The position numbers were made by a program, and so were the translations under genes. A DNA stretch of 64,000 nucleotides from Clostridiales bacterium (GTDB lineage: Bacteria > Bacillota > Clostridia > Lachnospirales > Lachnospiraceae): NCBI GenBank assembly GCA_020860715.1, contig JAJBTU010000006.1, positions 1 through 64,000 on the forward strand. The letters run 5' to 3'. Shown here in pieces: positions 1-64,000 of the stretch (positions are counted from its first letter, which is position 1; each line of letters starts with the position of its first letter). Below the pieces are notes generated by a model. That model was not told the DNA's origin. It did no database searches and saw only the letters and a program-made list of their open reading frames with translations.

Positions 1-6
1 TCTATC

Positions 7-33
7 GAGCCTCTTTTTTTCGGCTCATTTTTT
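7..33 (+). terminator. Rho-independent terminator at the left edge
   Basis: A GAGCC/GGCTC stem (7-11 and 22-26) is followed on the plus strand by A and a run of six T. In the minus direction there is no T-run, so it best fits the end of a plus-strand gene lying left of the window. It may still slow minus-strand transcripts leaving the permease gene at 91. Confidence 0.5.
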
Positions 34-90
34 CATAAGCTACTTGACACTACCAAAGAAAAATTTGGATTTGTTTGCGGCTTCGTCTCC

Positions 91-1134
91 CTATCCGACG
101 ATACCGCTTCGCTCAACTCCCTCTATAAACTGCTTCTGCAGCAGGACGTAGATGATGATCACCGGTATCATGACCAGCACGACGCCCGCGTCCAGATACA
201 GTTCGAGGATGCTCGGGTCGTAGATCTTTTCCACGTTTGAGATCGACGCCTCGATCGTGGAGATCTTTTTGCTGATCACGATGTTGTCACTGATCAGAAA
301 CAGCTTGGCGTAGAACGTATCGTTATACTGCCATACGAGAGAGAATATAGCCACAGTTACAACAGAGGGCAGTGCATTTATGAGCATGATACGGAAGTAC
401 GTGTACCAGATCCCGCAGCCGTCCACGAGCGCCGCTTCTTCGATCTCTTTCGGAAGCCCACGGAAGAACTGGTTGAAAATATAAATGTACAAGCCCGACC
501 TTAATCCGCACCCGAATACCGTCATGATATACATCGGTATGGGGGAGGACAAAAGGTTCACAGCCGATCCCGTGACTGCTTTTATAATTCCAAAGATATC
601 AAATTTCGCAAATGTCATGTACAGCGGAAGCATGATCGTGTTGGTAGGGATAACGATCATCAGCACTACACAGCCGAACAGGACATTTTTAAATGGAAAA
701 TTGAATCTTGCGAATCCATAGCCGACCATTGAGCAGATAAACACCTGGATCACCATCAGAGTCACTGAATAGATCAGGGAATTCTTCATCGTGGTCGCGT
801 ATTTCAGATACTGGAAAGCCAGCTGATAGCGCTCCAGTGTCGGTTCCTGAGGTATCAGGTACACCATCGGGCTGTAGTAGTCCGAGTTGGAGAAAAAAGA
901 ACTGCTGATGATGCCCAGCACCGGTCCGAGGATCACATAGCTGACGCCGATGATGAGGATCCACTTAAACACAGCCAGGACGAACTTCTTCAGATTCCCC
1001 ACCCAGCGCGTCATATCATTGACGAACTGCGCATCCTGCGTAAAGCCCTGAACAATCGAAGTCCCAGAGAACGATTTTCCGGCAGATTTCGCGCCTGTCT
1101 TTTTTCCTGCCTTTGCATTTGCTTTCGCGCTCAT
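91..1134 (-). CDS. Carbohydrate ABC transporter permease (MalG type), second pair
   Basis: Inner-membrane permease of a CUT1-type sugar importer, 347 aa. The first 50 residues are a basic, Lys/Ala/Gly-rich cytoplasmic tail, longer than usual for MalG proteins. Six membrane segments follow, with the ABC-ATPase docking (EAA) loop at about 230-255, beginning EEAALVDGCG. An AGGAGG ribosome binding site lies 8 nt before the ATG. It is the last gene of the minus-strand glycan locus and is separated from its partner permease by two strong hairpins. No ATPase is encoded nearby, so energy probably comes from a shared MsmK-like subunit. The substrate cannot be read from the sequence; beta-mannan oligosaccharides are inferred from the GH26 enzyme upstream. 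Confidence 0.9.
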   Translation of the reverse strand: MSAKANAKAGKKTGAKSAGKSFSGTSIVQGFTQDAQFVNDMTRWVGNLKKFVLAVFKWILIIGVSYVILGPVLGIISSSFFSNSDYYSPMVYLIPQEPTLERYQLAFQYLKYATTMKNSLIYSVTLMVIQVFICSMVGYGFARFNFPFKNVLFGCVVLMIVIPTNTIMLPLYMTFAKFDIFGIIKAVTGSAVNLLSSPIPMYIMTVFGCGLRSGLYIYIFNQFFRGLPKEIEEAALVDGCGIWYTYFRIMLINALPSVVTVAIFSLVWQYNDTFYAKLFLISDNIVISKKISTIEASISNVEKIYDPSILELYLDAGVVLVMIPVIIIYVLLQKQFIEGVERSGIVG

Positions 1135-1154
1135 GTCTTTTTCCTCCTTTATAT

Positions 1155-1225
1155 GTCCTGCATCGCTCTTTGATGCAGGACGCAGGCCCCGTCTCGCGCA
1201 GCAGCGCGACTTTTAATGACGGGGC
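1155..1225 (-). repeat. Two adjacent strong hairpins between the permease genes
   Basis: The first hairpin is a perfect 10-bp stem (1155-1164 with 1172-1181). The second has an 8-bp outer stem (1186-1193 with 1218-1225) around a perfect 6-bp inner stem (1194-1199 with 1204-1209). Neither is followed by a T-run in the direction of transcription, so they are unlikely to be terminators. An mRNA-processing or stabilising role, or a REP-like element, fits better. Confidence 0.6.
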
Positions 1226-1234
1226 TCTCCAGTC

Positions 1235-2152
1235 CTAGTTATAGTAGAACGTCCGCTTCTGAATAAATCCGCAGACAAGCACAAGGATCAGACAGGTGAT
1301 TGCCGTGGAGCACAGACTGAACACGGAGCTTAGCCCATAATTCATATCTGTAAAAGCGGTGGTATACGCCAGATCGACCACTTCCGAATTCGTAAAGCTG
1401 TCGACCACGGTATAGACGACATTAGTGACAATGTGCGGCATGACCATCGGGAACGTAACCTTCCAGAAGGTCTCATACGCTGTCGCTCCTTCCATCTTCG
1501 CCACTTCATAGAACGAGGATGGAATCGACTGCAGCGCCGCGATAAAGATGATGATCTGCACGCCGGAGGCATTCACAATATCGCTGATCCGCGATACTGC
1601 TCCCGACACATATTCGATCAGCACCTGCGGGATACCCAGGGAGGAGAACATCTGGATATAGTAGGCAATTCCCACTCCTCCGGACGCCTCCGCGGCCATC
1701 TCCGCGCTGGCACTTGTGATGCCACCGCTCATCATGCTCCGCGCCAGATCCATCGCGTCCACGATCGCGCCGGAGTTCAGGATCACCGGCAGGAAAAAGA
1801 TCGCTCTCACCAGCGTCCTGCCTTTGAACTTCTGGTTCAGCAGCATCGCCATGAACAGACTGAAAAACGTGATCAGCGGCACATCGATCAGCATATTGCC
1901 GATGGACGCCGTCAGCACCTGCTTATAGGACGCATGGACGCGAAACGCGTAAATATAATTCTCCAATCCGACAAATTCCAGCGAATAACCGCCGCCTGTG
2001 TTGACCGTCAGATCCGATAAAGAAAACTGAACGGATAGAAACAGGCTTCTCGCATAGAACCAGATAAAGCCGATCAGCCAGGGCAGAATAAAGAAGAATC
2101 CGGCGATGCTGCGCTTCCTGGTCAGCGTCAGAAATTTCTTTTTCGTCTTCAT
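1235..2152 (-). CDS. Sugar ABC transporter permease (MalF type), second pair
   Basis: Inner-membrane permease of the MalF/UgpA type, about 305 aa, with six predicted membrane segments and an EAA docking loop near residue 225 (EVAKMEGATAYETFWKV). Between the second and third segments is a periplasm-facing loop rich in Ala, Gly and Ser. A GTG at 2161 overlaps the stop of the DUF5696 gene upstream. The ATG at 2152 has a better-spaced AAGGAG and is chosen here. It pairs with the MalG-type gene at 91-1134, giving this locus a second permease heterodimer beside the one at 6939-8836. Confidence 0.9.
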   Translation of the reverse strand: MKTKKKFLTLTRKRSIAGFFFILPWLIGFIWFYARSLFLSVQFSLSDLTVNTGGGYSLEFVGLENYIYAFRVHASYKQVLTASIGNMLIDVPLITFFSLFMAMLLNQKFKGRTLVRAIFFLPVILNSGAIVDAMDLARSMMSGGITSASAEMAAEASGGVGIAYYIQMFSSLGIPQVLIEYVSGAVSRISDIVNASGVQIIIFIAALQSIPSSFYEVAKMEGATAYETFWKVTFPMVMPHIVTNVVYTVVDSFTNSEVVDLAYTTAFTDMNYGLSSVFSLCSTAITCLILVLVCGFIQKRTFYYN

Positions 2153-2157
2153 CCTTC

Positions 2158-4758
2158 TCACACTCCTTCCACTGTGTAGCTTCTTGCCGGTACCGTCACA
2201 CCGTCCACCGTCTCATTCTTCGTACCGGTATTCACATAGATCGTCACGCCGTTGGAATAGGTGACCGCCCGGACATTGCTGCTTAAAATCTCATGCTCGA
2301 CGATCTCGGCGCCGTTCACATACTTCAGCGCGTTGTTGACCTCCGTGTAGACGTACAGCGCATCGTCCGACCAGGTGCTGTATTCCGTAGAATAGAAGTA
2401 GTTCACACTGGTGTTTTTGATATCACTGGACGACTGGTATGAGAACATATAGTGCGGCGAAGCGCCGTTCTCGATCAGGCTTAAAATGATATCCGTCTCA
2501 TCGCTGGTGTCGCTTAAGTTGATCACATCGCCCGAATAATCAATGTAGCCATGAAGCAGCATCTCATAGAATGGAACATCCTCATCAATGATATAATAGT
2601 CATTGCCGGTCAGCGGCACATTGATGATATCGTCCGCGTAGGCAAACGCATAATCGTTTGCGTCATTCAGCATGACACTCTTTCCGGTCTCTTCCACTTC
2701 CGCTAAGGAACCAAGCACCACGTCGAGCGCTTCCTCGCGGTCAATGACATTCGTCCGTCTCTTGTCGGAGTGCAGTTCATTCGCGAGATCCCGTAAGGAA
2801 ATGCCGCCGATATCATAGTTTTCCATCTTCGATGTAAACGTATTGATATAACGCACCAGGTATTTCGGAGAAATCAGCGCAAACCGGTTGGAAGAATAGC
2901 CGAGTCCCGATGTCTGCCGCAGCGTAGTCGGATTGACCAGACCGAATTCTGCGATATAGCCGGAGCCGTAATACCGCGCGGACTCATTGCCGAACGAATA
3001 CCGTCTGCTGATCTCCGTCACCTTCTGGAAAGCCACATCTGCGTAGAACGTGCTTCCGGAGGAGGTAAGACTTTCACTTAATTCCTCCAGTGCCGACTTG
3101 CTTCCCACCTTCGATGAAAGATGGATCTGGTCCACCACGCTGTGGTAATAGCCGCCGTTCATCCAGCCCTGGAAGTTCATCACCTGATTCGTTATCCCGT
3201 TCGCCGACAGGCTTTCCGATATCTCTCCGGCCTGTTCAAAGGTAGTCATCGCGTAGACGCCATTGTACTGTGCTCCAAGGAAATACTTCGTCATCGTCAC
3301 ACCGCCGAGGATGTCATAATAGAACTTGATGTCTTCCCCGGAGGCGTCCTCCTGCGCCGTCAGCACGCCTTCTTCGACCAGACGGTTCCGGTAATAATTC
3401 GCAGCACCGGAATAGGTCGCGTCCTCCTCTGTCAGCATCGTATAGCGGACAGTCAGGTTCGCGTCATAATACTCATCCTCCACGACCGGCAGATCTGCCT
3501 CATTTCCCGTCGTACCGAACATGGAAAGTTTCTCATTTCCACGCAGGACGAACGTCGCGTACACATAATTGTAGCTGTTGATTTTTCCTGAAACGCCTGC
3601 CGAGATATAAGCCAGCGACGCACCGTCCTCAATCGTGGCAAAGATGCCAGACTCCTCCTCGCGGAACAGACCGAAGAGCGCCATCTTTGCGTCTTCCGAA
3701 TTCTCCAGTACGGTGTACTCCGCCATCAGCGGGTCGATGCCGTATACATACTCCGAATAGTTGGAGACCGAAGTCCCGTTCTTTCCGTTGTTGAAGTAGA
3801 TCAGCGATCCGGAGCCGTTCGGCACCAGCATGTAACCGTCCTCTTCCGTCCCTGCCGCGCCGAAATAGCGGAGCAGCTGGATGCGGTAAATCGTACCGCC
3901 GCCATTCTCCACCACCTGGCTCATGGGGATCGTCACTTCCACGCCATCATCTGTCAGACGGTATTCGAGCGGGATCTCAAAGGAGATCGGCACCGCGCCC
4001 TCAATGCCGGAGCCCTCCATCTCACGGAGATAATCCTCCTGTGTAAATCCGGCTTCCTCGAAGTACTTATTCAACTTACGGATCTGAGAAGCACCGGTCT
4101 TCGCGGATTCCAGCAGCTCCAGATAGCCGTCTGCCAGGCCGCTCGTTGTACCCTCCGTATATTTCTTTGCCACCTGCTTCGCATCATCCTCGGAGAGCTT
4201 TGACATCACGTCGTTCAGCGTCTCCTCACTGATGTACTCCGGCACGATACCAGTCGATGCGGTCATGTCGCCGATGGTGTAAATAAACCGGATCCCGTCC
4301 TCGATGGTCTCAACTTCAAGCTGATCGATCGACGTACAGTAGCTGTAGGAATCGTAGGTACCCGTGGTACGCGAGGTGTTGTAATAATCCACAATCAGCT
4401 GCGATTTCATATAATTCTTATTCGTCTCATTCGCAGCCGTGTCATCATCCGCATCCACCGGATTGGAATACGTGATCTCGCCGTTGCGTTTGTCATAGAC
4501 CGCCACTTCAGCGGTTTCCAGGTTTGCATACAGCTTTAACGTATCATTCTCCGCTGCCAGTTCCATGCCGGCTACATCACTTACTTCCTCCGAAAGTGAC
4601 GTGAATTCTGCACCTTCCTCATACTCGTAGGTGGTCAGGTAGTCCCGGTACACATTGTAGGAATGGTAATGAAAATACCACCATCCCAACAGGGATACCG
4701 CCGTGATCAGGACGATTCCGATCAACACGAGAAGGATTTTTCTGCTCTTACTCATCAT
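2158..4758 (-). CDS. DUF5696-like membrane-anchored protein of the glycan locus
   Basis: An 866-aa protein with a short cytoplasmic N-terminus, one membrane segment at about 8-28, and a large extracytoplasmic part with no catalytic motif I can name. It resembles DUF5696 proteins, which are known next to sugar ABC transporters in Firmicutes. The ectodomain is acidic and Tyr-rich; its second half reads like a glycoside-hydrolase-type barrel, but this is a weak impression. An AAGGAGG site precedes two adjacent ATG codons (4758 and 4755). It lies between the Yip1-like gene and the second permease pair, which suggests a role in handling or sensing the imported glycan at the membrane. Function unknown. 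Confidence 0.75.
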   Translation of the reverse strand: MMSKSRKILLVLIGIVLITAVSLLGWWYFHYHSYNVYRDYLTTYEYEEGAEFTSLSEEVSDVAGMELAAENDTLKLYANLETAEVAVYDKRNGEITYSNPVDADDDTAANETNKNYMKSQLIVDYYNTSRTTGTYDSYSYCTSIDQLEVETIEDGIRFIYTIGDMTASTGIVPEYISEETLNDVMSKLSEDDAKQVAKKYTEGTTSGLADGYLELLESAKTGASQIRKLNKYFEEAGFTQEDYLREMEGSGIEGAVPISFEIPLEYRLTDDGVEVTIPMSQVVENGGGTIYRIQLLRYFGAAGTEEDGYMLVPNGSGSLIYFNNGKNGTSVSNYSEYVYGIDPLMAEYTVLENSEDAKMALFGLFREEESGIFATIEDGASLAYISAGVSGKINSYNYVYATFVLRGNEKLSMFGTTGNEADLPVVEDEYYDANLTVRYTMLTEEDATYSGAANYYRNRLVEEGVLTAQEDASGEDIKFYYDILGGVTMTKYFLGAQYNGVYAMTTFEQAGEISESLSANGITNQVMNFQGWMNGGYYHSVVDQIHLSSKVGSKSALEELSESLTSSGSTFYADVAFQKVTEISRRYSFGNESARYYGSGYIAEFGLVNPTTLRQTSGLGYSSNRFALISPKYLVRYINTFTSKMENYDIGGISLRDLANELHSDKRRTNVIDREEALDVVLGSLAEVEETGKSVMLNDANDYAFAYADDIINVPLTGNDYYIIDEDVPFYEMLLHGYIDYSGDVINLSDTSDETDIILSLIENGASPHYMFSYQSSSDIKNTSVNYFYSTEYSTWSDDALYVYTEVNNALKYVNGAEIVEHEILSSNVRAVTYSNGVTIYVNTGTKNETVDGVTVPARSYTVEGV

Positions 4759-4767
4759 CTTTCCTCC

Positions 4768-5400
4768 TTATGTTCTGAAAATCAGTTCCTGATAGATACT
4801 GTAGAAGAAACTGTATACCTGATTGATCAGATCCGCCACCAGAAGGATCAGGAAGATGATGATCAACATGGCCAGAAATGTCAGTACAATCGTGAGCAAT
4901 GTCTTCCCCAGCGTAAAATTCTGCACTGTCATGATCCCCATCAGTATCATGATCAGCCCGTAGGCAACGCCGATCGCGAGGATCATCCAGTAGAACGCCT
5001 GCTCCCCGTCCGCCACAAACTGGCTGACGATGGTCGCCAGATTGAAGCAGAAGATCATCGGGGTCATCCCGTAGCCGATCGCGATCGCGATATCCTTCAT
5101 TCTGCCTTCGCCTTCCATCAGGCAGGTGATCGACCAGTTGCTCACACAGAACAACAAATACAGAAGCAATACCGCACCCAGTTCCGTCAGGCTGTTCACC
5201 GACCTCGGATCCGTATCATTGACCACGAAGCTCGCCAGCAGACGGTTTGCGGAAAAACTGAACGAAAACAGGATCACCAGCACAACCGCGATCGGCACGC
5301 TGCCGCGCCCGCGGTGACGGATTTCATAGTAGGCGTCCATCGGATGGCTCACCGTGTAAAATGCGTATTTCCATTTTTCTTTTGAAAATAAACTGTTCAT
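4768..5400 (-). CDS. Yip1-family membrane protein
   Basis: A 210-aa protein with about five hydrophobic segments (roughly 38-55, 75-95, 112-130, 140-160 and 170-195), matching the Yip1-domain membrane proteins of Firmicutes. Its ATG directly follows the TAA stop of the NHL-repeat gene, so the two are probably translationally coupled. The N-terminus (KEKWKYAFYTVSHPMDAYYEIRH) is typical of this family. Yip1 proteins in eukaryotes act in membrane traffic; in bacteria the role is not established. Its fixed place beside the NHL protein suggests a membrane partner for it, which is an inference. Confidence 0.8.
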   Translation of the reverse strand: MNSLFSKEKWKYAFYTVSHPMDAYYEIRHRGRGSVPIAVVLVILFSFSFSANRLLASFVVNDTDPRSVNSLTELGAVLLLYLLFCVSNWSITCLMEGEGRMKDIAIAIGYGMTPMIFCFNLATIVSQFVADGEQAFYWMILAIGVAYGLIMILMGIMTVQNFTLGKTLLTIVLTFLAMLIIIFLILLVADLINQVYSFFYSIYQELIFRT

Positions 5401-6924
5401 TTACGCAAGCCCTCCTTCCGCCGGTTTCTGATTTTTCAAATGTTTCCTCCGTTTCAGCACCCCTCTGACAATGATCCAGACCACGATCACGACCACGATC
5501 ACGGTAAGTACATAGCCGACATTCTCCGTCAGGATCTCGTTCCGGTAGCGCTTCCAGGCAATGGAATAATACTTCTGGTTCATGCCGAGTTTTAAGTATT
5601 TCATCGCCAGCTGATTCTCACCGGCTGTCAGATAGGCTTTGCCGATACCGGTATTCGCCAGCTCATTGTTCTCATCCAGTTCAAGCACCCGCTCCCAGAG
5701 CTCCACGGCCTGCGTCTCATCGCCGTCATAGCGGAGCCCGGTCGCCTCATTGATCAGGGAACCGTACTCCGTCGCAGAGAAAATCATGATCGACCCATAG
5801 TAAGAATCCAGGATGATCAGATTGTTTCCGCACTCATCAATCGCGATTGGCGTGTTGAACGTGCCCTCCTGTGTCCCGAGGCCGCCGAAGATATAGAGCA
5901 GGTTGCCCTCACGGTCATAGGTAAAGATGCGCCCGCGTTTACGGTCCAGCACCGAGTAAATGCCTTTCCCGCGGTAGGTCACATCTGTAAATTCCGAAGG
6001 ACCTGCGTAGGTGCCGTAGGTACCGGTTGTGAGGTCACCGCCGACGTTCCCATTTTCGCCCTTCTGGATGACATCCTCACCGCTCGGGTTCAGGCGCCGT
6101 ACACCCTGCTCTCCGTCCGAATCGATGTTGGACGCGTAGACAAAGCCGTCCTCATCCACATCAATTCCCGTGAACTCAGTCGGAATATAGAGCTGCTGAT
6201 TCGCGCGCTCTTCCTTACTCGCCAGTCGTCTCCAGAATTTTTCCCAGAGCGTGATCTTAACCTCAATGGTTCCGAAATATCCGATAAACGAGCCTTCGCT
6301 GTCAAAGACCAGAATACCCTCAAACGCGTTCTGACAGATGACATACACACGGTCCGCATAGTCAACCGCGACCTTAAGCGGAATAAAATCAAAACCATCC
6401 TCCAGTATGTTCGACTGCGGATTATCCACAATCTTGACAAATTCCCCATCCAGTGTCAGTACGACAATACGCTTGTTGTTGGAATCCGCAACATAAAGCT
6501 GTTCGTTTTCCGATACGAACACGCCGTAAGGAGCGCTGAACGTATCTTCTTCCCCGTCATTGTCGAAGGTCTCGATCACCTGCAGCACTTCATCCATATC
6601 GGAATTCAGGACCACGATGCGGTTGTTTCCCGTGTCCGCCACATAGACAAGGCCTGCATCCGATACGTAGAGATCCTGCGGCTCGGCAAAATTGCCGATG
6701 CCGAGCGTATCCCCCGTCACGGAGCCTGCCGGCACGTAAGGCGCCGGAGTGTATACAATGTCATTCCAGTACGTATAATTATAAGAATCGTACGGAAGTT
6801 CATCCGCCAGCGCCTGCAGAGGCATAAGAGCCAGAATCAGCAAAGCGGTCAGAAGGCTGAAAAGTCTTCTTTGAAAACTGCGCCGCGGGCGGGACGATCT
6901 GTGTTGTGTCTTTCTTTCTCTCAT
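5401..6924 (-). CDS. Secreted, membrane-anchored NHL-repeat beta-propeller protein with TPR
   Basis: A 507-aa protein with four parts. There is an N-terminal signal sequence (basic stretch, then hydrophobic residues about 22-40). An NHL-type beta-propeller covers about 60-395, with repeated blocks such as VADTGNNRIVVLNSD and VADSNNKRIVVLTLDG. A TPR-like helical pair follows at 405-455 (AVELWERVLELDENNELA). The protein ends with a C-terminal membrane segment at about 468-490 and a basic tail. The propeller is therefore predicted outside the cell, tethered at the C-terminus. A GGGAGGGG site precedes the ATG. NHL propellers usually bind ligands or partners; a glycan-docking or scaffold role for the transporter is an inference. 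Confidence 0.85.
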   Translation of the reverse strand: MRERKTQHRSSRPRRSFQRRLFSLLTALLILALMPLQALADELPYDSYNYTYWNDIVYTPAPYVPAGSVTGDTLGIGNFAEPQDLYVSDAGLVYVADTGNNRIVVLNSDMDEVLQVIETFDNDGEEDTFSAPYGVFVSENEQLYVADSNNKRIVVLTLDGEFVKIVDNPQSNILEDGFDFIPLKVAVDYADRVYVICQNAFEGILVFDSEGSFIGYFGTIEVKITLWEKFWRRLASKEERANQQLYIPTEFTGIDVDEDGFVYASNIDSDGEQGVRRLNPSGEDVIQKGENGNVGGDLTTGTYGTYAGPSEFTDVTYRGKGIYSVLDRKRGRIFTYDREGNLLYIFGGLGTQEGTFNTPIAIDECGNNLIILDSYYGSIMIFSATEYGSLINEATGLRYDGDETQAVELWERVLELDENNELANTGIGKAYLTAGENQLAMKYLKLGMNQKYYSIAWKRYRNEILTENVGYVLTVIVVVIVVWIIVRGVLKRRKHLKNQKPAEGGLA

Positions 6925-6938
6925 TCCATCCCCTCCCG

Positions 6939-7859
6939 TTATTCTTTCATACCGGACGTCGTCATCGTTTCCAGTACGTTGCTCTGGCAGATCAGGAAGA
7001 ACGTGATCGGCACGATGGCGATGATAAAGGTTACCGCGGCCGCCGCGCCCGCTCTCGCTGTTCCGCCTGCCGAGATCTGCTGCAGCGCGTACTGCAGAGG
7101 TTTGAGTTCCTCATTGCGCAAAAACAGGCTTCCTGTATTGCCCCACATCTGCTGGAACTGGAAGATTGCCAGGGTCAGCCAGGCCGGCTTTACATTCGGC
7201 ATGACAATGCTCCAGAAAATCTTCCACTCGCTCGCACCGTCAAGCCGGGCCGACTCCAGCAGCGCGTCCGGTATCTGTTCCATGAACTGTTTCATCAGAT
7301 AGAGGCCCATGCCGTAGGAAAACGCCGGTAAGATCAGCGCCGCGTAGGTATTGTTGATATGCAGCCAGCTGATGATCAGATACTGCGGAACCTGCGTCAC
7401 CTGCCAGGAGAACATCATCGAAAGTACAACCATGTTGAACAGGATTGTCTTACCCGGGAAATTGTGCTTTGCCAGCGGATAAGCTGCCAGGGATGCGAAG
7501 ATCACATGTCCGACCATACCTCCGCCGGTGATGATGACCGTATTCAGTATGTACCTTGAAAACGGCACCCAGGAATCGTTCATGATCACGAACAGATCCG
7601 TGAAGTTATCCAGGGAGGGGTTCCGCACAAAAATCTTCGGCGGATACTGGAACAGCTCATCCAGCGGCTTTAAGGCGTTATTGATGATCATCACCAGCGG
7701 CAGTGCCATGAACACACCGCAGATCGCCATGATCACAAACAGCAGCGAATTGCCCGCCATCGAGCGGTTCAGCTTTTTCTCTCTCGGCCGTTTCCAGAAT
7801 GGAATCTTTCTTAAATTCTTCTTAAGGGCAGCTTCTTCGGATGTCTTTGCTCTGCTCAT
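6939..7859 (-). CDS. Carbohydrate ABC transporter permease (MalG type), first pair
   Basis: A 306-aa CUT1 permease with a basic cytoplasmic N-terminus, six membrane segments and the EAA docking loop around 205-225 (DALLESARLDGASEWKIFW). Its ATG overlaps the stop of the MalF-type gene by 4 nt (ATGA), so the pair is translationally coupled. The C-terminus ends in VLETMTTSGMKE, typical of MalG/YtcP proteins. It forms a heterodimeric channel with the product of 7856-8836 and should receive substrate from the solute-binding protein encoded just upstream. Confidence 0.93.
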   Translation of the reverse strand: MSRAKTSEEAALKKNLRKIPFWKRPREKKLNRSMAGNSLLFVIMAICGVFMALPLVMIINNALKPLDELFQYPPKIFVRNPSLDNFTDLFVIMNDSWVPFSRYILNTVIITGGGMVGHVIFASLAAYPLAKHNFPGKTILFNMVVLSMMFSWQVTQVPQYLIISWLHINNTYAALILPAFSYGMGLYLMKQFMEQIPDALLESARLDGASEWKIFWSIVMPNVKPAWLTLAIFQFQQMWGNTGSLFLRNEELKPLQYALQQISAGGTARAGAAAAVTFIIAIVPITFFLICQSNVLETMTTSGMKE

Positions 7860-8836
7860 TCGCCTACCCTCCTTAATACTCTCTGTACCAGCTGGTTCGT
7901 GCCTACCATCAGCAGGAACAGCACCGTTGCAATCGCGGATGCATAACCCATCTCAAATCGCGTGGACCCGTAATCGAGAAGATGCGTGACCACCGTCGCG
8001 CCCGCGTAGTTGACGGACGGGTTGCCGGCCAGCTGAACGGAAATATCCGCTACCGCAAAGGACTGCGTAATCTGCATGACTGCGCCGAACATCAGCTGCG
8101 GCTTCATCGCCGGGAGCGTCACATACCAGAGTTCTTGCCAGCGGTTCTTGACTCCGTCCAGCGCCGCCGCTTCATACAGGTTCTTGTCCACCGTCTGCAG
8201 GCCGGCGATAAACGACAGGAAACCGGTACCCAGAGAAAGCCATAACTGTACGATGATCAGCATCGGCAGCACGTATTTTTCTGTCTTCATCCAGCTGATG
8301 GCTTCATCAATAATGCCAAGCCTCAGCAGGATACCATTCAGATAACCATAACGGTCGCCGGTCAGGATCAGACTCCAGACCATGTAGGCGTTGCCGCAGA
8401 TACTCGGCGCATAAAAGATCAGCGTCAGGAACGTGCGAAGCGGCCCCTTAAAGTCATTGATGATCCACGCGAAAAGCAGGCAGAGGATGTAGCTGATCGG
8501 GCCTGTGATCACCGCGAAGATCAGAGTGTTCTTCAGGGCGATCATGAAAATGTCATCCTCCAGAAACAGCTTGATATAATTATTCCAGCCATTGAATGTC
8601 GGCATCTCCAGCATATTGAAGTAGGTAAAGCTGAAGAACACAGACATCAGCACCGGCAGCACCGTAAACAGGAAAAACAGGATAAAAAACGGCGCCAGCA
8701 TTGCATAGCAGGTCTTATTCTTTTTGATCTGATAGCGAAGCGTTTTCTGCTTTGCTGCTATTTCCGCTGCGCTGGCCGGAGCCACCGCAGCATTTCCTGC
8801 ATCGGCAGTGCGACCCGGATCTTTCTTTCTGCTCAT
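7856..8836 (-). CDS. Sugar ABC transporter permease (MalF/LplB type), first pair
   Basis: A 326-aa permease with an Ala-rich cytoplasmic N-terminus, a first membrane segment at about 42-65, and five more. The EAA loop lies near 225 (NLYEAAALDGVKNRWQELW). A GGAGAGGAG ribosome binding site lies before the ATG. It is the immediate downstream neighbour of the giant solute-binding protein gene (26 nt gap), so these three genes form the core importer. The ATPase is missing from the locus. Confidence 0.93.
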   Translation of the reverse strand: MSRKKDPGRTADAGNAAVAPASAAEIAAKQKTLRYQIKKNKTCYAMLAPFFILFFLFTVLPVLMSVFFSFTYFNMLEMPTFNGWNNYIKLFLEDDIFMIALKNTLIFAVITGPISYILCLLFAWIINDFKGPLRTFLTLIFYAPSICGNAYMVWSLILTGDRYGYLNGILLRLGIIDEAISWMKTEKYVLPMLIIVQLWLSLGTGFLSFIAGLQTVDKNLYEAAALDGVKNRWQELWYVTLPAMKPQLMFGAVMQITQSFAVADISVQLAGNPSVNYAGATVVTHLLDYGSTRFEMGYASAIATVLFLLMVGTNQLVQRVLRRVGE

Positions 8837-8862
8837 ACTCTCGATCTCCTCTCCTTATCCTT

Positions 8863-11800
8863 TTATTCTGCCACCGTAAGTCCCAGCTCGGTGCGCTTGT
8901 AGGTAATCTCCGCGTTGATATACAATACCTTGTCCATCAGTTCCTCCCGCGGCGAAGCCGTATCCAGGTTGGTCACTACCGTATAGAATGCGTTGTAAAC
9001 ATTTCGCCATGAATAGTAGCCGCCCGGTACCTGCGGGATGCCGTCCACCCACTCGAACGCAGCCTCCAGCGCTTCCATATCATCTACCGGCCATGCCATA
9101 TTCTCAAACGCCTCCAGGTTTGCAGTCGGCACACGCGCCGCAGAACCCATCAGGCTTTCCATCTCACGTCCGTACTGGGTCTGAACATCTGTCGAAGACC
9201 ACCATTTCAGGAATTCCCAGCACTCCTCCGGATACTCCGTGCTCGCCATGATCATACTCGCAAGACCCGTGCAGGCCACGCTGTGATCGACCGTTCCGTC
9301 TTCCTGCTCCGTGCCCGGAATCTGTGTGAAGCTCCAGAGTCCTTCGATATCCGGCGCGGATACCACCAGATTGTTATACACGGTGTAGTCCGCAATGATG
9401 ATCGGGCATTCACCGGTACGGAAACGCTCTTCCACGCTCGTCTCATAGTCCAGGCCGTAGTCCGTGTAGTACTCGCAGAATTCCTTGAACACATTGACAG
9501 CCGTATCGGAATCCAGATCCGAAGCCATACCGTCCTCTGTGTAATAGGAGCCTCCGTACTGATAAAGCAGAGAGGCAAAGAGCTGCTCGGTCGGCAGCAT
9601 ACCGAATTCCATCTGGTTCTGCGCGAGTACGGTCATGACAACCTTCACATCATCCCAGGTCTCCGGTACCTCCAGTCCCAGTTCCTCCAGAATATCCTTC
9701 CGGTAGAACATCACCGGGAAGGTGGTCGTCTCCGGAAGCGCGTAGGTCGCGTCCTCAAACTGCAGTGCCTCCATCGCCGCGTCAGAAAACCGCTCCGTCA
9801 CCTCCTCCAGATCATCAAACTGGGAGAGGTCCAGTACAGCGTTACGAATACCATAGTTGACCGGCGTATCATTGCCCGTGTTTAAGACCGCCCCGGCGAT
9901 GCCATTCGTATTCGCGACCTGAATCGCCACGTCAGGGCCTTCTCCGGCAAGCTCCGCCTTCAAGAGCGTACTCATATCGACCAGCTGAACGTTTACATTG
10001 ATATTGTATTCACTTGTAAACGTCTCATCGATCATCGCCTTGATGACATTTGCCTGATCGCGGCCGGTACCGATCCAGAGCGTAATCGTCGCTCCCTCAT
10101 CGGTATTATCCGCGACGTTGCCGATCTGGTTATAATCAATAATGAACGAATAATACAGGCGGCTGCACTCATACGTGATCCGATTCCAGACGGAAGTATT
10201 TTCATATGCAATGGTCTGATCCGCCGAGTAAATGTTGATGCGGTCAATAGCCAGCGGCTGCTCAATCACCTGCGTGATCCAGTTGCCGCAGGCACGGACA
10301 TTCGTCTTATAGGAACTGATCGTGCGCACAAAATATTCCGGATCTTTGATCAGGGAGTCCAGCTGGTCACGCATCGTGAGCAATACCGTCTCCTTATCTG
10401 ATTTGTCACCGATCAGCGCTTCAAGCGCCTCAATTGCCCCGTTCAGCTGATCACGCACCGCCGTCAGTTCATCGACAAGACCCGGCAGCGTACTCTCAAT
10501 CTGATAGTCGCGGTAGGTATCCGGCGACACGCCCGTGATCTTAATGATCTCACGGTAAATGCTGTTCAGCTGCGTCACACAGTCCTGCACCTCGCTGATG
10601 ATATCGGAGAAATCACCCAGCACGACCTCCATGCGGATGGTGTGATGCCCTTCCTCCAGATAGAAAGAATAGGCGTTTCCAGCCTCATCCGAGAGAACGT
10701 CTTCTCTCCAGCTGGAGCTGTAGGTGAAGCCGTAGGCTTCCAGTTCCTCAAACGGCACCTCGCCGTCGATCGTGATCCGGCGCGACACATAAATACCGCG
10801 CACCGTGTTCTGCGCATCATAAAGAGAAATATTGTAATAGCCGTTCTCCGGCACATCAAAATCCCATTCGATCCACTGTCCGACCAGGCGCCAGGAATTG
10901 CCGCCGATCGTATTATTCAGCAGTTCCTTCGCGCTCGACGGAGATACCGACGGAGAAGACTGATCCTGGACCGGATAAAGCATCTGCGAGGAGCTCTTCG
11001 TCGCATTCTCGCCCTCAATCGTGATGGAAATGCCCGTCGTATCTTCTGCTCCGGCGGCATCCTGTTCCGCTTTGACTTCTTCATAGGAAGAAGTCTCCTC
11101 TGCCTTACAGAAAGTAATCGCATTGATCACCATCGGCTCACGTTCGGAAAGCAGAGAGATGGTATGTTCTCCTTCTGTCAGGTAAACCTTCAGCGGGGAA
11201 GTGATATAACCATCGCTGTCATAGACGTAGCTGCTGATCCATTCCGGCGCCTCGGTCATGCTCGGCTTGTTGTCGTTGCCCTGATTATCCTTGCCCCAGT
11301 CATAGGTCGCCGAGCCGCTCTCATCCGTATCGCCCGCTTCCACATCGTAAACCCACACACGGTTAAAGGAGATCAGCGCCAGCTCCTCATACGGCAGTTC
11401 CCCGTCAATAAAGAACGCGCGTTCAATCGAAGAACCTTTTCCTTCTACCGGATAATAATCCAGTACGATGTTATAAAAGCCTTCTTCTTCCACGGTAAAC
11501 GTAAACTCCGCCAGAGAATCCTCGCTGGTATATACGCTGTCCCCTTCAAGGCCTTCATAATCTGTATAGATCACCGGGTCTACCGTCTCATCAGACTCGT
11601 CGTAACGTTCCAGATCCTCCGCAGTCACAACAATCTCTGTATCCGGATAGACTTCATCGTACCCGGCCAGATATTCCTTGTAATCCGGAATGGAATCGTC
11701 CACCGTGTAGGTACTCACGATCTCATCGAACTCATCCATCGTCATGTTCGTCGCCGCGGTATTGATCGCCATCATCGACGTAAACACAAGCACTCCGACC

Positions 11801-11925
11801 AGCATATGAAGCAGCGTAGACAGTCTGCGGTTCTTTACCACTGCCGCAGGCCATACGCGCTTTCCGGGAATCACCGCGGATGCACCGCGTCTGCTTTTTT
11901 CAGGAACTGCCATTGTAGATGCCAT
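8863..11925 (-). CDS. Giant membrane-anchored solute-binding protein with CBM-like modules
   Basis: A 1020-aa protein. A basic cytoplasmic N-terminus is followed by one membrane segment (about 37-57) with no lipobox cysteine, so it is probably held by an uncleaved anchor. Next come two galactose-binding-like beta-sandwich modules (about 115-275 and 300-435, each with a GFYN or NGYYN signature and an INAITF or EGHHTIRM end), then a mostly helical linker (436-560). The C-terminal part (about 612-1000) is a family 1 extracellular solute-binding domain, starting ITLWIGTGRDQANVIKAMI. Ordinary binding proteins of this class are 400-550 aa. The fused modules may capture polymer or long oligosaccharide before transfer to the permeases. 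Glycan specificity is inferred only from the neighbouring GH26. Confidence 0.9.
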   Translation of the reverse strand: MASTMAVPEKSRRGASAVIPGKRVWPAAVVKNRRLSTLLHMLVGVLVFTSMMAINTAATNMTMDEFDEIVSTYTVDDSIPDYKEYLAGYDEVYPDTEIVVTAEDLERYDESDETVDPVIYTDYEGLEGDSVYTSEDSLAEFTFTVEEEGFYNIVLDYYPVEGKGSSIERAFFIDGELPYEELALISFNRVWVYDVEAGDTDESGSATYDWGKDNQGNDNKPSMTEAPEWISSYVYDSDGYITSPLKVYLTEGEHTISLLSEREPMVINAITFCKAEETSSYEEVKAEQDAAGAEDTTGISITIEGENATKSSSQMLYPVQDQSSPSVSPSSAKELLNNTIGGNSWRLVGQWIEWDFDVPENGYYNISLYDAQNTVRGIYVSRRITIDGEVPFEELEAYGFTYSSSWREDVLSDEAGNAYSFYLEEGHHTIRMEVVLGDFSDIISEVQDCVTQLNSIYREIIKITGVSPDTYRDYQIESTLPGLVDELTAVRDQLNGAIEALEALIGDKSDKETVLLTMRDQLDSLIKDPEYFVRTISSYKTNVRACGNWITQVIEQPLAIDRINIYSADQTIAYENTSVWNRITYECSRLYYSFIIDYNQIGNVADNTDEGATITLWIGTGRDQANVIKAMIDETFTSEYNINVNVQLVDMSTLLKAELAGEGPDVAIQVANTNGIAGAVLNTGNDTPVNYGIRNAVLDLSQFDDLEEVTERFSDAAMEALQFEDATYALPETTTFPVMFYRKDILEELGLEVPETWDDVKVVMTVLAQNQMEFGMLPTEQLFASLLYQYGGSYYTEDGMASDLDSDTAVNVFKEFCEYYTDYGLDYETSVEERFRTGECPIIIADYTVYNNLVVSAPDIEGLWSFTQIPGTEQEDGTVDHSVACTGLASMIMASTEYPEECWEFLKWWSSTDVQTQYGREMESLMGSAARVPTANLEAFENMAWPVDDMEALEAAFEWVDGIPQVPGGYYSWRNVYNAFYTVVTNLDTASPREELMDKVLYINAEITYKRTELGLTVAE

Positions 11926-11954
11926 CTCTCACATTTCCTTTCTCCAAAATATTC

Positions 11955-12737
11955 TCAAGCCCCATGCTTCCTGTTTTTCTCTGGTCCATCCCTCTGTCCG
12001 GACTGCCTTCCGGCGGAAAACAATTCTTTTTTCATACCGGATCTTTTTTCCATTTTTCTCTTTTCCCCATTCTTCTGTTCCTTTTTCCCGGAGTCGTAAT
12101 ACCAGGCATCCTCCTGCCCTTCTTCCGGCTTCGGCATATAGGCGAGCAGGGTCTGTTCCATCATAAAGGTGATCACCAGACACCAGAGTCCCGGGACAAA
12201 CAGAATGCATGGCATTGGCAGAATATAAAACTGCAGCCAGGCGATTCCTGCCGTTCCCGCCACGATCACGATCGTATACGGAAAAAACCGGATACACATC
12301 AGAAACGCCAGCTTCCAGCAATTGGTCAGCTTCATCTCGAACCGGGACAGCACCGGGAACACATACACTGCCACGGCGGCGCTTAAAAGCATCAGCACAT
12401 TGTAAACGACCACCATATGTGACCGCTCATTCACCTGCGAGTATCTTCTTCCGATATACAGAAGGCCAAACCACACCGCCAGTTCCAGCACCAGCAGGAT
12501 TCCTTTTTTCATCGTTCGCTTCATGGAGCCGAAATACTCCTTAACCGGTGTCCCCCGCTCCCTGCGGATGCTCTTGATCGTCGCGTAATAAAACGACGTG
12601 AGTGCGGAGCCGATGGTAACAATCGGAATACAGGTGATCAGAAAAACAATATTGAGAAGAATCAGTTCTCCCGTCCGGTAAAGGAAGTTCATCACCTTTC
12701 CGTCCTGAGAAAATAATTCATTCCACCATTTTCGCAT
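11955..12737 (-). CDS. YesL-like (DUF624) membrane protein
   Basis: A 260-aa protein with about five membrane segments in the first 195 residues and a strongly basic, Lys/Glu/Gly-rich tail (200-260). It matches the DUF624/YesL family, which is regularly found beside CUT1 sugar transporters and glycan-degrading enzymes in Firmicutes (for example the rhamnogalacturonan cluster of Bacillus subtilis). Its start has only a weak AAGGAAAG site. It lies between the mannanase and the solute-binding protein genes, in the same direction, about 30 nt before the latter. The molecular role of YesL is not established. Confidence 0.85.
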   Translation of the reverse strand: MRKWWNELFSQDGKVMNFLYRTGELILLNIVFLITCIPIVTIGSALTSFYYATIKSIRRERGTPVKEYFGSMKRTMKKGILLVLELAVWFGLLYIGRRYSQVNERSHMVVVYNVLMLLSAAVAVYVFPVLSRFEMKLTNCWKLAFLMCIRFFPYTIVIVAGTAGIAWLQFYILPMPCILFVPGLWCLVITFMMEQTLLAYMPKPEEGQEDAWYYDSGKKEQKNGEKRKMEKRSGMKKELFSAGRQSGQRDGPEKNRKHGA

Positions 12738-12863
12738 ATCACATACCCGCTTTCCTTACACCCTGTCTGTCCTGCCTGCAATCAGCTGCCTGGGCAGATT
12801 CCCTCAGATATCATTCCGAAACGCGTAAACACAAATCATCGCGAGAATTCTGAATCTTTATAA

Positions 12864-14459
12864 TTACTCATTTCGGATGGGGTATGTCGTCAGATCCGGC
12901 AGCTCACCCATCGTGATCACCACGTCGCTCTCATACGCTTTCACCAGCATCCCGCCCTCTGTATATGTATCATTGTACGCGTAAATAGCCATGCTCTTCG
13001 CGACAAACTCGCCGCCCCAGGTGCACCAGAAGCCCCACATGGCGCCGTCGCGCACGGCTAGTTCCGGATCAAAGACGCAGCCGTTCTCAGAGAGAACCAC
13101 CATCTTCGCGGGGCTTGTGTAATCTACAGCCTGCAGATACGTATCGACCTGTGAGGTGTACACATGCTCGCCCGGATAAATATCCTCGCCGATGATATCC
13201 ACATATTCATCTCCCGGATACCAGTCGGCAGCCTGCCCATTCCACAGCCAGATCAGATTGTTCAGTCCATAAACATTGGTCAGCTGATCATAGAGAAGGA
13301 TATAAAGCTGCTTATAAGCCTCCGCGCCCGAAGCGCCCCACCAGAACCAGCCTCCGCTCGCTTCATGCAGCGGCCGCCAGAGCACCGGCACACCTGCGTC
13401 CTGCAGAATCTGCAGCTGTTCGGCGATCGCCGCAATATCCTCCAGCAGAAGCTGATACCCTTCCTCATCCTCGCCGTTCATGATCGCGGCAAGATCGATG
13501 TTCGTGCCTTCCACATAAAAACCGTTGTACCATTCACCGGTCAGGTACTTCGACGGTGCGTTCCAGTGCCAGCAGAACGTGACGATACCGCCGTTCTCCC
13601 AGAACTGGATGGCGTAATCAGTCGCGTTGGAAGTGCTTCCGTTCTCCGCCCGTGAAGGGGAATATTCAATGAAATCAAGACCAAGGACGGCCGGGTATTT
13701 CCCGGTCTCCCGATAGACTACCGTGAATTCCTTTCCGTACTGCCCGTCCTCCGAGTACTGTCCGGAAAGAATGGAACTGCCGTAATTGTCCGCCAGATAG
13801 CTCATGAGCCGCTTCGCGTTATCCGTCGCGTTCTCATTCACAAGTGTCGCGGATACATCATAAATAGAAGTGTCAAGGGCTGCCGATGCACTGACCTCCA
13901 GCCGATCCAGATACACCCAGCCCCAGTATTCCGAATAGGTGATTTCGTGCGTTCCCGCCGTAAGGTACGCCCGCTGCAGGATGGAATCCGAGAAGGATTC
14001 TTCCTCAATCATAACTGTGCCGAGAGTCTCCCCGTCCACAATCACATAATTCTCTTTATAGCCTCCCATACTCGCGCTGACAAAGTTCAGGTCATAGAAG
14101 CCGTCCGTTTCTACCGCGACTGTAAATGTGCAGGAATCCCCTTCTTCCGAAAACCCGGTCACACAGCTTCCGGAATGCGCCGATCCATCTCCGACAGAAC
14201 CGGAATCCGCCACACAGACGTTACCCGAAAGAGCTGCAAGTTCCGCCTCATAAACCAGAGCAGCAGCCACATCCTCGTCTGCATCTGTATCAAAAGGCTC
14301 TAACTCCCCATCCGCAGTCTCATCCACATCAGCCTCCACAGTAAAATCCATTTCAACATTCTCTGTTTCCGGATTTTCTGCCTCCGCTGCCAGCACAGGC
14401 ACAAATAAAACTGATACCGCGAGGATACCCGCGATCCAAAACATAAGCATTCTCTTCAT
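12864..14459 (-). CDS. Secreted GH26 endo-beta-mannanase with CBM35-like module
   Basis: A 531-aa exoenzyme. Residues 1-24 are a signal peptide ending in VLAAEA. An acidic low-complexity linker covers 27-66. A CBM6/35-like beta-sandwich follows (about 68-192, with DGFYDLNF and WVYLDRLEV). The GH26 barrel is at about 205-531. The catalytic acid/base is Glu366 in WRPLHEASGGW and the nucleophile is Glu458 in VVLSENG; both are intact. GH26 enzymes cut internal beta-1,4-mannosidic bonds of mannan or glucomannan. No sortase signal is seen, so the product may be released or held by its CBM. It is the first gene of the locus, with its own promoter, and is followed by the uptake genes. Confidence 0.92.
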   Translation of the reverse strand: MKRMLMFWIAGILAVSVLFVPVLAAEAENPETENVEMDFTVEADVDETADGELEPFDTDADEDVAAALVYEAELAALSGNVCVADSGSVGDGSAHSGSCVTGFSEEGDSCTFTVAVETDGFYDLNFVSASMGGYKENYVIVDGETLGTVMIEEESFSDSILQRAYLTAGTHEITYSEYWGWVYLDRLEVSASAALDTSIYDVSATLVNENATDNAKRLMSYLADNYGSSILSGQYSEDGQYGKEFTVVYRETGKYPAVLGLDFIEYSPSRAENGSTSNATDYAIQFWENGGIVTFCWHWNAPSKYLTGEWYNGFYVEGTNIDLAAIMNGEDEEGYQLLLEDIAAIAEQLQILQDAGVPVLWRPLHEASGGWFWWGASGAEAYKQLYILLYDQLTNVYGLNNLIWLWNGQAADWYPGDEYVDIIGEDIYPGEHVYTSQVDTYLQAVDYTSPAKMVVLSENGCVFDPELAVRDGAMWGFWCTWGGEFVAKSMAIYAYNDTYTEGGMLVKAYESDVVITMGELPDLTTYPIRNE

Positions 14460-14538
14460 AGCTCTCCCAAATGTGCCGATAACAGCACTGCGGCTCCAAT
14501 ACAGCCGCAGCGCTGCCTTCTTTCTCTTTCATCCCCGA

Positions 14539-14578
14539 GCGTTGCCGAAACGCACAGCGTTTTCTGCATCGGCAACGC
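14539..14578 (-). repeat. Nested hairpin in the 5' leader of the GH26 gene
   Basis: A perfect 10-bp outer stem (14539-14548 with 14569-14578) surrounds a 5-bp inner stem (14549-14553 with 14557-14561). It lies 80-120 nt before the mannanase start, inside the predicted leader. There is no T-run, so it is not a plain terminator. Its nested form resembles the hairpin at 1186-1225 at the far end of the same locus. Confidence 0.5.
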
Positions 14579-14616
14579 GATCTGCCGCCGAGCTTTCGCG
14601 AGGGGGCATTTCCACT

Positions 14617-14627
14617 CGTTAAGTAAC
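14617..14627. promoter_or_regulatory. Palindromic operator candidate, copy 1 (CGTTAAGTAAC)
   Basis: GTTA-NN-TAAC palindrome just downstream of the predicted GH26 transcription start, where a bound repressor would block initiation. The same 11-mer with one transition occurs at 14812-14822. No regulator gene lies next to the locus, so the binding protein is unknown. Confidence 0.45.
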
Positions 14628-14639
14628 TTATTAGTTAAC

Positions 14640-14668
14640 AGTATAGTAGAAATTTAACTCTCTGTCGT
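14640..14668 (-). promoter_or_regulatory. Probable promoter of the GH26/glycan locus
   Basis: On the minus strand, ACGACA (14663-14668) and TATACT (14640-14645) are 17 nt apart, a plausible housekeeping sigma promoter. Transcription would begin near 14633, giving a leader of about 170 nt. Confidence 0.55.
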
Positions 14669-14811
14669 TATTCATTTTTGCGTTTTATTATTTATTTGTG
14701 CGCTTCATTGGTGATTTCGGCTATATAAACAAATAAGAAGTGAATTTTTTGTGAATTTTTACTATTTATTTTTTGGGTGGTTTCGCAGCCGACAGTCACT
14801 TTTTTGAATAA

Positions 14812-14822
14812 CGTTAGGTAAC
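14812..14822. promoter_or_regulatory. Palindromic operator candidate, copy 2 (CGTTAGGTAAC)
   Basis: Second GTTA-NN-TAAC palindrome, 195 bp upstream of copy 1 (centre to centre) and about 180 bp upstream of the predicted transcription start. It lies within the loop of a larger inverted repeat (GCCGACA at 14788-14794 with TGTCGGC at 14827-14833). Two spaced sites would allow repression by DNA looping or upstream activation. The rest of the gene-free stretch 14670-14910 is AT-rich and shows nothing else I can name. Confidence 0.4.
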
Positions 14823-14915
14823 GGAATGTCGGCAGATTTTGTCACTGCATTATATGACCGCTAAATACGATGCCTTTACCATGAAAAAGCCATACGAAAT
14901 TTTTTTAAAAAATGA

Positions 14916-14944
14916 TTGACAGAAATGAGAAGTTGTAGTATAGT
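14916..14944 (+). promoter_or_regulatory. Promoter of tRNA-Gly
   Basis: TTGACA (14916-14921) and TATAGT (14939-14944) are separated by exactly 17 nt, a near-consensus housekeeping promoter about 60 nt upstream of the tRNA. Confidence 0.85.
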
Positions 14945-15006
14945 ACTGATTGTTGCTGATGTGAGACAGGACAGAAGCACAGCAGATAAATTTTTCAATT
15001 TCATAT

Positions 15007-15078
15007 GCGCGAGTGGCTCAGTGGTGGAGCACTGCCTTGCCAAGGCAGGGGTCGCGGGTTCGAATCCCGTCTCGCGCT
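15007..15078 (+). tRNA. tRNA-Gly (anticodon GCC)
   Basis: The cloverleaf can be folded by eye. The acceptor stem is GCGCGAG with CTCGCGC. The anticodon stem CTGCC/GGCAG holds loop TTGCCAA, giving anticodon GCC. The T-arm contains GGTTCGAATCC, and the discriminator base is T, as expected for bacterial tRNA-Gly. CCA is not encoded. Confidence 0.97.
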
Positions 15079-15086
15079 CTTTAAAA

Positions 15087-15113
15087 GGATCAGAGTTTTC
15101 TGATTCTTTTTTT
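15087..15113 (+). terminator. Terminator of tRNA-Gly
   Basis: An 8-bp stem with one G-T pair (15087-15094 with 15099-15106) is followed at once by seven T. Confidence 0.9.
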
Positions 15114-15188
15114 GTTCAGGAAATCTGTAAGGATACAAGGCATAAAAAATCGGGAAGCTGTTTATCTGCAGCTTCCCGGTCAAATCAG

Positions 15189-15259
15189 CAGGGGTTGAGA
15201 GAATCGAACTCCCACTAAGAGTTTTGGAGACTCCTGTCATACCACTTGACCAAACCCCT
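15189..15259 (-). tRNA. tRNA-Trp (anticodon CCA)
   Basis: On the minus strand the acceptor stem is AGGGGTT with AACCCCT and discriminator G. The anticodon loop is CTCCAAA, giving anticodon CCA, and the T-arm carries GTTCGATTC. CCA is not encoded. This may be the tRNA sensed by the trp T-box at about 51 kb. Confidence 0.96.
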
Positions 15260-15276
15260 ATTTTTTTGCACAAATA

Positions 15277-15305
15277 TTTATACCATAGAACCTGATGTAT
15301 GTCAA
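15277..15305 (-). promoter_or_regulatory. Promoter of tRNA-Trp
   Basis: On the minus strand TTGACA (15300-15305) and TATAAA (15277-15282) are 17 nt apart, directly upstream of the tRNA. Confidence 0.85.
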
Positions 15306-15341
15306 TAAAATTTTCATGGAATTCTGAAATTTTGCAACAGT

Positions 15342-16829
15342 TCACTCCGTCTGTTTCCACTGAATCACAAACACTGTCGTCTGATTTTTCTCGTTCAGCA
15401 AAAAACTTTTTTCAATACGAAATCCCGCTGTTCTCTGAACAGACTCCACAACATAATTGGGGGCCGTCGTGTAAAGAATCAGCACGGCGGAATCCTTCAG
15501 CAAACCGCCAACATACGAAAAGAAACTGTGATAGAGCGCGCGCAGCGACTGTTTCGAGCCTTCCCCGGCTGACGCCGGCATATTGGTGATGACTTCATCA
15601 AACCGATATTCATGACGAAATGTAAAAAAATCCCGCTGAATGTAATTAACAATGCGATCCGCGCGCCGGGTGTTTCTGCGCGCTTTTTCAATTGCCTCGC
15701 CAAAAATATCAAGACCGTACATGGTACCCGCTGTTCTGGCACGGTCACGTTCGATCAGCATCGTGCCGACACCGCAGAAAGGATCAAGTACCTGAGCGCC
15801 TTCCTTTAACCACGGGAGCGCCAGACGCGCTGTCAGCGCCGCGTTCACCGGCGCGATGGAGGCGGCAACAGCTTCTTTTCGATAGGTAAAGCGCTCGTCA
15901 AAGGAGGAAGACGGCTTCAGCATCGCAGTAAAGGTACCGTCTTTTTTCAGCACAAGCCGAAGTTCCAGTTCATAGTCTGTCACAGAGTTGACAAGTCTTG
16001 CTCCGGATGCGCGCTCCAGGGCATCCGACAGTTTCCGGATGTAAGATCCGGAAAATTCTCCGCCCCGCACATCAATCCGGTACAGAAACGCACCGGCCCC
16101 GTTGTAGAGACGATCAGCAAGAGCAAGGAGCGGTTCCGCAGCTGCTTCCCCGCATTGCACCGGCTGATCTGCCATAAGCGCAGTATTCGTTTTCAGAGGA
16201 AACAGAAGCTCACTGTAGGTACGGATGGAACGAATTTCTTTTAAAGACGCTCCTTCTACGCGAAGGCCGCCCGCCAGCATTGTAATTTTTCCCTTCTGCA
16301 CCTGATCAGCAGTCACTTTCCTCTGGCGGCGGTTTGTAAGCAGGATCACATCTTCCTTTTCTTTTCCTCCGGCGAACCGGTGATGGCGGATTCCTCTGCA
16401 CCGCAGTACCATCGTCTGCAAAATGCGGATCTCCTTCGAGACATGCTTCCACCCCTCTGGCGTCCAGTCTTCTTTTTCGCGCAGATCCTGCAATTTCTTT
16501 TCCAGCAAATCACCCAGAGGACGATAGTCCAGTCCGGAAATTGCCTTCAGGTAATCCGCACGGATAAACAGTGTCTTTTCATTCTTGTAAGCATCAAAAA
16601 GAACCGGAAGCAGATCCTCCGATTCCTGTTCTCCGAGAATCAGAGCCGCGTTTTTTCGTACCTTTGGATCCTCGTCTTTCAAAAGCGCGGTAAGATTGGA
16701 AAAATCCCCGCCGAGCAGGTAGGCAAATTCCCTTCTGTTCTCTTCTTCCTTTAATTCTTCGCGCAGGCGGATGAGATTCGCCCTCACCTCATCGCCTGCG
16801 CAGATCTGTTCATACAATTCTTTTATCAT
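15342..16829 (-). CDS. HEAT-repeat SAM-dependent methyltransferase (UPF0020/RlmL-like)
   Basis: A 495-aa protein. The first 110 residues look like HEAT repeats (DEDPKVRKNAALILGEQES and the following helices). A middle part at about 150-330 has no clear match. The C-terminal Rossmann methyltransferase begins near 345, with the SAM-binding motif VLDPFCGVGTMLIER and then GLDIFGEAIEKARRN. The usual NPPY or NLPYG catalytic motif is replaced by TNMPAS. Related enzymes methylate guanines of tRNA or 23S rRNA; the substrate here cannot be assigned. The ATG has only a weak upstream site. It stands alone between tRNA-Trp and the amidase gene. Confidence 0.8.
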   Translation of the reverse strand: MIKELYEQICAGDEVRANLIRLREELKEEENRREFAYLLGGDFSNLTALLKDEDPKVRKNAALILGEQESEDLLPVLFDAYKNEKTLFIRADYLKAISGLDYRPLGDLLEKKLQDLREKEDWTPEGWKHVSKEIRILQTMVLRCRGIRHHRFAGGKEKEDVILLTNRRQRKVTADQVQKGKITMLAGGLRVEGASLKEIRSIRTYSELLFPLKTNTALMADQPVQCGEAAAEPLLALADRLYNGAGAFLYRIDVRGGEFSGSYIRKLSDALERASGARLVNSVTDYELELRLVLKKDGTFTAMLKPSSSFDERFTYRKEAVAASIAPVNAALTARLALPWLKEGAQVLDPFCGVGTMLIERDRARTAGTMYGLDIFGEAIEKARRNTRRADRIVNYIQRDFFTFRHEYRFDEVITNMPASAGEGSKQSLRALYHSFFSYVGGLLKDSAVLILYTTAPNYVVESVQRTAGFRIEKSFLLNEKNQTTVFVIQWKQTE

Positions 16830-16911
16830 ACTCTACCGTTCACAAAAATAATTAAAAGTTTTCATACGGCTTTCACAGCCGGTGCGAAGACCTGCCCTTA
16901 ACAGAGGGCAA

Positions 16912-17697
16912 TCATTCTTCGGCCGCCGCACGGCACTCCTCTATGTACGCCATCACATCATCTTTAAAGGCTTCCCACTTGTCTTCGTTCTCGACATAGT
17001 AAAGCGGACACATCTTTCCGGTTACATCGTAATGGCGGATGATATCATCTCGTTCCAGATCATACATATCAACCAGATACGCGGTCAGTTTTACTAGAGA
17101 CTCATAGGTTTCCTCGGTAAACTGTCCGGTGGTGTCCACATGGCAGTTCTCAATCGACACCGAATAATGATTCGCACTGTTGGATGCGTAGACAATCTCG
17201 CCGGGCGGCACACATTCAATGATCTCACCCTCGATCCCGACCACAAAGTTCGCACTCATGTAGACGGCCTCATCCTCCGTGATCTGTCCGCTCGCGATCA
17301 GTTCATCATTGTCCTTCAGACTTTCGAAATAATCATGATTCTGCTGGGCGGTCGTGCCTGGATTCGCCAGATAATGAATCACGATATTCGTAATTGTATC
17401 GCATTCCTCTCCGGGACGGGACCAGTCGTTGATGGTCAGCAGCTGTTCATCAATCCCCGGATCAGGCACCACCATCACATGCTCTGTTTCCTCCGTCTCC
17501 GCTTCCGTGTGTGGCGGTTCTGTCTCAATCGTCAGTGTTTCATTCAGAAGCGCGTCAATATCCATATCATCCTTTGGAAGAAGATAAAGGAAAAGCGCGA
17601 CCGCAGCCGCCGTCAAAATAACAGCTGCAATCCAGACCGCTATGTGCCTGTGTCTGGTTTTCCCTTTTCCATTTTCTCTTTCCGTATTCCTGCCCAT
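16912..17697 (-). CDS. N-acetylmuramoyl-L-alanine amidase (amidase_2), membrane-anchored
   Basis: A 261-aa protein with a basic cytoplasmic start, one membrane segment at about 22-42, an acidic Thr/Glu linker (50-75) and an amidase_2 domain. Likely zinc ligands are the His in IVIHYLANPG and later His residues such as ENCHVDTTGQF and RHYDVTGK. The domain would cut the bond between MurNAc and the peptide stem on the cell surface. The family is usual in Lachnospiraceae, for turnover or sporulation. A GGAGCAGG site precedes the ATG. The 170-nt gap to guaB shows no clear element. Confidence 0.88.
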   Translation of the reverse strand: MGRNTERENGKGKTRHRHIAVWIAAVILTAAAVALFLYLLPKDDMDIDALLNETLTIETEPPHTEAETEETEHVMVVPDPGIDEQLLTINDWSRPGEECDTITNIVIHYLANPGTTAQQNHDYFESLKDNDELIASGQITEDEAVYMSANFVVGIEGEIIECVPPGEIVYASNSANHYSVSIENCHVDTTGQFTEETYESLVKLTAYLVDMYDLERDDIIRHYDVTGKMCPLYYVENEDKWEAFKDDVMAYIEECRAAAEE

Positions 17698-17869
17698 AAT
17701 GACCTGCTCCGTTCCGGTGCGCCTGATTTTCAGACGTCCTTGTGTCTGTTCCGTACCCCATCCCGATACCTGTCTTCTATCCGTCGGTAAACCCCAGACT
17801 GTTTATCTGCCGTGGCCATACCGGTCTCCTTCCTGCCGCGGTACCGCCGTCCGCACCAGCTCAGCAGCC

Positions 17870-19409
<1,540 letters not shown>

Positions 19410-19422
19410 CTTATAAAATCTT

Positions 19423-19451
19423 ACTCTAACAAATCCCCTTTTGCATGTCAA
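19423..19451 (-). promoter_or_regulatory. Promoter of guaB
   Basis: On the minus strand TTGACA (19446-19451) and TAGAGT (19423-19428) are 17 nt apart. The predicted start is near 19416. Confidence 0.65.
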
Positions 19452-19531
19452 TCATTTTCTTGACAGAGTTCTGCTTTTCTTAATCCTTACCCTCAGCAGC
19501 ATCCTTCTCTCAATTGCAGGAGGCAGCCTTT

Positions 19532-20032
19532 TCAGTAAAGATTTACCTTTCGAGGCGCGATTCTACGGATGTCGGCTATGATTGCGTCATCCAGTTCCAC
19601 TTCGATCATCTTCTGGCCTTTTACTTCATTAAAAACAAGAATGTAGCTTTTTTCCGGAGCTTTCCCGGAAGAATAATCGTCGTATTTTGCGCCCTGCCGG
19701 TTCAGATAAGAGTCCAGCGCGTGAGATTTCGCCGGTGCAAGCACTTCAAGGTGTTCCATATCGTAGCTGCAGATTCTCTTGCGCTTCTGTTTAGAATAAA
19801 TCGCGTCGATATCAAGCTCGCCATTCACATACAGATACTCATATTCCACTTCCATCTTCGGACCGACAAAAATCGAAAGAAGCAAAAATGCCAGCGCTCC
19901 GATCAGGAACGGCCAGAAAATGATGCCGATCACCACGCAGATCCCTGTCATTACCGGAAAAAATGTTTTCAGGAAGCGTTTTCCCATCGGTGTGTCCGGC
20001 TTTACCATTATTTCTCTGTACATATCCCCCAT
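19532..20032 (-). CDS. Small membrane protein, possibly DUF6106-like
   Basis: A 166-aa protein with two hydrophobic segments at about 20-38 and 42-58, then a soluble beta-rich domain (60-166) containing YVNGELDIDAIYSKQKRKR. The hydrophobic-then-soluble layout resembles DUF6106 proteins of Lachnospiraceae; I recall this family only loosely. An AAGGAGG site lies 9 nt before the ATG. It follows the 228-aa membrane protein gene in the same direction, about 90 nt downstream. Function unknown. Confidence 0.7.
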   Translation of the reverse strand: MGDMYREIMVKPDTPMGKRFLKTFFPVMTGICVVIGIIFWPFLIGALAFLLLSIFVGPKMEVEYEYLYVNGELDIDAIYSKQKRKRICSYDMEHLEVLAPAKSHALDSYLNRQGAKYDDYSSGKAPEKSYILVFNEVKGQKMIEVELDDAIIADIRRIAPRKVNLY

Positions 20033-20124
20033 TTTTCATATCCTCCTTCGCTGTTCTCTTTTATTTTCATAATTTGAATTTCTGTGATCTCTCCAAAGCC
20101 CCGCAGCCGCAGGGGCACTCTGTT

Positions 20125-20811
20125 TTATTCTTCAAACATCCAGTCGAAAAAGGTCGGTGCCATATCCGTATTCTCACCGTTTATTGCCGCACCGCCATAC
20201 ACCGTGCCGTCATAAAGATCATATTTCTCTGCTATCGCTGTACCGGTCAGGTCAATGGCGTACGGTGCGCTGTCGCCATCCTGGTTTTCCATATAGACAA
20301 AGAGGTCGGACCATGCTTCCATCTGCTCATCCGTGAGAATCTCACGAAGATCAACAAAGTAGCCGTATGCCGCGTACTCCTCAAACTTCTCCGGATCCAT
20401 GAGAATAACATCCGCCATATTTGCTGTAAGAACCGCAGTAAATTTCATCTGATACGCATACCCGTAGGATACATCTTCATCATCCAGAGTCACACTGGTA
20501 TCAAAGGTGATTTCTTCTTTTTCTCCAATGCCTCCGATATAATCCGTAAAATCTGCAAGCAAAGCACTTGTGTCTACAGTATAGGAATTACAGTTCACCA
20601 TATAGGCAGAAAAGATCGTATCGATCTGAAGATTGTGATAAATCGTAACTCCAAGATAGATCACAAAAATCACTCCGATAATTGCCGCCATCTGCGGCTT
20701 ATAATAATCCCACACATAGATAAATCTGTCTTTCCAGGATAAAAGTTTCAGCTTACCTGTCTCTTCCCGGATCTTATCCCGTAATCTTTCCTTTCGATTC
20801 CGGTCACTCAT
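20125..20811 (-). CDS. Single-pass membrane protein of unknown function
   Basis: A 228-aa protein: a basic cytoplasmic N-terminus, one membrane segment at about 42-62, and an acidic extracytoplasmic domain rich in Asp, Tyr and Thr. Its middle (MADVILMDPEKFEEYAAYGYFVDL) resembles a type 2 periplasmic-binding fold, as in other Lachnospiraceae membrane proteins of this size, but no named family is certain. The ATG at 20811 follows GGAG by 7 nt; an upstream ATG at 20829 lacks a site. It is probably cotranscribed with 19532-20032. Confidence 0.7.
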   Translation of the reverse strand: MSDRNRKERLRDKIREETGKLKLLSWKDRFIYVWDYYKPQMAAIIGVIFVIYLGVTIYHNLQIDTIFSAYMVNCNSYTVDTSALLADFTDYIGGIGEKEEITFDTSVTLDDEDVSYGYAYQMKFTAVLTANMADVILMDPEKFEEYAAYGYFVDLREILTDEQMEAWSDLFVYMENQDGDSAPYAIDLTGTAIAEKYDLYDGTVYGGAAINGENTDMAPTFFDWMFEE

Positions 20812-20867
20812 TGCCCTGCTCCTTTTCATTCCCTGAATCTGAAAAACAATTTTTTTTATTTTAGCAC

Positions 20868-20904
20868 AAAAGGGGGTAAACTTCTACAAGTTTACCCCTT
20901 TTTT
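20868..20904 (-). terminator. Terminator of groES-groEL
   Basis: A perfect 11-bp stem (20873-20883 with 20888-20898) with a 4-nt loop. On the minus strand it is followed by CTTTT, and on the plus strand by six T, so it would work both ways. It ends the groEL transcript. Confidence 0.85.
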
Positions 20905-21008
20905 ACAAACTTTTCACATGTTTGCTTTTGCAAACCGTGTTCAATGGCTCTGTCTTTACAAATGCACCATGACTGTATCCTGCAAATTCCGGGATTCGCG
21001 GCAGGGTA

Positions 21009-22649
<1,641 letters not shown>

Positions 22650-22721
22650 CTATTATAAAATCTATATTCTTATGTCATGAGCTGCCTTAATCAGCAGGAC
22701 AAGCCGAACTTTTGATATAAA

Positions 22722-23009
22722 TCACTCCGTTACAACCGCGAGTATATCGCTCTGTTTTACAATAATATATTCTTCCTCACCGAGTTTTACTTCATTGCCC
22801 GCATATTTTGAGTAAATCACTTTGTCTCCGGCTTTCACTGTCATCTGTATTTCCTTGCCGTCAACCATACCGCCCGGGCCTACTGCCACGACTTCGCCTT
22901 CCTGCGGCTTCTCCTGTGTCTTACTGGTCAGTATAATACCTGACTTTGTTTTCTCTTCCGCTTCCTGCTGCTTCAGTACAACTCTGTCTCCTAACGGTAC
23001 TAACTTCAT
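22722..23009 (-). CDS. groES: Co-chaperonin GroES (10 kDa)
   Basis: A 95-aa lid of the GroEL chamber. The start MKLVPLGDRVVLKQ, the mobile-loop region at about 17-32 (EAEEKTKSGIILTS), and the end VKQSDILAVV are all present. An AAGGAGG site lies before the ATG. It is the first gene of the heat-shock operon and sits directly behind the CIRCE element. Confidence 0.99.
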   Translation of the reverse strand: MKLVPLGDRVVLKQQEAEEKTKSGIILTSKTQEKPQEGEVVAVGPGGMVDGKEIQMTVKAGDKVIYSKYAGNEVKLGEEEYIIVKQSDILAVVTE

Positions 23010-23048
23010 ATCTGATTCCTCCTTATGATCATTCTGCTTTCTTCTTTA

Positions 23049-23075
23049 CTAGCACTCATCAGGTTCGAGTGCTAA
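23049..23075 (-). promoter_or_regulatory. CIRCE operator (HrcA site)
   Basis: TAGCACTC (23050-23057), a 9-nt spacer, then GAGTGCTAA (23067-23075). This is the conserved heat-shock inverted repeat; 17 of 18 arm positions fit the consensus. HrcA binding here would repress groES-groEL until heat stress. hrcA is not in the window. Confidence 0.95.
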
Positions 23076-23087
23076 CGAACAAACCAT

Positions 23088-23116
23088 ATATTAGTGAAAA
23101 CAGGTGGAATATGCAA
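23088..23116 (-). promoter_or_regulatory. Promoter of groES-groEL
   Basis: On the minus strand TTGCAT (23111-23116) and TAATAT (23088-23093) are 17 nt apart. The start would fall just before the CIRCE element. Confidence 0.6.
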
Positions 23117-23225
23117 CTTCAGACAAAGGCTTGAAATAAGAGAATTATATTGATTTTCTCTCATTTTCTCTTATTTTCTCGTTTTTTCATAACAATTCCA
23201 TTTTTTTGAATTTTTTTTAAAAAAT

Positions 23226-23324
23226 GGAAGCCGGCCAAAATGGCTGCTTCCTCTTTGCTTCCTCATGTTTTTGCGGTCGCAAAAAGCAGAAACAGGAACG
23301 CAAGCGTTCCGTTTCTGCTTTTTT
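23226..23324 (-). terminator. Two tandem terminators after codY
   Basis: The first hairpin (23281-23324) has a long A/T-flanked stem, AAAAAGCAGAAAC with GTTTCTGCTTTTTT, plus an inner GGAACG/CGTTCC stem. A second imperfect hairpin (23226-23251) is followed on the minus strand by a run of T. Together they separate the yifB-dprA-topA-codY cluster from the groES promoter and fill most of the gene-free stretch 23117-23334. Confidence 0.85.
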
Positions 23325-23334
23325 CTCCCTTGTA

Positions 23335-24120
23335 TTATGACATATTCTTGCTCTTCTTAATTTCCTCCAGTTCGTCAAATACAACATCGTTCAGGACCTT
23401 AATGTAGGTTCCTTTCATACCGGAGGATCTGGATTCGATCACCCCGGCACTTTCAAATTTCCGAAGCGCATTTACAATTACAGAGCGGGTAATACCAACC
23501 CGGTCAGCGATTTTGCTCGCCACCAGTATTCCCTCTGTACCGTCCAGTTCATCAAAAATATGGATGAGAGCTTCCAGTTCAGAAAACGAAAGCGTGCTGA
23601 TTGCAGACTTCACGATCTGAACCTTGCGGTTCTCCTCCGCGTTCTCCTCATTGACAGAACGCATCATTTCCAGTCCGACCACAGTTGTACCATACTCGCT
23701 TAGAATAATGTCATCGATGTCATACTGGCTGCCGCATTTGTACATAAAAACCGTACCCAGCCGCTCTCCGGCAATGTCGATCGGGTTGATGATCGCCTGA
23801 TATTTTCTGACATTTTCACTTACAAATCCCAGCGTCTCCAGATTGACATTTTCTTTCGTAGAAAGGACGCCAAGAAGACGTTCATTCAAAAGAGGATCAA
23901 TAAATCCGCCGACACGGTCTACGATCAGCTCATCGATCTCCTCTACCTGATCAGACAGTCCGACGCCTAATACCTTTCCTTTCCGGCTGATTACCAGAAT
24001 ATTGGAATCCAGAATTCCGGTAAGTACATCACAGATGTCATTGAAAACGACCTTACTGGTATTATTGTTGTGCAGCAATTGATTGATTTTTCTGGTTTTA
24101 TCCAGCAACTGTACACTCAT
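23335..24120 (-). CDS. codY: Global transcriptional regulator CodY
   Basis: A GTP- and branched-chain-amino-acid-sensing repressor of nutrient-limitation genes, 261 aa, the normal length. A GAF-type effector domain covers about 1-155, starting MSVQLLDKTRKINQLLHNN. A winged helix-turn-helix lies near 185-240 (ASKIADRVGITRSVIVNALRKFESAGV), with the recognition helix intact. An upstream start at 24168 is possible, but the ATG at 24120 has GGAGGAGG at proper distance and gives the family start. It lies downstream of topA but has its own promoter overlapped by a CodY box, so autoregulation is likely. Confidence 0.98.
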   Translation of the reverse strand: MSVQLLDKTRKINQLLHNNNTSKVVFNDICDVLTGILDSNILVISRKGKVLGVGLSDQVEEIDELIVDRVGGFIDPLLNERLLGVLSTKENVNLETLGFVSENVRKYQAIINPIDIAGERLGTVFMYKCGSQYDIDDIILSEYGTTVVGLEMMRSVNEENAEENRKVQIVKSAISTLSFSELEALIHIFDELDGTEGILVASKIADRVGITRSVIVNALRKFESAGVIESRSSGMKGTYIKVLNDVVFDELEEIKKSKNMS

Positions 24121-24158
24121 CACGTACCTCCTCCGCACGAATCCTTCTATTTTGAATG

Positions 24159-24187
24159 ATTCTATCATGTAATTTTCAGAAAATCAA
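24159..24187 (-). promoter_or_regulatory. codY promoter overlapped by a CodY box
   Basis: On the minus strand TTGATT (24182-24187) and TAGAAT (24159-24164) are 17 nt apart. The spacer and -35 contain GATTTTCTGAAAATT (24171-24185), which matches the CodY consensus AATTTTCWGAAAATT at 14 of 15 positions. CodY bound here would cover the promoter. Confidence 0.85.
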
Positions 24188-24436
24188 CACATAAAGTGAG
24201 AATTTGGTGTATATTCTGGAAATATTTTCGTTTAAGCCGCATGTTCCGCAGGAATTCCCGAAATATTCGGTCCAAATGATGAATTGATACCGTTTTAGGA
24301 CAATACCGTTCCGTGAAGATCTGACCCATAAAACCGTAAAATTGAGCAGGCCGGTATTCGGCTGCAACGCAAAACGGGACTGACGCGGTGCACCGATTTT
24401 CGGACTGCGCGCCTGCCCCGTAAAGAAGCTGCGGTT

Positions 24437-26509
24437 TTATGAACGATCCTGTTTCTTCTGTGTATAGCCGCAGGATTTATTCTCACAAACCACGCGGCTG
24501 CCTCGCTCCACCATATATCCGCCGCATTGCGGACAGGGTTCTTCCACCGGACGTGCCCAGGACATAAAATCACAGTGCGGCGCGTCTTCGCAGCCGTAAT
24601 AGCGGCGTCCTTTCCTGGTCTTGCGGATCACGACTTCCCTGCCGCAAAGCGGGCAGGATACGCCGATTTTTTCCAGAAAAGGTTTGGTATTGCGGCAGTC
24701 CGGAAAGCCGGGACAGGCAAGAAATTTGCCATGCGGTCCATATTTGATAACCATATTGCGCCCGCACTCCTCGCAGACAACATCCGTGACTTCGTCTTCA
24801 ATCGTCACCTTTTCAAGACTCTTCTCCGCAGCCTTCACCGCTTCATCCAGATCCGGATAGAAATTCTCCACCACAGTCTTCCAGTTTGTCTTTCCTTCCT
24901 CAATAGAATCCAGTAAAGACTCCATGTTTGCGGTAAAATTGACATCAACGATTACAGGAAACGCTTCTTTCATGATATTATTGACAATCTCACCCAGCTC
25001 CGTCATGTAAAGATTTTTATTTTCTTTCGCGACATAACGGCGCGCAATGATTGTCGTAATCGTCGGCGCATACGTACTCGGACGGCCGATGCCCTTCTCT
25101 TCCAGTGCGCGCACCAGCGTCGCCTCCGTATAGTGGGCAGGCGGCTGTGTAAAATGCTGCTTTGGTTCAGGGGCTTCTGCGTCCAGACGCATTCCAGGCT
25201 TCAGATCAGCGTGGATGACATTGTCCTCCTCTTTGAGCTCGTCACTCGCCGTATAAACGCAGCGGAATCCGTCAAAAAGGAGTTTTGAAGCGGACATCGT
25301 AAACCGGTATCCCGCAGCACCGATCCGCACTGCTGTTGTCTCATATCTGGCCGGAGCCATGCGGCTTGCCATAAAACGTCTCCAGATCAGCTGGTACAGG
25401 CGAAATTGGTCGCGGCTTAACGATTCTTTGACAAGAACCGGGGTCCTCGCGACATCCGTCGGCCGGATGGCTTCGTGCGCATCCTGAATTTTCCTGCCGC
25501 TCTCCGGCTGTACTTTATGATCCTCGTTGTATTCCCCGCCATAGTTTTCCCTGATATAATCCCGTGCAGATGCGACAGCCTCGTCAGCGACACGGGTGGA
25601 ATCCGTACGAAGATACGTGATCAGTCCCACCGTTCCGCTTCCTTTGATGTCCACGCCTTCATAGAGCTGCTGAGCCAGCCGCATGGTTTTCTGTGTGGAA
25701 AAGTTCAGTGCGTTCGCCGCCTCCTGCTGCAGCGTGCTGGTCGTAAATGGCAGGGGCGCTTTTCTGATACGCTCCCCTTTCTTCACATCCTCCACAATAT
25801 AGTCGGCACCATCCAGTGCATTCAGGATCTGCTTCATCTCCTCTTCAGAAGAAATCGTCATCTTTTTATCGGTTCCGAAGAATCTGGCGCAAAGCGGTTT
25901 CTTTTCCCCTTCGGCAAGAAGGCCGACGTCAATCGTCCAGTATTCTTCCGGAACAAAAGCAGTGATCTCATCCTCACGGTCCGCAATGATGCGCAGTGCC
26001 ACAGACTGTACCCGCCCGGCGCTTAAGCCCCGTTTCACTTTTTTCCATAGCAGGGGACTGATCTCATACCCCACCATGCGGTCCAAAATCCTGCGGGTCT
26101 GCTGCGCATCCACCAGATCCATATTGATCTCACGCGGATGTTTAATGGATTCCTTTACCGCGCTTTTCGTAATCTCATTGAATGTGATTCTTCTCTGCTT
26201 CTTCGGATCAATCTTCAAAGCCTCTGAGAGATGCCAGGAGATTGCTTCTCCCTCACGGTCAGGGTCCGTTGCGAGATACACATGGTCCGCTTTCTTTTCC
26301 GCCTTGCGCAGCTGTGCCAGTACTTCTCCCTTTCCGCGGATCGTAATGTACTTTGGTTCAAATCCGTGTTCTACATCTACTCCCATCTGACTTTTCGGCA
26401 AGTCTCTCACATGACCGCCGGAAGCCATTACTTCGTAGCTGGAGCCCAGAAATTTCTTGATTGTCTTTACCTTCGCGGGTGACTCTACAATCACCAGATT
26501 CTTGGCCAT
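24437..26509 (-). CDS. topA: DNA topoisomerase I (type IA)
   Basis: Relaxes negatively supercoiled DNA by cutting one strand. It is 690 aa. The Toprim domain at the N-terminus has ATDPDREGEAISWHL, and the catalytic Tyr299 lies in GLITYLRTDSTR. The C-terminus carries three Cys4 zinc ribbons: CEECGRNMVIKYGPHGKFLAC, then CPLCGREV, then CPQCGGYM. It lies between dprA and codY, an order common in Clostridia (yifB-dprA-topA-codY). The gap to dprA is 7 nt, so cotranscription is near certain. Confidence 0.99.
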   Translation of the reverse strand: MAKNLVIVESPAKVKTIKKFLGSSYEVMASGGHVRDLPKSQMGVDVEHGFEPKYITIRGKGEVLAQLRKAEKKADHVYLATDPDREGEAISWHLSEALKIDPKKQRRITFNEITKSAVKESIKHPREINMDLVDAQQTRRILDRMVGYEISPLLWKKVKRGLSAGRVQSVALRIIADREDEITAFVPEEYWTIDVGLLAEGEKKPLCARFFGTDKKMTISSEEEMKQILNALDGADYIVEDVKKGERIRKAPLPFTTSTLQQEAANALNFSTQKTMRLAQQLYEGVDIKGSGTVGLITYLRTDSTRVADEAVASARDYIRENYGGEYNEDHKVQPESGRKIQDAHEAIRPTDVARTPVLVKESLSRDQFRLYQLIWRRFMASRMAPARYETTAVRIGAAGYRFTMSASKLLFDGFRCVYTASDELKEEDNVIHADLKPGMRLDAEAPEPKQHFTQPPAHYTEATLVRALEEKGIGRPSTYAPTITTIIARRYVAKENKNLYMTELGEIVNNIMKEAFPVIVDVNFTANMESLLDSIEEGKTNWKTVVENFYPDLDEAVKAAEKSLEKVTIEDEVTDVVCEECGRNMVIKYGPHGKFLACPGFPDCRNTKPFLEKIGVSCPLCGREVVIRKTRKGRRYYGCEDAPHCDFMSWARPVEEPCPQCGGYMVERGSRVVCENKSCGYTQKKQDRS

Positions 26510-26516
26510 AAAAACC

Positions 26517-27596
26517 TCACTTCACTTTTACATAAAAATTCTGCTCTATCTCTTTCACCAGCCCCTTTATTTCCAGGGAAAGCAGGCCGTCGCTTAAGTC
26601 TGAAAGAGACAGTGCCGTGTTTTCTTCCAGTTCCCACAGGCTTTTGCCGTGAAAACCGAGATTACTATACACTAATTTTTCTGTAGGTGCAAGTGTAATG
26701 TTTGCCTTTGATTTTCCATTCCCTTTTTTATACCCCGGAAACAGCGTTTCTGTAAACTCTTCCGCAGAGAGGATCAGCCCGGCTCCCTGTGAGATCAGTT
26801 CGTTGCAGCCGTAGCTCAGTTCATCATCCGGACGCCCGGGCACCGCATAGACCATCCGTCCCTGATCCAGAGCAAATTCAGCGGTGATCAGCGAACCGCT
26901 CTTTTTTCTCGCTTCAATCACAGCCACAACATCCGAAAGACCGCTGATGATCCGGTTGCGCATCGGGAAATGCGACGGCATCGCTTTCATGCCGGCAGGA
27001 AACTCCGAAATCAGTCCGCCGTTTTCAGCCAGACGGGCAAACAGCTGCCGGTGCGAAGATGGATAACAGATATCGGGACCGCAGCCCAGCACCCCATAAC
27101 TCTTCCCTCCGGCATCCAGGGCAGCCCACTGCGCTGCCCCGTCAACTCCGTATGCCGCTCCGCTGATCACTGCCCCGCCCGCGCGTACGACCTCCTCTGC
27201 GATTGTCTCAGCCATTGCGCGGCCTCCCGGTGTGCAGACACGTGCTCCGACGATTGCAACCGTTTTGATATCCTCCGGAGGAAGCTGCCCTTTGTAAAAC
27301 AGCCCATACGGCCTGTCCCGCAGCGAAAGCAGGCGCTTCGGATAATTTTCCTGTTCCAGGCCGGTAAACTGTATTCCGAGCAACCTGTGTATCTTCACTG
27401 TTTTCTCCGGAGAATATTGATTCCGGTATTCCATTACTTTCGTGATCCATCCGCAGCCCCGTTCCCTGAGGTAAAGAAGTTCCTCATCGGATGCCTTCCA
27501 CAGCCGGCCGGGCGTGTGAAAGCAATGAAGCAGAATCTCTCTTTGTGTCCGGTAAATCCCCGGAATACTGCAAAACCATTCCCAGTATGTATCCAT
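26517..27596 (-). CDS. dprA: DNA-processing protein DprA
   Basis: Loads RecA on incoming single-stranded DNA during transformation. It is 359 aa. A short helical N-terminal domain is followed by the Rossmann domain (about 110-300) with VGARVCTPGGR, SGAAYGVDGAAQWAAL, FPMRNRIISGLSD and the C-terminal winged helix (LGFHGKSLWELEENTALSLSDL). An AGGAGGAGAG site sits directly before the ATG at 27596; a start at 27641 lacks one. It lies next to yifB/comM, another competence-linked gene; whether this organism is naturally competent cannot be told. Confidence 0.97.
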   Translation of the reverse strand: MDTYWEWFCSIPGIYRTQREILLHCFHTPGRLWKASDEELLYLRERGCGWITKVMEYRNQYSPEKTVKIHRLLGIQFTGLEQENYPKRLLSLRDRPYGLFYKGQLPPEDIKTVAIVGARVCTPGGRAMAETIAEEVVRAGGAVISGAAYGVDGAAQWAALDAGGKSYGVLGCGPDICYPSSHRQLFARLAENGGLISEFPAGMKAMPSHFPMRNRIISGLSDVVAVIEARKKSGSLITAEFALDQGRMVYAVPGRPDDELSYGCNELISQGAGLILSAEEFTETLFPGYKKGNGKSKANITLAPTEKLVYSNLGFHGKSLWELEENTALSLSDLSDGLLSLEIKGLVKEIEQNFYVKVK

Positions 27597-27709
27597 CTCT
27601 CCTCCTGTTGTCTTATCCAGAACCTTTACATGCAAATTCAAATACCGGCAATATCCGGTTTCACACAGCCAGACAATCGCAATGCAGTTCCACCCCGCGG
27701 GGATTCTCT

Positions 27710-29233
27710 TTATTCCAGAAACTTTGACGGGCGGTACCGCACTGCTTCACTTAAATGCCGGATCTCAATCCGTTCACTTCCCTCCAGATCCGCAATCGTG
27801 CGGGCGACACGAAGCAGCCGGTGGCAGGCGCGCGCTGTCAGCTTCTTTGTGTCATAAATCTGCTGCAGAAAATGATCTTCCCGCAGTCCAAGCGTGCAAT
27901 ACTTTTTCAGGCAGGAAACCGGCAGGGCGGAATTAAAGCGGATTCCGGTGCCCTGATAGCGGCAATTCTGAATCTCCTGTGCGCGAAACACACGCGCACG
28001 GATCTCGCTGCTCGATTCTTCTGTCCTGTTTCCGGATAATTCCTCATAGGACAAAGGCCGTACCTCCGCGTGCAGATCGATCCGATCCAGCAGCGGACGG
28101 CTGATCCGATGCAGATAATTCCGGATTTCTCCTTCGGTACAGGTGCAGCGTGTGCGGTCAGGATAATAACCGCAGTGGCATGGATTACGGGAAGCCACCA
28201 GCATAAAATCCGAAGGAAACACATACTGGCCGCTGCTCCTGGAAATGCGCACCTCTCCTTCCTCCATCGGCTGACGAAGAATTTCCAGTGCCTCTCTCGA
28301 AAATTCAGGAAGTTCGTCCAGATATAATACACCCCTGTGTGCCAGACTGATTTCCCCCGGCTGCGGGATATTGCCGCCGCCCGCCAATGCCGCGGCCGTA
28401 ATGGTATGATGCGGCATACGGAAAGGACACCTCATAAGAATCCCTTCTTTTGGCAGTGTGCCTGCCACACTGTGAATCTGTGAAACTTCCAGTGCCTCAT
28501 CCGGCTGCAGAAGGGGCAAAATTCCGGGAATCCGTCTCGCGACCATGCTCTTTCCGACACCTGGGGAACCAGTCAGAAGGAGATTGTGCATTCCTGCAGC
28601 CGCAATCTCAGCGGCGCGCTTCGCCATTTCCTGTCCGCGAATATCCGCAAAGTCCTCTTCTGTCCCGCCGGTCTGATTCCGAAGACTTTCTTCTATATTA
28701 ATAGTCACCTGTTCCAGTTTTTTCACAGACAGCAGGTGTTCTGTCACTTCACGCAGGGTCGACGCTCCATAAACAGAGATTCCGCTGATCACGCCTCCCT
28801 CCGCCGCGTTATCCCGCGGAATGACGCAGGAAGTAAACCCGGCGCGTTTTGCTTCCAGCACCATGCCAAGGACTCCCGGAATACGGCAGATGCTTCCATC
28901 CAGTCCAAGTTCTCCCGCAAAAAAAATCTGTTCCAGTCCCTCTGCCGGCAGATAATGATTGGCGGCGAGCAAAGCCACCGCGATCGGAAGATCATAGCCA
29001 GAACCTGATTTTCGGATATCAGCCGGAGCCAGATTCACCATAATCTTTTTCGGCTGCATCACAAACCCGGAATTTCGAAGGGCTGTCTTTACCCGTTCCT
29101 GCGCCTCCTTCACTTCAGAAGCAAGATAGCCTACCATAGAAAAAACTGGTAATCCTTCACTCACATCCGTTTCTACTGAAATGATCCGGCACTGCACCCC
29201 GCTCAGCGCCGCCGTGTAAACTCTGCTGTACAA
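27710..29233 (-). CDS. comM: YifB/ComM family Mg-chelatase-like AAA+ ATPase
   Basis: A 507-aa protein. The N-terminal Lon-protease-like fold begins with ALSGVQCRIISVETDVSEGLPVFSMVG. The AAA+ module has Walker A LTGSPGVGKSMVARRIPGILP and Walker B HRGVLYLDELPEFSRE, and is followed by a zinc-binding insert (SRNPCHCGYYPDRTRCTCTEGE). Members act as helicases that extend D-loops during transformation (ComM). The start is TTG, behind GGGGAGGG. It leads the cluster yifB-dprA-topA-codY. Its promoter lies near 29.4 kb. Confidence 0.95.
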   Translation of the reverse strand: MYSRVYTAALSGVQCRIISVETDVSEGLPVFSMVGYLASEVKEAQERVKTALRNSGFVMQPKKIMVNLAPADIRKSGSGYDLPIAVALLAANHYLPAEGLEQIFFAGELGLDGSICRIPGVLGMVLEAKRAGFTSCVIPRDNAAEGGVISGISVYGASTLREVTEHLLSVKKLEQVTINIEESLRNQTGGTEEDFADIRGQEMAKRAAEIAAAGMHNLLLTGSPGVGKSMVARRIPGILPLLQPDEALEVSQIHSVAGTLPKEGILMRCPFRMPHHTITAAALAGGGNIPQPGEISLAHRGVLYLDELPEFSREALEILRQPMEEGEVRISRSSGQYVFPSDFMLVASRNPCHCGYYPDRTRCTCTEGEIRNYLHRISRPLLDRIDLHAEVRPLSYEELSGNRTEESSSEIRARVFRAQEIQNCRYQGTGIRFNSALPVSCLKKYCTLGLREDHFLQQIYDTKKLTARACHRLLRVARTIADLEGSERIEIRHLSEAVRYRPSKFLE

Positions 29234-29370
29234 CTCCTTTTCCCTCCCCTGACATTCTTCCTGTTGTTCAGACTCTTTTATTTCATTTTATCGAAGTTTT
29301 TCATAACTGTTTTTTGTCAATTTTCTCGTCGATATGTTCCATCTTATTCTTTCTTTTCACATTTTGTATC

Positions 29371-29399
29371 ATGTTACCCCTTTTTTCACTTTCTGTCAA
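29371..29399 (-). promoter_or_regulatory. Promoter of the yifB-dprA-topA-codY cluster
   Basis: On the minus strand TTGACA (29394-29399) and TAACAT (29371-29376) are 17 nt apart. The stretch 29234-29540 is otherwise AT-rich and holds no gene. A TTATAC near 29470 could serve the small plus-strand gene. Confidence 0.6.
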
Positions 29400-29540
29400 T
29401 ACATAATTTCATTTAGTTTATACAGTATTTATTATACTTTTTTAGTTTTCATTTTATATTAGATAAATATTATACAGGAATGAAAAGGCAGGAATAAAAA
29501 ATAGAATTACGGGCATCCTTTTTGAGAGGCAAATAACAAA

Positions 29541-29813
29541 ATGACAAACAGGACAGGAAAAACGGATATGAAAACAATAGAAAAAAACAAAAAATCTGAC
29601 AACCCGAATTTCTCCGAATCGTCAGATTCCTGTGCGACCGGCCATTCTCTTTCTGAATGGTCAGATTCCTTCCTTTCCGGGAGCGTCAGTTCCGGCACGG
29701 AATGCACCGGACTGATGCCGACACCGCCTGCTTCCGCCGATGAACTGGAGTCTTATGAAGAACTGTATCCATTCAGGCCAAATCAGGTGGTTGCAGATCA
29801 TAAAAATATCTGA
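29541..29813 (+). CDS. Small protein with an ECTGLMPTPP / YEELYPF motif
   Basis: A 90-aa hydrophilic protein. The first 50 residues are Ser/Asn-rich, with a duplicated SDS segment, and the DNA there repeats GTCAGATTCCT. The last 40 residues hold GTECTGLMPTPPASADELESYEELYPF. Short proteins ending in a similar Cys-Thr-Gly-Leu-then-acidic segment occur in Clostridia; I recall this pattern but cannot name the family. The start is uncertain: the ATG at 29541 has GAGAGG 11 nt upstream, and a second in-frame ATG at 29568 has AGGA. No membrane segment. Function unknown. Confidence 0.55.
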   Translation: MTNRTGKTDMKTIEKNKKSDNPNFSESSDSCATGHSLSEWSDSFLSGSVSSGTECTGLMPTPPASADELESYEELYPFRPNQVVADHKNI

Positions 29814-29845
29814 TAAAGCAAACCCTTCCTCTGTGTCTCCGCCTG

Positions 29846-31075
29846 TCAGCTGACAGCCGAAATCACATAATTATAAATCTTCTTATAGGTCGACGACTTA
29901 TAATGAATCCCGTCTGATGTACTGAAACCGTTGTTGGTCAGATAGGTATAGGTGTCCACATATCTGGAAGAAAATGCCTTTTTTAATTTGGTATTGAACG
30001 TCTTAATCTGGGAATTTTTCACTGTATATCCGTATTTTTTTGCAGTTGTCTCATTAACCGGATTCACGGACATCATATAAAACTCCGTATCCGGATACTT
30101 CGCAATCAGCTTTTTATAGTACGATATATAGGAGGAAATATTTCCCAGATCGTTCACGCCAAAAGCAAAAATCACTTTTGCGTTCGCATCTGCGTTAAGA
30201 TATTTCGCAAGTTTCGTGGAGGCTGTGCTCTTCAGCCAGCTATAGCCGGATCCCACCTTCCCGATAAAAACGGTATTGGAGGCAGAAACCGCACTGGACA
30301 TCCCGACAATACGCGAATCACCGACAAATATATATTTTCCCGTAAACTCTTCGACTATTTTTTTCCCGGTTGAATCCAGAGTATAGCCGTCAACCACACA
30401 ATCCGTCAGCCTGATGCCGTTCTCATCTACATAATAGTCGCCGATCCATTTGTTCTTCTGCAGTACGCCCTGAGAATTAAAATAATAATAATTCCCATTG
30501 AGTTTATGCCATCCCGTCAGGCATACGCCGTTGGAATTACAATAGTAGGTCTTTCCGCTTTTGGTCACCCAGCTGCTGTTTACCCGTGCTCCGCTGCCAT
30601 CCACGCAATAATACTTTCCGCTTACAGAAAAGAGCCTGCCCGTAACCAGCTTTCCCTTTGAGTTGAAGTAATAATATTTTCCGTTTATCAGCTGCCACCT
30701 GCTGACTGCCTTAACTCCGTTCGACCGAAGAAAGTATTTCGATCCACAATAAGTCAGCCATCTGTTTACATAAATTTTCCCGTTCCTGTCTGCGTAGTAC
30801 CTGTTGCTCATGGATGTGAACCAGCCGGTTTTTACAATTCCTTTGGAATTAAAGCAATAAATTCCCCCGTCAATATTCAGCCAGACATTCTTCGCATAAC
30901 CTCCGGAAGAATATTTGTATTTCCTCCCGGAAGAGGTTTTCACCCATTTACCGTCCGTCACTGTTTTTGCCGTCTTCACCACGTTCACTGCTGCGGAAGC
31001 CTTCACACTGCCTGCGCAAAACATGAGGCCGAAAAGCATCAGCAGAAGAAACAGCTTTTTCCTGCTCTGGCGCAA
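29846..31075 (-). CDS. Secreted SGNH/GDSL hydrolase with cell-wall-binding repeats
   Basis: A 409-aa protein. A signal peptide ends near residue 29 (ASAAV). Eight or nine glucan/choline-binding-type repeats of about 20 aa follow (40-235), such as WQLINGKYYYFNSKGKLVTG. The SGNH hydrolase domain (about 245-409) has Ser254 in FVGDSR, Asn308 in FGVND, and Asp388/His391 in DGIHY. All catalytic residues are present. Such enzymes remove acetyl or other esters from surface polymers; the substrate is unknown. It has its own promoter and stands alone. Confidence 0.9.
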   Translation of the reverse strand: MRQSRKKLFLLLMLFGLMFCAGSVKASAAVNVVKTAKTVTDGKWVKTSSGRKYKYSSGGYAKNVWLNIDGGIYCFNSKGIVKTGWFTSMSNRYYADRNGKIYVNRWLTYCGSKYFLRSNGVKAVSRWQLINGKYYYFNSKGKLVTGRLFSVSGKYYCVDGSGARVNSSWVTKSGKTYYCNSNGVCLTGWHKLNGNYYYFNSQGVLQKNKWIGDYYVDENGIRLTDCVVDGYTLDSTGKKIVEEFTGKYIFVGDSRIVGMSSAVSASNTVFIGKVGSGYSWLKSTASTKLAKYLNADANAKVIFAFGVNDLGNISSYISYYKKLIAKYPDTEFYMMSVNPVNETTAKKYGYTVKNSQIKTFNTKLKKAFSSRYVDTYTYLTNNGFSTSDGIHYKSSTYKKIYNYVISAVS

Positions 31076-31116
31076 TCAAACCACCTTCTTTCCATTTTTA
31101 TCCATCTGGTTATCTG

Positions 31117-31146
31117 ATTTTAACACGCAGCTTCTGTCTCTGTCAA
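31117..31146 (-). promoter_or_regulatory. Promoter of the SGNH hydrolase gene
   Basis: On the minus strand TTGACA (31141-31146) and TAAAAT (31117-31122) are 18 nt apart, about 45 nt before the start codon. Confidence 0.7.
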
Positions 31147-31210
31147 ACTGTAAAACAACCTTATTGCCCTTCCCTTTTCCCGGCAGACCAGCATCTGCGT
31201 GCGATCTGAA

Positions 31211-32536
31211 TCATCTGGAGACGATTTTTGCTTTCGGATAAATTTTTTCCATCCGGGCGTCCGTAAAATGTTCGTCAAGTATCCGTTCGATCTGCGACGA
31301 TGCCTCAACGCCGTTCTGCCGGTCGGAATAACGGATCAGAGCCATTGCCGAAATTCCCATATCAATCGTCATAAGTACAACAAGAATCCATGTGATTATT
31401 TTGCCTGCACACATGGGAATCTTCTCAATCAGATCTGACAGGCGCGGATAAATCATCTTCAGCCAGATCACTGCGGCACAGCCCCAGAAAAAACAGAAGA
31501 GCAGATTGATCCGGCCGCCCAGATTAAAGGGTATGTGACTGTAATTCCAGAAAGAAGCCCCAAAAACGAGCTCGGCAAGCACGCTGCAGACATACTCGTA
31601 AGTACCTCCTGCCACCATACCATATACAAAAATATACCGGTCACTTTTGTCGCGGTGTCCGTAAAGAAAAGCGGTCAGCATTACGCAGGCCATCCCCCAG
31701 ATCACGGAAAACGGTCCGTAGACCAGACTGCTTCGGCTCATCCAGTACCCAAGAGAAAACCGGCAGAACACTGTCTCTGCCAGATCCCCGATCAGGGATG
31801 CCAAAATAAAAATCAGTGCCAGTTTATAGAAGCAGCAGCCTTCCGCAAATTTTGACGAAACCGTTTCCTTTCGCGCATTCCTGTCCGCAATCAGCTTTTT
31901 TGTCTCAATGTTCGGATAAGATCGTTCCAGGCGATGGCAGACCGCACGGGTGATGGCATTGCCGAAGTTTGTCGAAATGGTCTGCATATTGTCCGTAAGG
32001 GCAAAGACGCGGTCAATATAGCGTTTCCATTTCCAGACGATAGCAAGAGTGCCGAAAAGATCCAATGCCAGAACAATCAAAAGAATAAGCAGCAGGATAT
32101 GCCCCAGTGTGTCCGGAATCCAGCTCACAACACGCAGGATCAGCGGATTGCCAAACCAGAGAACAAAAATAGCGCCTCCGCCGCCAATAAGCAGCAGAGG
32201 TACCGAGATCAGGCCGCCAACAGAAAATCGTTTTCCATGGTAATCGGTCCATTTCCGATGAAAGATATGCTCCAGTACAATGCCGGCGTCAAAAGCCACA
32301 AACGCGGTCAAAAGCATACCGCCGATAAACAGGAAGACAAATTCGCTTTTCAGTTCTGTCAGGAATACACTGATCGCCACTGCAGAAAAGCCATATACAG
32401 GGCTCACCGGAAGATTCAGGACGCCGGTATTGACAAACGTGCGCCTTTGCGCGGCTTCCAGAGCAACGCTCAGGCACCAGCCTGCCAGAGAATAAATCAA
32501 AAACAGCCAGCCCAACTCATAAAGCGTATAATCCAT
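31211..32536 (-). CDS. Putative ABC-transporter type IV (CmpB-like) membrane protein
   Basis: A 441-aa polytopic membrane protein with 10-12 segments. The first half (YELGWLFLIYSLAGWCLSVALEAAQRRTFVNTGVLNLPVSPVYG) matches the CmpB/putative ABC-transporter type IV family, and the second half repeats the same pattern (FSLGYWMSRSSLVYGPFSVIWGMACV), so the gene looks like an internal duplication. The two halves flank a basic soluble region near 190-215. Family function is not established. It has a consensus promoter upstream and is divergent from the malic enzyme gene. Confidence 0.82.
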   Translation of the reverse strand: MDYTLYELGWLFLIYSLAGWCLSVALEAAQRRTFVNTGVLNLPVSPVYGFSAVAISVFLTELKSEFVFLFIGGMLLTAFVAFDAGIVLEHIFHRKWTDYHGKRFSVGGLISVPLLLIGGGGAIFVLWFGNPLILRVVSWIPDTLGHILLLILLIVLALDLFGTLAIVWKWKRYIDRVFALTDNMQTISTNFGNAITRAVCHRLERSYPNIETKKLIADRNARKETVSSKFAEGCCFYKLALIFILASLIGDLAETVFCRFSLGYWMSRSSLVYGPFSVIWGMACVMLTAFLYGHRDKSDRYIFVYGMVAGGTYEYVCSVLAELVFGASFWNYSHIPFNLGGRINLLFCFFWGCAAVIWLKMIYPRLSDLIEKIPMCAGKIITWILVVLMTIDMGISAMALIRYSDRQNGVEASSQIERILDEHFTDARMEKIYPKAKIVSR

Positions 32537-32591
32537 GAAGTAAAGATCCTTTCTAAACTGGTTATTTTTTTCAAATGATATTTATTGTTAT

Positions 32592-32620
32592 ATTGTATCG
32601 TATTTTGTCGAATGTGACAA
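32592..32620 (-). promoter_or_regulatory. Promoter of the CmpB-like gene
   Basis: On the minus strand TTGTCA (32615-32620) and TACAAT (32592-32597) are 17 nt apart. Confidence 0.75.
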
Positions 32621-32714
32621 CTGAAAATACATCTGCATCGTTTGAAATGAGAAACCAGTCCCGGAAATTTCTCCGGGAATTTTATTGCTTTATATGGAAA
32701 TCGCAGGAAACAAA

Positions 32715-32723
32715 TGGTATACT
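32715..32723 (+). promoter_or_regulatory. Extended -10 promoter of the malic enzyme gene
   Basis: TGGTATACT is an extended -10 motif (TATACT at 32718-32723) with no good -35 box. It lies about 85 nt before the start codon, which has AAGGAG 7 nt upstream. Confidence 0.5.
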
Positions 32724-32809
32724 GTGACCATGAAACTGTATTTCATGTCTAACGGCCATCAAATTGTCATCTGAAGTACAGCTGAAAAACAGAATAAGGA
32801 GAATCACCT

Positions 32810-33982
32810 ATGGACTACGCAAAAGAATCCCTGAAAATGCATTATGACCTGAAAGGAAAAATTGAAGTGACGGCCCGCGCGGCTGTTGATTCCAAGGACG
32901 CGCTGAGTCTTGCCTATACACCGGGCGTAGCACAGCCGTGTCTGGAAATTCAAAAAGATATCAGCAAAAGCTATGAGCTGACCAGGCGCTGGAACACCGT
33001 CGCGGTCGTGACGGACGGCACCGCTGTTCTTGGCTTAGGCGACATCGGTCCTGAAGCCGGCATGCCTGTCATGGAGGGCAAGTGCGTACTGTTTAAAGCA
33101 TTCGGAGATGTAGATGCCATCCCGCTCTGTATCCGAAGCAGGGATGTAGATGAGATTGTCAATACCGTCGCACTGCTTGCAGGCAGCTTCGGCGGAGTGA
33201 ACCTGGAAGATATCTCAGCTCCCCGTTGTTTTGAAATAGAAAAAAAACTGAAAGAACGCTGTGACATACCGATCTTCCATGATGACCAGCACGGTACGGC
33301 TGTCATTACCCTCGCCGGCCTGATCAATGCGCTCAAGGTAGTCGGCAAACGAATTGAGGATGTAAAAATTGTCACTTCCGGAGCCGGTGCTGCGGGAATA
33401 GCAATTATCCGTCTTCTTCTGTCCATGGGACTGAAAAATGTCATCATGACTGACCGAAAAGGCGCCATCTATGAAGGACGGGACAGTTTAAATCCAATCA
33501 AAGAGGAAATGGCGCGGATCACGAATTTCAATCATGAAAAGGGATCTCTTTCCGACGTTATCAAAGGTGCGGATGTGTTTATCGGTGTCTCCGCTCCCGG
33601 CACACTGACAGGCGACATGGTCCGCTCCATGGCAAAGGATCCGATTATCTTTGCCTGTGCGAATCCGACTCCGGAAATCTTCCCGGACGAAGCAAAGGCC
33701 GCCGGAGCGGCAGTTGTCTCCACCGGCCGGTCCGACTTTCCCAATCAGGTCAACAACGTTCTCTGTTTCCCGGGTATGTTCCGCGGTGCTCTGGATGTTC
33801 GGGCCTCCGATATCAACGATGAAATGAAGGTAGCTGCCGCTTACGCGCTCGCTTCTCTGGTAAGCGATGACGAACTGAGTGCGGATTACATTCTTCCGGC
33901 CGCATTCGATCCTCGTGTAAAAGACGCGGTAGCAAAAGCAGCTGCCGACGCCGCACGGAAAAGCGGGGTGGCCAGAATCTGA
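32810..33982 (+). CDS. NAD(P)-dependent malic enzyme
   Basis: Oxidative decarboxylation of malate to pyruvate in the cytosol. It is 390 aa, the length of the short bacterial NAD-type enzymes. The malic N-domain carries YTPGVAQPC, then FHDDQHGTAVITLAGL for metal and substrate binding. The NAD-binding domain has TSGAGAAGIAIIRLL. The closing part FPNQVNNVLCFPGMFRGALD is conserved. It is one of few plus-strand genes here and ends at a strong bidirectional terminator. NAD or NADP preference is not certain. Confidence 0.96.
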   Translation: MDYAKESLKMHYDLKGKIEVTARAAVDSKDALSLAYTPGVAQPCLEIQKDISKSYELTRRWNTVAVVTDGTAVLGLGDIGPEAGMPVMEGKCVLFKAFGDVDAIPLCIRSRDVDEIVNTVALLAGSFGGVNLEDISAPRCFEIEKKLKERCDIPIFHDDQHGTAVITLAGLINALKVVGKRIEDVKIVTSGAGAAGIAIIRLLLSMGLKNVIMTDRKGAIYEGRDSLNPIKEEMARITNFNHEKGSLSDVIKGADVFIGVSAPGTLTGDMVRSMAKDPIIFACANPTPEIFPDEAKAAGAAVVSTGRSDFPNQVNNVLCFPGMFRGALDVRASDINDEMKVAAAYALASLVSDDELSADYILPAAFDPRVKDAVAKAAADAARKSGVARI

Positions 33983-34024
33983 AATCTGAATTTTCAGTTT
34001 AAATTCTTCGTACAGCTAAGATCC

Positions 34025-34082
34025 ATTCGGGCAAAAACGCCCCTGCGTATATCCGCGGAAGTGTTTTTGCCCGAATTTTGCT
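34025..34082 (+). terminator. Bidirectional terminator between malic enzyme and spoIIIAH
   Basis: A perfect 14-bp stem (34025-34038 with 34063-34076), GC in the middle and T-rich at the ends, with T-rich sequence on both sides. It can end the convergent transcripts from both strands. Confidence 0.85.
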
Positions 34083-34137
34083 TTTTCCGGTGATCACTGT
34101 ATCGAATAACCGCCACGATCCCATCCGATTTTGCCCG

Positions 34138-34977
34138 TCAGCCATCTTCGGCCGCCATCGTTTCCTCCTCTGAACTCCCCTCTGCCGCTGCCTCTTCCTC
34201 ATTTCCTGCCGCAGCGTCTGATTCCGTCGACGCGATGGAAGCCTCCGTATCTGCCGCAGCTGCTGCCGGTGTGATTATAATATTTTCGCCTTTCACATCC
34301 GTCTTGCGTTTCACAATATCCTCAATCTGAGCGCGCTGTGCTTCGGTCAGTTCAGACGCATTTACTACTACATCCGCCGTATCATCCGTGATACTTACGA
34401 CACAGTCCGCATATCCGTTAGCTTCAAGGAGAAGTTCAGCCGCTGATTCTTTTTCCGCGTTGACCGTCAGAGTCGTCATAGCAGTAACCGCTTCCTGTTT
34501 CTGATCGTCTGTAATATCCGTGCTGTCAATCAGTTCCTGCAGTTCTTCCTTGCTTTTCGCCCTCACCTGCTCCCGGTTCAGTTTTGCGGATGCCAGTATT
34601 TCGCTCGCGGCACTGACTGAAGTACTGGCAAGCACCGCTTCTCCAACCGAAGCCTCCGTTGTAACGGTTTCTTCTGACGCAGCAGCCGTGTCCGTCGTTC
34701 CGGATGTTTCCGACGCATCTGCCGTATCCGCTGCGATTTCCTCTTCTACAGAGGCTTCTTCCGAACCATCCCCGTCCAGACTTACAATATCCGTATACGT
34801 ATCTACATATGTATTTTCTTCTATTTCATCAGTCAGCAGCACCGTGTTGTCATCCGAGCTCACCGTGTCCGCGCTCTCCTCCAACACGTTTCCGGAGTAA
34901 TTCAGATAGCCTGCAATCGCAATCATGATTGCCAGTGTCGTGATGATAATCTGGTTTTTCTTAAAAATTTTTTTCAC
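34138..34977 (-). CDS. spoIIIAH: Stage III sporulation protein AH-like
   Basis: Part of the channel between mother cell and forespore (the SpoIIIA-SpoIIQ complex). It is 279 aa, starting at a GTG behind GAGGAGG. A single membrane segment lies at about 9-24, followed by an acidic, Ala/Thr/Ser-rich linker (30-125). The conserved YscJ-like ring domain covers about 130-235 (ASAKLNREQVRAKSKEELQELIDSTDIT). The last 40 residues are an Ala/Glu/Ser-rich tail not usual in the family. It closes the eight-gene spoIIIA operon. Confidence 0.93.
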   Translation of the reverse strand: MKKIFKKNQIIITTLAIMIAIAGYLNYSGNVLEESADTVSSDDNTVLLTDEIEENTYVDTYTDIVSLDGDGSEEASVEEEIAADTADASETSGTTDTAAASEETVTTEASVGEAVLASTSVSAASEILASAKLNREQVRAKSKEELQELIDSTDITDDQKQEAVTAMTTLTVNAEKESAAELLLEANGYADCVVSITDDTADVVVNASELTEAQRAQIEDIVKRKTDVKGENIIITPAAAAADTEASIASTESDAAAGNEEEAAAEGSSEEETMAAEDG

Positions 34978-34987
34978 CTGATCCTCC

Positions 34988-35614
34988 TCATTCCATCTTC
35001 ATTACTTTGATTTTATGCGCTTCAATCCCGAATAATGCCATCACCGCTTCCGTAATCTCCGTCACCACAGCGGAACTGTCCGCTCCCTGTGCGATCACAA
35101 GCACTCCAAGGATTTCCGGCGAAAGCTGCTCCGTCACATACGGAATCTCACTTCCATCAGAATTTTTCTCATAAATCGTCGTCTCGCTTCCTGATGTCTG
35201 TTCCGAGGAAGAAGATTCACTCTCCCCTCCGCTCTCTTCTGTCGAATCGGACTGCTGCGTATCTTTTTCCACCACCTTTTTCCCATCTGATTTTAAAGTA
35301 ATCAACACTTTCGCCTGGCCGACCCCTTCCACCTGGCTTAAAAGATCCTCCAGGCTTTTTTCCAGTACTTCTTCTGTACTTCTGACCGATATGCCGTCTG
35401 TACCGTTCGAAGAAACAGCTGCAGCCGCCGTCTCTTCCGAATCTTTTCCCTGCGAAGAACCTGCTTCCGTCTGTTCCCCTGTGCTGCCGGTTTCCTCAGC
35501 CAGGGAACCGCTGCCGGCAGGCCAGGCGATCACAACCAAAAGGATGCCAAAAAGCAACAGAATCAGAATCTGATCTTTTTTACCATCCTTTAAATTCTCC
35601 AGCCACTGTTTCAT
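34988..35614 (-). CDS. spoIIIAG: Stage III sporulation protein AG
   Basis: A 208-aa ring-forming protein of the forespore channel. One membrane segment lies at about 16-31, then a Ser/Glu-rich linker. The ring-building domain begins near 80 (LEKSLEDLLSQVEGVGQAKVLITLKSDGKKVV) and ends with the conserved segment LSPEILGVLVIAQGADSSAVVTEITEAVMALFGIEAHKIKV. A Ser/Glu-rich insert of about 40 residues splits the domain (115-145), as in other Clostridia. It precedes spoIIIAH by 10 nt. Confidence 0.95.
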   Translation of the reverse strand: MKQWLENLKDGKKDQILILLLFGILLVVIAWPAGSGSLAEETGSTGEQTEAGSSQGKDSEETAAAAVSSNGTDGISVRSTEEVLEKSLEDLLSQVEGVGQAKVLITLKSDGKKVVEKDTQQSDSTEESGGESESSSSEQTSGSETTIYEKNSDGSEIPYVTEQLSPEILGVLVIAQGADSSAVVTEITEAVMALFGIEAHKIKVMKME

Positions 35615-35693
35615 CGCCTCACCCCCGTTTCCTTCTCCCAGGCCTCTTTTTGAATCTGATCTTTCCGTTCCGCCCGATTTTCAGTAAAATCCT

Positions 35694-36224
35694 CTAAAGA
35701 TTCTGTACTGTAATTTCAACATATGAGTCCGGAATGGCATACAGATCCGCCAGTTCCTCTGCCGCCGCCTCCTTCCTGCGTTCGATTTCTGCTGCGGAAT
35801 CTGCCGCAGTATCCGGCAATGCAGATTCCGCCAGTACAGACACAGCTTTCACGGAATACCCGTCCTCTCCAAATTCGATTTCAATACCGGTTACCGTCAT
35901 GCCGTACGCTGAGGCAATGCCGGCGGCCTGCCGTTCCAATTCATTCTGATAAGCCTCAAGGATCTGATCGTTTTTCAGATCATTCAGTCCTTCCGCCGCG
36001 CTTTCCAGATCGTAATACTCTTCCTTTAAAAATTCCAGCTGCAAAAGCCTCTCAAGCTCATCCGCACTTCCCAGAAGTTCCAGAACCGGCTGCACTGCAA
36101 GCAGGAAAAACAGAAGTCCCGCGTAAAAGCGCACATATTTCGCAAAGCTGTTTTCCGGCACAAGATGCAGAAAGATGGTAAGCAGGCAGGCAGCAGCGGC
36201 AAGTGATTTGATCCAGACGGTCAT
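35694..36224 (-). CDS. spoIIIAF: Stage III sporulation protein AF
   Basis: A 176-aa membrane protein with two N-terminal segments (about 7-22 and 32-50) and a soluble tail with coiled-coil character (70-130) followed by an alpha/beta part. The order AE-AF-AG and the start MTVWIKSLAAAACLLTIFLHLV fit the family. GAGGAGG lies just before the ATG. Part of the sigma-E-driven operon. Confidence 0.93.
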   Translation of the reverse strand: MTVWIKSLAAAACLLTIFLHLVPENSFAKYVRFYAGLLFFLLAVQPVLELLGSADELERLLQLEFLKEEYYDLESAAEGLNDLKNDQILEAYQNELERQAAGIASAYGMTVTGIEIEFGEDGYSVKAVSVLAESALPDTAADSAAEIERRKEAAAEELADLYAIPDSYVEITVQNL

Positions 36225-36236
36225 ATGCCCTCCTCG

Positions 36237-37415
36237 TCATCCTCCTTTTATGGATGCAATGATCATTGCCAGTAATATCACAAAAATCACCAGTACCGCC
36301 GCCATTACCCGAAGCAGCAGCACGGAACCACGGGAGATACTTTCGATCCCCTCGACCATCCTTTTTTCGCACACCGGAGCAATTGCGGCGCAGACCGCCC
36401 GAAACAGCAGAATACAGCTCAGAAGTTTCACAAAAGGTGTCAGACAGATCAGGCATACGGCAAAAATTCCAGCCATACCAACTGCATTTTTCAATACGAC
36501 TGCCGAGCCGATCACTGTTTCCGCCGCCGCGTCCAGCACTGATCCAATTCCCGGGATCATAGACGCCACCCGGCTTATGGAGGAATTTTTCAGGGAATCC
36601 ACAGCCGGAGCGGTCAGACACCGCACCGTCTGCAGGCCAGCCACAATACCGACAACTGATCGGACGCCCCATGAAATCAGAGTTTCCAGAAGCGCGGCAA
36701 GCCGTGAGAAGGAATCCCCTTCGGAAAGCTGTGAGAGGAGCAGCACCAGCATATAAATATAAATGGCCGGTATAACCACTTTCAGAATCACACTCTGCAG
36801 CAGGCCAACGGCCAGAACCGTAACTTCATAAAACCCCAGTGCGGTGACAGTTCCGGCGCTCGCAATAATTGTAATGATATAGGATGGCAATAATACTTTC
36901 ATAAATGTATTCATAGAGGAGCAGGTGTCAGATACCATCTTTGCCAGATTGGAAAACGAGTTCATCAGCAAAGCAGAGAGCATCAGATACATCATAAAAA
37001 AGCTGATGTCCGATATCTGATGACTGTCAAAGACGCGTACAAAATTAGAAAAGACCGCGGAAGCAAACGCCACCAGCAGAATCTGTACCGCCAGTTTTTT
37101 CTGTGATTTCAGTTCCCCAAGGAAAAGAGACACAGCGGTTTCTGAAAGCCCATCCACTGTAAAAGGAATCTCACCGGTCAAAAACGCTTTTACTGTATCC
37201 CAAAAAGAAAAATCCTCTGTCCCGGTCATCTCGGAGAGGCTTTCCTCTATTTCCGAAATATTCATATATTCTGCAGCCGCATCCGCAAATGAAAGATCCT
37301 CCGCTTTGCAGCAAAGAGGTGTGATGCCAAATGACAGCATACCAAAGAGCACCGCGCCAAATAAAACTCTTCCGGACATCATCCTCCTGCGCCGGGGTAC
37401 TGTACAAGAATACAT
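36237..37415 (-). CDS. spoIIIAE: Stage III sporulation protein AE
   Basis: A 392-aa polytopic membrane protein. A signal-like N-terminus is followed by a soluble stretch (35-85) and eight membrane segments. The conserved MNSFSNLAKMVSDTCSSMNTFMKVLLPSYI and ISWGVRSVVGIVAGLQTVRCL segments are seen. A GTG at 37433 is in frame, but GGGGGGAG lies 6 nt before the ATG at 37415, which is taken as the start. The gene belongs to the channel complex and is essential for sigma-G activation in model spore formers. Confidence 0.95.
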   Translation of the reverse strand: MYSCTVPRRRRMMSGRVLFGAVLFGMLSFGITPLCCKAEDLSFADAAAEYMNISEIEESLSEMTGTEDFSFWDTVKAFLTGEIPFTVDGLSETAVSLFLGELKSQKKLAVQILLVAFASAVFSNFVRVFDSHQISDISFFMMYLMLSALLMNSFSNLAKMVSDTCSSMNTFMKVLLPSYIITIIASAGTVTALGFYEVTVLAVGLLQSVILKVVIPAIYIYMLVLLLSQLSEGDSFSRLAALLETLISWGVRSVVGIVAGLQTVRCLTAPAVDSLKNSSISRVASMIPGIGSVLDAAAETVIGSAVVLKNAVGMAGIFAVCLICLTPFVKLLSCILLFRAVCAAIAPVCEKRMVEGIESISRGSVLLLRVMAAVLVIFVILLAMIIASIKGG

Positions 37416-37483
37416 CGAAACTCCCCCCTTCACTGCATCATCCCGATTTCTGGAAACCGGTTTTTCTTCTCAGGACGTTTGAA

Positions 37484-37867
37484 TCACAAAAATGTATATA
37501 CCGTCTCCATCAGTGCAAGAATAATCGGCGAACTTACCGCCAGAATCGAAATTTTCCCAAAAATCTCAATCTGGCCTGCGATTGCGCTGTATCCGGCATC
37601 CCGGCAGAGATTAGCGGAAAAATCAGCGACGTACGTAATACCAACAATTTTCAGAAGAATCTTATAATAACTTTTCTGTTCAGAAATATATCCGCTTATC
37701 GTATCTAAGAGTTCAAAGACGGAAGAGAGACGAGACACGCTGTAAAACAGGATCAGCAGACATGCGGCGAGGCTGACCAGTGTGGAAAATGGCGCATGCG
37801 TTTCCTTAAGGAACAAAGCCAGCAGAACCGCAGATAATCCGAGGCAGGCAATTTTAACCATATTCAT
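37484..37867 (-). CDS. spoIIIAD: Stage III sporulation protein AD
   Basis: A 127-aa membrane protein with four predicted segments, of the same superfamily as SpoIIIAC. The open frame runs further upstream, but this part overlaps spoIIIAC and is not family-like; the ATG at 37867 has GAGG 8 nt upstream and gives the expected start MNMVKIACLGLSAVLLALF. Conserved parts are GITYVADFSANLCRDAGYSAIAGQIEIFGKI. Confidence 0.95.
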   Translation of the reverse strand: MNMVKIACLGLSAVLLALFLKETHAPFSTLVSLAACLLILFYSVSRLSSVFELLDTISGYISEQKSYYKILLKIVGITYVADFSANLCRDAGYSAIAGQIEIFGKISILAVSSPIILALMETVYTFL

Positions 37868-37877
37868 AGAGCATACC

Positions 37878-38072
37878 TCACAGAGCAAACAGGGATTTAA
37901 TGGTTTCAAACAGCTGGCTGATGTAAGGCACAAGCCAGAAAAGCACCAGCAGCAGACCGGCAAGGCTTGTCAGAAACGCATGTTCTTCCCGGCCGCTCTG
38001 CTTCAGCACCTGGCCAAGGACAGAGACAAGAATTCCGACTGCGGCGATTTTAAAAATCAGATTGATACTCAT
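37878..38072 (-). CDS. spoIIIAC: Stage III sporulation protein AC
   Basis: A 64-aa protein with two membrane segments, matching the family start MSINLIFKIAAVGILVSVL and the conserved GREEHAFLTSLAGLLLVLF. It lies 10 nt before spoIIIAD. Normal family length. Confidence 0.95.
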   Translation of the reverse strand: MSINLIFKIAAVGILVSVLGQVLKQSGREEHAFLTSLAGLLLVLFWLVPYISQLFETIKSLFAL

Positions 38073-38106
38073 GTACTGTCCCCTATTTTTCCGAATATTC
38101 TTCCTT

Positions 38107-38634
38107 TTACAGCAGCAGGATCACTGCCGCAGCCCCGGCCGCGGCAGAAAGCCGGCGGTAAAGCATGCCTTTTTTGCGCCACTCTGCCTGCGCATCCGCA
38201 CAAAGTTCATCAAAACGCTGCTCCTGCTTCTGCAAATGCGTCTTCTGAAGTACCGTATCTGCGTTGCAGAGAGCCTTTTCCGTATCCAGCACCATCTGCA
38301 TCTGCGCGGCGGTAAGCAGTCCGGCCGGAATCTTCCCTCTGGCACATTCCTGCCAGATCTTCCCAAAGGATTGTCCGCTCTCCGCCCCTATCTGACCTGC
38401 ACAACATCTCAGCATGGGTCCAAGCGGCGTCCTGCAGACCTGCGCCGCACTGAGCAGTGCTTCCGGAAGCGGAGTCCTATGCCAGGTCATATCCTTTTCC
38501 AGAAGACGCAGAGCCTCCTTCATTTCCCACAAAAACATCCAGCGCTGCTTAAGACGGCGCTCCATTTCAAACCCGGTCAGGATGCAGGCAGCGAAAATGC
38601 ATGTCAGTCCGATCATCTTCAACCATATACGCAT
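38107..38634 (-). CDS. spoIIIAB: Stage III sporulation protein AB
   Basis: A 175-aa protein with an N-terminal membrane segment (about 5-20), a helical soluble part resembling type II secretion F domains (RRLKQRWMFLWEMKEALRLLEKDMTWHRTPLPEAL), and a C-terminal membrane segment. GGAGGACAGG precedes the ATG. It should dock the SpoIIIAA ATPase in the mother-cell membrane. Confidence 0.94.
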   Translation of the reverse strand: MRIWLKMIGLTCIFAACILTGFEMERRLKQRWMFLWEMKEALRLLEKDMTWHRTPLPEALLSAAQVCRTPLGPMLRCCAGQIGAESGQSFGKIWQECARGKIPAGLLTAAQMQMVLDTEKALCNADTVLQKTHLQKQEQRFDELCADAQAEWRKKGMLYRRLSAAAGAAAVILLL

Positions 38635-38680
38635 CCTGTCCTCCGTTTTCAGATTTCACAGACCGCCTGTTTGTTCTGCG

Positions 38681-39631
38681 TCATCCGCATGGCTTCCGAA
38701 ACAGGGGCTTCCCATCACCATCCAGAATTTCCCGTACCTGCCCCGGACTCTGTCTTCCGGCAAGCACCACATAGCGTTCAAACATATGTTCCCGCTTCAT
38801 CCGGCCAAGCAGCGGCTTTCTCTCCAGTTGCTCCATGGATGAGCCATGTACTGTAGCAATCAGCCTGCAGCCGCAGGTAAAGACATTCTCTATGGCCAAA
38901 GCGTCTTCTCTGTTCCCCAGTTCGTCCGCAGCCAGCACCTGTGGCGACATGGATCGAAGAAGAAGCAGCATTCCTTCCGCTTTGCTGCATCCTTCCAGGA
39001 CATCCGTGCGCAGTCCGAGGTCGTTCTGCGGCACCCCAAGATACGATCCGGCCAGTTCCGACCGTTCATCCACTACGCCGACGGTGCGTCCCGCAAATGA
39101 CTCACCCCCATTGGACAGCTGCCGGATCACATCCCGCAGAAGGGTCGTTTTCCCTCCTCCCGGCGGGGACAGAATCAGCGTATGGCAGACTTCGTCCCCC
39201 TCAAACAGCCAGGGCATTACCTCATCCGCGCAGCCTTTCCGCTCATGTGCCAGCCGGATGTTCAGAAACGTAATATGCCGGATACTCCGAATGTGGTTCC
39301 CATCCGGTACAGCATGTCCGGCCAGTCCGACCCGATGACCTCCGGGTACCGTAAGAAATCCCTGCCGTACCTCCTCGTCAAACGCATACAGGGAAAATCC
39401 GGTTGCGTATTCCAGCGTCTCATTTACTTCCTCCGCCGAAATACGGTAGCCCTCCCGCGCCTGTCCGGACAGACGCCCGGGCGGGCAAAGCGCCAGTTCC
39501 TGCCCGTGATAGCGAAGCATGACAGGCAGGCCGACGCGCAACCGGATTTCCTGCAGCAAATCAGAATCAAGAGCGCATCTTTCTAACATCACGCGCACAG
39601 AAGGCGCAAGCAGCCGATACACAGACTCCAT
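38681..39631 (-). CDS. spoIIIAA: Stage III sporulation protein AA (ATPase)
   Basis: A 316-aa cytosolic ATPase of the secretion/traffic type that powers the SpoIIIA channel. Walker A is SPPGGGKTTLLRDVIRQ. The Walker B region is VLAADELGNREDALAIENV, and RTVGVVDERSELAGSYLG lies between them. The start MESVYRLLAPSVRVMLE at 39631 is preceded by AAGGAAAAACGG; an upstream TTG frame to 39766 would run into the promoter and is rejected. First gene of the operon spoIIIAA-AH. Confidence 0.97.
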   Translation of the reverse strand: MESVYRLLAPSVRVMLERCALDSDLLQEIRLRVGLPVMLRYHGQELALCPPGRLSGQAREGYRISAEEVNETLEYATGFSLYAFDEEVRQGFLTVPGGHRVGLAGHAVPDGNHIRSIRHITFLNIRLAHERKGCADEVMPWLFEGDEVCHTLILSPPGGGKTTLLRDVIRQLSNGGESFAGRTVGVVDERSELAGSYLGVPQNDLGLRTDVLEGCSKAEGMLLLLRSMSPQVLAADELGNREDALAIENVFTCGCRLIATVHGSSMEQLERKPLLGRMKREHMFERYVVLAGRQSPGQVREILDGDGKPLFRKPCG

Positions 39632-39662
39632 CCGTTTTTCCTTCGCAGAATGTCTTCTCTGT

Positions 39663-39691
39663 AATATATGGGACAGGTCTTTCGAATATGC
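39663..39691 (-). promoter_or_regulatory. Sigma-E promoter of the spoIIIA operon
   Basis: On the minus strand GCATATT (39685-39691), 14 nt, then CATATATT (39663-39670). This fits the sigma-E consensus KMATATT-N14-CATACANT at 14 of 15 positions. It means mother-cell expression during sporulation. Confidence 0.9.
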
Positions 39692-39704
39692 ATGAAAATC
39701 CGGC

Positions 39705-39733
39705 TTGCGTATGATAAAAATGCCATGTATAAT
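39705..39733 (+). promoter_or_regulatory. Promoter of the carbamate kinase gene
   Basis: TTGCGT (39705-39710) and a perfect TATAAT (39728-39733) are 17 nt apart, pointing away from and partly beside the spoIIIA sigma-E promoter. Confidence 0.8.
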
Positions 39734-39819
39734 ACGTACTGTGGAATTTGTTTTATATGAAATCAAACAGGAAGTGTTTTTACGGATTACATCTTTTAAT
39801 AAGAAAGGGCGAATGAATT

Positions 39820-40746
39820 ATGAAAAAAAGAGTTGTCGTAGCACTCGGGCACAAGGCCCTCGGCACTACTTTTCCGGAGCAGCGGGATGCAGTCCAGCAT
39901 ACAGCGAAGATTCTGGCTGATCTTGTGGAGGAAGGCGCCCAGCTGATCATAACGCACAGCAACGCGCCCCAGCTCGGTATGATCCACACCGCGATCAATG
40001 AATACGCAAAGACGCACGAGACCTACAGTGCTCCTGTCGCGCTCTGCTCTGCGATGAGTCAGGGCTACATCGGCTATGATATTCAGAATACGCTGCGTTC
40101 CGAACTTCTGTCCCGCGGTATTTACCGTACCGTTGCCACTGTACTTACGCAGGTGACTGTAGATCCATACGATGAAGCATTTTATCATCCAATCAAAGTG
40201 ATCGGTCGTTATCTGAACGCGGAGGAAGCCGCCGAGGAGGAAAAGAAGGGCAATTACGTTGTAGAAGAACCCGGAAAAGGATTCCGCCGGATCGTAGCTG
40301 CCCCAAAACCGCTTGATATCGTAGAGATAGACGCGATCAATACGCTTGTAAGTGCCGGGCATATTGTAGTTGCCGGCGGAGGCGGCGGCATTCCTGTTCT
40401 GAAACAGCGAAGCCAGCTGAAAGGTGCGAGCGCTGTCATAGAAAAAGATGCCGTCAGCGGGCGTCTTGCGGATCTGGTCGACGCCGATATGCTCCTGATT
40501 CTTACCAATGAGGAATTCGTTTATCTGGGATACGGTTCTGACAACCCGCAGCCGATCCGCGAAATGAATGTCCGGGAGGCGCTGCAGCACATCCGGAACG
40601 ATGAATTTGGCAAAGACAAAATGCTCCCGAAAGTAGAAGCATCTGTCCATTTTGTTTCTCAGAAGGAAGGCCGCTGCGCAGTCATTACAGCACTTGACAA
40701 AGCACTTGACGCTTACCTTGGAAAGACCGGTACTGTCATCGCCTAA
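39820..40746 (+). CDS. arcC: Carbamate kinase
   Basis: Reversible transfer of phosphate between carbamoyl phosphate and ADP, giving ATP in fermentative arginine, agmatine or purine breakdown. It is 308 aa, family length. The amino acid kinase fold starts VVVALGHKALGTTFPEQ; most members have GGNAL at this place, so GHKAL is a variant. VVAGGGGGIPV and THSNAPQLGMIHTA are conserved. It stands alone, so the pathway it serves cannot be read from context. Confidence 0.92.
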   Translation: MKKRVVVALGHKALGTTFPEQRDAVQHTAKILADLVEEGAQLIITHSNAPQLGMIHTAINEYAKTHETYSAPVALCSAMSQGYIGYDIQNTLRSELLSRGIYRTVATVLTQVTVDPYDEAFYHPIKVIGRYLNAEEAAEEEKKGNYVVEEPGKGFRRIVAAPKPLDIVEIDAINTLVSAGHIVVAGGGGGIPVLKQRSQLKGASAVIEKDAVSGRLADLVDADMLLILTNEEFVYLGYGSDNPQPIREMNVREALQHIRNDEFGKDKMLPKVEASVHFVSQKEGRCAVITALDKALDAYLGKTGTVIA

Positions 40747-40802
40747 ACGCAGAGCCCTTACCTTATAAAGATAAGATGACAGTCGGTTCCTGTCACAGCC
40801 AA

Positions 40803-40848
40803 AAAGAAAGCCATGATTGTCCCGGATTCGGCAATCATGGCTTTCTTT
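40803..40848. terminator. Bidirectional terminator after carbamate kinase
   Basis: A perfect 17-bp stem (40803-40819 with 40832-40848) flanked by A-rich and T-rich ends. It terminates the plus-strand arcC transcript and overlaps the stop of the convergent dUTPase-like gene. Confidence 0.9.
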
Positions 40849-41284
40849 AATTTTTCCCGGTGCTGCCGATACCGCCCCGATCAGGGGCTTCCAGCGCTTC
40901 AACGGTTTCAAAAATAAGTTCCGGCTGGTGTTCCACAATACGGAACTGACAAATGCGGTCATTGACATGAATCTCCGTGTCGCGCACCGCGTAGGCCGGC
41001 ATATACCACCAGTCGTCCGGGCCGGCATATGTCTCGTCAATCACGCCCATGTGATTCGTCTGAATGATACCGTAATTTTTAAATGTAGAACTTCTTGGAA
41101 CAATATGCGCCTCATAGCCGGCAGGCAACTGCATCGCCACTCCAAGCGGAATCAGACGAAACTCGCCCTTTTTCATCACAATCTCCGCGGCAGCACGCAG
41201 GTCGATCCAGTCTGATTTGCCGCCGATGTATTCCAGCCGTCTGATCTCATCATTTAAATATTGTATATGTATTGTTTTTTTCAT
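40847..41284 (-). CDS. dUTP diphosphatase-like protein
   Basis: A 145-aa protein of the trimeric dUTPase fold. The motifs are partly changed: DLRAAAEIVMKKGE (motif 1 region), VPRSSTFKNYGI (motif 2), GVIDETYAGPDDWWYMPAYA (motif 3, with an insertion after the usual Asp), VNDRICQFRI (motif 4) and GGIGSTG (motif 5, complete). Hydrolysis of dUTP to dUMP, or a related nucleotide such as dCTP, is likely in the cytosol. The ATG at 41284 with GAGGAG is chosen over 41326, which would overlap the debranching enzyme stop. Confidence 0.85.
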   Translation of the reverse strand: MKKTIHIQYLNDEIRRLEYIGGKSDWIDLRAAAEIVMKKGEFRLIPLGVAMQLPAGYEAHIVPRSSTFKNYGIIQTNHMGVIDETYAGPDDWWYMPAYAVRDTEIHVNDRICQFRIVEHQPELIFETVEALEAPDRGGIGSTGKN

Positions 41285-41325
41285 AAAATCTCCTCTGAAT
41301 TTTCCGGTCTCAGTCATTTGGAACA

Positions 41326-43452
41326 TCAGTACGGGCGGCCGGCAAACACCGCCACAGAGCGCGGCGCCATAACAAACATTCCGCTGATGCGGTGTTCCTC
41401 GTATTCACCGTAGTAATATCTTCCGGACTCGTCTCCCGCAGTATTTACACTTAAGTACCACGCGCCGCCGTGCGGGATCTGCGGAAGGCCGATCTTTATC
41501 TCTTCCCAATAAGAATTTACCGCAATGTAGACCAGATCGTCGCGTCCCTTTTCCCGGTCATATCCGGCAAAACTGACGCCAATCATGCGGGCATTCGGCG
41601 GCAGCTCCGTGATCTCCGGATTCACATCATGCATACGCAGCGCCGGCATCCCGCAGACCGCGTCCGGCAGGCGCTTCTGTATGATCCTGTGGCGTTTCCG
41701 GTAATGGATCATAAATTTGAAAAAGTCAAAAATATCCTTATTTTTTTCAATATAACTCCAGTCCAGCCAGGAGATTTCATTGTCCTGGCAGTAGCCGTTG
41801 TTATTTCCAAACTGTGTGTTGCCGAACTCATCTCCGGCATAGAACATCGGCGTACCCCGGCTGCACATCAGCACCGTACAGGCGTTGCGGATCATCTTGC
41901 GGCGCAGGCGGTTCACCTCCGGGTCATCGGTTTCGCCCTCCGCTCCGCAGTTCCAGCTGCGGTTGTCATTCGCGCCGTCCGTATTGTTCCAGCCGTTCGC
42001 CTCATTATGCTTTTCATTGTAAGAATAAAGGTCATACAGTGTAAATCCGTCATGACAGGTCAGAAAATTAATGCAGGAATTGTATCCGACATAATTACCG
42101 TCTCCGTCTCCGTCCGCTCCTCCATAGAGATCGCCGGATCCCGCAAGGGACCAGGCTGCGGTCCCGGATACCCAGTTGTCTCCCTTTAAGTAGGAACGCA
42201 TCACATCACGGTAACGACCGTTCCATTCCGCCCACCGGCGGCTTGCCGGAAACTTTCCGACCTGATACATGCCGCCCGCATCCCAGGCCTCCGCGATCAG
42301 CTTCACATTGCTCAAAACCGGGTCATAGGCCAGGGAGCGTAAAAGCGGCGGGTTATTCAAAGGCGTGCCGTCTTCATGGCGTCCTAATATACTGGCCAGA
42401 TCGAAGCGAAACCCGTCCACCCGGTAATAGATGGTCCAGTAACGCAGGCAGTCCACAATCATCTGCTGAACGATCGGGTGATTGCAGTTCAGTGTATTGC
42501 CGCAGCCGCTGAAATTGTAGTAATTGCCGTCCGGCGTGAGCATATAGTAAACGCGGTTGTCAAACCCTTTGAAGCTGAACGTTGGTCCAAGTTCATTGCC
42601 TTCTGCCGTGTGGTTAAATACCACGTCCAGGATGACTTCAATATCATTTTTATGCAGTTCACGAATCAGGTTCTTCAGCTCGCCGCTGACTCTGTGCGTC
42701 GCCGCGTTTGCCGCATAGCTGGAATTCGGCGAATAAAAACAGACCGGATTGTATCCCCAGTAGTCCAGAAGCATACGTCCGTCTACCTCACGCATGTCCC
42801 GTGTCTCATCAAACTCAAAGATCGGCATCAATTCCACTGCATTGATTCCCAGTTCTTTTAAATACGGAATCTTTTCCCGCAGGCCGTCAAATGTTCCCGG
42901 ATGCTTTACACCGGAAGACGGATGCTGTGTAAAGCCGCGCACATGAAGTTCATAAATAATCAGGTCGCTCAGTTCTTTCTTAGACTGCGGCATTGCACCC
43001 CAGTCAAACGAATCTTTCATCACACGGGCATGATAGCCATCGTTCTTCTTCATACCCCAGTGCCGCTGTCCGGCCACATCACGTGCGTACGGATCCAGCA
43101 GCACGGCGCTGCGGTCAAAAATAAGGCCCTTTTCCGGATCATAGGGGCCGTCCACCCTGTACGCATACTCAAATTTATCGATGTCCAGCCCAAAGACAAT
43201 CATTGCGTAGACGTCGCCGATCTTATACTCCTGCGGGAACGGAATCACCGCATACGGTTCTTCCTCGCCATTGTAATACAGCAAAAGTTCACAGGATGTT
43301 CCTTCTTTGGTGTGCACTGTAAAATTCACGCCGGAGTCAAGCGCCATTGCGCCGTTCATATCAAAATAGCCAGGTCTTACCTGAAACCCGTTGATCTCAC
43401 GCATGGGGCGGATCGACAGAGGATAGTCAATTTTAAAATTCAGTTGATTCAT
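41326..43452 (-). CDS. glgX: Glycogen debranching enzyme (GlgX-type, GH13)
   Basis: Hydrolyses alpha-1,6 branch points of glycogen or similar glucans in the cytosol. It is 708 aa, with an N-terminal CBM48-like domain (about 30-150) and a GH13 barrel. By motif, the nucleophile is Asp351 in GFRFDLASILGR, the acid Glu388 in LIAEAWDAGG, and the third acid Asp468 in FLTCHDGFTLYDL. The open frame extends to 43626, but that part overlaps the SASP gene; MNQLNFKIDYPL behind AGGAGAG is the real start. It follows the SASP gene by about 55 nt. Confidence 0.93.
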   Translation of the reverse strand: MNQLNFKIDYPLSIRPMREINGFQVRPGYFDMNGAMALDSGVNFTVHTKEGTSCELLLYYNGEEEPYAVIPFPQEYKIGDVYAMIVFGLDIDKFEYAYRVDGPYDPEKGLIFDRSAVLLDPYARDVAGQRHWGMKKNDGYHARVMKDSFDWGAMPQSKKELSDLIIYELHVRGFTQHPSSGVKHPGTFDGLREKIPYLKELGINAVELMPIFEFDETRDMREVDGRMLLDYWGYNPVCFYSPNSSYAANAATHRVSGELKNLIRELHKNDIEVILDVVFNHTAEGNELGPTFSFKGFDNRVYYMLTPDGNYYNFSGCGNTLNCNHPIVQQMIVDCLRYWTIYYRVDGFRFDLASILGRHEDGTPLNNPPLLRSLAYDPVLSNVKLIAEAWDAGGMYQVGKFPASRRWAEWNGRYRDVMRSYLKGDNWVSGTAAWSLAGSGDLYGGADGDGDGNYVGYNSCINFLTCHDGFTLYDLYSYNEKHNEANGWNNTDGANDNRSWNCGAEGETDDPEVNRLRRKMIRNACTVLMCSRGTPMFYAGDEFGNTQFGNNNGYCQDNEISWLDWSYIEKNKDIFDFFKFMIHYRKRHRIIQKRLPDAVCGMPALRMHDVNPEITELPPNARMIGVSFAGYDREKGRDDLVYIAVNSYWEEIKIGLPQIPHGGAWYLSVNTAGDESGRYYYGEYEEHRISGMFVMAPRSVAVFAGRPY

Positions 43453-43508
43453 ATAGTTCGTCTCTCCTGTATTGCTGCTGTAAACTCTAGCAGATTTGCC
43501 TCTAAAAG

Positions 43509-43730
43509 TCAAACGGTTCCGGAAGGGCCGGAGACGGCAGTATTCTGATTTTCTGCCATGTACCGTTTCTTCTTTGTCATAAGACCGCCGATGCGGCCAG
43601 TCTCTTTCGCGGACAGGGACTTCCATCCCAGCGTTTTTACCTTCTCCAGAAGCCCCAGTTCTTCCGCAATCTCATATTTCAGCTTATCGTCCGGGCTGAG
43701 TTCGCTCCAATTGATTTTCTTTTCAGACAT
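43509..43730 (-). CDS. Small acid-soluble spore protein, alpha/beta type
   Basis: A 73-aa DNA-binding spore protein. The germination-protease site region reads KYEIAEELGLLEKV, and the second conserved block reads SAKETGRIGGLMTKKKR. Alpha/beta SASPs coat forespore DNA and are made under sigma-G. It lies between trpA and glgX, on the same strand. Its ribosome binding site is inside a 13-bp hairpin. The N-terminus (MSEKKINWSELSPDDKLKYE) resembles the shorter clostridial members. Confidence 0.9.
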   Translation of the reverse strand: MSEKKINWSELSPDDKLKYEIAEELGLLEKVKTLGWKSLSAKETGRIGGLMTKKKRYMAENQNTAVSGPSGTV

Positions 43731-43733
43731 AAA

Positions 43734-43767
43734 CAGGTCATACTCCTTTCATCTGGAGTATGACCTG
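43734..43767 (-). promoter_or_regulatory. Hairpin that covers the SASP ribosome binding site
   Basis: A perfect 13-bp stem (43755-43767 with 43734-43746), with an 8-nt loop. On the minus strand the 3' arm holds GGAG, the only good ribosome binding sequence before the SASP start codon. After the stem only TTT follows, so it is a poor terminator. A transcript arriving from trpA would fold it and hide the site. Confidence 0.75.
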
Positions 43768-43784
43768 CCAGCGGTAAATTATTC
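43756..43784 (-). promoter_or_regulatory. Probable sigma-G promoter of the SASP gene
   Basis: On the minus strand GAATA (43780-43784), 17 nt, then CATACTC (43756-43762). The consensus is GHATR-N17/18-CATWHTA; only the last base differs. The -10 lies in the 5' arm of the hairpin, so transcription would start in the loop and the mRNA would lack that arm. Confidence 0.65.
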
Positions 43785-43794
43785 ACCTGTTTCT

Positions 43795-44652
43795 TTATAA
43801 ATCCCGGATTGCGTCCTTCATGCTCTTTACGTACTCCGCGACCTTCGGCACACAGTCCGCGCCGTATTCTTTACAGATTTTTACGATCGCGGATCCAACA
43901 ATGACGCCGTCCGCGTTCTTCGCCATCTTTGCGGCCTGTTCCGGCGTGGAAATACCAAACCCGATCGCGCAGGGAATGTCAGAAGCAGAGCGCACCAGAC
44001 GCACCATTTCTCCAATATCCGTCGTGATCTCACTGCGGACGCCGGTCACGCCAAGTGAAGAAACACAATAGATAAAGCCCTCCGCTGCCGCCGCAATCTC
44101 AGTAATGCGCGCGTGGTTGGAAACGGCACCCGCTGTGTCCGCAGCATCTGCCTGCCTGCCGCTCCCATCATAATTCGCCAAGCGAAGGGGGGCAGCTGAA
44201 GTCGGCGCGATCAGAGAGATCAAAGCCAGTCCGTTTTTGCGGCATGCACCCGCAAATTCTTCTTTTTCCTCAAATGGGACGTCGGGAAGAATGATGCCGT
44301 CCATCCCAATCTCCGCCGCAGTCTTTGTAAAACGCTCGATGCCGTAGGAAAAAACCACGTTCGCGTAGGTCATAAACACCATCGGGATCTGTGTGTTTGC
44401 GCGGATTTTTTTTACCATATCAAAAATCTTGTCCGTCGTCACGCCGCCCGAAAGAGCGCGGTCGTTGGCCTCCTGAATGACCGGTCCTTCTGCGGTCGGG
44501 TCGGAAAACGGAATGCCAAGCTCAATCAGATCTGCTCCGGCCTGCTCCATCGCATAGACCAGCTGCTCCGTCGTCTCCAGCGACGGGTCACCGCAGGTTA
44601 TAAAAGGAATAAACGCTTTTCCATGCGCGAACGCATCCTGTATCTTACTCAT
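43795..44652 (-). CDS. trpA: Tryptophan synthase alpha chain
   Basis: Releases indole from indole-3-glycerol phosphate; indole passes to TrpB. It is 285 aa with a TIM barrel. Catalytic Glu is in [21 protein letters not shown], the Asp in [15 protein letters not shown], and the phosphate-binding loops are [10 protein letters not shown] and VIVGSAIV. An unusual insert of about 25 residues ([18 protein letters not shown]) lies after the LIAPTS loop. The ATG at 44652 follows GGGGAGG and overlaps the trpB end by 8 nt. Last biosynthetic gene of the operon. Confidence 0.97.
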
Positions 44653-45826
44653 AAATATCCTCCCCTCTGTAACGCGCAATCGCCGCGCAGTCCTTGTCGC
44701 CGCGGCCGGAAATCGTGATGACAATGATCTGATCCTTATCCATGGCCGGAGCCAGCTTTCTCGCGTAAGCCACCGCGTGGGCACTCTCGATGGCCGGGAT
44801 AATGCCTTCCAGACGGGACAGATATTCGAACGCGTCAACCGCCTCATCATCCGTAATTGCCACATATTCCGCGCGTCCCCTGTCGTAAAGGTCCGCGTGC
44901 TCCGGTCCGATGCCCGGATAATCCAGTCCGGCGGAAATGGAATACACCGGCGCGATCTGACCGTATTCGTCCTGACAGAAGTAAGACTTCATGCCGTGGA
45001 AAATACCGAGTTTTCCGGTGGCAATCGTCGCCGCGGTCTCAGCCGTATTGACGCCCCTTCCGGCAGCCTCACAGCCGATCAGGCGGACGCTTTCGTCCTC
45101 AATAAAATGATAAAAAGTTCCGATCGCGTTTGAACCGCCGCCGACACAGGCGAGCACAGCATCCGGAAGGCGTCCTTCCTTTTCCATCAGCTGCTGTTTG
45201 ATCTCTTTGGAAATCACGCTCTGGAAATCACGCACAATCGTCGGGAACGGGTGCGGCCCCATGACAGAGCCAAGGCAGTAATGCGTATCGTCAATCCGTC
45301 TGGTCCACTCACGCATTGCCTCAGAGACTGCGTCCTTCAGCGTCGCCGTTCCGGTCGTCACCGGATGCACCTGCGCGCCCAGCAGCTTCATACGATAGAC
45401 GTTGAGCGCCTGACGTTTCGTATCTTCCTCGCCCATATAGACCTCACACTCCATGTCAAGGAGCGCCGCCGCCGTCGCCGTCGCCACGCCGTGCTGTCCG
45501 GCGCCGGTCTCCGCGATCAGACGGGTCTTTCCCATCTTTTTCGCCAGAAGCGCCTGCCCGAGTACATTATTGATCTTATGTGCGCCGGTATGATTCAAGT
45601 CCTCGCGTTTCAGATAAATTTTTGCGCCGCCGAGATCCTTTGTCATACGCTCCGCGTAATACAGGCGCGACGGCCTGCCCGCATAGTTATTCAACAGATC
45701 GGTGAGTTCCCGGTTAAACTCCGGATCGTCTTTGTAATGATTGTAAGCCTCTTCCAGTTCGATCACGGCATTCATCAGCGTCTCCGGGATGTACTGACCG
45801 CCGTGTATTCCAAATCTTCCTTTCAT
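44645..45826 (-). CDS. trpB: Tryptophan synthase beta chain
   Basis: PLP-dependent condensation of indole with serine. It is 393 aa. The PLP lysine lies in [17 protein letters not shown], and the phosphate-binding loop is [10 protein letters not shown]. The start [18 protein letters not shown] is taken at 45826, behind AAAGGA; a TTG at 45847 has no site. Its stop overlaps trpA, pointing to coupled translation of the two subunits. Confidence 0.98.
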
Positions 45827-45896
45827 GTTTCTTTCCTTTCCCGTCAAGTTTCGGATATTACCATGTTTCTCTTTATTCCATTCGCCGCTGTTATCG

Positions 45897-46601
45897 TCAG
45901 CCTTTCCACTCTCTCACCTTCGCTACCGCCTGCAGCATTTTTTTCCGATCCTTCTTTCCGTCCGTCTCTACACTGCTGCTCATATCGACGCCCCAGGGAT
46001 GCAGACGGTCAAGAGCTTCCGTAATATTATCCGGACCAATTCCGCCCGCCAGCAGAAACGGCCGATGGATCAGATCCGTCAGCGTCCACTCAAAGGTTTT
46101 CCCCGTTCCGCCGCCTCCGTTATCAAGAAGAACCATATCGGCGGAACTTCTGTTTACCATGTCCGCCCACGCGTTAAGAGCATCGGGATTCCCGTTTTCT
46201 TCTGCTGCATCCGCGGAACACGCAGCAATACCGCCATCGCAGACGCGTCCCGTCAAAACCGGTGCGCGGAATGCCTTGAATATCGTAAATGTTCCATAGC
46301 TGCGAAGTTTCTGAATATAATCCTCGTCCTCACTGCCGTGCAGCTGTGCCACGCGAATCGTGCCATCGTTCAGCAGCCGCGCAACCGTTTCTGCCTGCTC
46401 ATTGCGGAATACGCCGACCGGAATGATATCCGGCGACAGCTTTTCCCGCAGGACGCGCACCTGATCCGGCGACGTGTTGCGAATACTCTTTGGCACATTG
46501 ATGATAAATCCGCAGTAATCCGGCTTCGCCTCGTTGACATAGTCAATATCCACCGGCCGTGACAGGCCGCAGAGTTTGATTTTTACTGAATTGTTTGCCA
46601 T
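45897..46601 (-). CDS. trpF: Phosphoribosylanthranilate isomerase
   Basis: Amadori rearrangement to CdRP in tryptophan synthesis. It is 234 aa. The N-terminal catalytic Cys is in [13 protein letters not shown], and the closing loops are [12 protein letters not shown] and [11 protein letters not shown] stretch of about 25 extra residues ([24 protein letters not shown]) makes it longer than the usual 200-210 aa. It lies between trpC and trpB as in other Clostridia. Confidence 0.96.
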
Positions 46602-46659
46602 TCGTCTCGTCCTCCGAATGATTCCTTCTGATTTTCGCTTATATAGCTGTCCCGCTGCT

Positions 46660-47505
46660 TTACAGCCTGCTCCGAAGCTGTTTCAGCATTGCCGCCTTGT
46701 CCGGCGCGCGCATCAGAGTCTCGCCGATGAGCACAGCGTTTGTCCCGTTTTCGACCAGCCTGCGGATGTCGTCCGCATTCCGGACGCCGCTCTCCGAGAC
46801 AAAAATCGTCTCCGGCGGTACCATGCACCGGTATCTCGCGCTCGTGCCCAGATCCACCTGAAAGGTCTTCAGATCGCGGTTGTTCACACCGAGGATTTTT
46901 GCGTCCGCCCGCATCGCACGCGTGACCTCTTCCTCCGTATGGGCTTCAACTAAAGCAGAAAGCCCCAGTTCCTGCGCAAGCTGTCCGTAAACCTTCAGCT
47001 GCGCATCGTCCAGGATCGAACAGATAAGAAGCACAGCACCCGCGCCGAAGGCCCTCGCCTGATAGATCATATACTCGTCCACCGTAAAATCCTTGCGCAG
47101 TACCGGTATCTGCACATGCTGTACAATCTCGCGCAGATATGCGTCCTGTCCGAGAAAATAATGCGGCTCCGTCAGACAGGAAATCGCCGCCGCCCCCGCC
47201 TTTTCATATTCCATCGCGATCTGCAGATATGGAAAATCCGGCGCGATCAGCCCCTTGGAAGGGGAAGCCTTTTTCACCTCGCAGATAAACGCAATCTGAG
47301 AAGCGCTGCCGGATTGTTCGTTGCCGGCAGGCCGCAGCGCCTTTTCAAAAGCAAATGCCTCCTGTGCCGGGCCGCCGTCGGCAAATGCCGTTCCCCTTCG
47401 ATGCGCTTCTTCAGCCTGCGCACGTATTTCATCCAGAGGAACTGATTTCTGTTCTTCCGCAATCCGCTCCCTTGTACGTCCGGCTATTTCATCTAAAATA
47501 TTCAT
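46660..47505 (-). CDS. trpC: Indole-3-glycerol phosphate synthase
   Basis: Closes the indole ring from CdRP. It is 281 aa with a TIM barrel. FICEVKKASPSKGLI has the catalytic Lys, PVLRKDFTVDEYMI the second, and VSESGVRNADDI the phosphate loop. The start ATG at 47505 follows GAGGAGA; the frame to 47532 lacks a site. Confidence 0.97.
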   Translation of the reverse strand: MNILDEIAGRTRERIAEEQKSVPLDEIRAQAEEAHRRGTAFADGGPAQEAFAFEKALRPAGNEQSGSASQIAFICEVKKASPSKGLIAPDFPYLQIAMEYEKAGAAAISCLTEPHYFLGQDAYLREIVQHVQIPVLRKDFTVDEYMIYQARAFGAGAVLLICSILDDAQLKVYGQLAQELGLSALVEAHTEEEVTRAMRADAKILGVNNRDLKTFQVDLGTSARYRCMVPPETIFVSESGVRNADDIRRLVENGTNAVLIGETLMRAPDKAAMLKQLRSRL

Positions 47506-47623
47506 ATCCGTTGTCTCCTCATCATCAACCATGTTTCATCGTCTTTGATGAAATTCGTATGATATCCGGCTCCCTTTGGCCTGCAGCCAGATGACCGGCA
47601 CAAGGAAACCTGCAGCAAAATTT

Positions 47624-48634
47624 TTACTGATTGCTCTGCTCGATAAACGCATCCAGCACGCGGTTCGCCGAGCCGTCGTCGATCAGTTTTTCCGCCATAC
47701 GCACGCCATCCTCTATCGTAGCCGCCTTGCCCGCAATGTAAAGGGCTCCGCCCGCATTCAGGCAGACTGCCTGACGTTTCGGTCCGCGATCCGTACCGTT
47801 CAGAATGCCGCGTGTGATTGCCGCGTTTTCCTCCGGCGTTCCGCCGAGCAGTTCGTCCTTCGCGCAGCGCTCATAGCCAAACTGTTCCGGAGTAAGCATA
47901 TAAGTCTTATATCCGCCGTCACGAATCTCGCACACCTTTGTCGGCGCGCTCATGGAAATCTCATCCAGCTTATCCATGCCATACACCACCAGACCGCTCG
48001 TCACACCGAGGTTATTAAGTACACGCGCCAGCGGCTCCACAATCGCCTCATCATAGACGCCCATCAGCTCCATATTGGCACCTGCCGGATTGGAAAGCGG
48101 TCCGAGAATATTGAAAATCGTGCGGATGCCGAGTTCCTTGCGCACCGGGCCGACAAACCGCATGGCTGTATGATAGGTCTGTGCGAACAGGAAACAGATG
48201 TTGATGGATTTGAGCAGTTCCAGACACTTTTCCGGAGAAAGGGAAATCTTCACGCCAAGTGCCTCCAGTACATCAGCCGCTCCGCATTTCGAGGATGCCG
48301 CACGGTTGCCGTGCTTCGCGACCGGAACACCGCCCGCCGCGATGACCATGGAAGAGGTCGTGGAGATGTTAAAGGAATTTGCCTTGTCTCCGCCTGTTCC
48401 GACGATCTCCAGCACATCCATCTCATGCAGAAGATGTACGCCTTTCGCGCGCATGCCCGCCGCAGATGCCGTGATCTCGTCGATCGTCTCTCCCTTCATC
48501 GCGAGTGCGGTCAAATAAGAGGAAATCTGTACATCGGTCGTTTCGCCGCTCATGATTTCGAGCATAACCGCTTCTGCCTCCTCATAGGTCAGGTCCTGCT
48601 TGTTTGAGAGTTTGATAATTGCTTCTTTGATCAT
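47624..48634 (-). CDS. trpD: Anthranilate phosphoribosyltransferase
   Basis: Joins anthranilate with PRPP. It is 336 aa. The PRPP loop is [17 protein letters not shown], followed by [27 protein letters not shown]. The ATG at 48634 ([13 protein letters not shown]) is preceded by AAGGTGG; a GTG at 48646 overlaps that site. It is separated from trpG by a structured element of 180 nt instead of the tight spacing seen elsewhere in the operon. Confidence 0.97.
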
Positions 48635-48646
48635 AATTGCTGCCAC

Positions 48647-48830
48647 CTTTCTTTATTATTATTTGCTTTTCATTTCGCTGCTTAACTACTCCAAACAGCA
48701 GGCCACAGACCGCTTGCTTTGCAAGCTATATGCCGCTTTCAGCGTCATATGTCTGAGGCTTGATGGGCGTCCCGCCCATCCCGAAATGAAAATCCAGCCC
48801 TTGTCTGATAAATCAGCCAGGTCTTGCTTT
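48647..48830 (-). repeat. Foldback element between trpG and trpD
   Basis: A 20-nt direct repeat (48663-48682 and 48824-48843) brackets the gap, and the second copy contains the trpG stop codon. Inside are a perfect 6-bp stem (48712-48717 with 48721-48726), an imperfect 9-bp stem near 48728-48750, and a perfect 8-bp stem (48762-48769 with 48773-48780). CCAAACAGCAG near 48691 is also the inverse of trpG coding sequence near 48840. It may be a small non-autonomous insertion or an RNA-structured spacer. Confidence 0.6.
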
Positions 48831-49415
48831 TCATTTCGCTGCTGTTTGGAACTGGTTTACAAAGTTTTTGATGACCTGCAGCCCATCCGGCGTCATCACG
48901 GATTCGGGATGAAACTGTACGCCATACACCGGATAATCCCGGTGCTCAACCGCCATCACTTCTCCGTCTGCCGTCCGCGCGGTCACGCGAAGCGCGGCGG
49001 GAAGGGTATCTTCCTTTACAGAAAGAGAATGATATCGCGCCGCCGTCATGCCGGAATGCAGCCCCTGAAACAGTACGGAGTCCGGCTCGATGATGAGTTC
49101 GGATTTTTTGCCGTGCATCAGTTCTTTCGCATAAGTCACGGTTGCGCCGAACGCCTGACAGATGGCCTGATGGCCGAGGCAGACGCCAAACAGCGGGATA
49201 TATCCGCTCAGCTTCCGAATCATCTCTACACAGACACCCGCATCCTCCGGACGTCCCGGCCCCGGTGAAATGAAGATCGCTTCCGGCTTCATCGCTGCAA
49301 TCTCCTCTGCCGTACAGGCATCGTTGCGGATCACCTGAATATCCGGCCGGATCGCTCCGATCAGCTGATACAGGTTGTAGGAGAAGCTGTCATAATTGTC
49401 AATCAGAAGTACCAT
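48831..49415 (-). CDS. trpG: Anthranilate synthase component II (glutamine amidotransferase)
   Basis: Supplies ammonia from glutamine to TrpE. It is 194 aa. The class I amidotransferase triad is Cys in LFGVCLGHQAICQAFG, then His and Glu in GVQFHPESVMTPDG. The start MVLLIDNYDSFSYNLYQ overlaps the trpE stop by one base (TAATG), so the two subunits are probably made in equal amounts. Confidence 0.98.
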   Translation of the reverse strand: MVLLIDNYDSFSYNLYQLIGAIRPDIQVIRNDACTAEEIAAMKPEAIFISPGPGRPEDAGVCVEMIRKLSGYIPLFGVCLGHQAICQAFGATVTYAKELMHGKKSELIIEPDSVLFQGLHSGMTAARYHSLSVKEDTLPAALRVTARTADGEVMAVEHRDYPVYGVQFHPESVMTPDGLQVIKNFVNQFQTAAK

Positions 49416-50905
49416 TATTCCACACCTCCCTCGGATGCCTGTACCGCATTGACTACGGCACGCGCCTTATTGCAGCATTCCTCAAATTCTTTATCCGGCA
49501 CACTGTCCGCGACAATCCCTGCGCCGGAGCGGATCGTAATGCGCCCGTTTTTCTTAAACGCCAGCCGGATGGCAATGCAGGTATCAAGATTTCCGGTAAA
49601 ATCCAGATATCCGATCGCGCCGCCGTACACACCGCGTTTGCGTCCTTCCAGTTCATCAATAATCTGGCAGGCCCGGAGTTTTGGGGCTCCGGAAAGCGTT
49701 CCCGCCGGAAGGATCGAGTCAACCGCATCCACCGCGTCGCAGTCTTTCCGGATCTGTCCGGCCACCGTTGAACCAATATGCATGACATGGGAATAACGTT
49801 CAATGGAAAGATATTTTTCCACACGCACGGTTCCGATCTCGCTTATTTTCCCAATATCGTTTCTCCCCAGATCAACAAGCATATTGTGCTCCGAGAGTTC
49901 CTTTTCATCCGCGAGCAATTCTTGTTCCAGACGCCGGTCTTCCTCGTCCGTCGCTCCCCGCGGCCGGGTACCGGCAAGCGGAAAGGTATGCAGCGTGCCG
50001 TCCTCCAGCTTCACCAGCGTCTCCGGCGAAGCGCCGACCAGTTCGATATCGTCACTGGAAAAGTAGAACATATATGGGGACGGGTTCGATGTGCGAAGCA
50101 CCCGGTACGTGTCAAACAGGCTGCCCTCCGCATCCGCCTGCATCGGGTTGGAAAGCACAACCTGAAAGATATCGCCCTCACGGATATAATGTTTCGCCTT
50201 CTCCACCATTTCCGTATAGCGCTCCCGGGAAAAGCACGGTGCAATCTCCTCTTTCAGGCGAAGCGGAGCAAAATATGCTTTTGCGCCGCTTTTGAGCAGA
50301 TGTTCAATCTCTCCCAGCTTCGCCTCCGCTTCCCGATAAGACTCCTCCAGTCTGGCCGTCTCCACACCGCAGATCAGGATCAGCTTCTGCCGGTAATTGT
50401 CAAACGCGATCACACGGTCAAACAGCATCAGATCCACATCCTGAAAATTTTCCTCATCCTCTCCGGTAAATTTCAGTGTCGGTTCACTGTAGCAGATGTA
50501 ATCATAAGAAAAATAACCGACCAGCCCGCCTGTAAATGAAGGCATCCCAGGCATTTTCGGGCTTTTGTACGCAGCCAGAATCTCCCGGATCACACTCTGT
50601 GGGCTTTCCGTACGCGCTTCCTCTTTGACCTGTCCTCCGGAAACATCCGCGCCTGTACGAAGTTTCACAACACCGTCCGCACAGGTAAGTTCCAGTGTCG
50701 GGGCATACCCTAAAAACGTGTACCGCCCCCACTGCTGATGTGCCTCCGCGCTCTCCAGCATATAACAATGCCTGCTGGCCGCGCGCAGTGTCCGCATCAC
50801 CTCGATCGGGGTAAACCGATCCGAGAGCATCTCGCGGCACACCGGAATCCGGCGGTATTCCCCGGATGCAGCGATTTGTTTTGCTTCCTCCAATGATGGA
50901 TACAT
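49415..50905 (-). CDS. trpE: Anthranilate synthase component I
   Basis: Makes anthranilate from chorismate. It is 496 aa. The feedback-site region LLESAE appears as MLESAEAHQQWGRYTFLG, and the chorismate-binding core has GDIFQVVLSNPM, AGTRPRGATDEED, DLGRNDIGKISEIGTV and SGAPKLRACQIIDELE. AGGAGG lies 5 nt before the ATG. It is the first structural gene after the T-box. Confidence 0.98.
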   Translation of the reverse strand: MYPSLEEAKQIAASGEYRRIPVCREMLSDRFTPIEVMRTLRAASRHCYMLESAEAHQQWGRYTFLGYAPTLELTCADGVVKLRTGADVSGGQVKEEARTESPQSVIREILAAYKSPKMPGMPSFTGGLVGYFSYDYICYSEPTLKFTGEDEENFQDVDLMLFDRVIAFDNYRQKLILICGVETARLEESYREAEAKLGEIEHLLKSGAKAYFAPLRLKEEIAPCFSRERYTEMVEKAKHYIREGDIFQVVLSNPMQADAEGSLFDTYRVLRTSNPSPYMFYFSSDDIELVGASPETLVKLEDGTLHTFPLAGTRPRGATDEEDRRLEQELLADEKELSEHNMLVDLGRNDIGKISEIGTVRVEKYLSIERYSHVMHIGSTVAGQIRKDCDAVDAVDSILPAGTLSGAPKLRACQIIDELEGRKRGVYGGAIGYLDFTGNLDTCIAIRLAFKKNGRITIRSGAGIVADSVPDKEFEECCNKARAVVNAVQASEGGVE

Positions 50906-50929
50906 GTTGACCTCCTGTTCTTTCCAGAT

Positions 50930-51304
50930 AAAAAATCCCTGACAGATTTCATCAATCTGTCAGGGACGAATATACTTCCGCGGTGCCACCCTGATTCACG
51001 GGAAATCCCGTGCTCTTACGAGATACCAACATATCTCCGGCAACTGACGTATGCCCTCACGTCGCAGAATACTCAGCTGTTCGCCTTTGACTGCGCCCTC
51101 AGCGGTCCATTTGACAATCTGCATCTCCATCCGGTTCTCAGCTGTGCGCGGCTGTCTGTGTCCTGTGAAAAACTCAGATTCCGATATCAGAATCCTTTCA
51201 CCTGCCGCACCCGGACTCTCTGTGGGCGCATCTACTGCCTTTATCTCCGCTTCAACGGTTTCACTTGTCCGTAACTGTTCTAAAAAACAGTCTTTTTGTG
51301 AACT
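50930..51304 (-). ncRNA. T-box riboswitch (tRNA-Trp) in front of trpE
   Basis: The conserved T-box sequence AGGGTGGCACCGCGG is read on the minus strand at 50978-50992. A 12-bp terminator hairpin follows (50937-50948 with 50954-50965, then six T). Upstream is a long leader with the AGTAGA and AGAGAG motifs of stem I. UGG triplets at 51107-51109 (AAATGGA) and 51127-51129 are candidate specifier codons for Trp; I cannot decide by eye. Uncharged tRNA-Trp would stabilise the antiterminator and open the trp operon. Confidence 0.95.
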
Positions 51305-51310
51305 GTGTCC

Positions 51311-51339
51311 AGTCTACACCATCGTTTTCAGTTTGTCAA
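51311..51339 (-). promoter_or_regulatory. Promoter of the trp operon
   Basis: On the minus strand TTGACA (51334-51339) and TAGACT (51311-51316) are 17 nt apart, just upstream of the T-box leader. Confidence 0.85.
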
Positions 51340-51373
51340 TGGATATTTTTTCAGCCAGGCCTTTCAGCAGTCA

Positions 51374-51970
51374 TTACATATCTATAATATTGTCGTCAAA
51401 CTCATCACGTATATCTTTTATTACCTTTTTGAAGTCCTTGTTGATCTTCTTCATCCGGTAAGCGGTAAACAGTTCGTTCATCCCATCCGCGATCAGAATG
51501 ATCCCAACGATGATGATTGCCGTAGACGCCGCGTCAAACGGGAAAAACAGCATAAAAATTCCCGCTATGAGAATTGCCACGGAAAGCCCCATATTAACTG
51601 CCCAGCCGGATACCTCCGCACGTTTCAGCTGCGTGGCATTTTCCATACAGTTCACGCCGCCGATGATGACAAAAACACTTAAAATGTAGGACAGCAGTGT
51701 AATGATCGTGCCGGTATGCGTCACCGCAAACAGTCCCAGGACACATTTGAGTACCCCGCCGAACAGACTCCCGCTCATCAGGAAACCATACTCCCGATCG
51801 CTTACATATCGAATGATATCCGTGATGCCGGAGAGCAGAATCGCAATACCGGCAACCAGAGCGATCGTCCCGCCCGTCCCGGTGGGATTCAGGACAAATA
51901 AAACGCCAACCAGAATCGTCAGAGCCGCATTTACCGTAAGGTTCATACGTATCTTCTTAAAGAGTTCCAT
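51374..51970 (-). CDS. HdeD/DUF308 family membrane protein
   Basis: A 198-aa protein with six membrane segments in three repeated pairs (about 12-50, 62-100 and 120-165), matching the DUF308/HdeD fold. The C-terminal tail (168-198) is charged. HdeD of Escherichia coli is linked to acid resistance, but for clostridial members no role is known. It is a single gene ending just upstream of the trp promoter. Confidence 0.82.
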   Translation of the reverse strand: MELFKKIRMNLTVNAALTILVGVLFVLNPTGTGGTIALVAGIAILLSGITDIIRYVSDREYGFLMSGSLFGGVLKCVLGLFAVTHTGTIITLLSYILSVFVIIGGVNCMENATQLKRAEVSGWAVNMGLSVAILIAGIFMLFFPFDAASTAIIIVGIILIADGMNELFTAYRMKKINKDFKKVIKDIRDEFDDNIIDM

Positions 51971-52153
51971 ACAAAGCCCTTCTTTCCTGATAATGAATCA
52001 ACAGCAGCATTCCGTTCATTTACTTTTCTTTCTTTTCGAAGTATAGCACACCAGTCCTTTTTTATCTACCGACAAATCCCCATTTTTGTCTGGTTTCCAA
52101 GTGCTTTTTTCTGAACACGCACAGCAGTTGTTCATTTTGTTACACAGGATGCT

Positions 52154-53008
52154 TCATATGCCACAGCTCGAAAACAGCTCCATTTTCTTCCTGCATTCCT
52201 CTTCTACGGCTTTTACTGCGGCCGGGATCAGATCCGTAATTCCTTTGTCTATACTGCTGAACTGATCCATTTCCGCTTTGGCAGCGGCGACATTGATATC
52301 CGTAAAAATATTGACCTTGCTGATTCCTTCCTGGATAGCCGTGCGGAAATCGGTATCTGTCAGTCCTGAACCTCCGTGTAAGACCAGGGGCACATCGACG
52401 GTATTTGCAATCGTACGGATTCGCTGAAAATCAAGTTTGGGCGGCAGCTTATACGCTCCATGCGCATTTCCGACCGCAATCGCAAGAGCATCTACTTTCG
52501 TACGCTCCACATAGTCCTTCGCGATATCCGGATCTGTAAAATAACGGGAAGGATCTTCCAGACAGGAATCGCCTTCTGGCGAATCCGGATTATCTCCCAC
52601 ATGTCCCAACTCGCCTTCAATGGTCGCCCCATAGGAATGGGCGATTTCCGCCATCTCGCGCACTTTCTCTACATTCACCTCATACGGGTCTGTCGAACAG
52701 TCATACATAATAGAGGAAAAACCAAGTTCCAGAGCCTGTAAGCAAAGTTCTTTTGACAGGCCATGATCAAGATGTACAACCACAGGGACACTGGCTTTTT
52801 TTGCCATGGGAAGCAGGAAATACGATAATTCCTCCAGAGGACCATATGGCAGCAGGATCTCTGCTGTTCCGATAATCACAGGCGACTGCGTAGCCTCCGC
52901 GGCGGCAAGGATCCCTCTGGCAAGTTCCAGATTGACCGCATTAAAAAGTCCTACCGCATATTTTTTTTCCTTTGCAGGAATCAGAACATCATTTAAGTTT
53001 GCTAACAC
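52154..53008 (-). CDS. Class II fructose-/tagatose-bisphosphate-type aldolase
   Basis: A 284-aa zinc-dependent aldolase that cleaves a ketose bisphosphate to glyceraldehyde-3-phosphate or dihydroxyacetone phosphate with another triose. VVVHLDHGLSKELC holds zinc-binding His and catalytic Asp; VDALAIAVGNAHGAYKLPP and LVLHGGSGL give further metal and phosphate contacts. The start is GTG behind GGAGGAAT. It lies 70 nt after the PfkB-kinase gene, so the two probably form a kinase-aldolase pathway for one sugar. The sugar is not known (tagatose, fructose or an inositol intermediate are possible). Confidence 0.88.
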   Translation of the reverse strand: MLANLNDVLIPAKEKKYAVGLFNAVNLELARGILAAAEATQSPVIIGTAEILLPYGPLEELSYFLLPMAKKASVPVVVHLDHGLSKELCLQALELGFSSIMYDCSTDPYEVNVEKVREMAEIAHSYGATIEGELGHVGDNPDSPEGDSCLEDPSRYFTDPDIAKDYVERTKVDALAIAVGNAHGAYKLPPKLDFQRIRTIANTVDVPLVLHGGSGLTDTDFRTAIQEGISKVNIFTDINVAAAKAEMDQFSSIDKGITDLIPAAVKAVEEECRKKMELFSSCGI

Positions 53009-53078
53009 TTCAATTCCTCCTCACTCATTCTTACCAGCTTTTTGAAATCCAATATTTGTCAATATGAATTTCATTTTC

Positions 53079-54203
53079 TTACTCATTTTTTTCCCAGTTG
53101 TGTGCAATCATTTCTTTCATCTCATCGAAGTTTTTCAACCCGCTTAATGCATCGTAACTGCTTACACAGCACGCTCCGGCAGCCGCAGCCAGATGCATGG
53201 ATGTTTCCGGAGTCTCTCCGTCCAGCACTGCCGTAAGAAATGCCGCGATGCTGGTGTCGCCTGCTCCGGTTCCGGATAAAATCTGTTCCGGGACATAGCT
53301 TTTCTCGAATCCTTCCCGGTCTGCCCACGCGGCAGCATCCAGGTTCAGTTTTTTCCCTGTCTGCTCCAGAGCGGCCATCCCGGCTGTACGATAGTACATA
53401 CCGGGAGCGCCGCATTTGATCAGCAATACTTTTGCGCCCATTTCCATACAGGTATCAGCCAGAGGACGGACATCCTTTTCGATATCGAGAATTTCTGTGA
53501 TGTCCCGGCCGGCCGCACGCTTCTTCAGGTCTTCAAACCGATCCCGGTCGAGCATAAACATGAGTTCTTCCACGCTTGGCACAAAAAAATCCACATAGGG
53601 AAGCACCCGTTTAAGAATCCCGTACCAGTCGGCCCGCCCTGCCTCAGAGGACGGATCCACTGCGGCCATATCAAGCGAGGTGGCAACATCCGCTTCTTTT
53701 GCCCACTTCATCAGTTTCAAAAGTTCTTCCCCGTTTTCACGATACATGGCAGCCATAATAGGCGGATACCCAAAGTGAAGCAGCGCTGCTTCCCCGAACG
53801 CTTTCACGGGAATATCCTCCGCGGAAAACGTATCATTTGCTCCGGGATTGTGAAGAAATATCCGATCAATCCCCGGTATGGCAAGTACCACCGAATACGA
53901 TGTAGACTCGCCGTCCGCAACCAGCAGGCCGTCTTCTGCTCCATGTTCCTTCAATATAGTCCGGACCATTGTCCCAAACGGATCATTCCCGACCTTTCCC
54001 ATCAGCGAGACGTCAGCGCCAAAAAATTTCATGGCAAGCCCCGTGTTCGCCACAGCGCCTCCCGTATGTACATCGGCTTCATTCATATGAATCAGTTTGC
54101 CCGGCTGTAAAAGATCATTCAGACTCTCTACCGGACGATCCGGAAATACCGGCGTAATATCCAGACAGATATGCCCGGCCACAATCGCTTTTTTCTTCAT
54201 CAT
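53079..54203 (-). CDS. PfkB-family carbohydrate kinase
   Basis: A 374-aa ribokinase-like kinase. The N-terminal motif is GGAVANTGLAMKFFGADVSLMGKVGNDPFG, and the catalytic Asp lies in LSGTGAGDTSIAAFL. The loop VPSVEELMFML is typical. Substrate cannot be read. The ATG at 54203 follows AGGAGG by 7 nt. An upstream extension to 54365 has no site and is rejected. It leads the two-gene unit with the aldolase at 52154-53008. Confidence 0.9.
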   Translation of the reverse strand: MMKKKAIVAGHICLDITPVFPDRPVESLNDLLQPGKLIHMNEADVHTGGAVANTGLAMKFFGADVSLMGKVGNDPFGTMVRTILKEHGAEDGLLVADGESTSYSVVLAIPGIDRIFLHNPGANDTFSAEDIPVKAFGEAALLHFGYPPIMAAMYRENGEELLKLMKWAKEADVATSLDMAAVDPSSEAGRADWYGILKRVLPYVDFFVPSVEELMFMLDRDRFEDLKKRAAGRDITEILDIEKDVRPLADTCMEMGAKVLLIKCGAPGMYYRTAGMAALEQTGKKLNLDAAAWADREGFEKSYVPEQILSGTGAGDTSIAAFLTAVLDGETPETSMHLAAAAGACCVSSYDALSGLKNFDEMKEMIAHNWEKNE

Positions 54204-54360
54204 CACAGCGCCTCCTGTTCGCCAATGGCCGTACAGGCATATTGGCTGCGGAAATTCCTTTCGTCCCGGAATATCCCGGCCCATCCGTTTCCTTTGCCAA
54301 TACACCTGTCGGTTCTGTTCTGCCCGCCAGATTATGTCAGGCAGTAATATCGGGTTTATT

Positions 54361-54372
54361 TTCACGCGTGAA
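54361..54372. promoter_or_regulatory. CG-centred palindrome TTCACGCGTGAA
   Basis: A perfect 12-bp palindrome with a central CG, in the 344-nt gene-free stretch (54204-54547) before the kinase-aldolase unit. This form is usual for LacI-family operators. I see no clear consensus promoter beside it; the remainder of the stretch is AT-rich without other features. Confidence 0.4.
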
Positions 54373-54547
54373 TTTTATGTTTCTATTAAACCACAGATTC
54401 CAGTAAAAAAAAATGACAATCTTGCGATTATTTGTTTCCTATTTTGCGTTTTTTCTGCTATATTGGATTCACATACAGAATTCAGCAAATTCCTGCATGG
54501 TGCGAGCCTGTCTATTGACGATACTTTTATAGTAAATAAGGGAAAAT

Positions 54548-54811
54548 ATGCCGCAAAATAAAAAAGAGCTTGAGATCGTTCAGCACACCCAGATGAATTT
54601 TCTGGAAATATTTCTAATTGAGATGATTTCCCGCCAGCCGCATGGGCATGAGGATCTGGAGTTTGAGAAAAAACTGGGCTGCACGGTAAAGGAATATCTT
54701 CGCTCCGAAAAAGAACCCGTGCCCATCTCTCCTTCTCTTCCTGCTGACAATTATGAGCGAAAGTATGAATTCGAGAAAGCACGGGAAAAACTGAATGGTC
54801 TTTTCTGTTGA
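54548..54811 (+). pseudogene. Probable remnant of an AraC-type regulator
   Basis: An 87-aa frame divergent from the kinase gene, behind AAGGG. Residues 8-38 (EIVQHTQMNFLEIFLIEM then SRQPHGHEDLE) resemble the sugar-sensing cupin start of AraC regulators, with the HxHxxxE pattern. From residue 40 the likeness stops (KKLGCTVKEYLRSEKE), and no helix-turn-helix follows. This fits an internal deletion of a regulator that once controlled the neighbouring sugar genes. It could also be an intact small protein. Confidence 0.4.
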
Positions 54812-54838
54812 ATGCTTTTTCTTTATATAATATACATC

Positions 54839-55342
54839 TCAGCGCTTATTGATCTTATCCTGAATGATCTGGTCGATCTCCTCCGGCTCCCTGCCAATCG
54901 CAAATGCAAGTTCGGAATACAGAGCCTGCTCCGCCAGACGGAAATAACGTTCATCCACCGATGTACTCTTTTTACCTTCAGAAAGGCGTTTTTTCTTCCG
55001 CAGATAAATATTCTTGATAATGCCAACCAACAGCTCCGGATCACAACTTTTCAGTGCTTCCCTGTACTCCTGCTCACGAATCTTATCATTGGCGATCCAG
55101 GCTTCATCAATGTCCGGGATCTTCTCAATGATCTCCCATGCGCCCTCTTCGCTCATGACACTGCGGATTGATGTGCTGGTCGTATCCACCGGCACATACA
55201 GCTTCGCGCTTTTGTCCGCCTGCGGGATCAGCAGATAATACTGCTTATCCTTGCTCGCACCGGAAACATCCAGATGCACGATATCCTCTACCCGGCATAC
55301 GCCATTGTTGGCTTTCACTACATAATCTCCTACCGAATACAT
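54839..55342 (-). CDS. CarD-family transcriptional regulator
   Basis: A 167-aa protein. The N-terminal CarD/CdnL/TRCF RNA-polymerase-interaction domain starts MYSVGDYVVKANNGVCRVEDI, and YYLLIPQADKSAKLYVPVDT closes it. A helical C-terminal part (about 75-165) follows. Members bind RNA polymerase and modulate promoter opening. The ATG at 55342 is spaced 5-6 nt from GAGGTGG. A TTG/ATG frame to 55375 is rejected. Monocistronic. Confidence 0.9.
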   Translation of the reverse strand: MYSVGDYVVKANNGVCRVEDIVHLDVSGASKDKQYYLLIPQADKSAKLYVPVDTTSTSIRSVMSEEGAWEIIEKIPDIDEAWIANDKIREQEYREALKSCDPELLVGIIKNIYLRKKKRLSEGKKSTSVDERYFRLAEQALYSELAFAIGREPEEIDQIIQDKINKR

Positions 55343-55565
55343 CATTTCCACCTCTTTCATTCTGACACAATACAACTGAATTTATTTTACCAGAAAAAAG
55401 TGGTTTACGTAAGTATTTTTTCGGACAAAAGCACATTTTCAGCGTTTTTATGGATGTTTCCCGCGGATTCTTTCAGCATTATTTCGGCAATCTTGCTTTT
55501 TCTCACAGGCAATCCTGTTTTATACAGTCTTTGCAGCAAGTACAAAAGCCTGTTCTGAAAATCAG

Positions 55566-56999
55566 TTACTTCTCCGCTTCCTCCTGCTTTTTCAACTGAC
55601 GGTACATATTCAGATCAATCGCGATCGCAATGATGAACGTAATCACCACAGCCACCGGCATGGAAAGCAGAATGCCATAAATACCGTTTTCTGATCCAAA
55701 CAGCTGACTGAATACCCACGGCAGGATCGCCGCAAGCGGCACGGCAAGTACTACCTCACGAATCAGGGAAAGCACGGTCGACTGCACCGGTTTTCCAAGA
55801 GACTGCAGGAAAATAAAGGAAGCCTTGCAGACGCAGTCCAGCGGCACCGCACACAGATAAATGCGGAACGCCACCCGCGCAAACGCGTAATACGTATCCG
55901 AATAGCCGGTACCAAACAGACTGATCAGCTGTGTCGGGAACAGTTCAAAGATCAGCAGCGCCACCACACCAACGCAGAACTCATAAGTCAGCAGCCGCTT
56001 CATGATCTCCCTGCAGCGGTCAAACCGATGCGCACCGTAGTTGAAGCCAACGATCGGGATGCATCCCGCTGCCATGCCGACAACAATCGAAATCATGATC
56101 TGGAAAAACTTCATGACAATACCAACTACTGCCATCGGCGTATCGCCGGTACCGCCCTCGCCAAACGCAGAAAGCGCACCATACTTCGCAATCATATTGT
56201 TCATAACAGCCATCGAAAGCACGAGTGAGAACTGGCTTAAAAAGCTGGTAAAACCAAGCGGAATAAATTTTGTGATCAGATTCCCGCGAAGCGGAAAGCT
56301 GTCCTTCGAAAGTTTCACCTGCTTCATCCTGCACACATACACGATAGAAATCACAGCGGTAAGTACCTGTCCGGCTACAGTCGCAACCGCCGCGCCCATC
56401 ACATCCCACTTCAGGATAAAGATAGCAATCGGGTCAAGGATTACGTTCGCAATCGCACCGGCCAGCGTCGCCGCCATTGCCACCCTCGGGCTGCCGTCTG
56501 AACGGATGATCGGGTTCATCGCCTGCCCGAACATATAGAACGGAACGCCAATCGCGATCCAGGTAAAGTAACGCCTCGCATAAGTCCTGGTCAGTTCAGA
56601 GACGTCATCCGTCGCGCCGAACAGTCGAAGAATCGGTGTCTGGAAGATCAGGTAAATCGCCATCAGAACGATACCGCAGATAATCGTCAGGACAATCGCG
56701 TTGCCGACCGTGCGGTGCGCCCGGTCGCTGTCGCGGCTTCCCAGGCTGATGCTCACGAACGAACATGCGCCGTCGCCGATCATTGTCGCAATCGCAAGCG
56801 CCAGTGTCGTCAGCGGAAATACAATATTTGTCGCGCCGTTGCCTTCCGCTCCGACACCCCAGCCAATAAAAATCTGATCCACGATGTTGTAAAGCGCTGC
56901 CACCAGAAGTGAAATAATACACGGAATCGCATAATTCAGCATCGTCTTTCCAATCGGAGCCGTGCTTAAGTCAAGCTCTTTCGTTTCGTTCTCAGACAT
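55566..56999 (-). CDS. MATE-family multidrug/organic cation efflux transporter
   Basis: A 476-aa inner-membrane exporter of the NorM/DinF superfamily with 12 membrane segments in two bundles, the usual count. The start is MSENETKELDLSTAPIGKTM with LYNIVDQIFIGWGVGAEG in segment 1-2, and the matching MPVVGFN-type sequence (AAGCIPIVGFNYGA) in the second bundle. AAAGGAG precedes the ATG; an upstream frame to 57095 enters the leader hairpin. Substrate is unknown. A terminator-like hairpin lies between promoter and gene. Confidence 0.93.
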   Translation of the reverse strand: MSENETKELDLSTAPIGKTMLNYAIPCIISLLVAALYNIVDQIFIGWGVGAEGNGATNIVFPLTTLALAIATMIGDGACSFVSISLGSRDSDRAHRTVGNAIVLTIICGIVLMAIYLIFQTPILRLFGATDDVSELTRTYARRYFTWIAIGVPFYMFGQAMNPIIRSDGSPRVAMAATLAGAIANVILDPIAIFILKWDVMGAAVATVAGQVLTAVISIVYVCRMKQVKLSKDSFPLRGNLITKFIPLGFTSFLSQFSLVLSMAVMNNMIAKYGALSAFGEGGTGDTPMAVVGIVMKFFQIMISIVVGMAAGCIPIVGFNYGAHRFDRCREIMKRLLTYEFCVGVVALLIFELFPTQLISLFGTGYSDTYYAFARVAFRIYLCAVPLDCVCKASFIFLQSLGKPVQSTVLSLIREVVLAVPLAAILPWVFSQLFGSENGIYGILLSMPVAVVITFIIAIAIDLNMYRQLKKQEEAEK

Positions 57000-57074
57000 A
57001 AAAATTACTCCTTTTCTTTCTGATTCTTTTTTTCGTGTGCAGTCGGGAAAAACTCTTTGTGCTGCCCTGCCCAA

Positions 57075-57113
57075 TAAAAAAAGCGCAAATCCCATTTCCT
57101 GGATTTACGCTTT
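57075..57113 (-). terminator. Leader terminator hairpin upstream of the MATE gene
   Basis: On the minus strand a 13-bp stem with one G-U pair (57101-57113 with 57080-57092) is followed by a T-run. It starts about 15-20 nt after the predicted transcription start, so only little RNA precedes it. It could act as an attenuator for the transporter gene. Confidence 0.65.
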
Positions 57114-57136
57114 TCACTGCCACGCGGTTTGATTAT

Positions 57137-57164
57137 ATTATAAATCTTTTTAGTATAAAGTCAA
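57137..57164 (-). promoter_or_regulatory. Promoter of the MATE gene
   Basis: On the minus strand TTGACT (57159-57164) and a perfect TATAAT (57137-57142) are 16 nt apart. Confidence 0.75.
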
Positions 57165-57194
57165 GGTTCCTTGAAAGTAGAAAATTTTCAAAAA

Positions 57195-57211
57195 AACAAA
57201 GATTCTTTGTT
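57195..57211 (-). terminator. Terminator of the PHP phosphatase gene
   Basis: A 7-bp AT-rich stem (57205-57211 with 57195-57201), followed on the minus strand by a T-run, 45 nt after the stop codon. A weak hairpin but well placed. Confidence 0.55.
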
Positions 57212-57256
57212 TTATTTTGCCAAAATATTAACAGTTGAATTCCTTCTCACCACATA

Positions 57257-57973
57257 CTACATAAAGCGGTTGATATAGGTCTTATACTCCTCCACAGAGC
57301 GATTCACGACTAACTCCTCCGGAAAATCAAGTTCCGCAAGCAGTTGCCCCGAATAAGTATGATTCCCCACATCCGCCACACAATGCGCATCACTGTCCAG
57401 AATAATGGACGTACCATATTTCTTACAATACTTCAGCATCTCACGGTCATTCTCCCACGCGTTCTCACGGGAACCGTCCGAATCCAGTGAATGGTTGTTC
57501 AGTTCCAGAAGCACATGATGCTCCTTCGCGGCCGCCGCCAGCATATCGTAATCCACCGGATATCTGCCATCATCCGGATGCCCGATAATATTCACAAACG
57601 GATTCTCCATCGCTTTCAGCAGCGCCCGCGTATTCTCGCTGCGGCTTCCCGGCTCAATGCATGGCGTATGCAGGCTTGCCACTGCCACATCCATCCGTTC
57701 CAGCAGCCACTGCTCCATATCTACCCTGCCGTCATAATCCATAATGTTGAGTTCCACGCCAAACATCACCTCAATGTCAAAAAGCCGGCGCGGAAGCACC
57801 TTCAGATTCATAAAATAAAGTTCATGACAGGTGCCCGGCATCTCCTTTGCATGCTCCGTAATGCCAAGCAGCTTCAACCCCTTTCCTGCCGCACCCTGCG
57901 CCATCTCATAAATCGTATTGTAGGCATGACCGCTCGCCAGCGTGTGCGTGTGTGAGTCAAGTAAGTAATTCAT
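57257..57973 (-). CDS. PHP-domain phosphoesterase (YcdX / HisK-like)
   Basis: A 238-aa metal-dependent phosphatase. The PHP motifs are LLDSHTHTLASGHAYNT (motif I), GITEHAKEMPG (motif II), VNIIGHPDDGRYP (motif III) and SIILDSDAHCVADVGN (motif IV). It resembles the YcdX group rather than true histidinol phosphatase, as there is no his operon nearby. The start ATG at 57973 follows AGGAGA. Confidence 0.9.
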   Translation of the reverse strand: MNYLLDSHTHTLASGHAYNTIYEMAQGAAGKGLKLLGITEHAKEMPGTCHELYFMNLKVLPRRLFDIEVMFGVELNIMDYDGRVDMEQWLLERMDVAVASLHTPCIEPGSRSENTRALLKAMENPFVNIIGHPDDGRYPVDYDMLAAAAKEHHVLLELNNHSLDSDGSRENAWENDREMLKYCKKYGTSIILDSDAHCVADVGNHTYSGQLLAELDFPEELVVNRSVEEYKTYINRFM

Positions 57974-58024
57974 GGTGTAGTCTCCTGTAAAAGCCGTCAA
58001 AAGGTTATAATCCTTTTAATCATT

Positions 58025-58216
58025 TTATGCAGCGTAAAGTAAAAGCATTGTCAAATTATCGGCAGCATTCCCCCAGAAAATCTGTTTTATCATGCCAAAG
58101 TAAGCCCAGGCCATTCCTCTGTCTATCAACCATTTTGATATTTCACTCATAGTCTCATTTCCTTCTTTTTCCCGTTTCAGAAAGCGTACCCGTTTTAATA
58201 AAGCACCTTGACTCAT
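58025..58216 (-). other. Short open frame, possible gene fragment
   Basis: A 63-aa frame in the 406-nt gap between the PHP gene and mutM. Its first half (RFLKREKEGNETMSEISKWL) resembles the tail of Rpn/PD-DExK transposase-like proteins, but weakly. No clear ribosome binding site. It is either a fragment or chance. The remainder of the gap (58217-58379) shows nothing further. Confidence 0.25.
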
Positions 58217-58379
58217 GTCATCTGGATCTGCAGTTTTGGTGTACTTTCATTATAGGCAAAGTGCAGCATCTGTGCAAGCAAAAACATCTGTTTCGGATGG
58301 CTATTTGTTTCGATATGCTTCGACACTGAGTAACTGTTCCGTTGCTTTCTACACTACGGAAACACTTCCCGTCCAGTTC

Positions 58380-59204
58380 TCAGGTCTGGCAATTCGGGCA
58401 AAACACACTGCTGCGTCCCCCTGTCACACATCTGCACAGAGATTTACCACACTTCACACACGCTTCTCCTGCCCTGCCATAGACTCTCAGATATGGGGTA
58501 TTTCGATAATCCTTTCCTTTACCAGCGAGGTATTCTTCCGGAGTCATGCTGTTCCTGTCAATAAAATACTCCAGCTGTTTCGGTATCTCACAGGCAAGTT
58601 TCTCCCATTCTTGATTCGTCAAAGTATTCGCCGGTTTTAAAGGGTGTATTCCCGACGCAAATAGGATTTCATCCGAATAAATATTTCCGATTCCGGCAAC
58701 AACCTTTTGTTCCAGCAGACATTCCTTGATCGGCTTTTTCCGCTTTCCAAGATTGTCGATCAGATATTGGCTGTCCAGGTCTCTGTCAAAAGGCTCTTTC
58801 CCCAAATGGCCAATGCCGGTCACTGTATCCGTCTCATCCGCCCTCAGATACCAGAACCTGCCAAATCTTCTGGTATCCACAAAGCGCAACTCCCAGCCGT
58901 TCTCCATCTGCAAAATCACATGCGTGTGCTTTTCCATCACCAAATCCGGCGGGGTAAACAAAAGACAGCCGGTCATTCTCAGATGAAGCGAAACGCGGTC
59001 TCCGCTTTCCAGCCGTATCGTCAAAAATTTCCCTCTTCGATCCACTCCCGCCACGATCTGGTTTTGTAATGCACGGATAAAAGTATCCGCATCCGGATAG
59101 GCCACGACCTCCGGACGATGTACAATAACGCTTCTTACAGAAAGCCCGCGGATCTGGGGCTCGAGAATTCTTCTTACAGTTTCTACTTCCGGCAATTCCG
59201 GCAT
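58380..59204 (-). CDS. mutM: Formamidopyrimidine-DNA glycosylase (MutM/Fpg)
   Basis: Base-excision repair enzyme for 8-oxoguanine and ring-opened purines. It is 274 aa. The start MPELPEVETVRRIL supplies the catalytic Pro2 and Glu3; VDRRGKFLTIRL holds the Lys of the active site; the H2TH region is KKPIKECLLEQKVVAGIGNIYSDEI; the zinc finger is CVKCGKSLCRC with later CPNC. The ATG at 59204 is preceded by AAGGAG; a start at 59222 would add residues before the essential Pro2. Confidence 0.97.
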   Translation of the reverse strand: MPELPEVETVRRILEPQIRGLSVRSVIVHRPEVVAYPDADTFIRALQNQIVAGVDRRGKFLTIRLESGDRVSLHLRMTGCLLFTPPDLVMEKHTHVILQMENGWELRFVDTRRFGRFWYLRADETDTVTGIGHLGKEPFDRDLDSQYLIDNLGKRKKPIKECLLEQKVVAGIGNIYSDEILFASGIHPLKPANTLTNQEWEKLACEIPKQLEYFIDRNSMTPEEYLAGKGKDYRNTPYLRVYGRAGEACVKCGKSLCRCVTGGRSSVFCPNCQT

Positions 59205-59224
59205 CTGGGGTTCTCCTTCCAAAA

Positions 59225-59788
59225 TTATTTTGATATCTGTTTTTCGTATAGTTCCAGTCCCAATACATATATGCTGCTCTCATCCATAGTCGTGATAATC
59301 TGACAATACTTTATTCTTTCCAGATCTTCCTTATCCATGGAAATCATGACCGTTTCTTTTCTGCCTTTTCTTTCACCGAAACGATTTACCAAACTCTGGC
59401 GTTCTTCTTTCTCGGTATCATTCAGAGCTTTCCATGCCAAAAAAATCACTTCTTTTGCAATATCGGTCTCGCCACACATTTTCTCGCAAAATCTCTTCTT
59501 TTTTATCTCATTTTCTGTTAGAAAAACCGCCTCCGGAATCATTCCTGATTCACGGATTCTTGAACGTTCTCTATCTAATTCTTCTCTCTTTTTTCTATAT
59601 TCCTCTGCGTTATGTCTCATCATATCGCTTTTACGCTTTTCTTCTGCCTTACGTTTTTCAGCTTTACGCATTTCTTCCGCTTTACGCTTTTCCTTCAGCC
59701 TTTTCTCTTTTCTGTAAAAATGCCATAAGATTATGAGGCCAATAAGTGTGACTAAAACACTGGGCTGTGTAGTTTCGTAAATCATCAC
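59225..59788 (-). CDS. Membrane-anchored coiled-coil protein of unknown function
   Basis: A 187-aa protein with one membrane segment at about 8-24 and a long Lys/Glu/Arg coiled coil (26-80, with repeated KRKAEE units). A compact C-terminal domain (90-187) follows, with no motif I know. AGGAGG lies 7 nt before the ATG. It is 20 nt before the MutM start region and just downstream of hsdR, in the same direction. Function unknown. Confidence 0.65.
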   Translation of the reverse strand: MMIYETTQPSVLVTLIGLIILWHFYRKEKRLKEKRKAEEMRKAEKRKAEEKRKSDMMRHNAEEYRKKREELDRERSRIRESGMIPEAVFLTENEIKKKRFCEKMCGETDIAKEVIFLAWKALNDTEKEERQSLVNRFGERKGRKETVMISMDKEDLERIKYCQIITTMDESSIYVLGLELYEKQISK

Positions 59789-59850
59789 ACATCCTCCTGT
59801 CTTCCTGAGAATCAGTTCTTCCCATCCCCTATAAGAACTTCTGTTAATAA

Positions 59851-62800
59851 TCAGGCAACAACAGCAACCGCATTCTCTTTTATCTGATTGATTGTCGCCA
59901 CCAACGCTGTTCGAGTCTTGGCATCAAACAGTTTTGTAAAACTCAACGGCTTGTCGAAAGGCGGCTTCGTCAGCTCTGCAATGTTATCCATATATCCGTT
60001 TTGTTCAATATGGTTGATAATCTTATTGACAAAAGCAATCTGCCTTTGGTTCAATGACTCATCGTTTATAAAAGCAGAAAATGCCTTCATGGCTGCATCA
60101 TGATCCATTTTCGCAATTTTGCGGATCAACAGTCCAAAAGGCGTGTCGCCATATTCCCGCTGGTAATCCTCCCTGCTCCCAAGCTCACTTGTCAGAACAC
60201 GCTCTAATTCCTGATAATCGCCATCAGAAAGGCGGATATTATGAGTCAGCTTATAAATAGCCATCGTATTGCCATGTTCCATGACATAACGGTTGACCTT
60301 TTTTCTGTAATCCTCAAAATCATATGCTGCATCGAGTAGATTTCCTTCCTGGTAATCAATCACCGGATCGGTAAGCCTTGTTATAATCGACTTATGCGTA
60401 TCGTTATTATCCAGAAATTTGATCAGTTCACGCAGTTCTTTCCGAACTTTCTCAAATTGCAGCAGATCATTTGCATCCCAAAAAGCGTCTGTCTGCACTT
60501 CTTTCAGAACTGACAGCTTTGCTTTCACCTGCGGAATCGTGGATTTGTGTTCCAGCAAAACAGCAATATCACAGAGTTGTTTTCTCGCATGTTTCAGAGA
60601 CGGCATCTGCTCAACAGAAGCAAGCATCAGACCATACATAAAATTATCAAACCGCAAAGCCAGTTCATCATCATCATTAAGATGAATCAGCGGCGCAATA
60701 TTCTGCAGCAATTCGCCCTTATCATTTTCGCTGATGGAATCGAGCGCACCCATTTTTTTATATTTTTCAACGTACTTCCGGTGCAGGCGCACCTCTATCA
60801 GATCTTCCGATAGCTGCTGTACCAGGCCCTGACATTCCAATACGATTTCCCCTCTCCAGAATTGAAACTCTGTATCGGAAAAAGCAGGATCCTGCAAAGC
60901 GGTCGCCAACCTGACCTGTTTCCCGAAAATTGCTTCAGACAGAGATTTTGTTTCTCTTGTTTCATACCCCTCCTTATGTTCCCTGAAATACTCAAAGTTT
61001 CCGCAGTAATCAAAAATTAGGAAACGTCGTTTGTCTGTGTACTCTCCATCAATCTGGTCAAGGCACGTAAGCCCTTTGCACAGGCGGGTACCACGGCCAA
61101 TCATCTGCCAGAACTTTGCTTTCGAACGGACCTTTTTAAAGAATACAAGATTTACACATTCCGGTACATCAATACCGGTATCCATCATATCAACCGAAAC
61201 CACAATATGCGGTTCTTTATCGGCCACCTTAAAATCATCAATAATCGTCTGCGCATAAGAATCATCACAAATTACCCTCTGCGCAAATTTACCCTTATAC
61301 CTGGGGTAAATCTTATTGAAGCGCTCCAGAATAAACTCCGTATGGCGCTTGTTCTGGGCAAATATGATAGTCTTACCAATCCGTTCTCCGCCGGCAACTT
61401 TTATCCCACGTTCCATCAGATCCTGCAGGACAAGATCAACCGTCGTTTCGTTGAAAACAAATTTATTCAGCTGCGCTGACGGAATAAACTCCGGCATCAT
61501 GCCTTCTTCAATAAAATCATCCTCATAGCGCTCCTTATCTTCTTCTGACAGGTCGTCATAATTGATGCCTTCATCAAGAAATTTAGTTTTGACCTCATAA
61601 TTATAATACGGCACCAGCACATGATCCTTTTCCACTGCTGTTTCGTAGTCATATGCGTAAGTAGGTACACCGTGTTCCATCTCGAAAAAATCGTAAGTGT
61701 TGCGGTCGACATCCGTTTTCGGTGTCGCCGTCAGCCCTACCATAATCGCGTCAAAGTATTCAAAAATTGCGCGGTACTTTTTGAAAATACTCCTGTGGCT
61801 TTCATCAATGATGATCAGATCAAAATGATCCGGCGTAAACAGCGGGATACCGTCCGCTGTTTTTGTCTGGTCAATCGCGTTCAGAATAGTCGGATACGTA
61901 GAAAACACAATGCGGGCACTGCTGTCATCTTTGTTGGAACACAGATTGCACAGAGACATCTCCGGCAAATAATTTTTAAAATCATCCTTCGCCTGCTTCA
62001 CCAAAGCAGTACGATCCGCAAGGAACAGAATATTCGTAACATAACCGGCACGGCTTAGGACATCCGTCAGGCTTGCCGCCGTCCTGGTCTTGCCTGTACC
62101 TGTACTCATTACAAGCAGATGTTTCCGGAAGCCGAGTACAATCTGTTCACAGACCGCGCGTATCGCTTCCTTCTGATAATAACGATCCGTAATCCGATCA
62201 TCGATCGGAATCGACATCAGATCTCCATGTTCCATCCGCCGATTGATTAGCTTCTGCAAACCATCCCTGCTGAAAATGCCGCTCACCTTTCGCTGCGGGC
62301 TGGTCTTGTCATCCCAATAGAATGTATCAAAGCCATTGGTCGTAAACATGACCGGACGTCTGCCAAATTTCTTTTCCAGACAGTCCGCATACAGGACAGC
62401 CTGTTTCCGCCCGCTGTTCGGGTCCTTACTGGTCCGTTTCGCCTCTACTACAGCCAAAGGCAAACCATCCTTTCCAAACAACACATAATCCGCATACCCC
62501 TTCTGCCCGATCACACCAGCCATATCATCTACCGGATATTCCTCCTGAACATCCGCATCCGTACCGGAGAGCTTCCATCCCATTTGCTTCATATCCACAT
62601 CAATGTAGATTTTTCTGGTCTGAAACTCCGACAAATCCTCCGCAGTAAAGGAGCGGTCCTGTTTATGCTGGTCTTTGGCACTCGTATACTGCTCCGACAG
62701 TTCTTCAATCTGCTTGCGCAGTTTCTCAATCTCCGCATCTTTTTCACCGAGCAGACTCTCCTGTTCCCTGATTTTTTTCGTATCAACGATCACTTTTTCT

Positions 62801-63222
62801 TTCGGAACCAAAGATTCATCAAATTTTCGTTCTATGTAATCGCTGCCATAACAGTAGTCCACCCACTGGATAAATTCAAACAACGCACGTAAAGAAGCCA
62901 ACGCATCAGCCGTCTGCACACTCCGCTCAGTATGCACTGCCAGATTCCCCAGTTTGATAATATAGGGCAGCTTTCCCCATGTGTTATAGTCGACCGCAAA
63001 GCGAAAGGTATGCTCATGGATCAACGACTGGAGATTATCTTTATAGGGCATCTGCATCGTAGTATCCGCAGAATATACCCACTTCACAGCCAACTCCAAC
63101 GCTTTTCTGCAGCCAACTGCGCACATGGCAGGAGAGGTAACGTAAACCTTTTCCGCTTCCATCGCGGCTGATGAAAAGAGCGCGTATTCTTTTTTCTCCT
63201 TTAAGAATCCAAAGTTTGACAT
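59851..63222 (-). CDS. hsdR: Type I restriction endonuclease subunit R
   Basis: A 1123-aa ATP-dependent translocase and nuclease. The parts are a DUF4145-like N-terminal domain (about 5-130); a coiled coil (150-190); the PD-DExK nuclease with Asp near 248 and Glu-x-Lys near 263-265 (GYADYVLF, AVVEAKR); the SF2 helicase with Walker A MSTGTGKT near 375 and DESH near 476; helicase C with GRGTRLC; and a C-terminal assembly domain. The ATG at 63222 has AGGAG 8 nt upstream. The residue numbers given count from a GTG three codons earlier. hsdS lies just upstream, and hsdM is presumably beyond the right edge. Confidence 0.95.
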   Translation of the reverse strand: MSNFGFLKEKKEYALFSSAAMEAEKVYVTSPAMCAVGCRKALELAVKWVYSADTTMQMPYKDNLQSLIHEHTFRFAVDYNTWGKLPYIIKLGNLAVHTERSVQTADALASLRALFEFIQWVDYCYGSDYIERKFDESLVPKEKVIVDTKKIREQESLLGEKDAEIEKLRKQIEELSEQYTSAKDQHKQDRSFTAEDLSEFQTRKIYIDVDMKQMGWKLSGTDADVQEEYPVDDMAGVIGQKGYADYVLFGKDGLPLAVVEAKRTSKDPNSGRKQAVLYADCLEKKFGRRPVMFTTNGFDTFYWDDKTSPQRKVSGIFSRDGLQKLINRRMEHGDLMSIPIDDRITDRYYQKEAIRAVCEQIVLGFRKHLLVMSTGTGKTRTAASLTDVLSRAGYVTNILFLADRTALVKQAKDDFKNYLPEMSLCNLCSNKDDSSARIVFSTYPTILNAIDQTKTADGIPLFTPDHFDLIIIDESHRSIFKKYRAIFEYFDAIMVGLTATPKTDVDRNTYDFFEMEHGVPTYAYDYETAVEKDHVLVPYYNYEVKTKFLDEGINYDDLSEEDKERYEDDFIEEGMMPEFIPSAQLNKFVFNETTVDLVLQDLMERGIKVAGGERIGKTIIFAQNKRHTEFILERFNKIYPRYKGKFAQRVICDDSYAQTIIDDFKVADKEPHIVVSVDMMDTGIDVPECVNLVFFKKVRSKAKFWQMIGRGTRLCKGLTCLDQIDGEYTDKRRFLIFDYCGNFEYFREHKEGYETRETKSLSEAIFGKQVRLATALQDPAFSDTEFQFWRGEIVLECQGLVQQLSEDLIEVRLHRKYVEKYKKMGALDSISENDKGELLQNIAPLIHLNDDDELALRFDNFMYGLMLASVEQMPSLKHARKQLCDIAVLLEHKSTIPQVKAKLSVLKEVQTDAFWDANDLLQFEKVRKELRELIKFLDNNDTHKSIITRLTDPVIDYQEGNLLDAAYDFEDYRKKVNRYVMEHGNTMAIYKLTHNIRLSDGDYQELERVLTSELGSREDYQREYGDTPFGLLIRKIAKMDHDAAMKAFSAFINDESLNQRQIAFVNKIINHIEQNGYMDNIAELTKPPFDKPLSFTKLFDAKTRTALVATINQIKENAVAVVA

Positions 63223-63244
63223 TTCATACACTCCTGTCTGAATT

Positions 63245-63337
63245 TTATCTTTTGTAGGTGATTTTTCTGATCAGTTTCTGTTGTTCGTAATGCATCTGTT
63301 TAAAATCGTACTGTGTGATTATCGAAATACCGTTCAT
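63245..63337 (-). CDS. 30-aa open frame coupled to the hsdS stop
   Basis: A small basic frame (MNGISIITQYDFKQMHYEQQ plus ten more residues). Its ATG overlaps the hsdS stop codon as ATGA, the usual sign of translational coupling. It fills the gap between hsdS and hsdR. No family is recognised. It could be a real leader-type peptide or the leftover of a longer hsdS. Confidence 0.3.
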   Translation of the reverse strand: MNGISIITQYDFKQMHYEQQKLIRKITYKR

Positions 63338-64000
63338 CCGTCCCTGCATTCCGAAGTTTGGTGAGGTTTTGGGGCGTTTGGGAGGAATCCGTAATTATCA
63401 GCTATCGCCCGGCAGTTTTCAATAGCTAAGTAATTATAGTATTTCGATTTGTCGGTTGCCTGCACAAAGGTGGCAAACTGCTCCTGCAGTTCTTTTGGTG
63501 GCATGATTATTGGAAAATCTTCAACCTGATCAAGATTAATCTGACGTTTGTCAATGCCTCCTACGCACACTTTTCTAATATACCGACGGTAAGGTTCACC
63601 TGTTAAAATTGCTACCACATACTCTGGTATCATCGTACCATCGAGGCGAACGAGATATACATGACCATTTATATTGGCACTATCATTCGCACCACGAAAT
63701 AATGCAGCACGCCCTAAACTGCTGTTCTCTGTGTTAATCCTTCCAGTTTTAGTTATCAAAATATCCTTATCATGAAGACTGCTTTTTTTCATTGATTCGT
63801 GCGTAGCCATATCAATGTATGCCACATCGTCAAGTTCAATTCTATTTCGCCAGACATTTTGACTGCGAAGAAACATAATACCTTCGCTGACATAATTATC
63901 GCTTCCGCCTTTTGGTGTATTGCCATTCGTTATAAGTACGGAAATCTCCGCCAGTCTTTTTATTGGCCAACTTAGCGGATTGAAAACCGGATCCCCAAAC
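63334..64000 (-). CDS. hsdS: Type I restriction specificity subunit S, partial
   Basis: The frame is open to the window edge; 222 codons are seen. FGDPVFNPLSWPIKRLAEIS marks the start of the second half of a typical HsdS, then the second target-recognition domain with LITNGNTPKGGSDNYVSEGI and SGN-like segments. The domain-end motif is IIMPPKELQEQFATFVQATDKSK. After it the usual long helix is missing: the protein ends with about 35 residues of different character (YYNYLAIENCRAIADNYGFL). This may be a truncation from recombination of the target domains. Confidence 0.85.
   Translation of the reverse strand, partial: FGDPVFNPLSWPIKRLAEISVLITNGNTPKGGSDNYVSEGIMFLRSQNVWRNRIELDDVAYIDMATHESMKKSSLHDKDILITKTGRINTENSSLGRAALFRGANDSANINGHVYLVRLDGTMIPEYVVAILTGEPYRRYIRKVCVGGIDKRQINLDQVEDFPIIMPPKELQEQFATFVQATDKSKYYNYLAIENCRAIADNYGFLPNAPKPHQTSECRDG

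Follow-up and report, generated by a model that had tools for sequence, protein, structure and literature searches.

In transcripts that enter the mobile element Tn10/IS10 from outside, the start of the transposase gene is hidden by a stem, which is not formed in transcripts made from the element's own promoter. For gene e, I-TevI and segB of phage T4 and for mobE of phage Aeh1, long transcripts coming from upstream are described as folding into a stem over the Shine-Dalgarno (SD) sequence, and the short transcript of a nearby late promoter as lacking enough of this structure, so that it is translated (PMC3014915, PMC2988022). A 100-fold reduction is cited there for gene e (PMC3014915, PMC2988022), and in related phages the DNA encoding the 5' strand of the stem also contains the late promoter (PMC3014915). 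For sigG (spoIIIG) of B. subtilis, a hairpin of 20+ bp is put forward as a translational block in read-through RNA. It cannot form in the RNA made from sigG's own promoter, and the sigG RNA is itself described as carrying a second, small hairpin at the ribosome binding site (PMC5942855).

In the 64,000-nucleotide stretch of Lachnospiraceae DNA that was analyzed here (the window), a gene for a spore protein (SASP) carries a hairpin comparable to these cases. An earlier note on this DNA had likened it to T4 gene e, which is apt from the description of that gene (PMC3014915), and sigG of B. subtilis, as described, is a closer case within sporulation (PMC5942855). As in T4 gene e and I-TevI, a stem would hide the SD in the long RNA and the RNA of the gene's own promoter would be without the 5' arm, as read here from the sequence. 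The T4 and Aeh1 genes use phage late promoters, whereas a cellular spore gene and a sporulation sigma factor are concerned here, and unlike the phage cases the SASP device is spread through a bacterial family. Tn10/IS10 differs in being a mobile element without a developmental sigma factor. The likeness to B. subtilis sigG, drawn from its description, lies in the position of a forespore gene behind a co-directional operon, but the gene here encodes SASP and not a sigma factor. By title and abstract, no such hairpin on a SASP gene was reported in the limited literature set searched. The logic is already known; what stands out here is that it is conserved, that it operates in a sporulation setting and that the -10 element serves two purposes.

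Table 1. Coordinates of the features of the SASP locus within the window
Feature	Position	Strand	Basis and remarks
trpA	43795..44652	-	PF00290, 287 bits on 43795-44649; co-directional, upstream of SASP gene
-35 element TGAATA	43780..43785	-	Promoter scan and pattern match
-10 element CATACTC	43756..43762	-	Promoter scan and pattern match; within 5' arm
Hairpin 5' arm CAGGTCATACTCC	43755..43767	-	Inverted repeat search
Hairpin loop, 8 nt	43747..43754	-	Inverted repeat search and sequence
Hairpin 3' arm GGAGTATGACCTG	43734..43746	-	Repeat search and fold; holds SD core GGAG
Shine-Dalgarno AAAGGAG	43743..43749	-	Spans loop end and 3' arm
SASP gene, 73 aa, alpha/beta type	43509..43730	-	Open reading frame; PF00269

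The features of the locus are collected in Table 1. The SASP gene follows trpA, as had been stated, with 64 nt between the trpA end and the SASP start codon (43730-43728), and trpA is a possible source of read-through mRNA. The SASP protein matched PF00269 with 39.3 bits (cut-off 22) over residues 15-61, and no NCBIfam match was obtained for it at E up to 0.001. It contains YEIAEE, located by eye, which may be a germination-protease site of the E-I/F-A type. Only one inverted repeat was detected in 43690-43860, with 13-nt arms that are 100% complementary and 8 nt apart, which bears out the perfect 13-bp stem claimed over the ribosome binding site. The minus-strand RNA of 43700-43800 folded at -31.6 kcal/mol, compared with -15.38 (sd 2.48) for 200 shuffles, giving a z of -6.54 with 0/200 shuffles as good; the SD is thus placed in a stable helix, with GGAG located 12 nt from the start codon. 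A search of 43300-44300 against Rfam 15 gave 0 covariance-model matches at E up to 1.

The -35 and -10 elements, separated by a 17-nt spacer (TGAATA-17-CATACTC), fit the sigma-G promoter in sequence and spacing with a score of 15.0, obtained with a matrix that we set ourselves on the consensus. The sigma-G-type promoter with its -10 in the 5' arm was accordingly found where the earlier note had put it. Since the -10 lies within this arm, the transcript predicted from the sequence is without it; with the start placed ~7 nt after the -10, sigma-G transcription is assumed to begin near 43749, at the loop end, and the whole 5' arm would be left out. For C. difficile, sigma-F and sigma-G motifs are described as overlapping (PMC7438776).

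We propose, with a probability of roughly three in four, that the hairpin serves as an insulator of the forespore SASP gene against read-through. An mRNA entering from the upstream co-directional gene, which is trpA here, would carry both arms, so that the hairpin would fold, the SD would be hidden and no SASP would be made. In the forespore, RNA polymerase with sigma-G, and perhaps with sigma-F too, would start in the loop because the -10 itself is part of the 5' arm. Its mRNA could then never hold this arm, the SD would be free and SASP would be made. Within this proposal we infer the read-through, the start site, the strength of the repression and the sigma dependence.

Direct observation covers the sequence anatomy, its conservation, the co-variation of the arms and the co-directional genes upstream of the hairpin loci. 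The SASP protein was found in 108/144 genomes, the window's own included. From the first search 106 loci were used, with weak matches (E above 1e-5), including weak second matches, left out. A second search, of a named collection, supplied the best 80 of 358 candidates, whose titles were mostly Lachnospiraceae or undetermined Clostridiales/Clostridia and included Parablautia, Candidatus Choladousia, Diplocloster and Lactonifactor. The 188 loci were reduced to 141 distinct ones, as many were the same contigs, and 32 of these 141 were dropped before the pairing count for a weak promoter (19), no SD (11), distance (1) or no promoter (1), so that 109 were scored. In at least one of the dropped loci, L157, which is also the site of L047, a hairpin can be seen. 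In the pairing test, the promoter score fixed the position of the -10 and only the SD that of the 3' arm, and the pairs were then counted. The pairing counts use this anchored test; a helix search for unbroken stems misses bulged cases.

The pairing between the -10 and the SD was kept in 76/109 scorable distinct loci with a criterion of 9 of 12 pairs. When at least 9 of 11 pairs were demanded, 73/109 loci were counted in register, and 0, 0, 0, 0, 2 and 0 of 109 when the arms were slid by -3, -2, -1, +1, +2 and +3. The promoter spacer measured 17 nt in 61 of the 76 hairpin loci and 18 nt in the other 15. Among the 106 first-search loci, the hairpin was present in 44/45 from the genus. In other genera of the family, 7/19 loci had it, 8 lacked it and 4 were unscored; in other families of the order the count was 0/41, made up of 20 loci that lack it and 21 unscored ones. 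The remaining locus is an unscored second copy. The earlier note had suggested checking whether the overlap of hairpin and promoter is kept in related genomes, and the outcome is clearly positive, with arms that also co-vary. It is mainly because of this cross-genome comparison that we regard the window hairpin as beyond chance. By these sequence comparisons, the hairpin appears to be a conserved feature of this SASP gene in many gut Lachnospiraceae. A slightly different selection of 77 loci was used for the G-U/A-C counts, SD opening, neighbour groups and tails; it includes L050, L051 and L074, which fall short of the 9-of-12 criterion of the 76-locus set, and is without L077 and L138, which pass it.

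Several SASP loci were unusual. A second SASP-like copy (L089, G040:C164), located ~3.5 kb from the SASP copy in L012, retains the matching hairpin GGCCATACTCC + GGAGTGTGGCC, but no in-frame start codon was found in its usual position, and from its sequence we take it to be a decayed duplicate. The SD of L048 (G078) is covered by another and longer repeat, AAATACTCTCTCC + GGAGAGAGTATTT, which contains the -10 in a different register; this locus, which was not among the counted 76, may represent such a device that took shape independently. In three Anaerocolumna loci (L152, L155, L168), inspection by eye revealed no recognisable sigma-G promoter at the usual place, and a long repeat, AACAAGGGACTG + CAGTCCCTTGTT, lies between the upstream gene and the SASP start.

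The two arms changed together among the 76 loci. Position 8 was C-G in 43 and T-A in 19, position 9 was G-C in 40 and A-T in 12, and position 11 was A-T in 41, T-A in 10 and C-G in 3. Bases of the -10 itself co-changed with their partners, as CACACT with AGTGTG in L161 and L181 and GATACTC with GGTATC in L148 and L167, and in L151, L163 and L186 GATACT faced an uncompensated G instead of C. When 3' arms were swapped between genomes, 0/2000 trials reached the observed pairing of 0.782 (swapped mean 0.721, maximum 0.748; 90 unique arm pairs); these pairing and covariation statistics ignore the kinship of the sequences. One could ascribe the complementarity to two separately constrained elements, CATACTC of the -10 and GGAGTATG of the SD region, of which it would be a by-product, as both cores are partly fixed by function and the swapped arms still pair at the mean given above. 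However, the pairing reaches spacer bases that are without promoter consensus and co-change at positions 8 and 9, it lies above all 2000 swaps, and pairing was seen in 0/20 loci of other families in which both promoter and SD were scored. We consider a by-product origin hardly credible.

Departures within the arms were G-U in 140 and A-C in 16 cases over the 77 loci, a selection that treats both alike, and G-U in 111 and A-C in 15 over 58 unique arm pairs. Part of this G-U excess could stem from a constraint on the SD or from T being preferred close to the start codon. Opposite the -10 bases, a 3' change giving a wobble was found at position 5 in 22/77 cells, and one giving a mismatch at positions 4 and 6 in 6/154 cells. 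The strand-specific pattern of 140 to 16, an arm spacing with a range of 8-113 nt (median 19 for the 76 hairpin loci) and the tie of the 3' arm to the SD all speak against reading the repeat as a palindromic DNA operator, at which a regulator would control the SASP promoter, rather than as an RNA device. Such an operator is very improbable, even though inverted repeats are common operators and this one overlaps the promoter.

As the loop is never shorter than 8 nt, the assumed start lies within the loop in every one of the 76 loci. Inspection by eye found small palindromes of the GCGCCCAT...ATGGGCGC type between the arms of L002-L004, L009, L010 and L013, which are perhaps a repeat element inserted in the loop; in these loci the loop content varied while the arms were held. 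The median distance from SD to start codon was 12 nt in hairpin loci and 8 in others, and the longer distance gives room for the 3' arm. The computed SD opening over the 77 loci had a median of 0.001 in the long RNA versus 0.532 in the sigma-G RNA, and was <0.2 in 72/77 long forms and 1/77 short forms (one short form was uncomputed). The medians for the other 32 loci were 0.271 (long) and 0.658 (short), and 14/32 of these non-hairpin loci also had a long-form opening of <0.2. At the window locus, the opening was 0.00 in the long RNA and only 0.39 in the sigma-G RNA.

The upstream neighbours were placed with our own simple coding-score gene caller. A co-directional upstream gene was called in 73/74 hairpin loci with a call, and two more loci were without a call. 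The exception (L183) has a PspC gene that was missed by the caller (PF04024, 88.1 bits); with this gene corrected by hand, 74/74 are co-directional. Among the 63 loci that had no counted hairpin, a set that includes the unscored ones, the neighbour was co-directional in 32, divergent in 24 and without a call in 7, and the link between hairpin and orientation is confounded with phylogeny. The 32 co-directional ones indicate that the hairpin is not obligatory for a co-directional neighbour.

The upstream genes of the hairpin loci formed 16 blastp groups. The commonest were DUF4097 and PspC, in groups of 29 and 18 loci (e.g., L184, L140 and L183), which are probably one neighbourhood, and trpA relatives made up a group of 8 loci. 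Other groups gave Pfam matches to SecA, FGGY kinase, Lit, class-III aminotransferase and Epimerase, among others, and one matched UvrD_C plus PDDEXK, a protein which we take to be AddA-like. The hairpin stays with SASP while the upstream gene differs, and is thus a feature of the SASP gene rather than of the trp operon. The trp-operon setting emphasized in the earlier note therefore stands for this locus, where trpA lies upstream, but not for the device as a whole. The same observation disfavours the idea that the stem, lying directly after trpA, stabilises or ends the upstream (trpA) mRNA, with its overlap with the SASP start being incidental. Stems at 3' ends do protect mRNAs, but this one goes with the SASP gene over all 16 upstream-gene groups and shares sequence with the SASP SD and -10 in each of the 76 counted loci, the latter by design of the scoring, so that we give an incidental overlap next to no credence.

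The earlier note had also seen no good terminator between trpA and SASP. A consensus terminator scan of 43400-44000 indeed gave 0 terminators (0.7 expected by chance), but the claim has to be qualified by the hairpin's own tail, which is T-rich and scored -3.16 with a TransTermHP-like formula (cut-off -2.5). In the 6 nt before the start codon, T made up 63% in hairpin loci versus 36% in others, 42/71 scored tails passed the cut-off, and no other terminator was found by a simple scan between the upstream gene and the promoter in 64/72 co-directional hairpin loci. These values would suit a hairpin that is mainly the intrinsic terminator of the upstream unit, its 3' arm and U-tract being at the same time the SASP SD and pre-start region. 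Read-through RNA would then end before or at the start codon, and sigma-G RNA, having no 5' arm, would not be terminated; such termination could also act jointly with hiding of the SD. Yet the standard scan called no terminator at the window locus, 29/71 tails were poor and 6/77 loci were unscorable, and 32/76 loops exceeded 20 nt, a length that is unusual for terminators. Pairing with the A-rich sequence before the 5' arm is another explanation for the T near the start. Hence we think it rather unlikely that termination is the main role.

From its sequence, the hairpin with its T-rich tail may nevertheless terminate transcription in some lineages, in addition to the insulation by SD hiding that we favour. 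A tentative extension, to which we give a minority of our confidence, is that the insulator is double-acting, so that one hairpin terminates and translationally locks any transcript entering from outside. The 5' arm would then be the sigma-G -10, and the 3' arm with its tail would be the SD and the pre-start region.

The state of the sporulation genes in the window genome (G000) adds a complication. Its sigG is divided into two parts, one on contig C4 and one on contig C20. The first part is located at ~61423 of C4 (L240:3115-3447), where the contig then runs into other genes, and the second at ~2915 of C20 (L241:1327-3413), directly after a 490-aa large serine recombinase with the domains PF00239, PF07508 and PF13408. 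The ends beside the two sigG junctions are near-perfect inverted copies, with GTTCC common to both, as judged by eye. Apparently, sigG is split by a recombinase-bearing intervening element of the skin type. All 18/18 genus relatives searched gave one sigG match over nearly the whole model with no stops. Excision that restores a sigma gene is described for sigK (PMC10747680), and in the limited literature set searched, by title and abstract, cases were found for sigK, spsM, gerE and yabG and none of an intervening element in sigG. The sigE gene of the window genome (C4, L240:2130-2862) occupies three frames with breaks at two A-runs, which may be real decay or sequencing errors, and one open sigE frame was present in nine relatives. 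Both spoIVA and spo0A were present with no stops.

The window strain may no longer be able to sporulate, or excision may restore its sigG. Since sigG is split, the strain may not use the SASP promoter now unless the inserted element is excised. The earlier reading is supported overall, as the anatomy holds and the overlap is kept in relatives, with the correction that the sporulation transcript may not be made in this genome unless such excision occurs. The SASP gene, its promoter and its hairpin are intact in the window genome despite the split sigG.

Searches for the arrangement elsewhere in this genome, and for a parallel at sigG in the genus, were negative. The genome has two PF00269 matches, and the other locus (L107) has an open reading frame in the opposite direction upstream and, by eye, no hairpin covering the SD. 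The pattern ATACT-8..38-GGAGTRT gave 7 matches in the genome, in which this palindromic locus counts on both strands, versus 17 in a reversed control, so there is no excess of the pattern. Among fifteen GNATA/CATACT matches, this locus included, no other was seen by eye with a -10 partner covering an SD. Two candidates with plausible genes and a promoter match (L203 and L208) were rejected as further copies, as their folds were not convincing. In the sigG leaders of the genus, inspected by eye and unscored, no comparable large SD hairpin was seen.

If the hairpin insulates the SASP gene as proposed, it would bring a logic best established in phages to cellular development as a conserved, co-varying device, and would suggest how a gene for a DNA-coating spore protein can immediately follow vegetative genes like trpA and secA. 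If the tentative double-acting version were true as well, the SASP gene could sit behind almost any vegetative Lachnospiraceae gene, with the forespore promoter escaping by its start in the loop. The proposed insulation further predicts transcripts that cover SASP without yielding the protein, so that SASP expression in these gut bacteria would be misjudged from RNA-seq alone.
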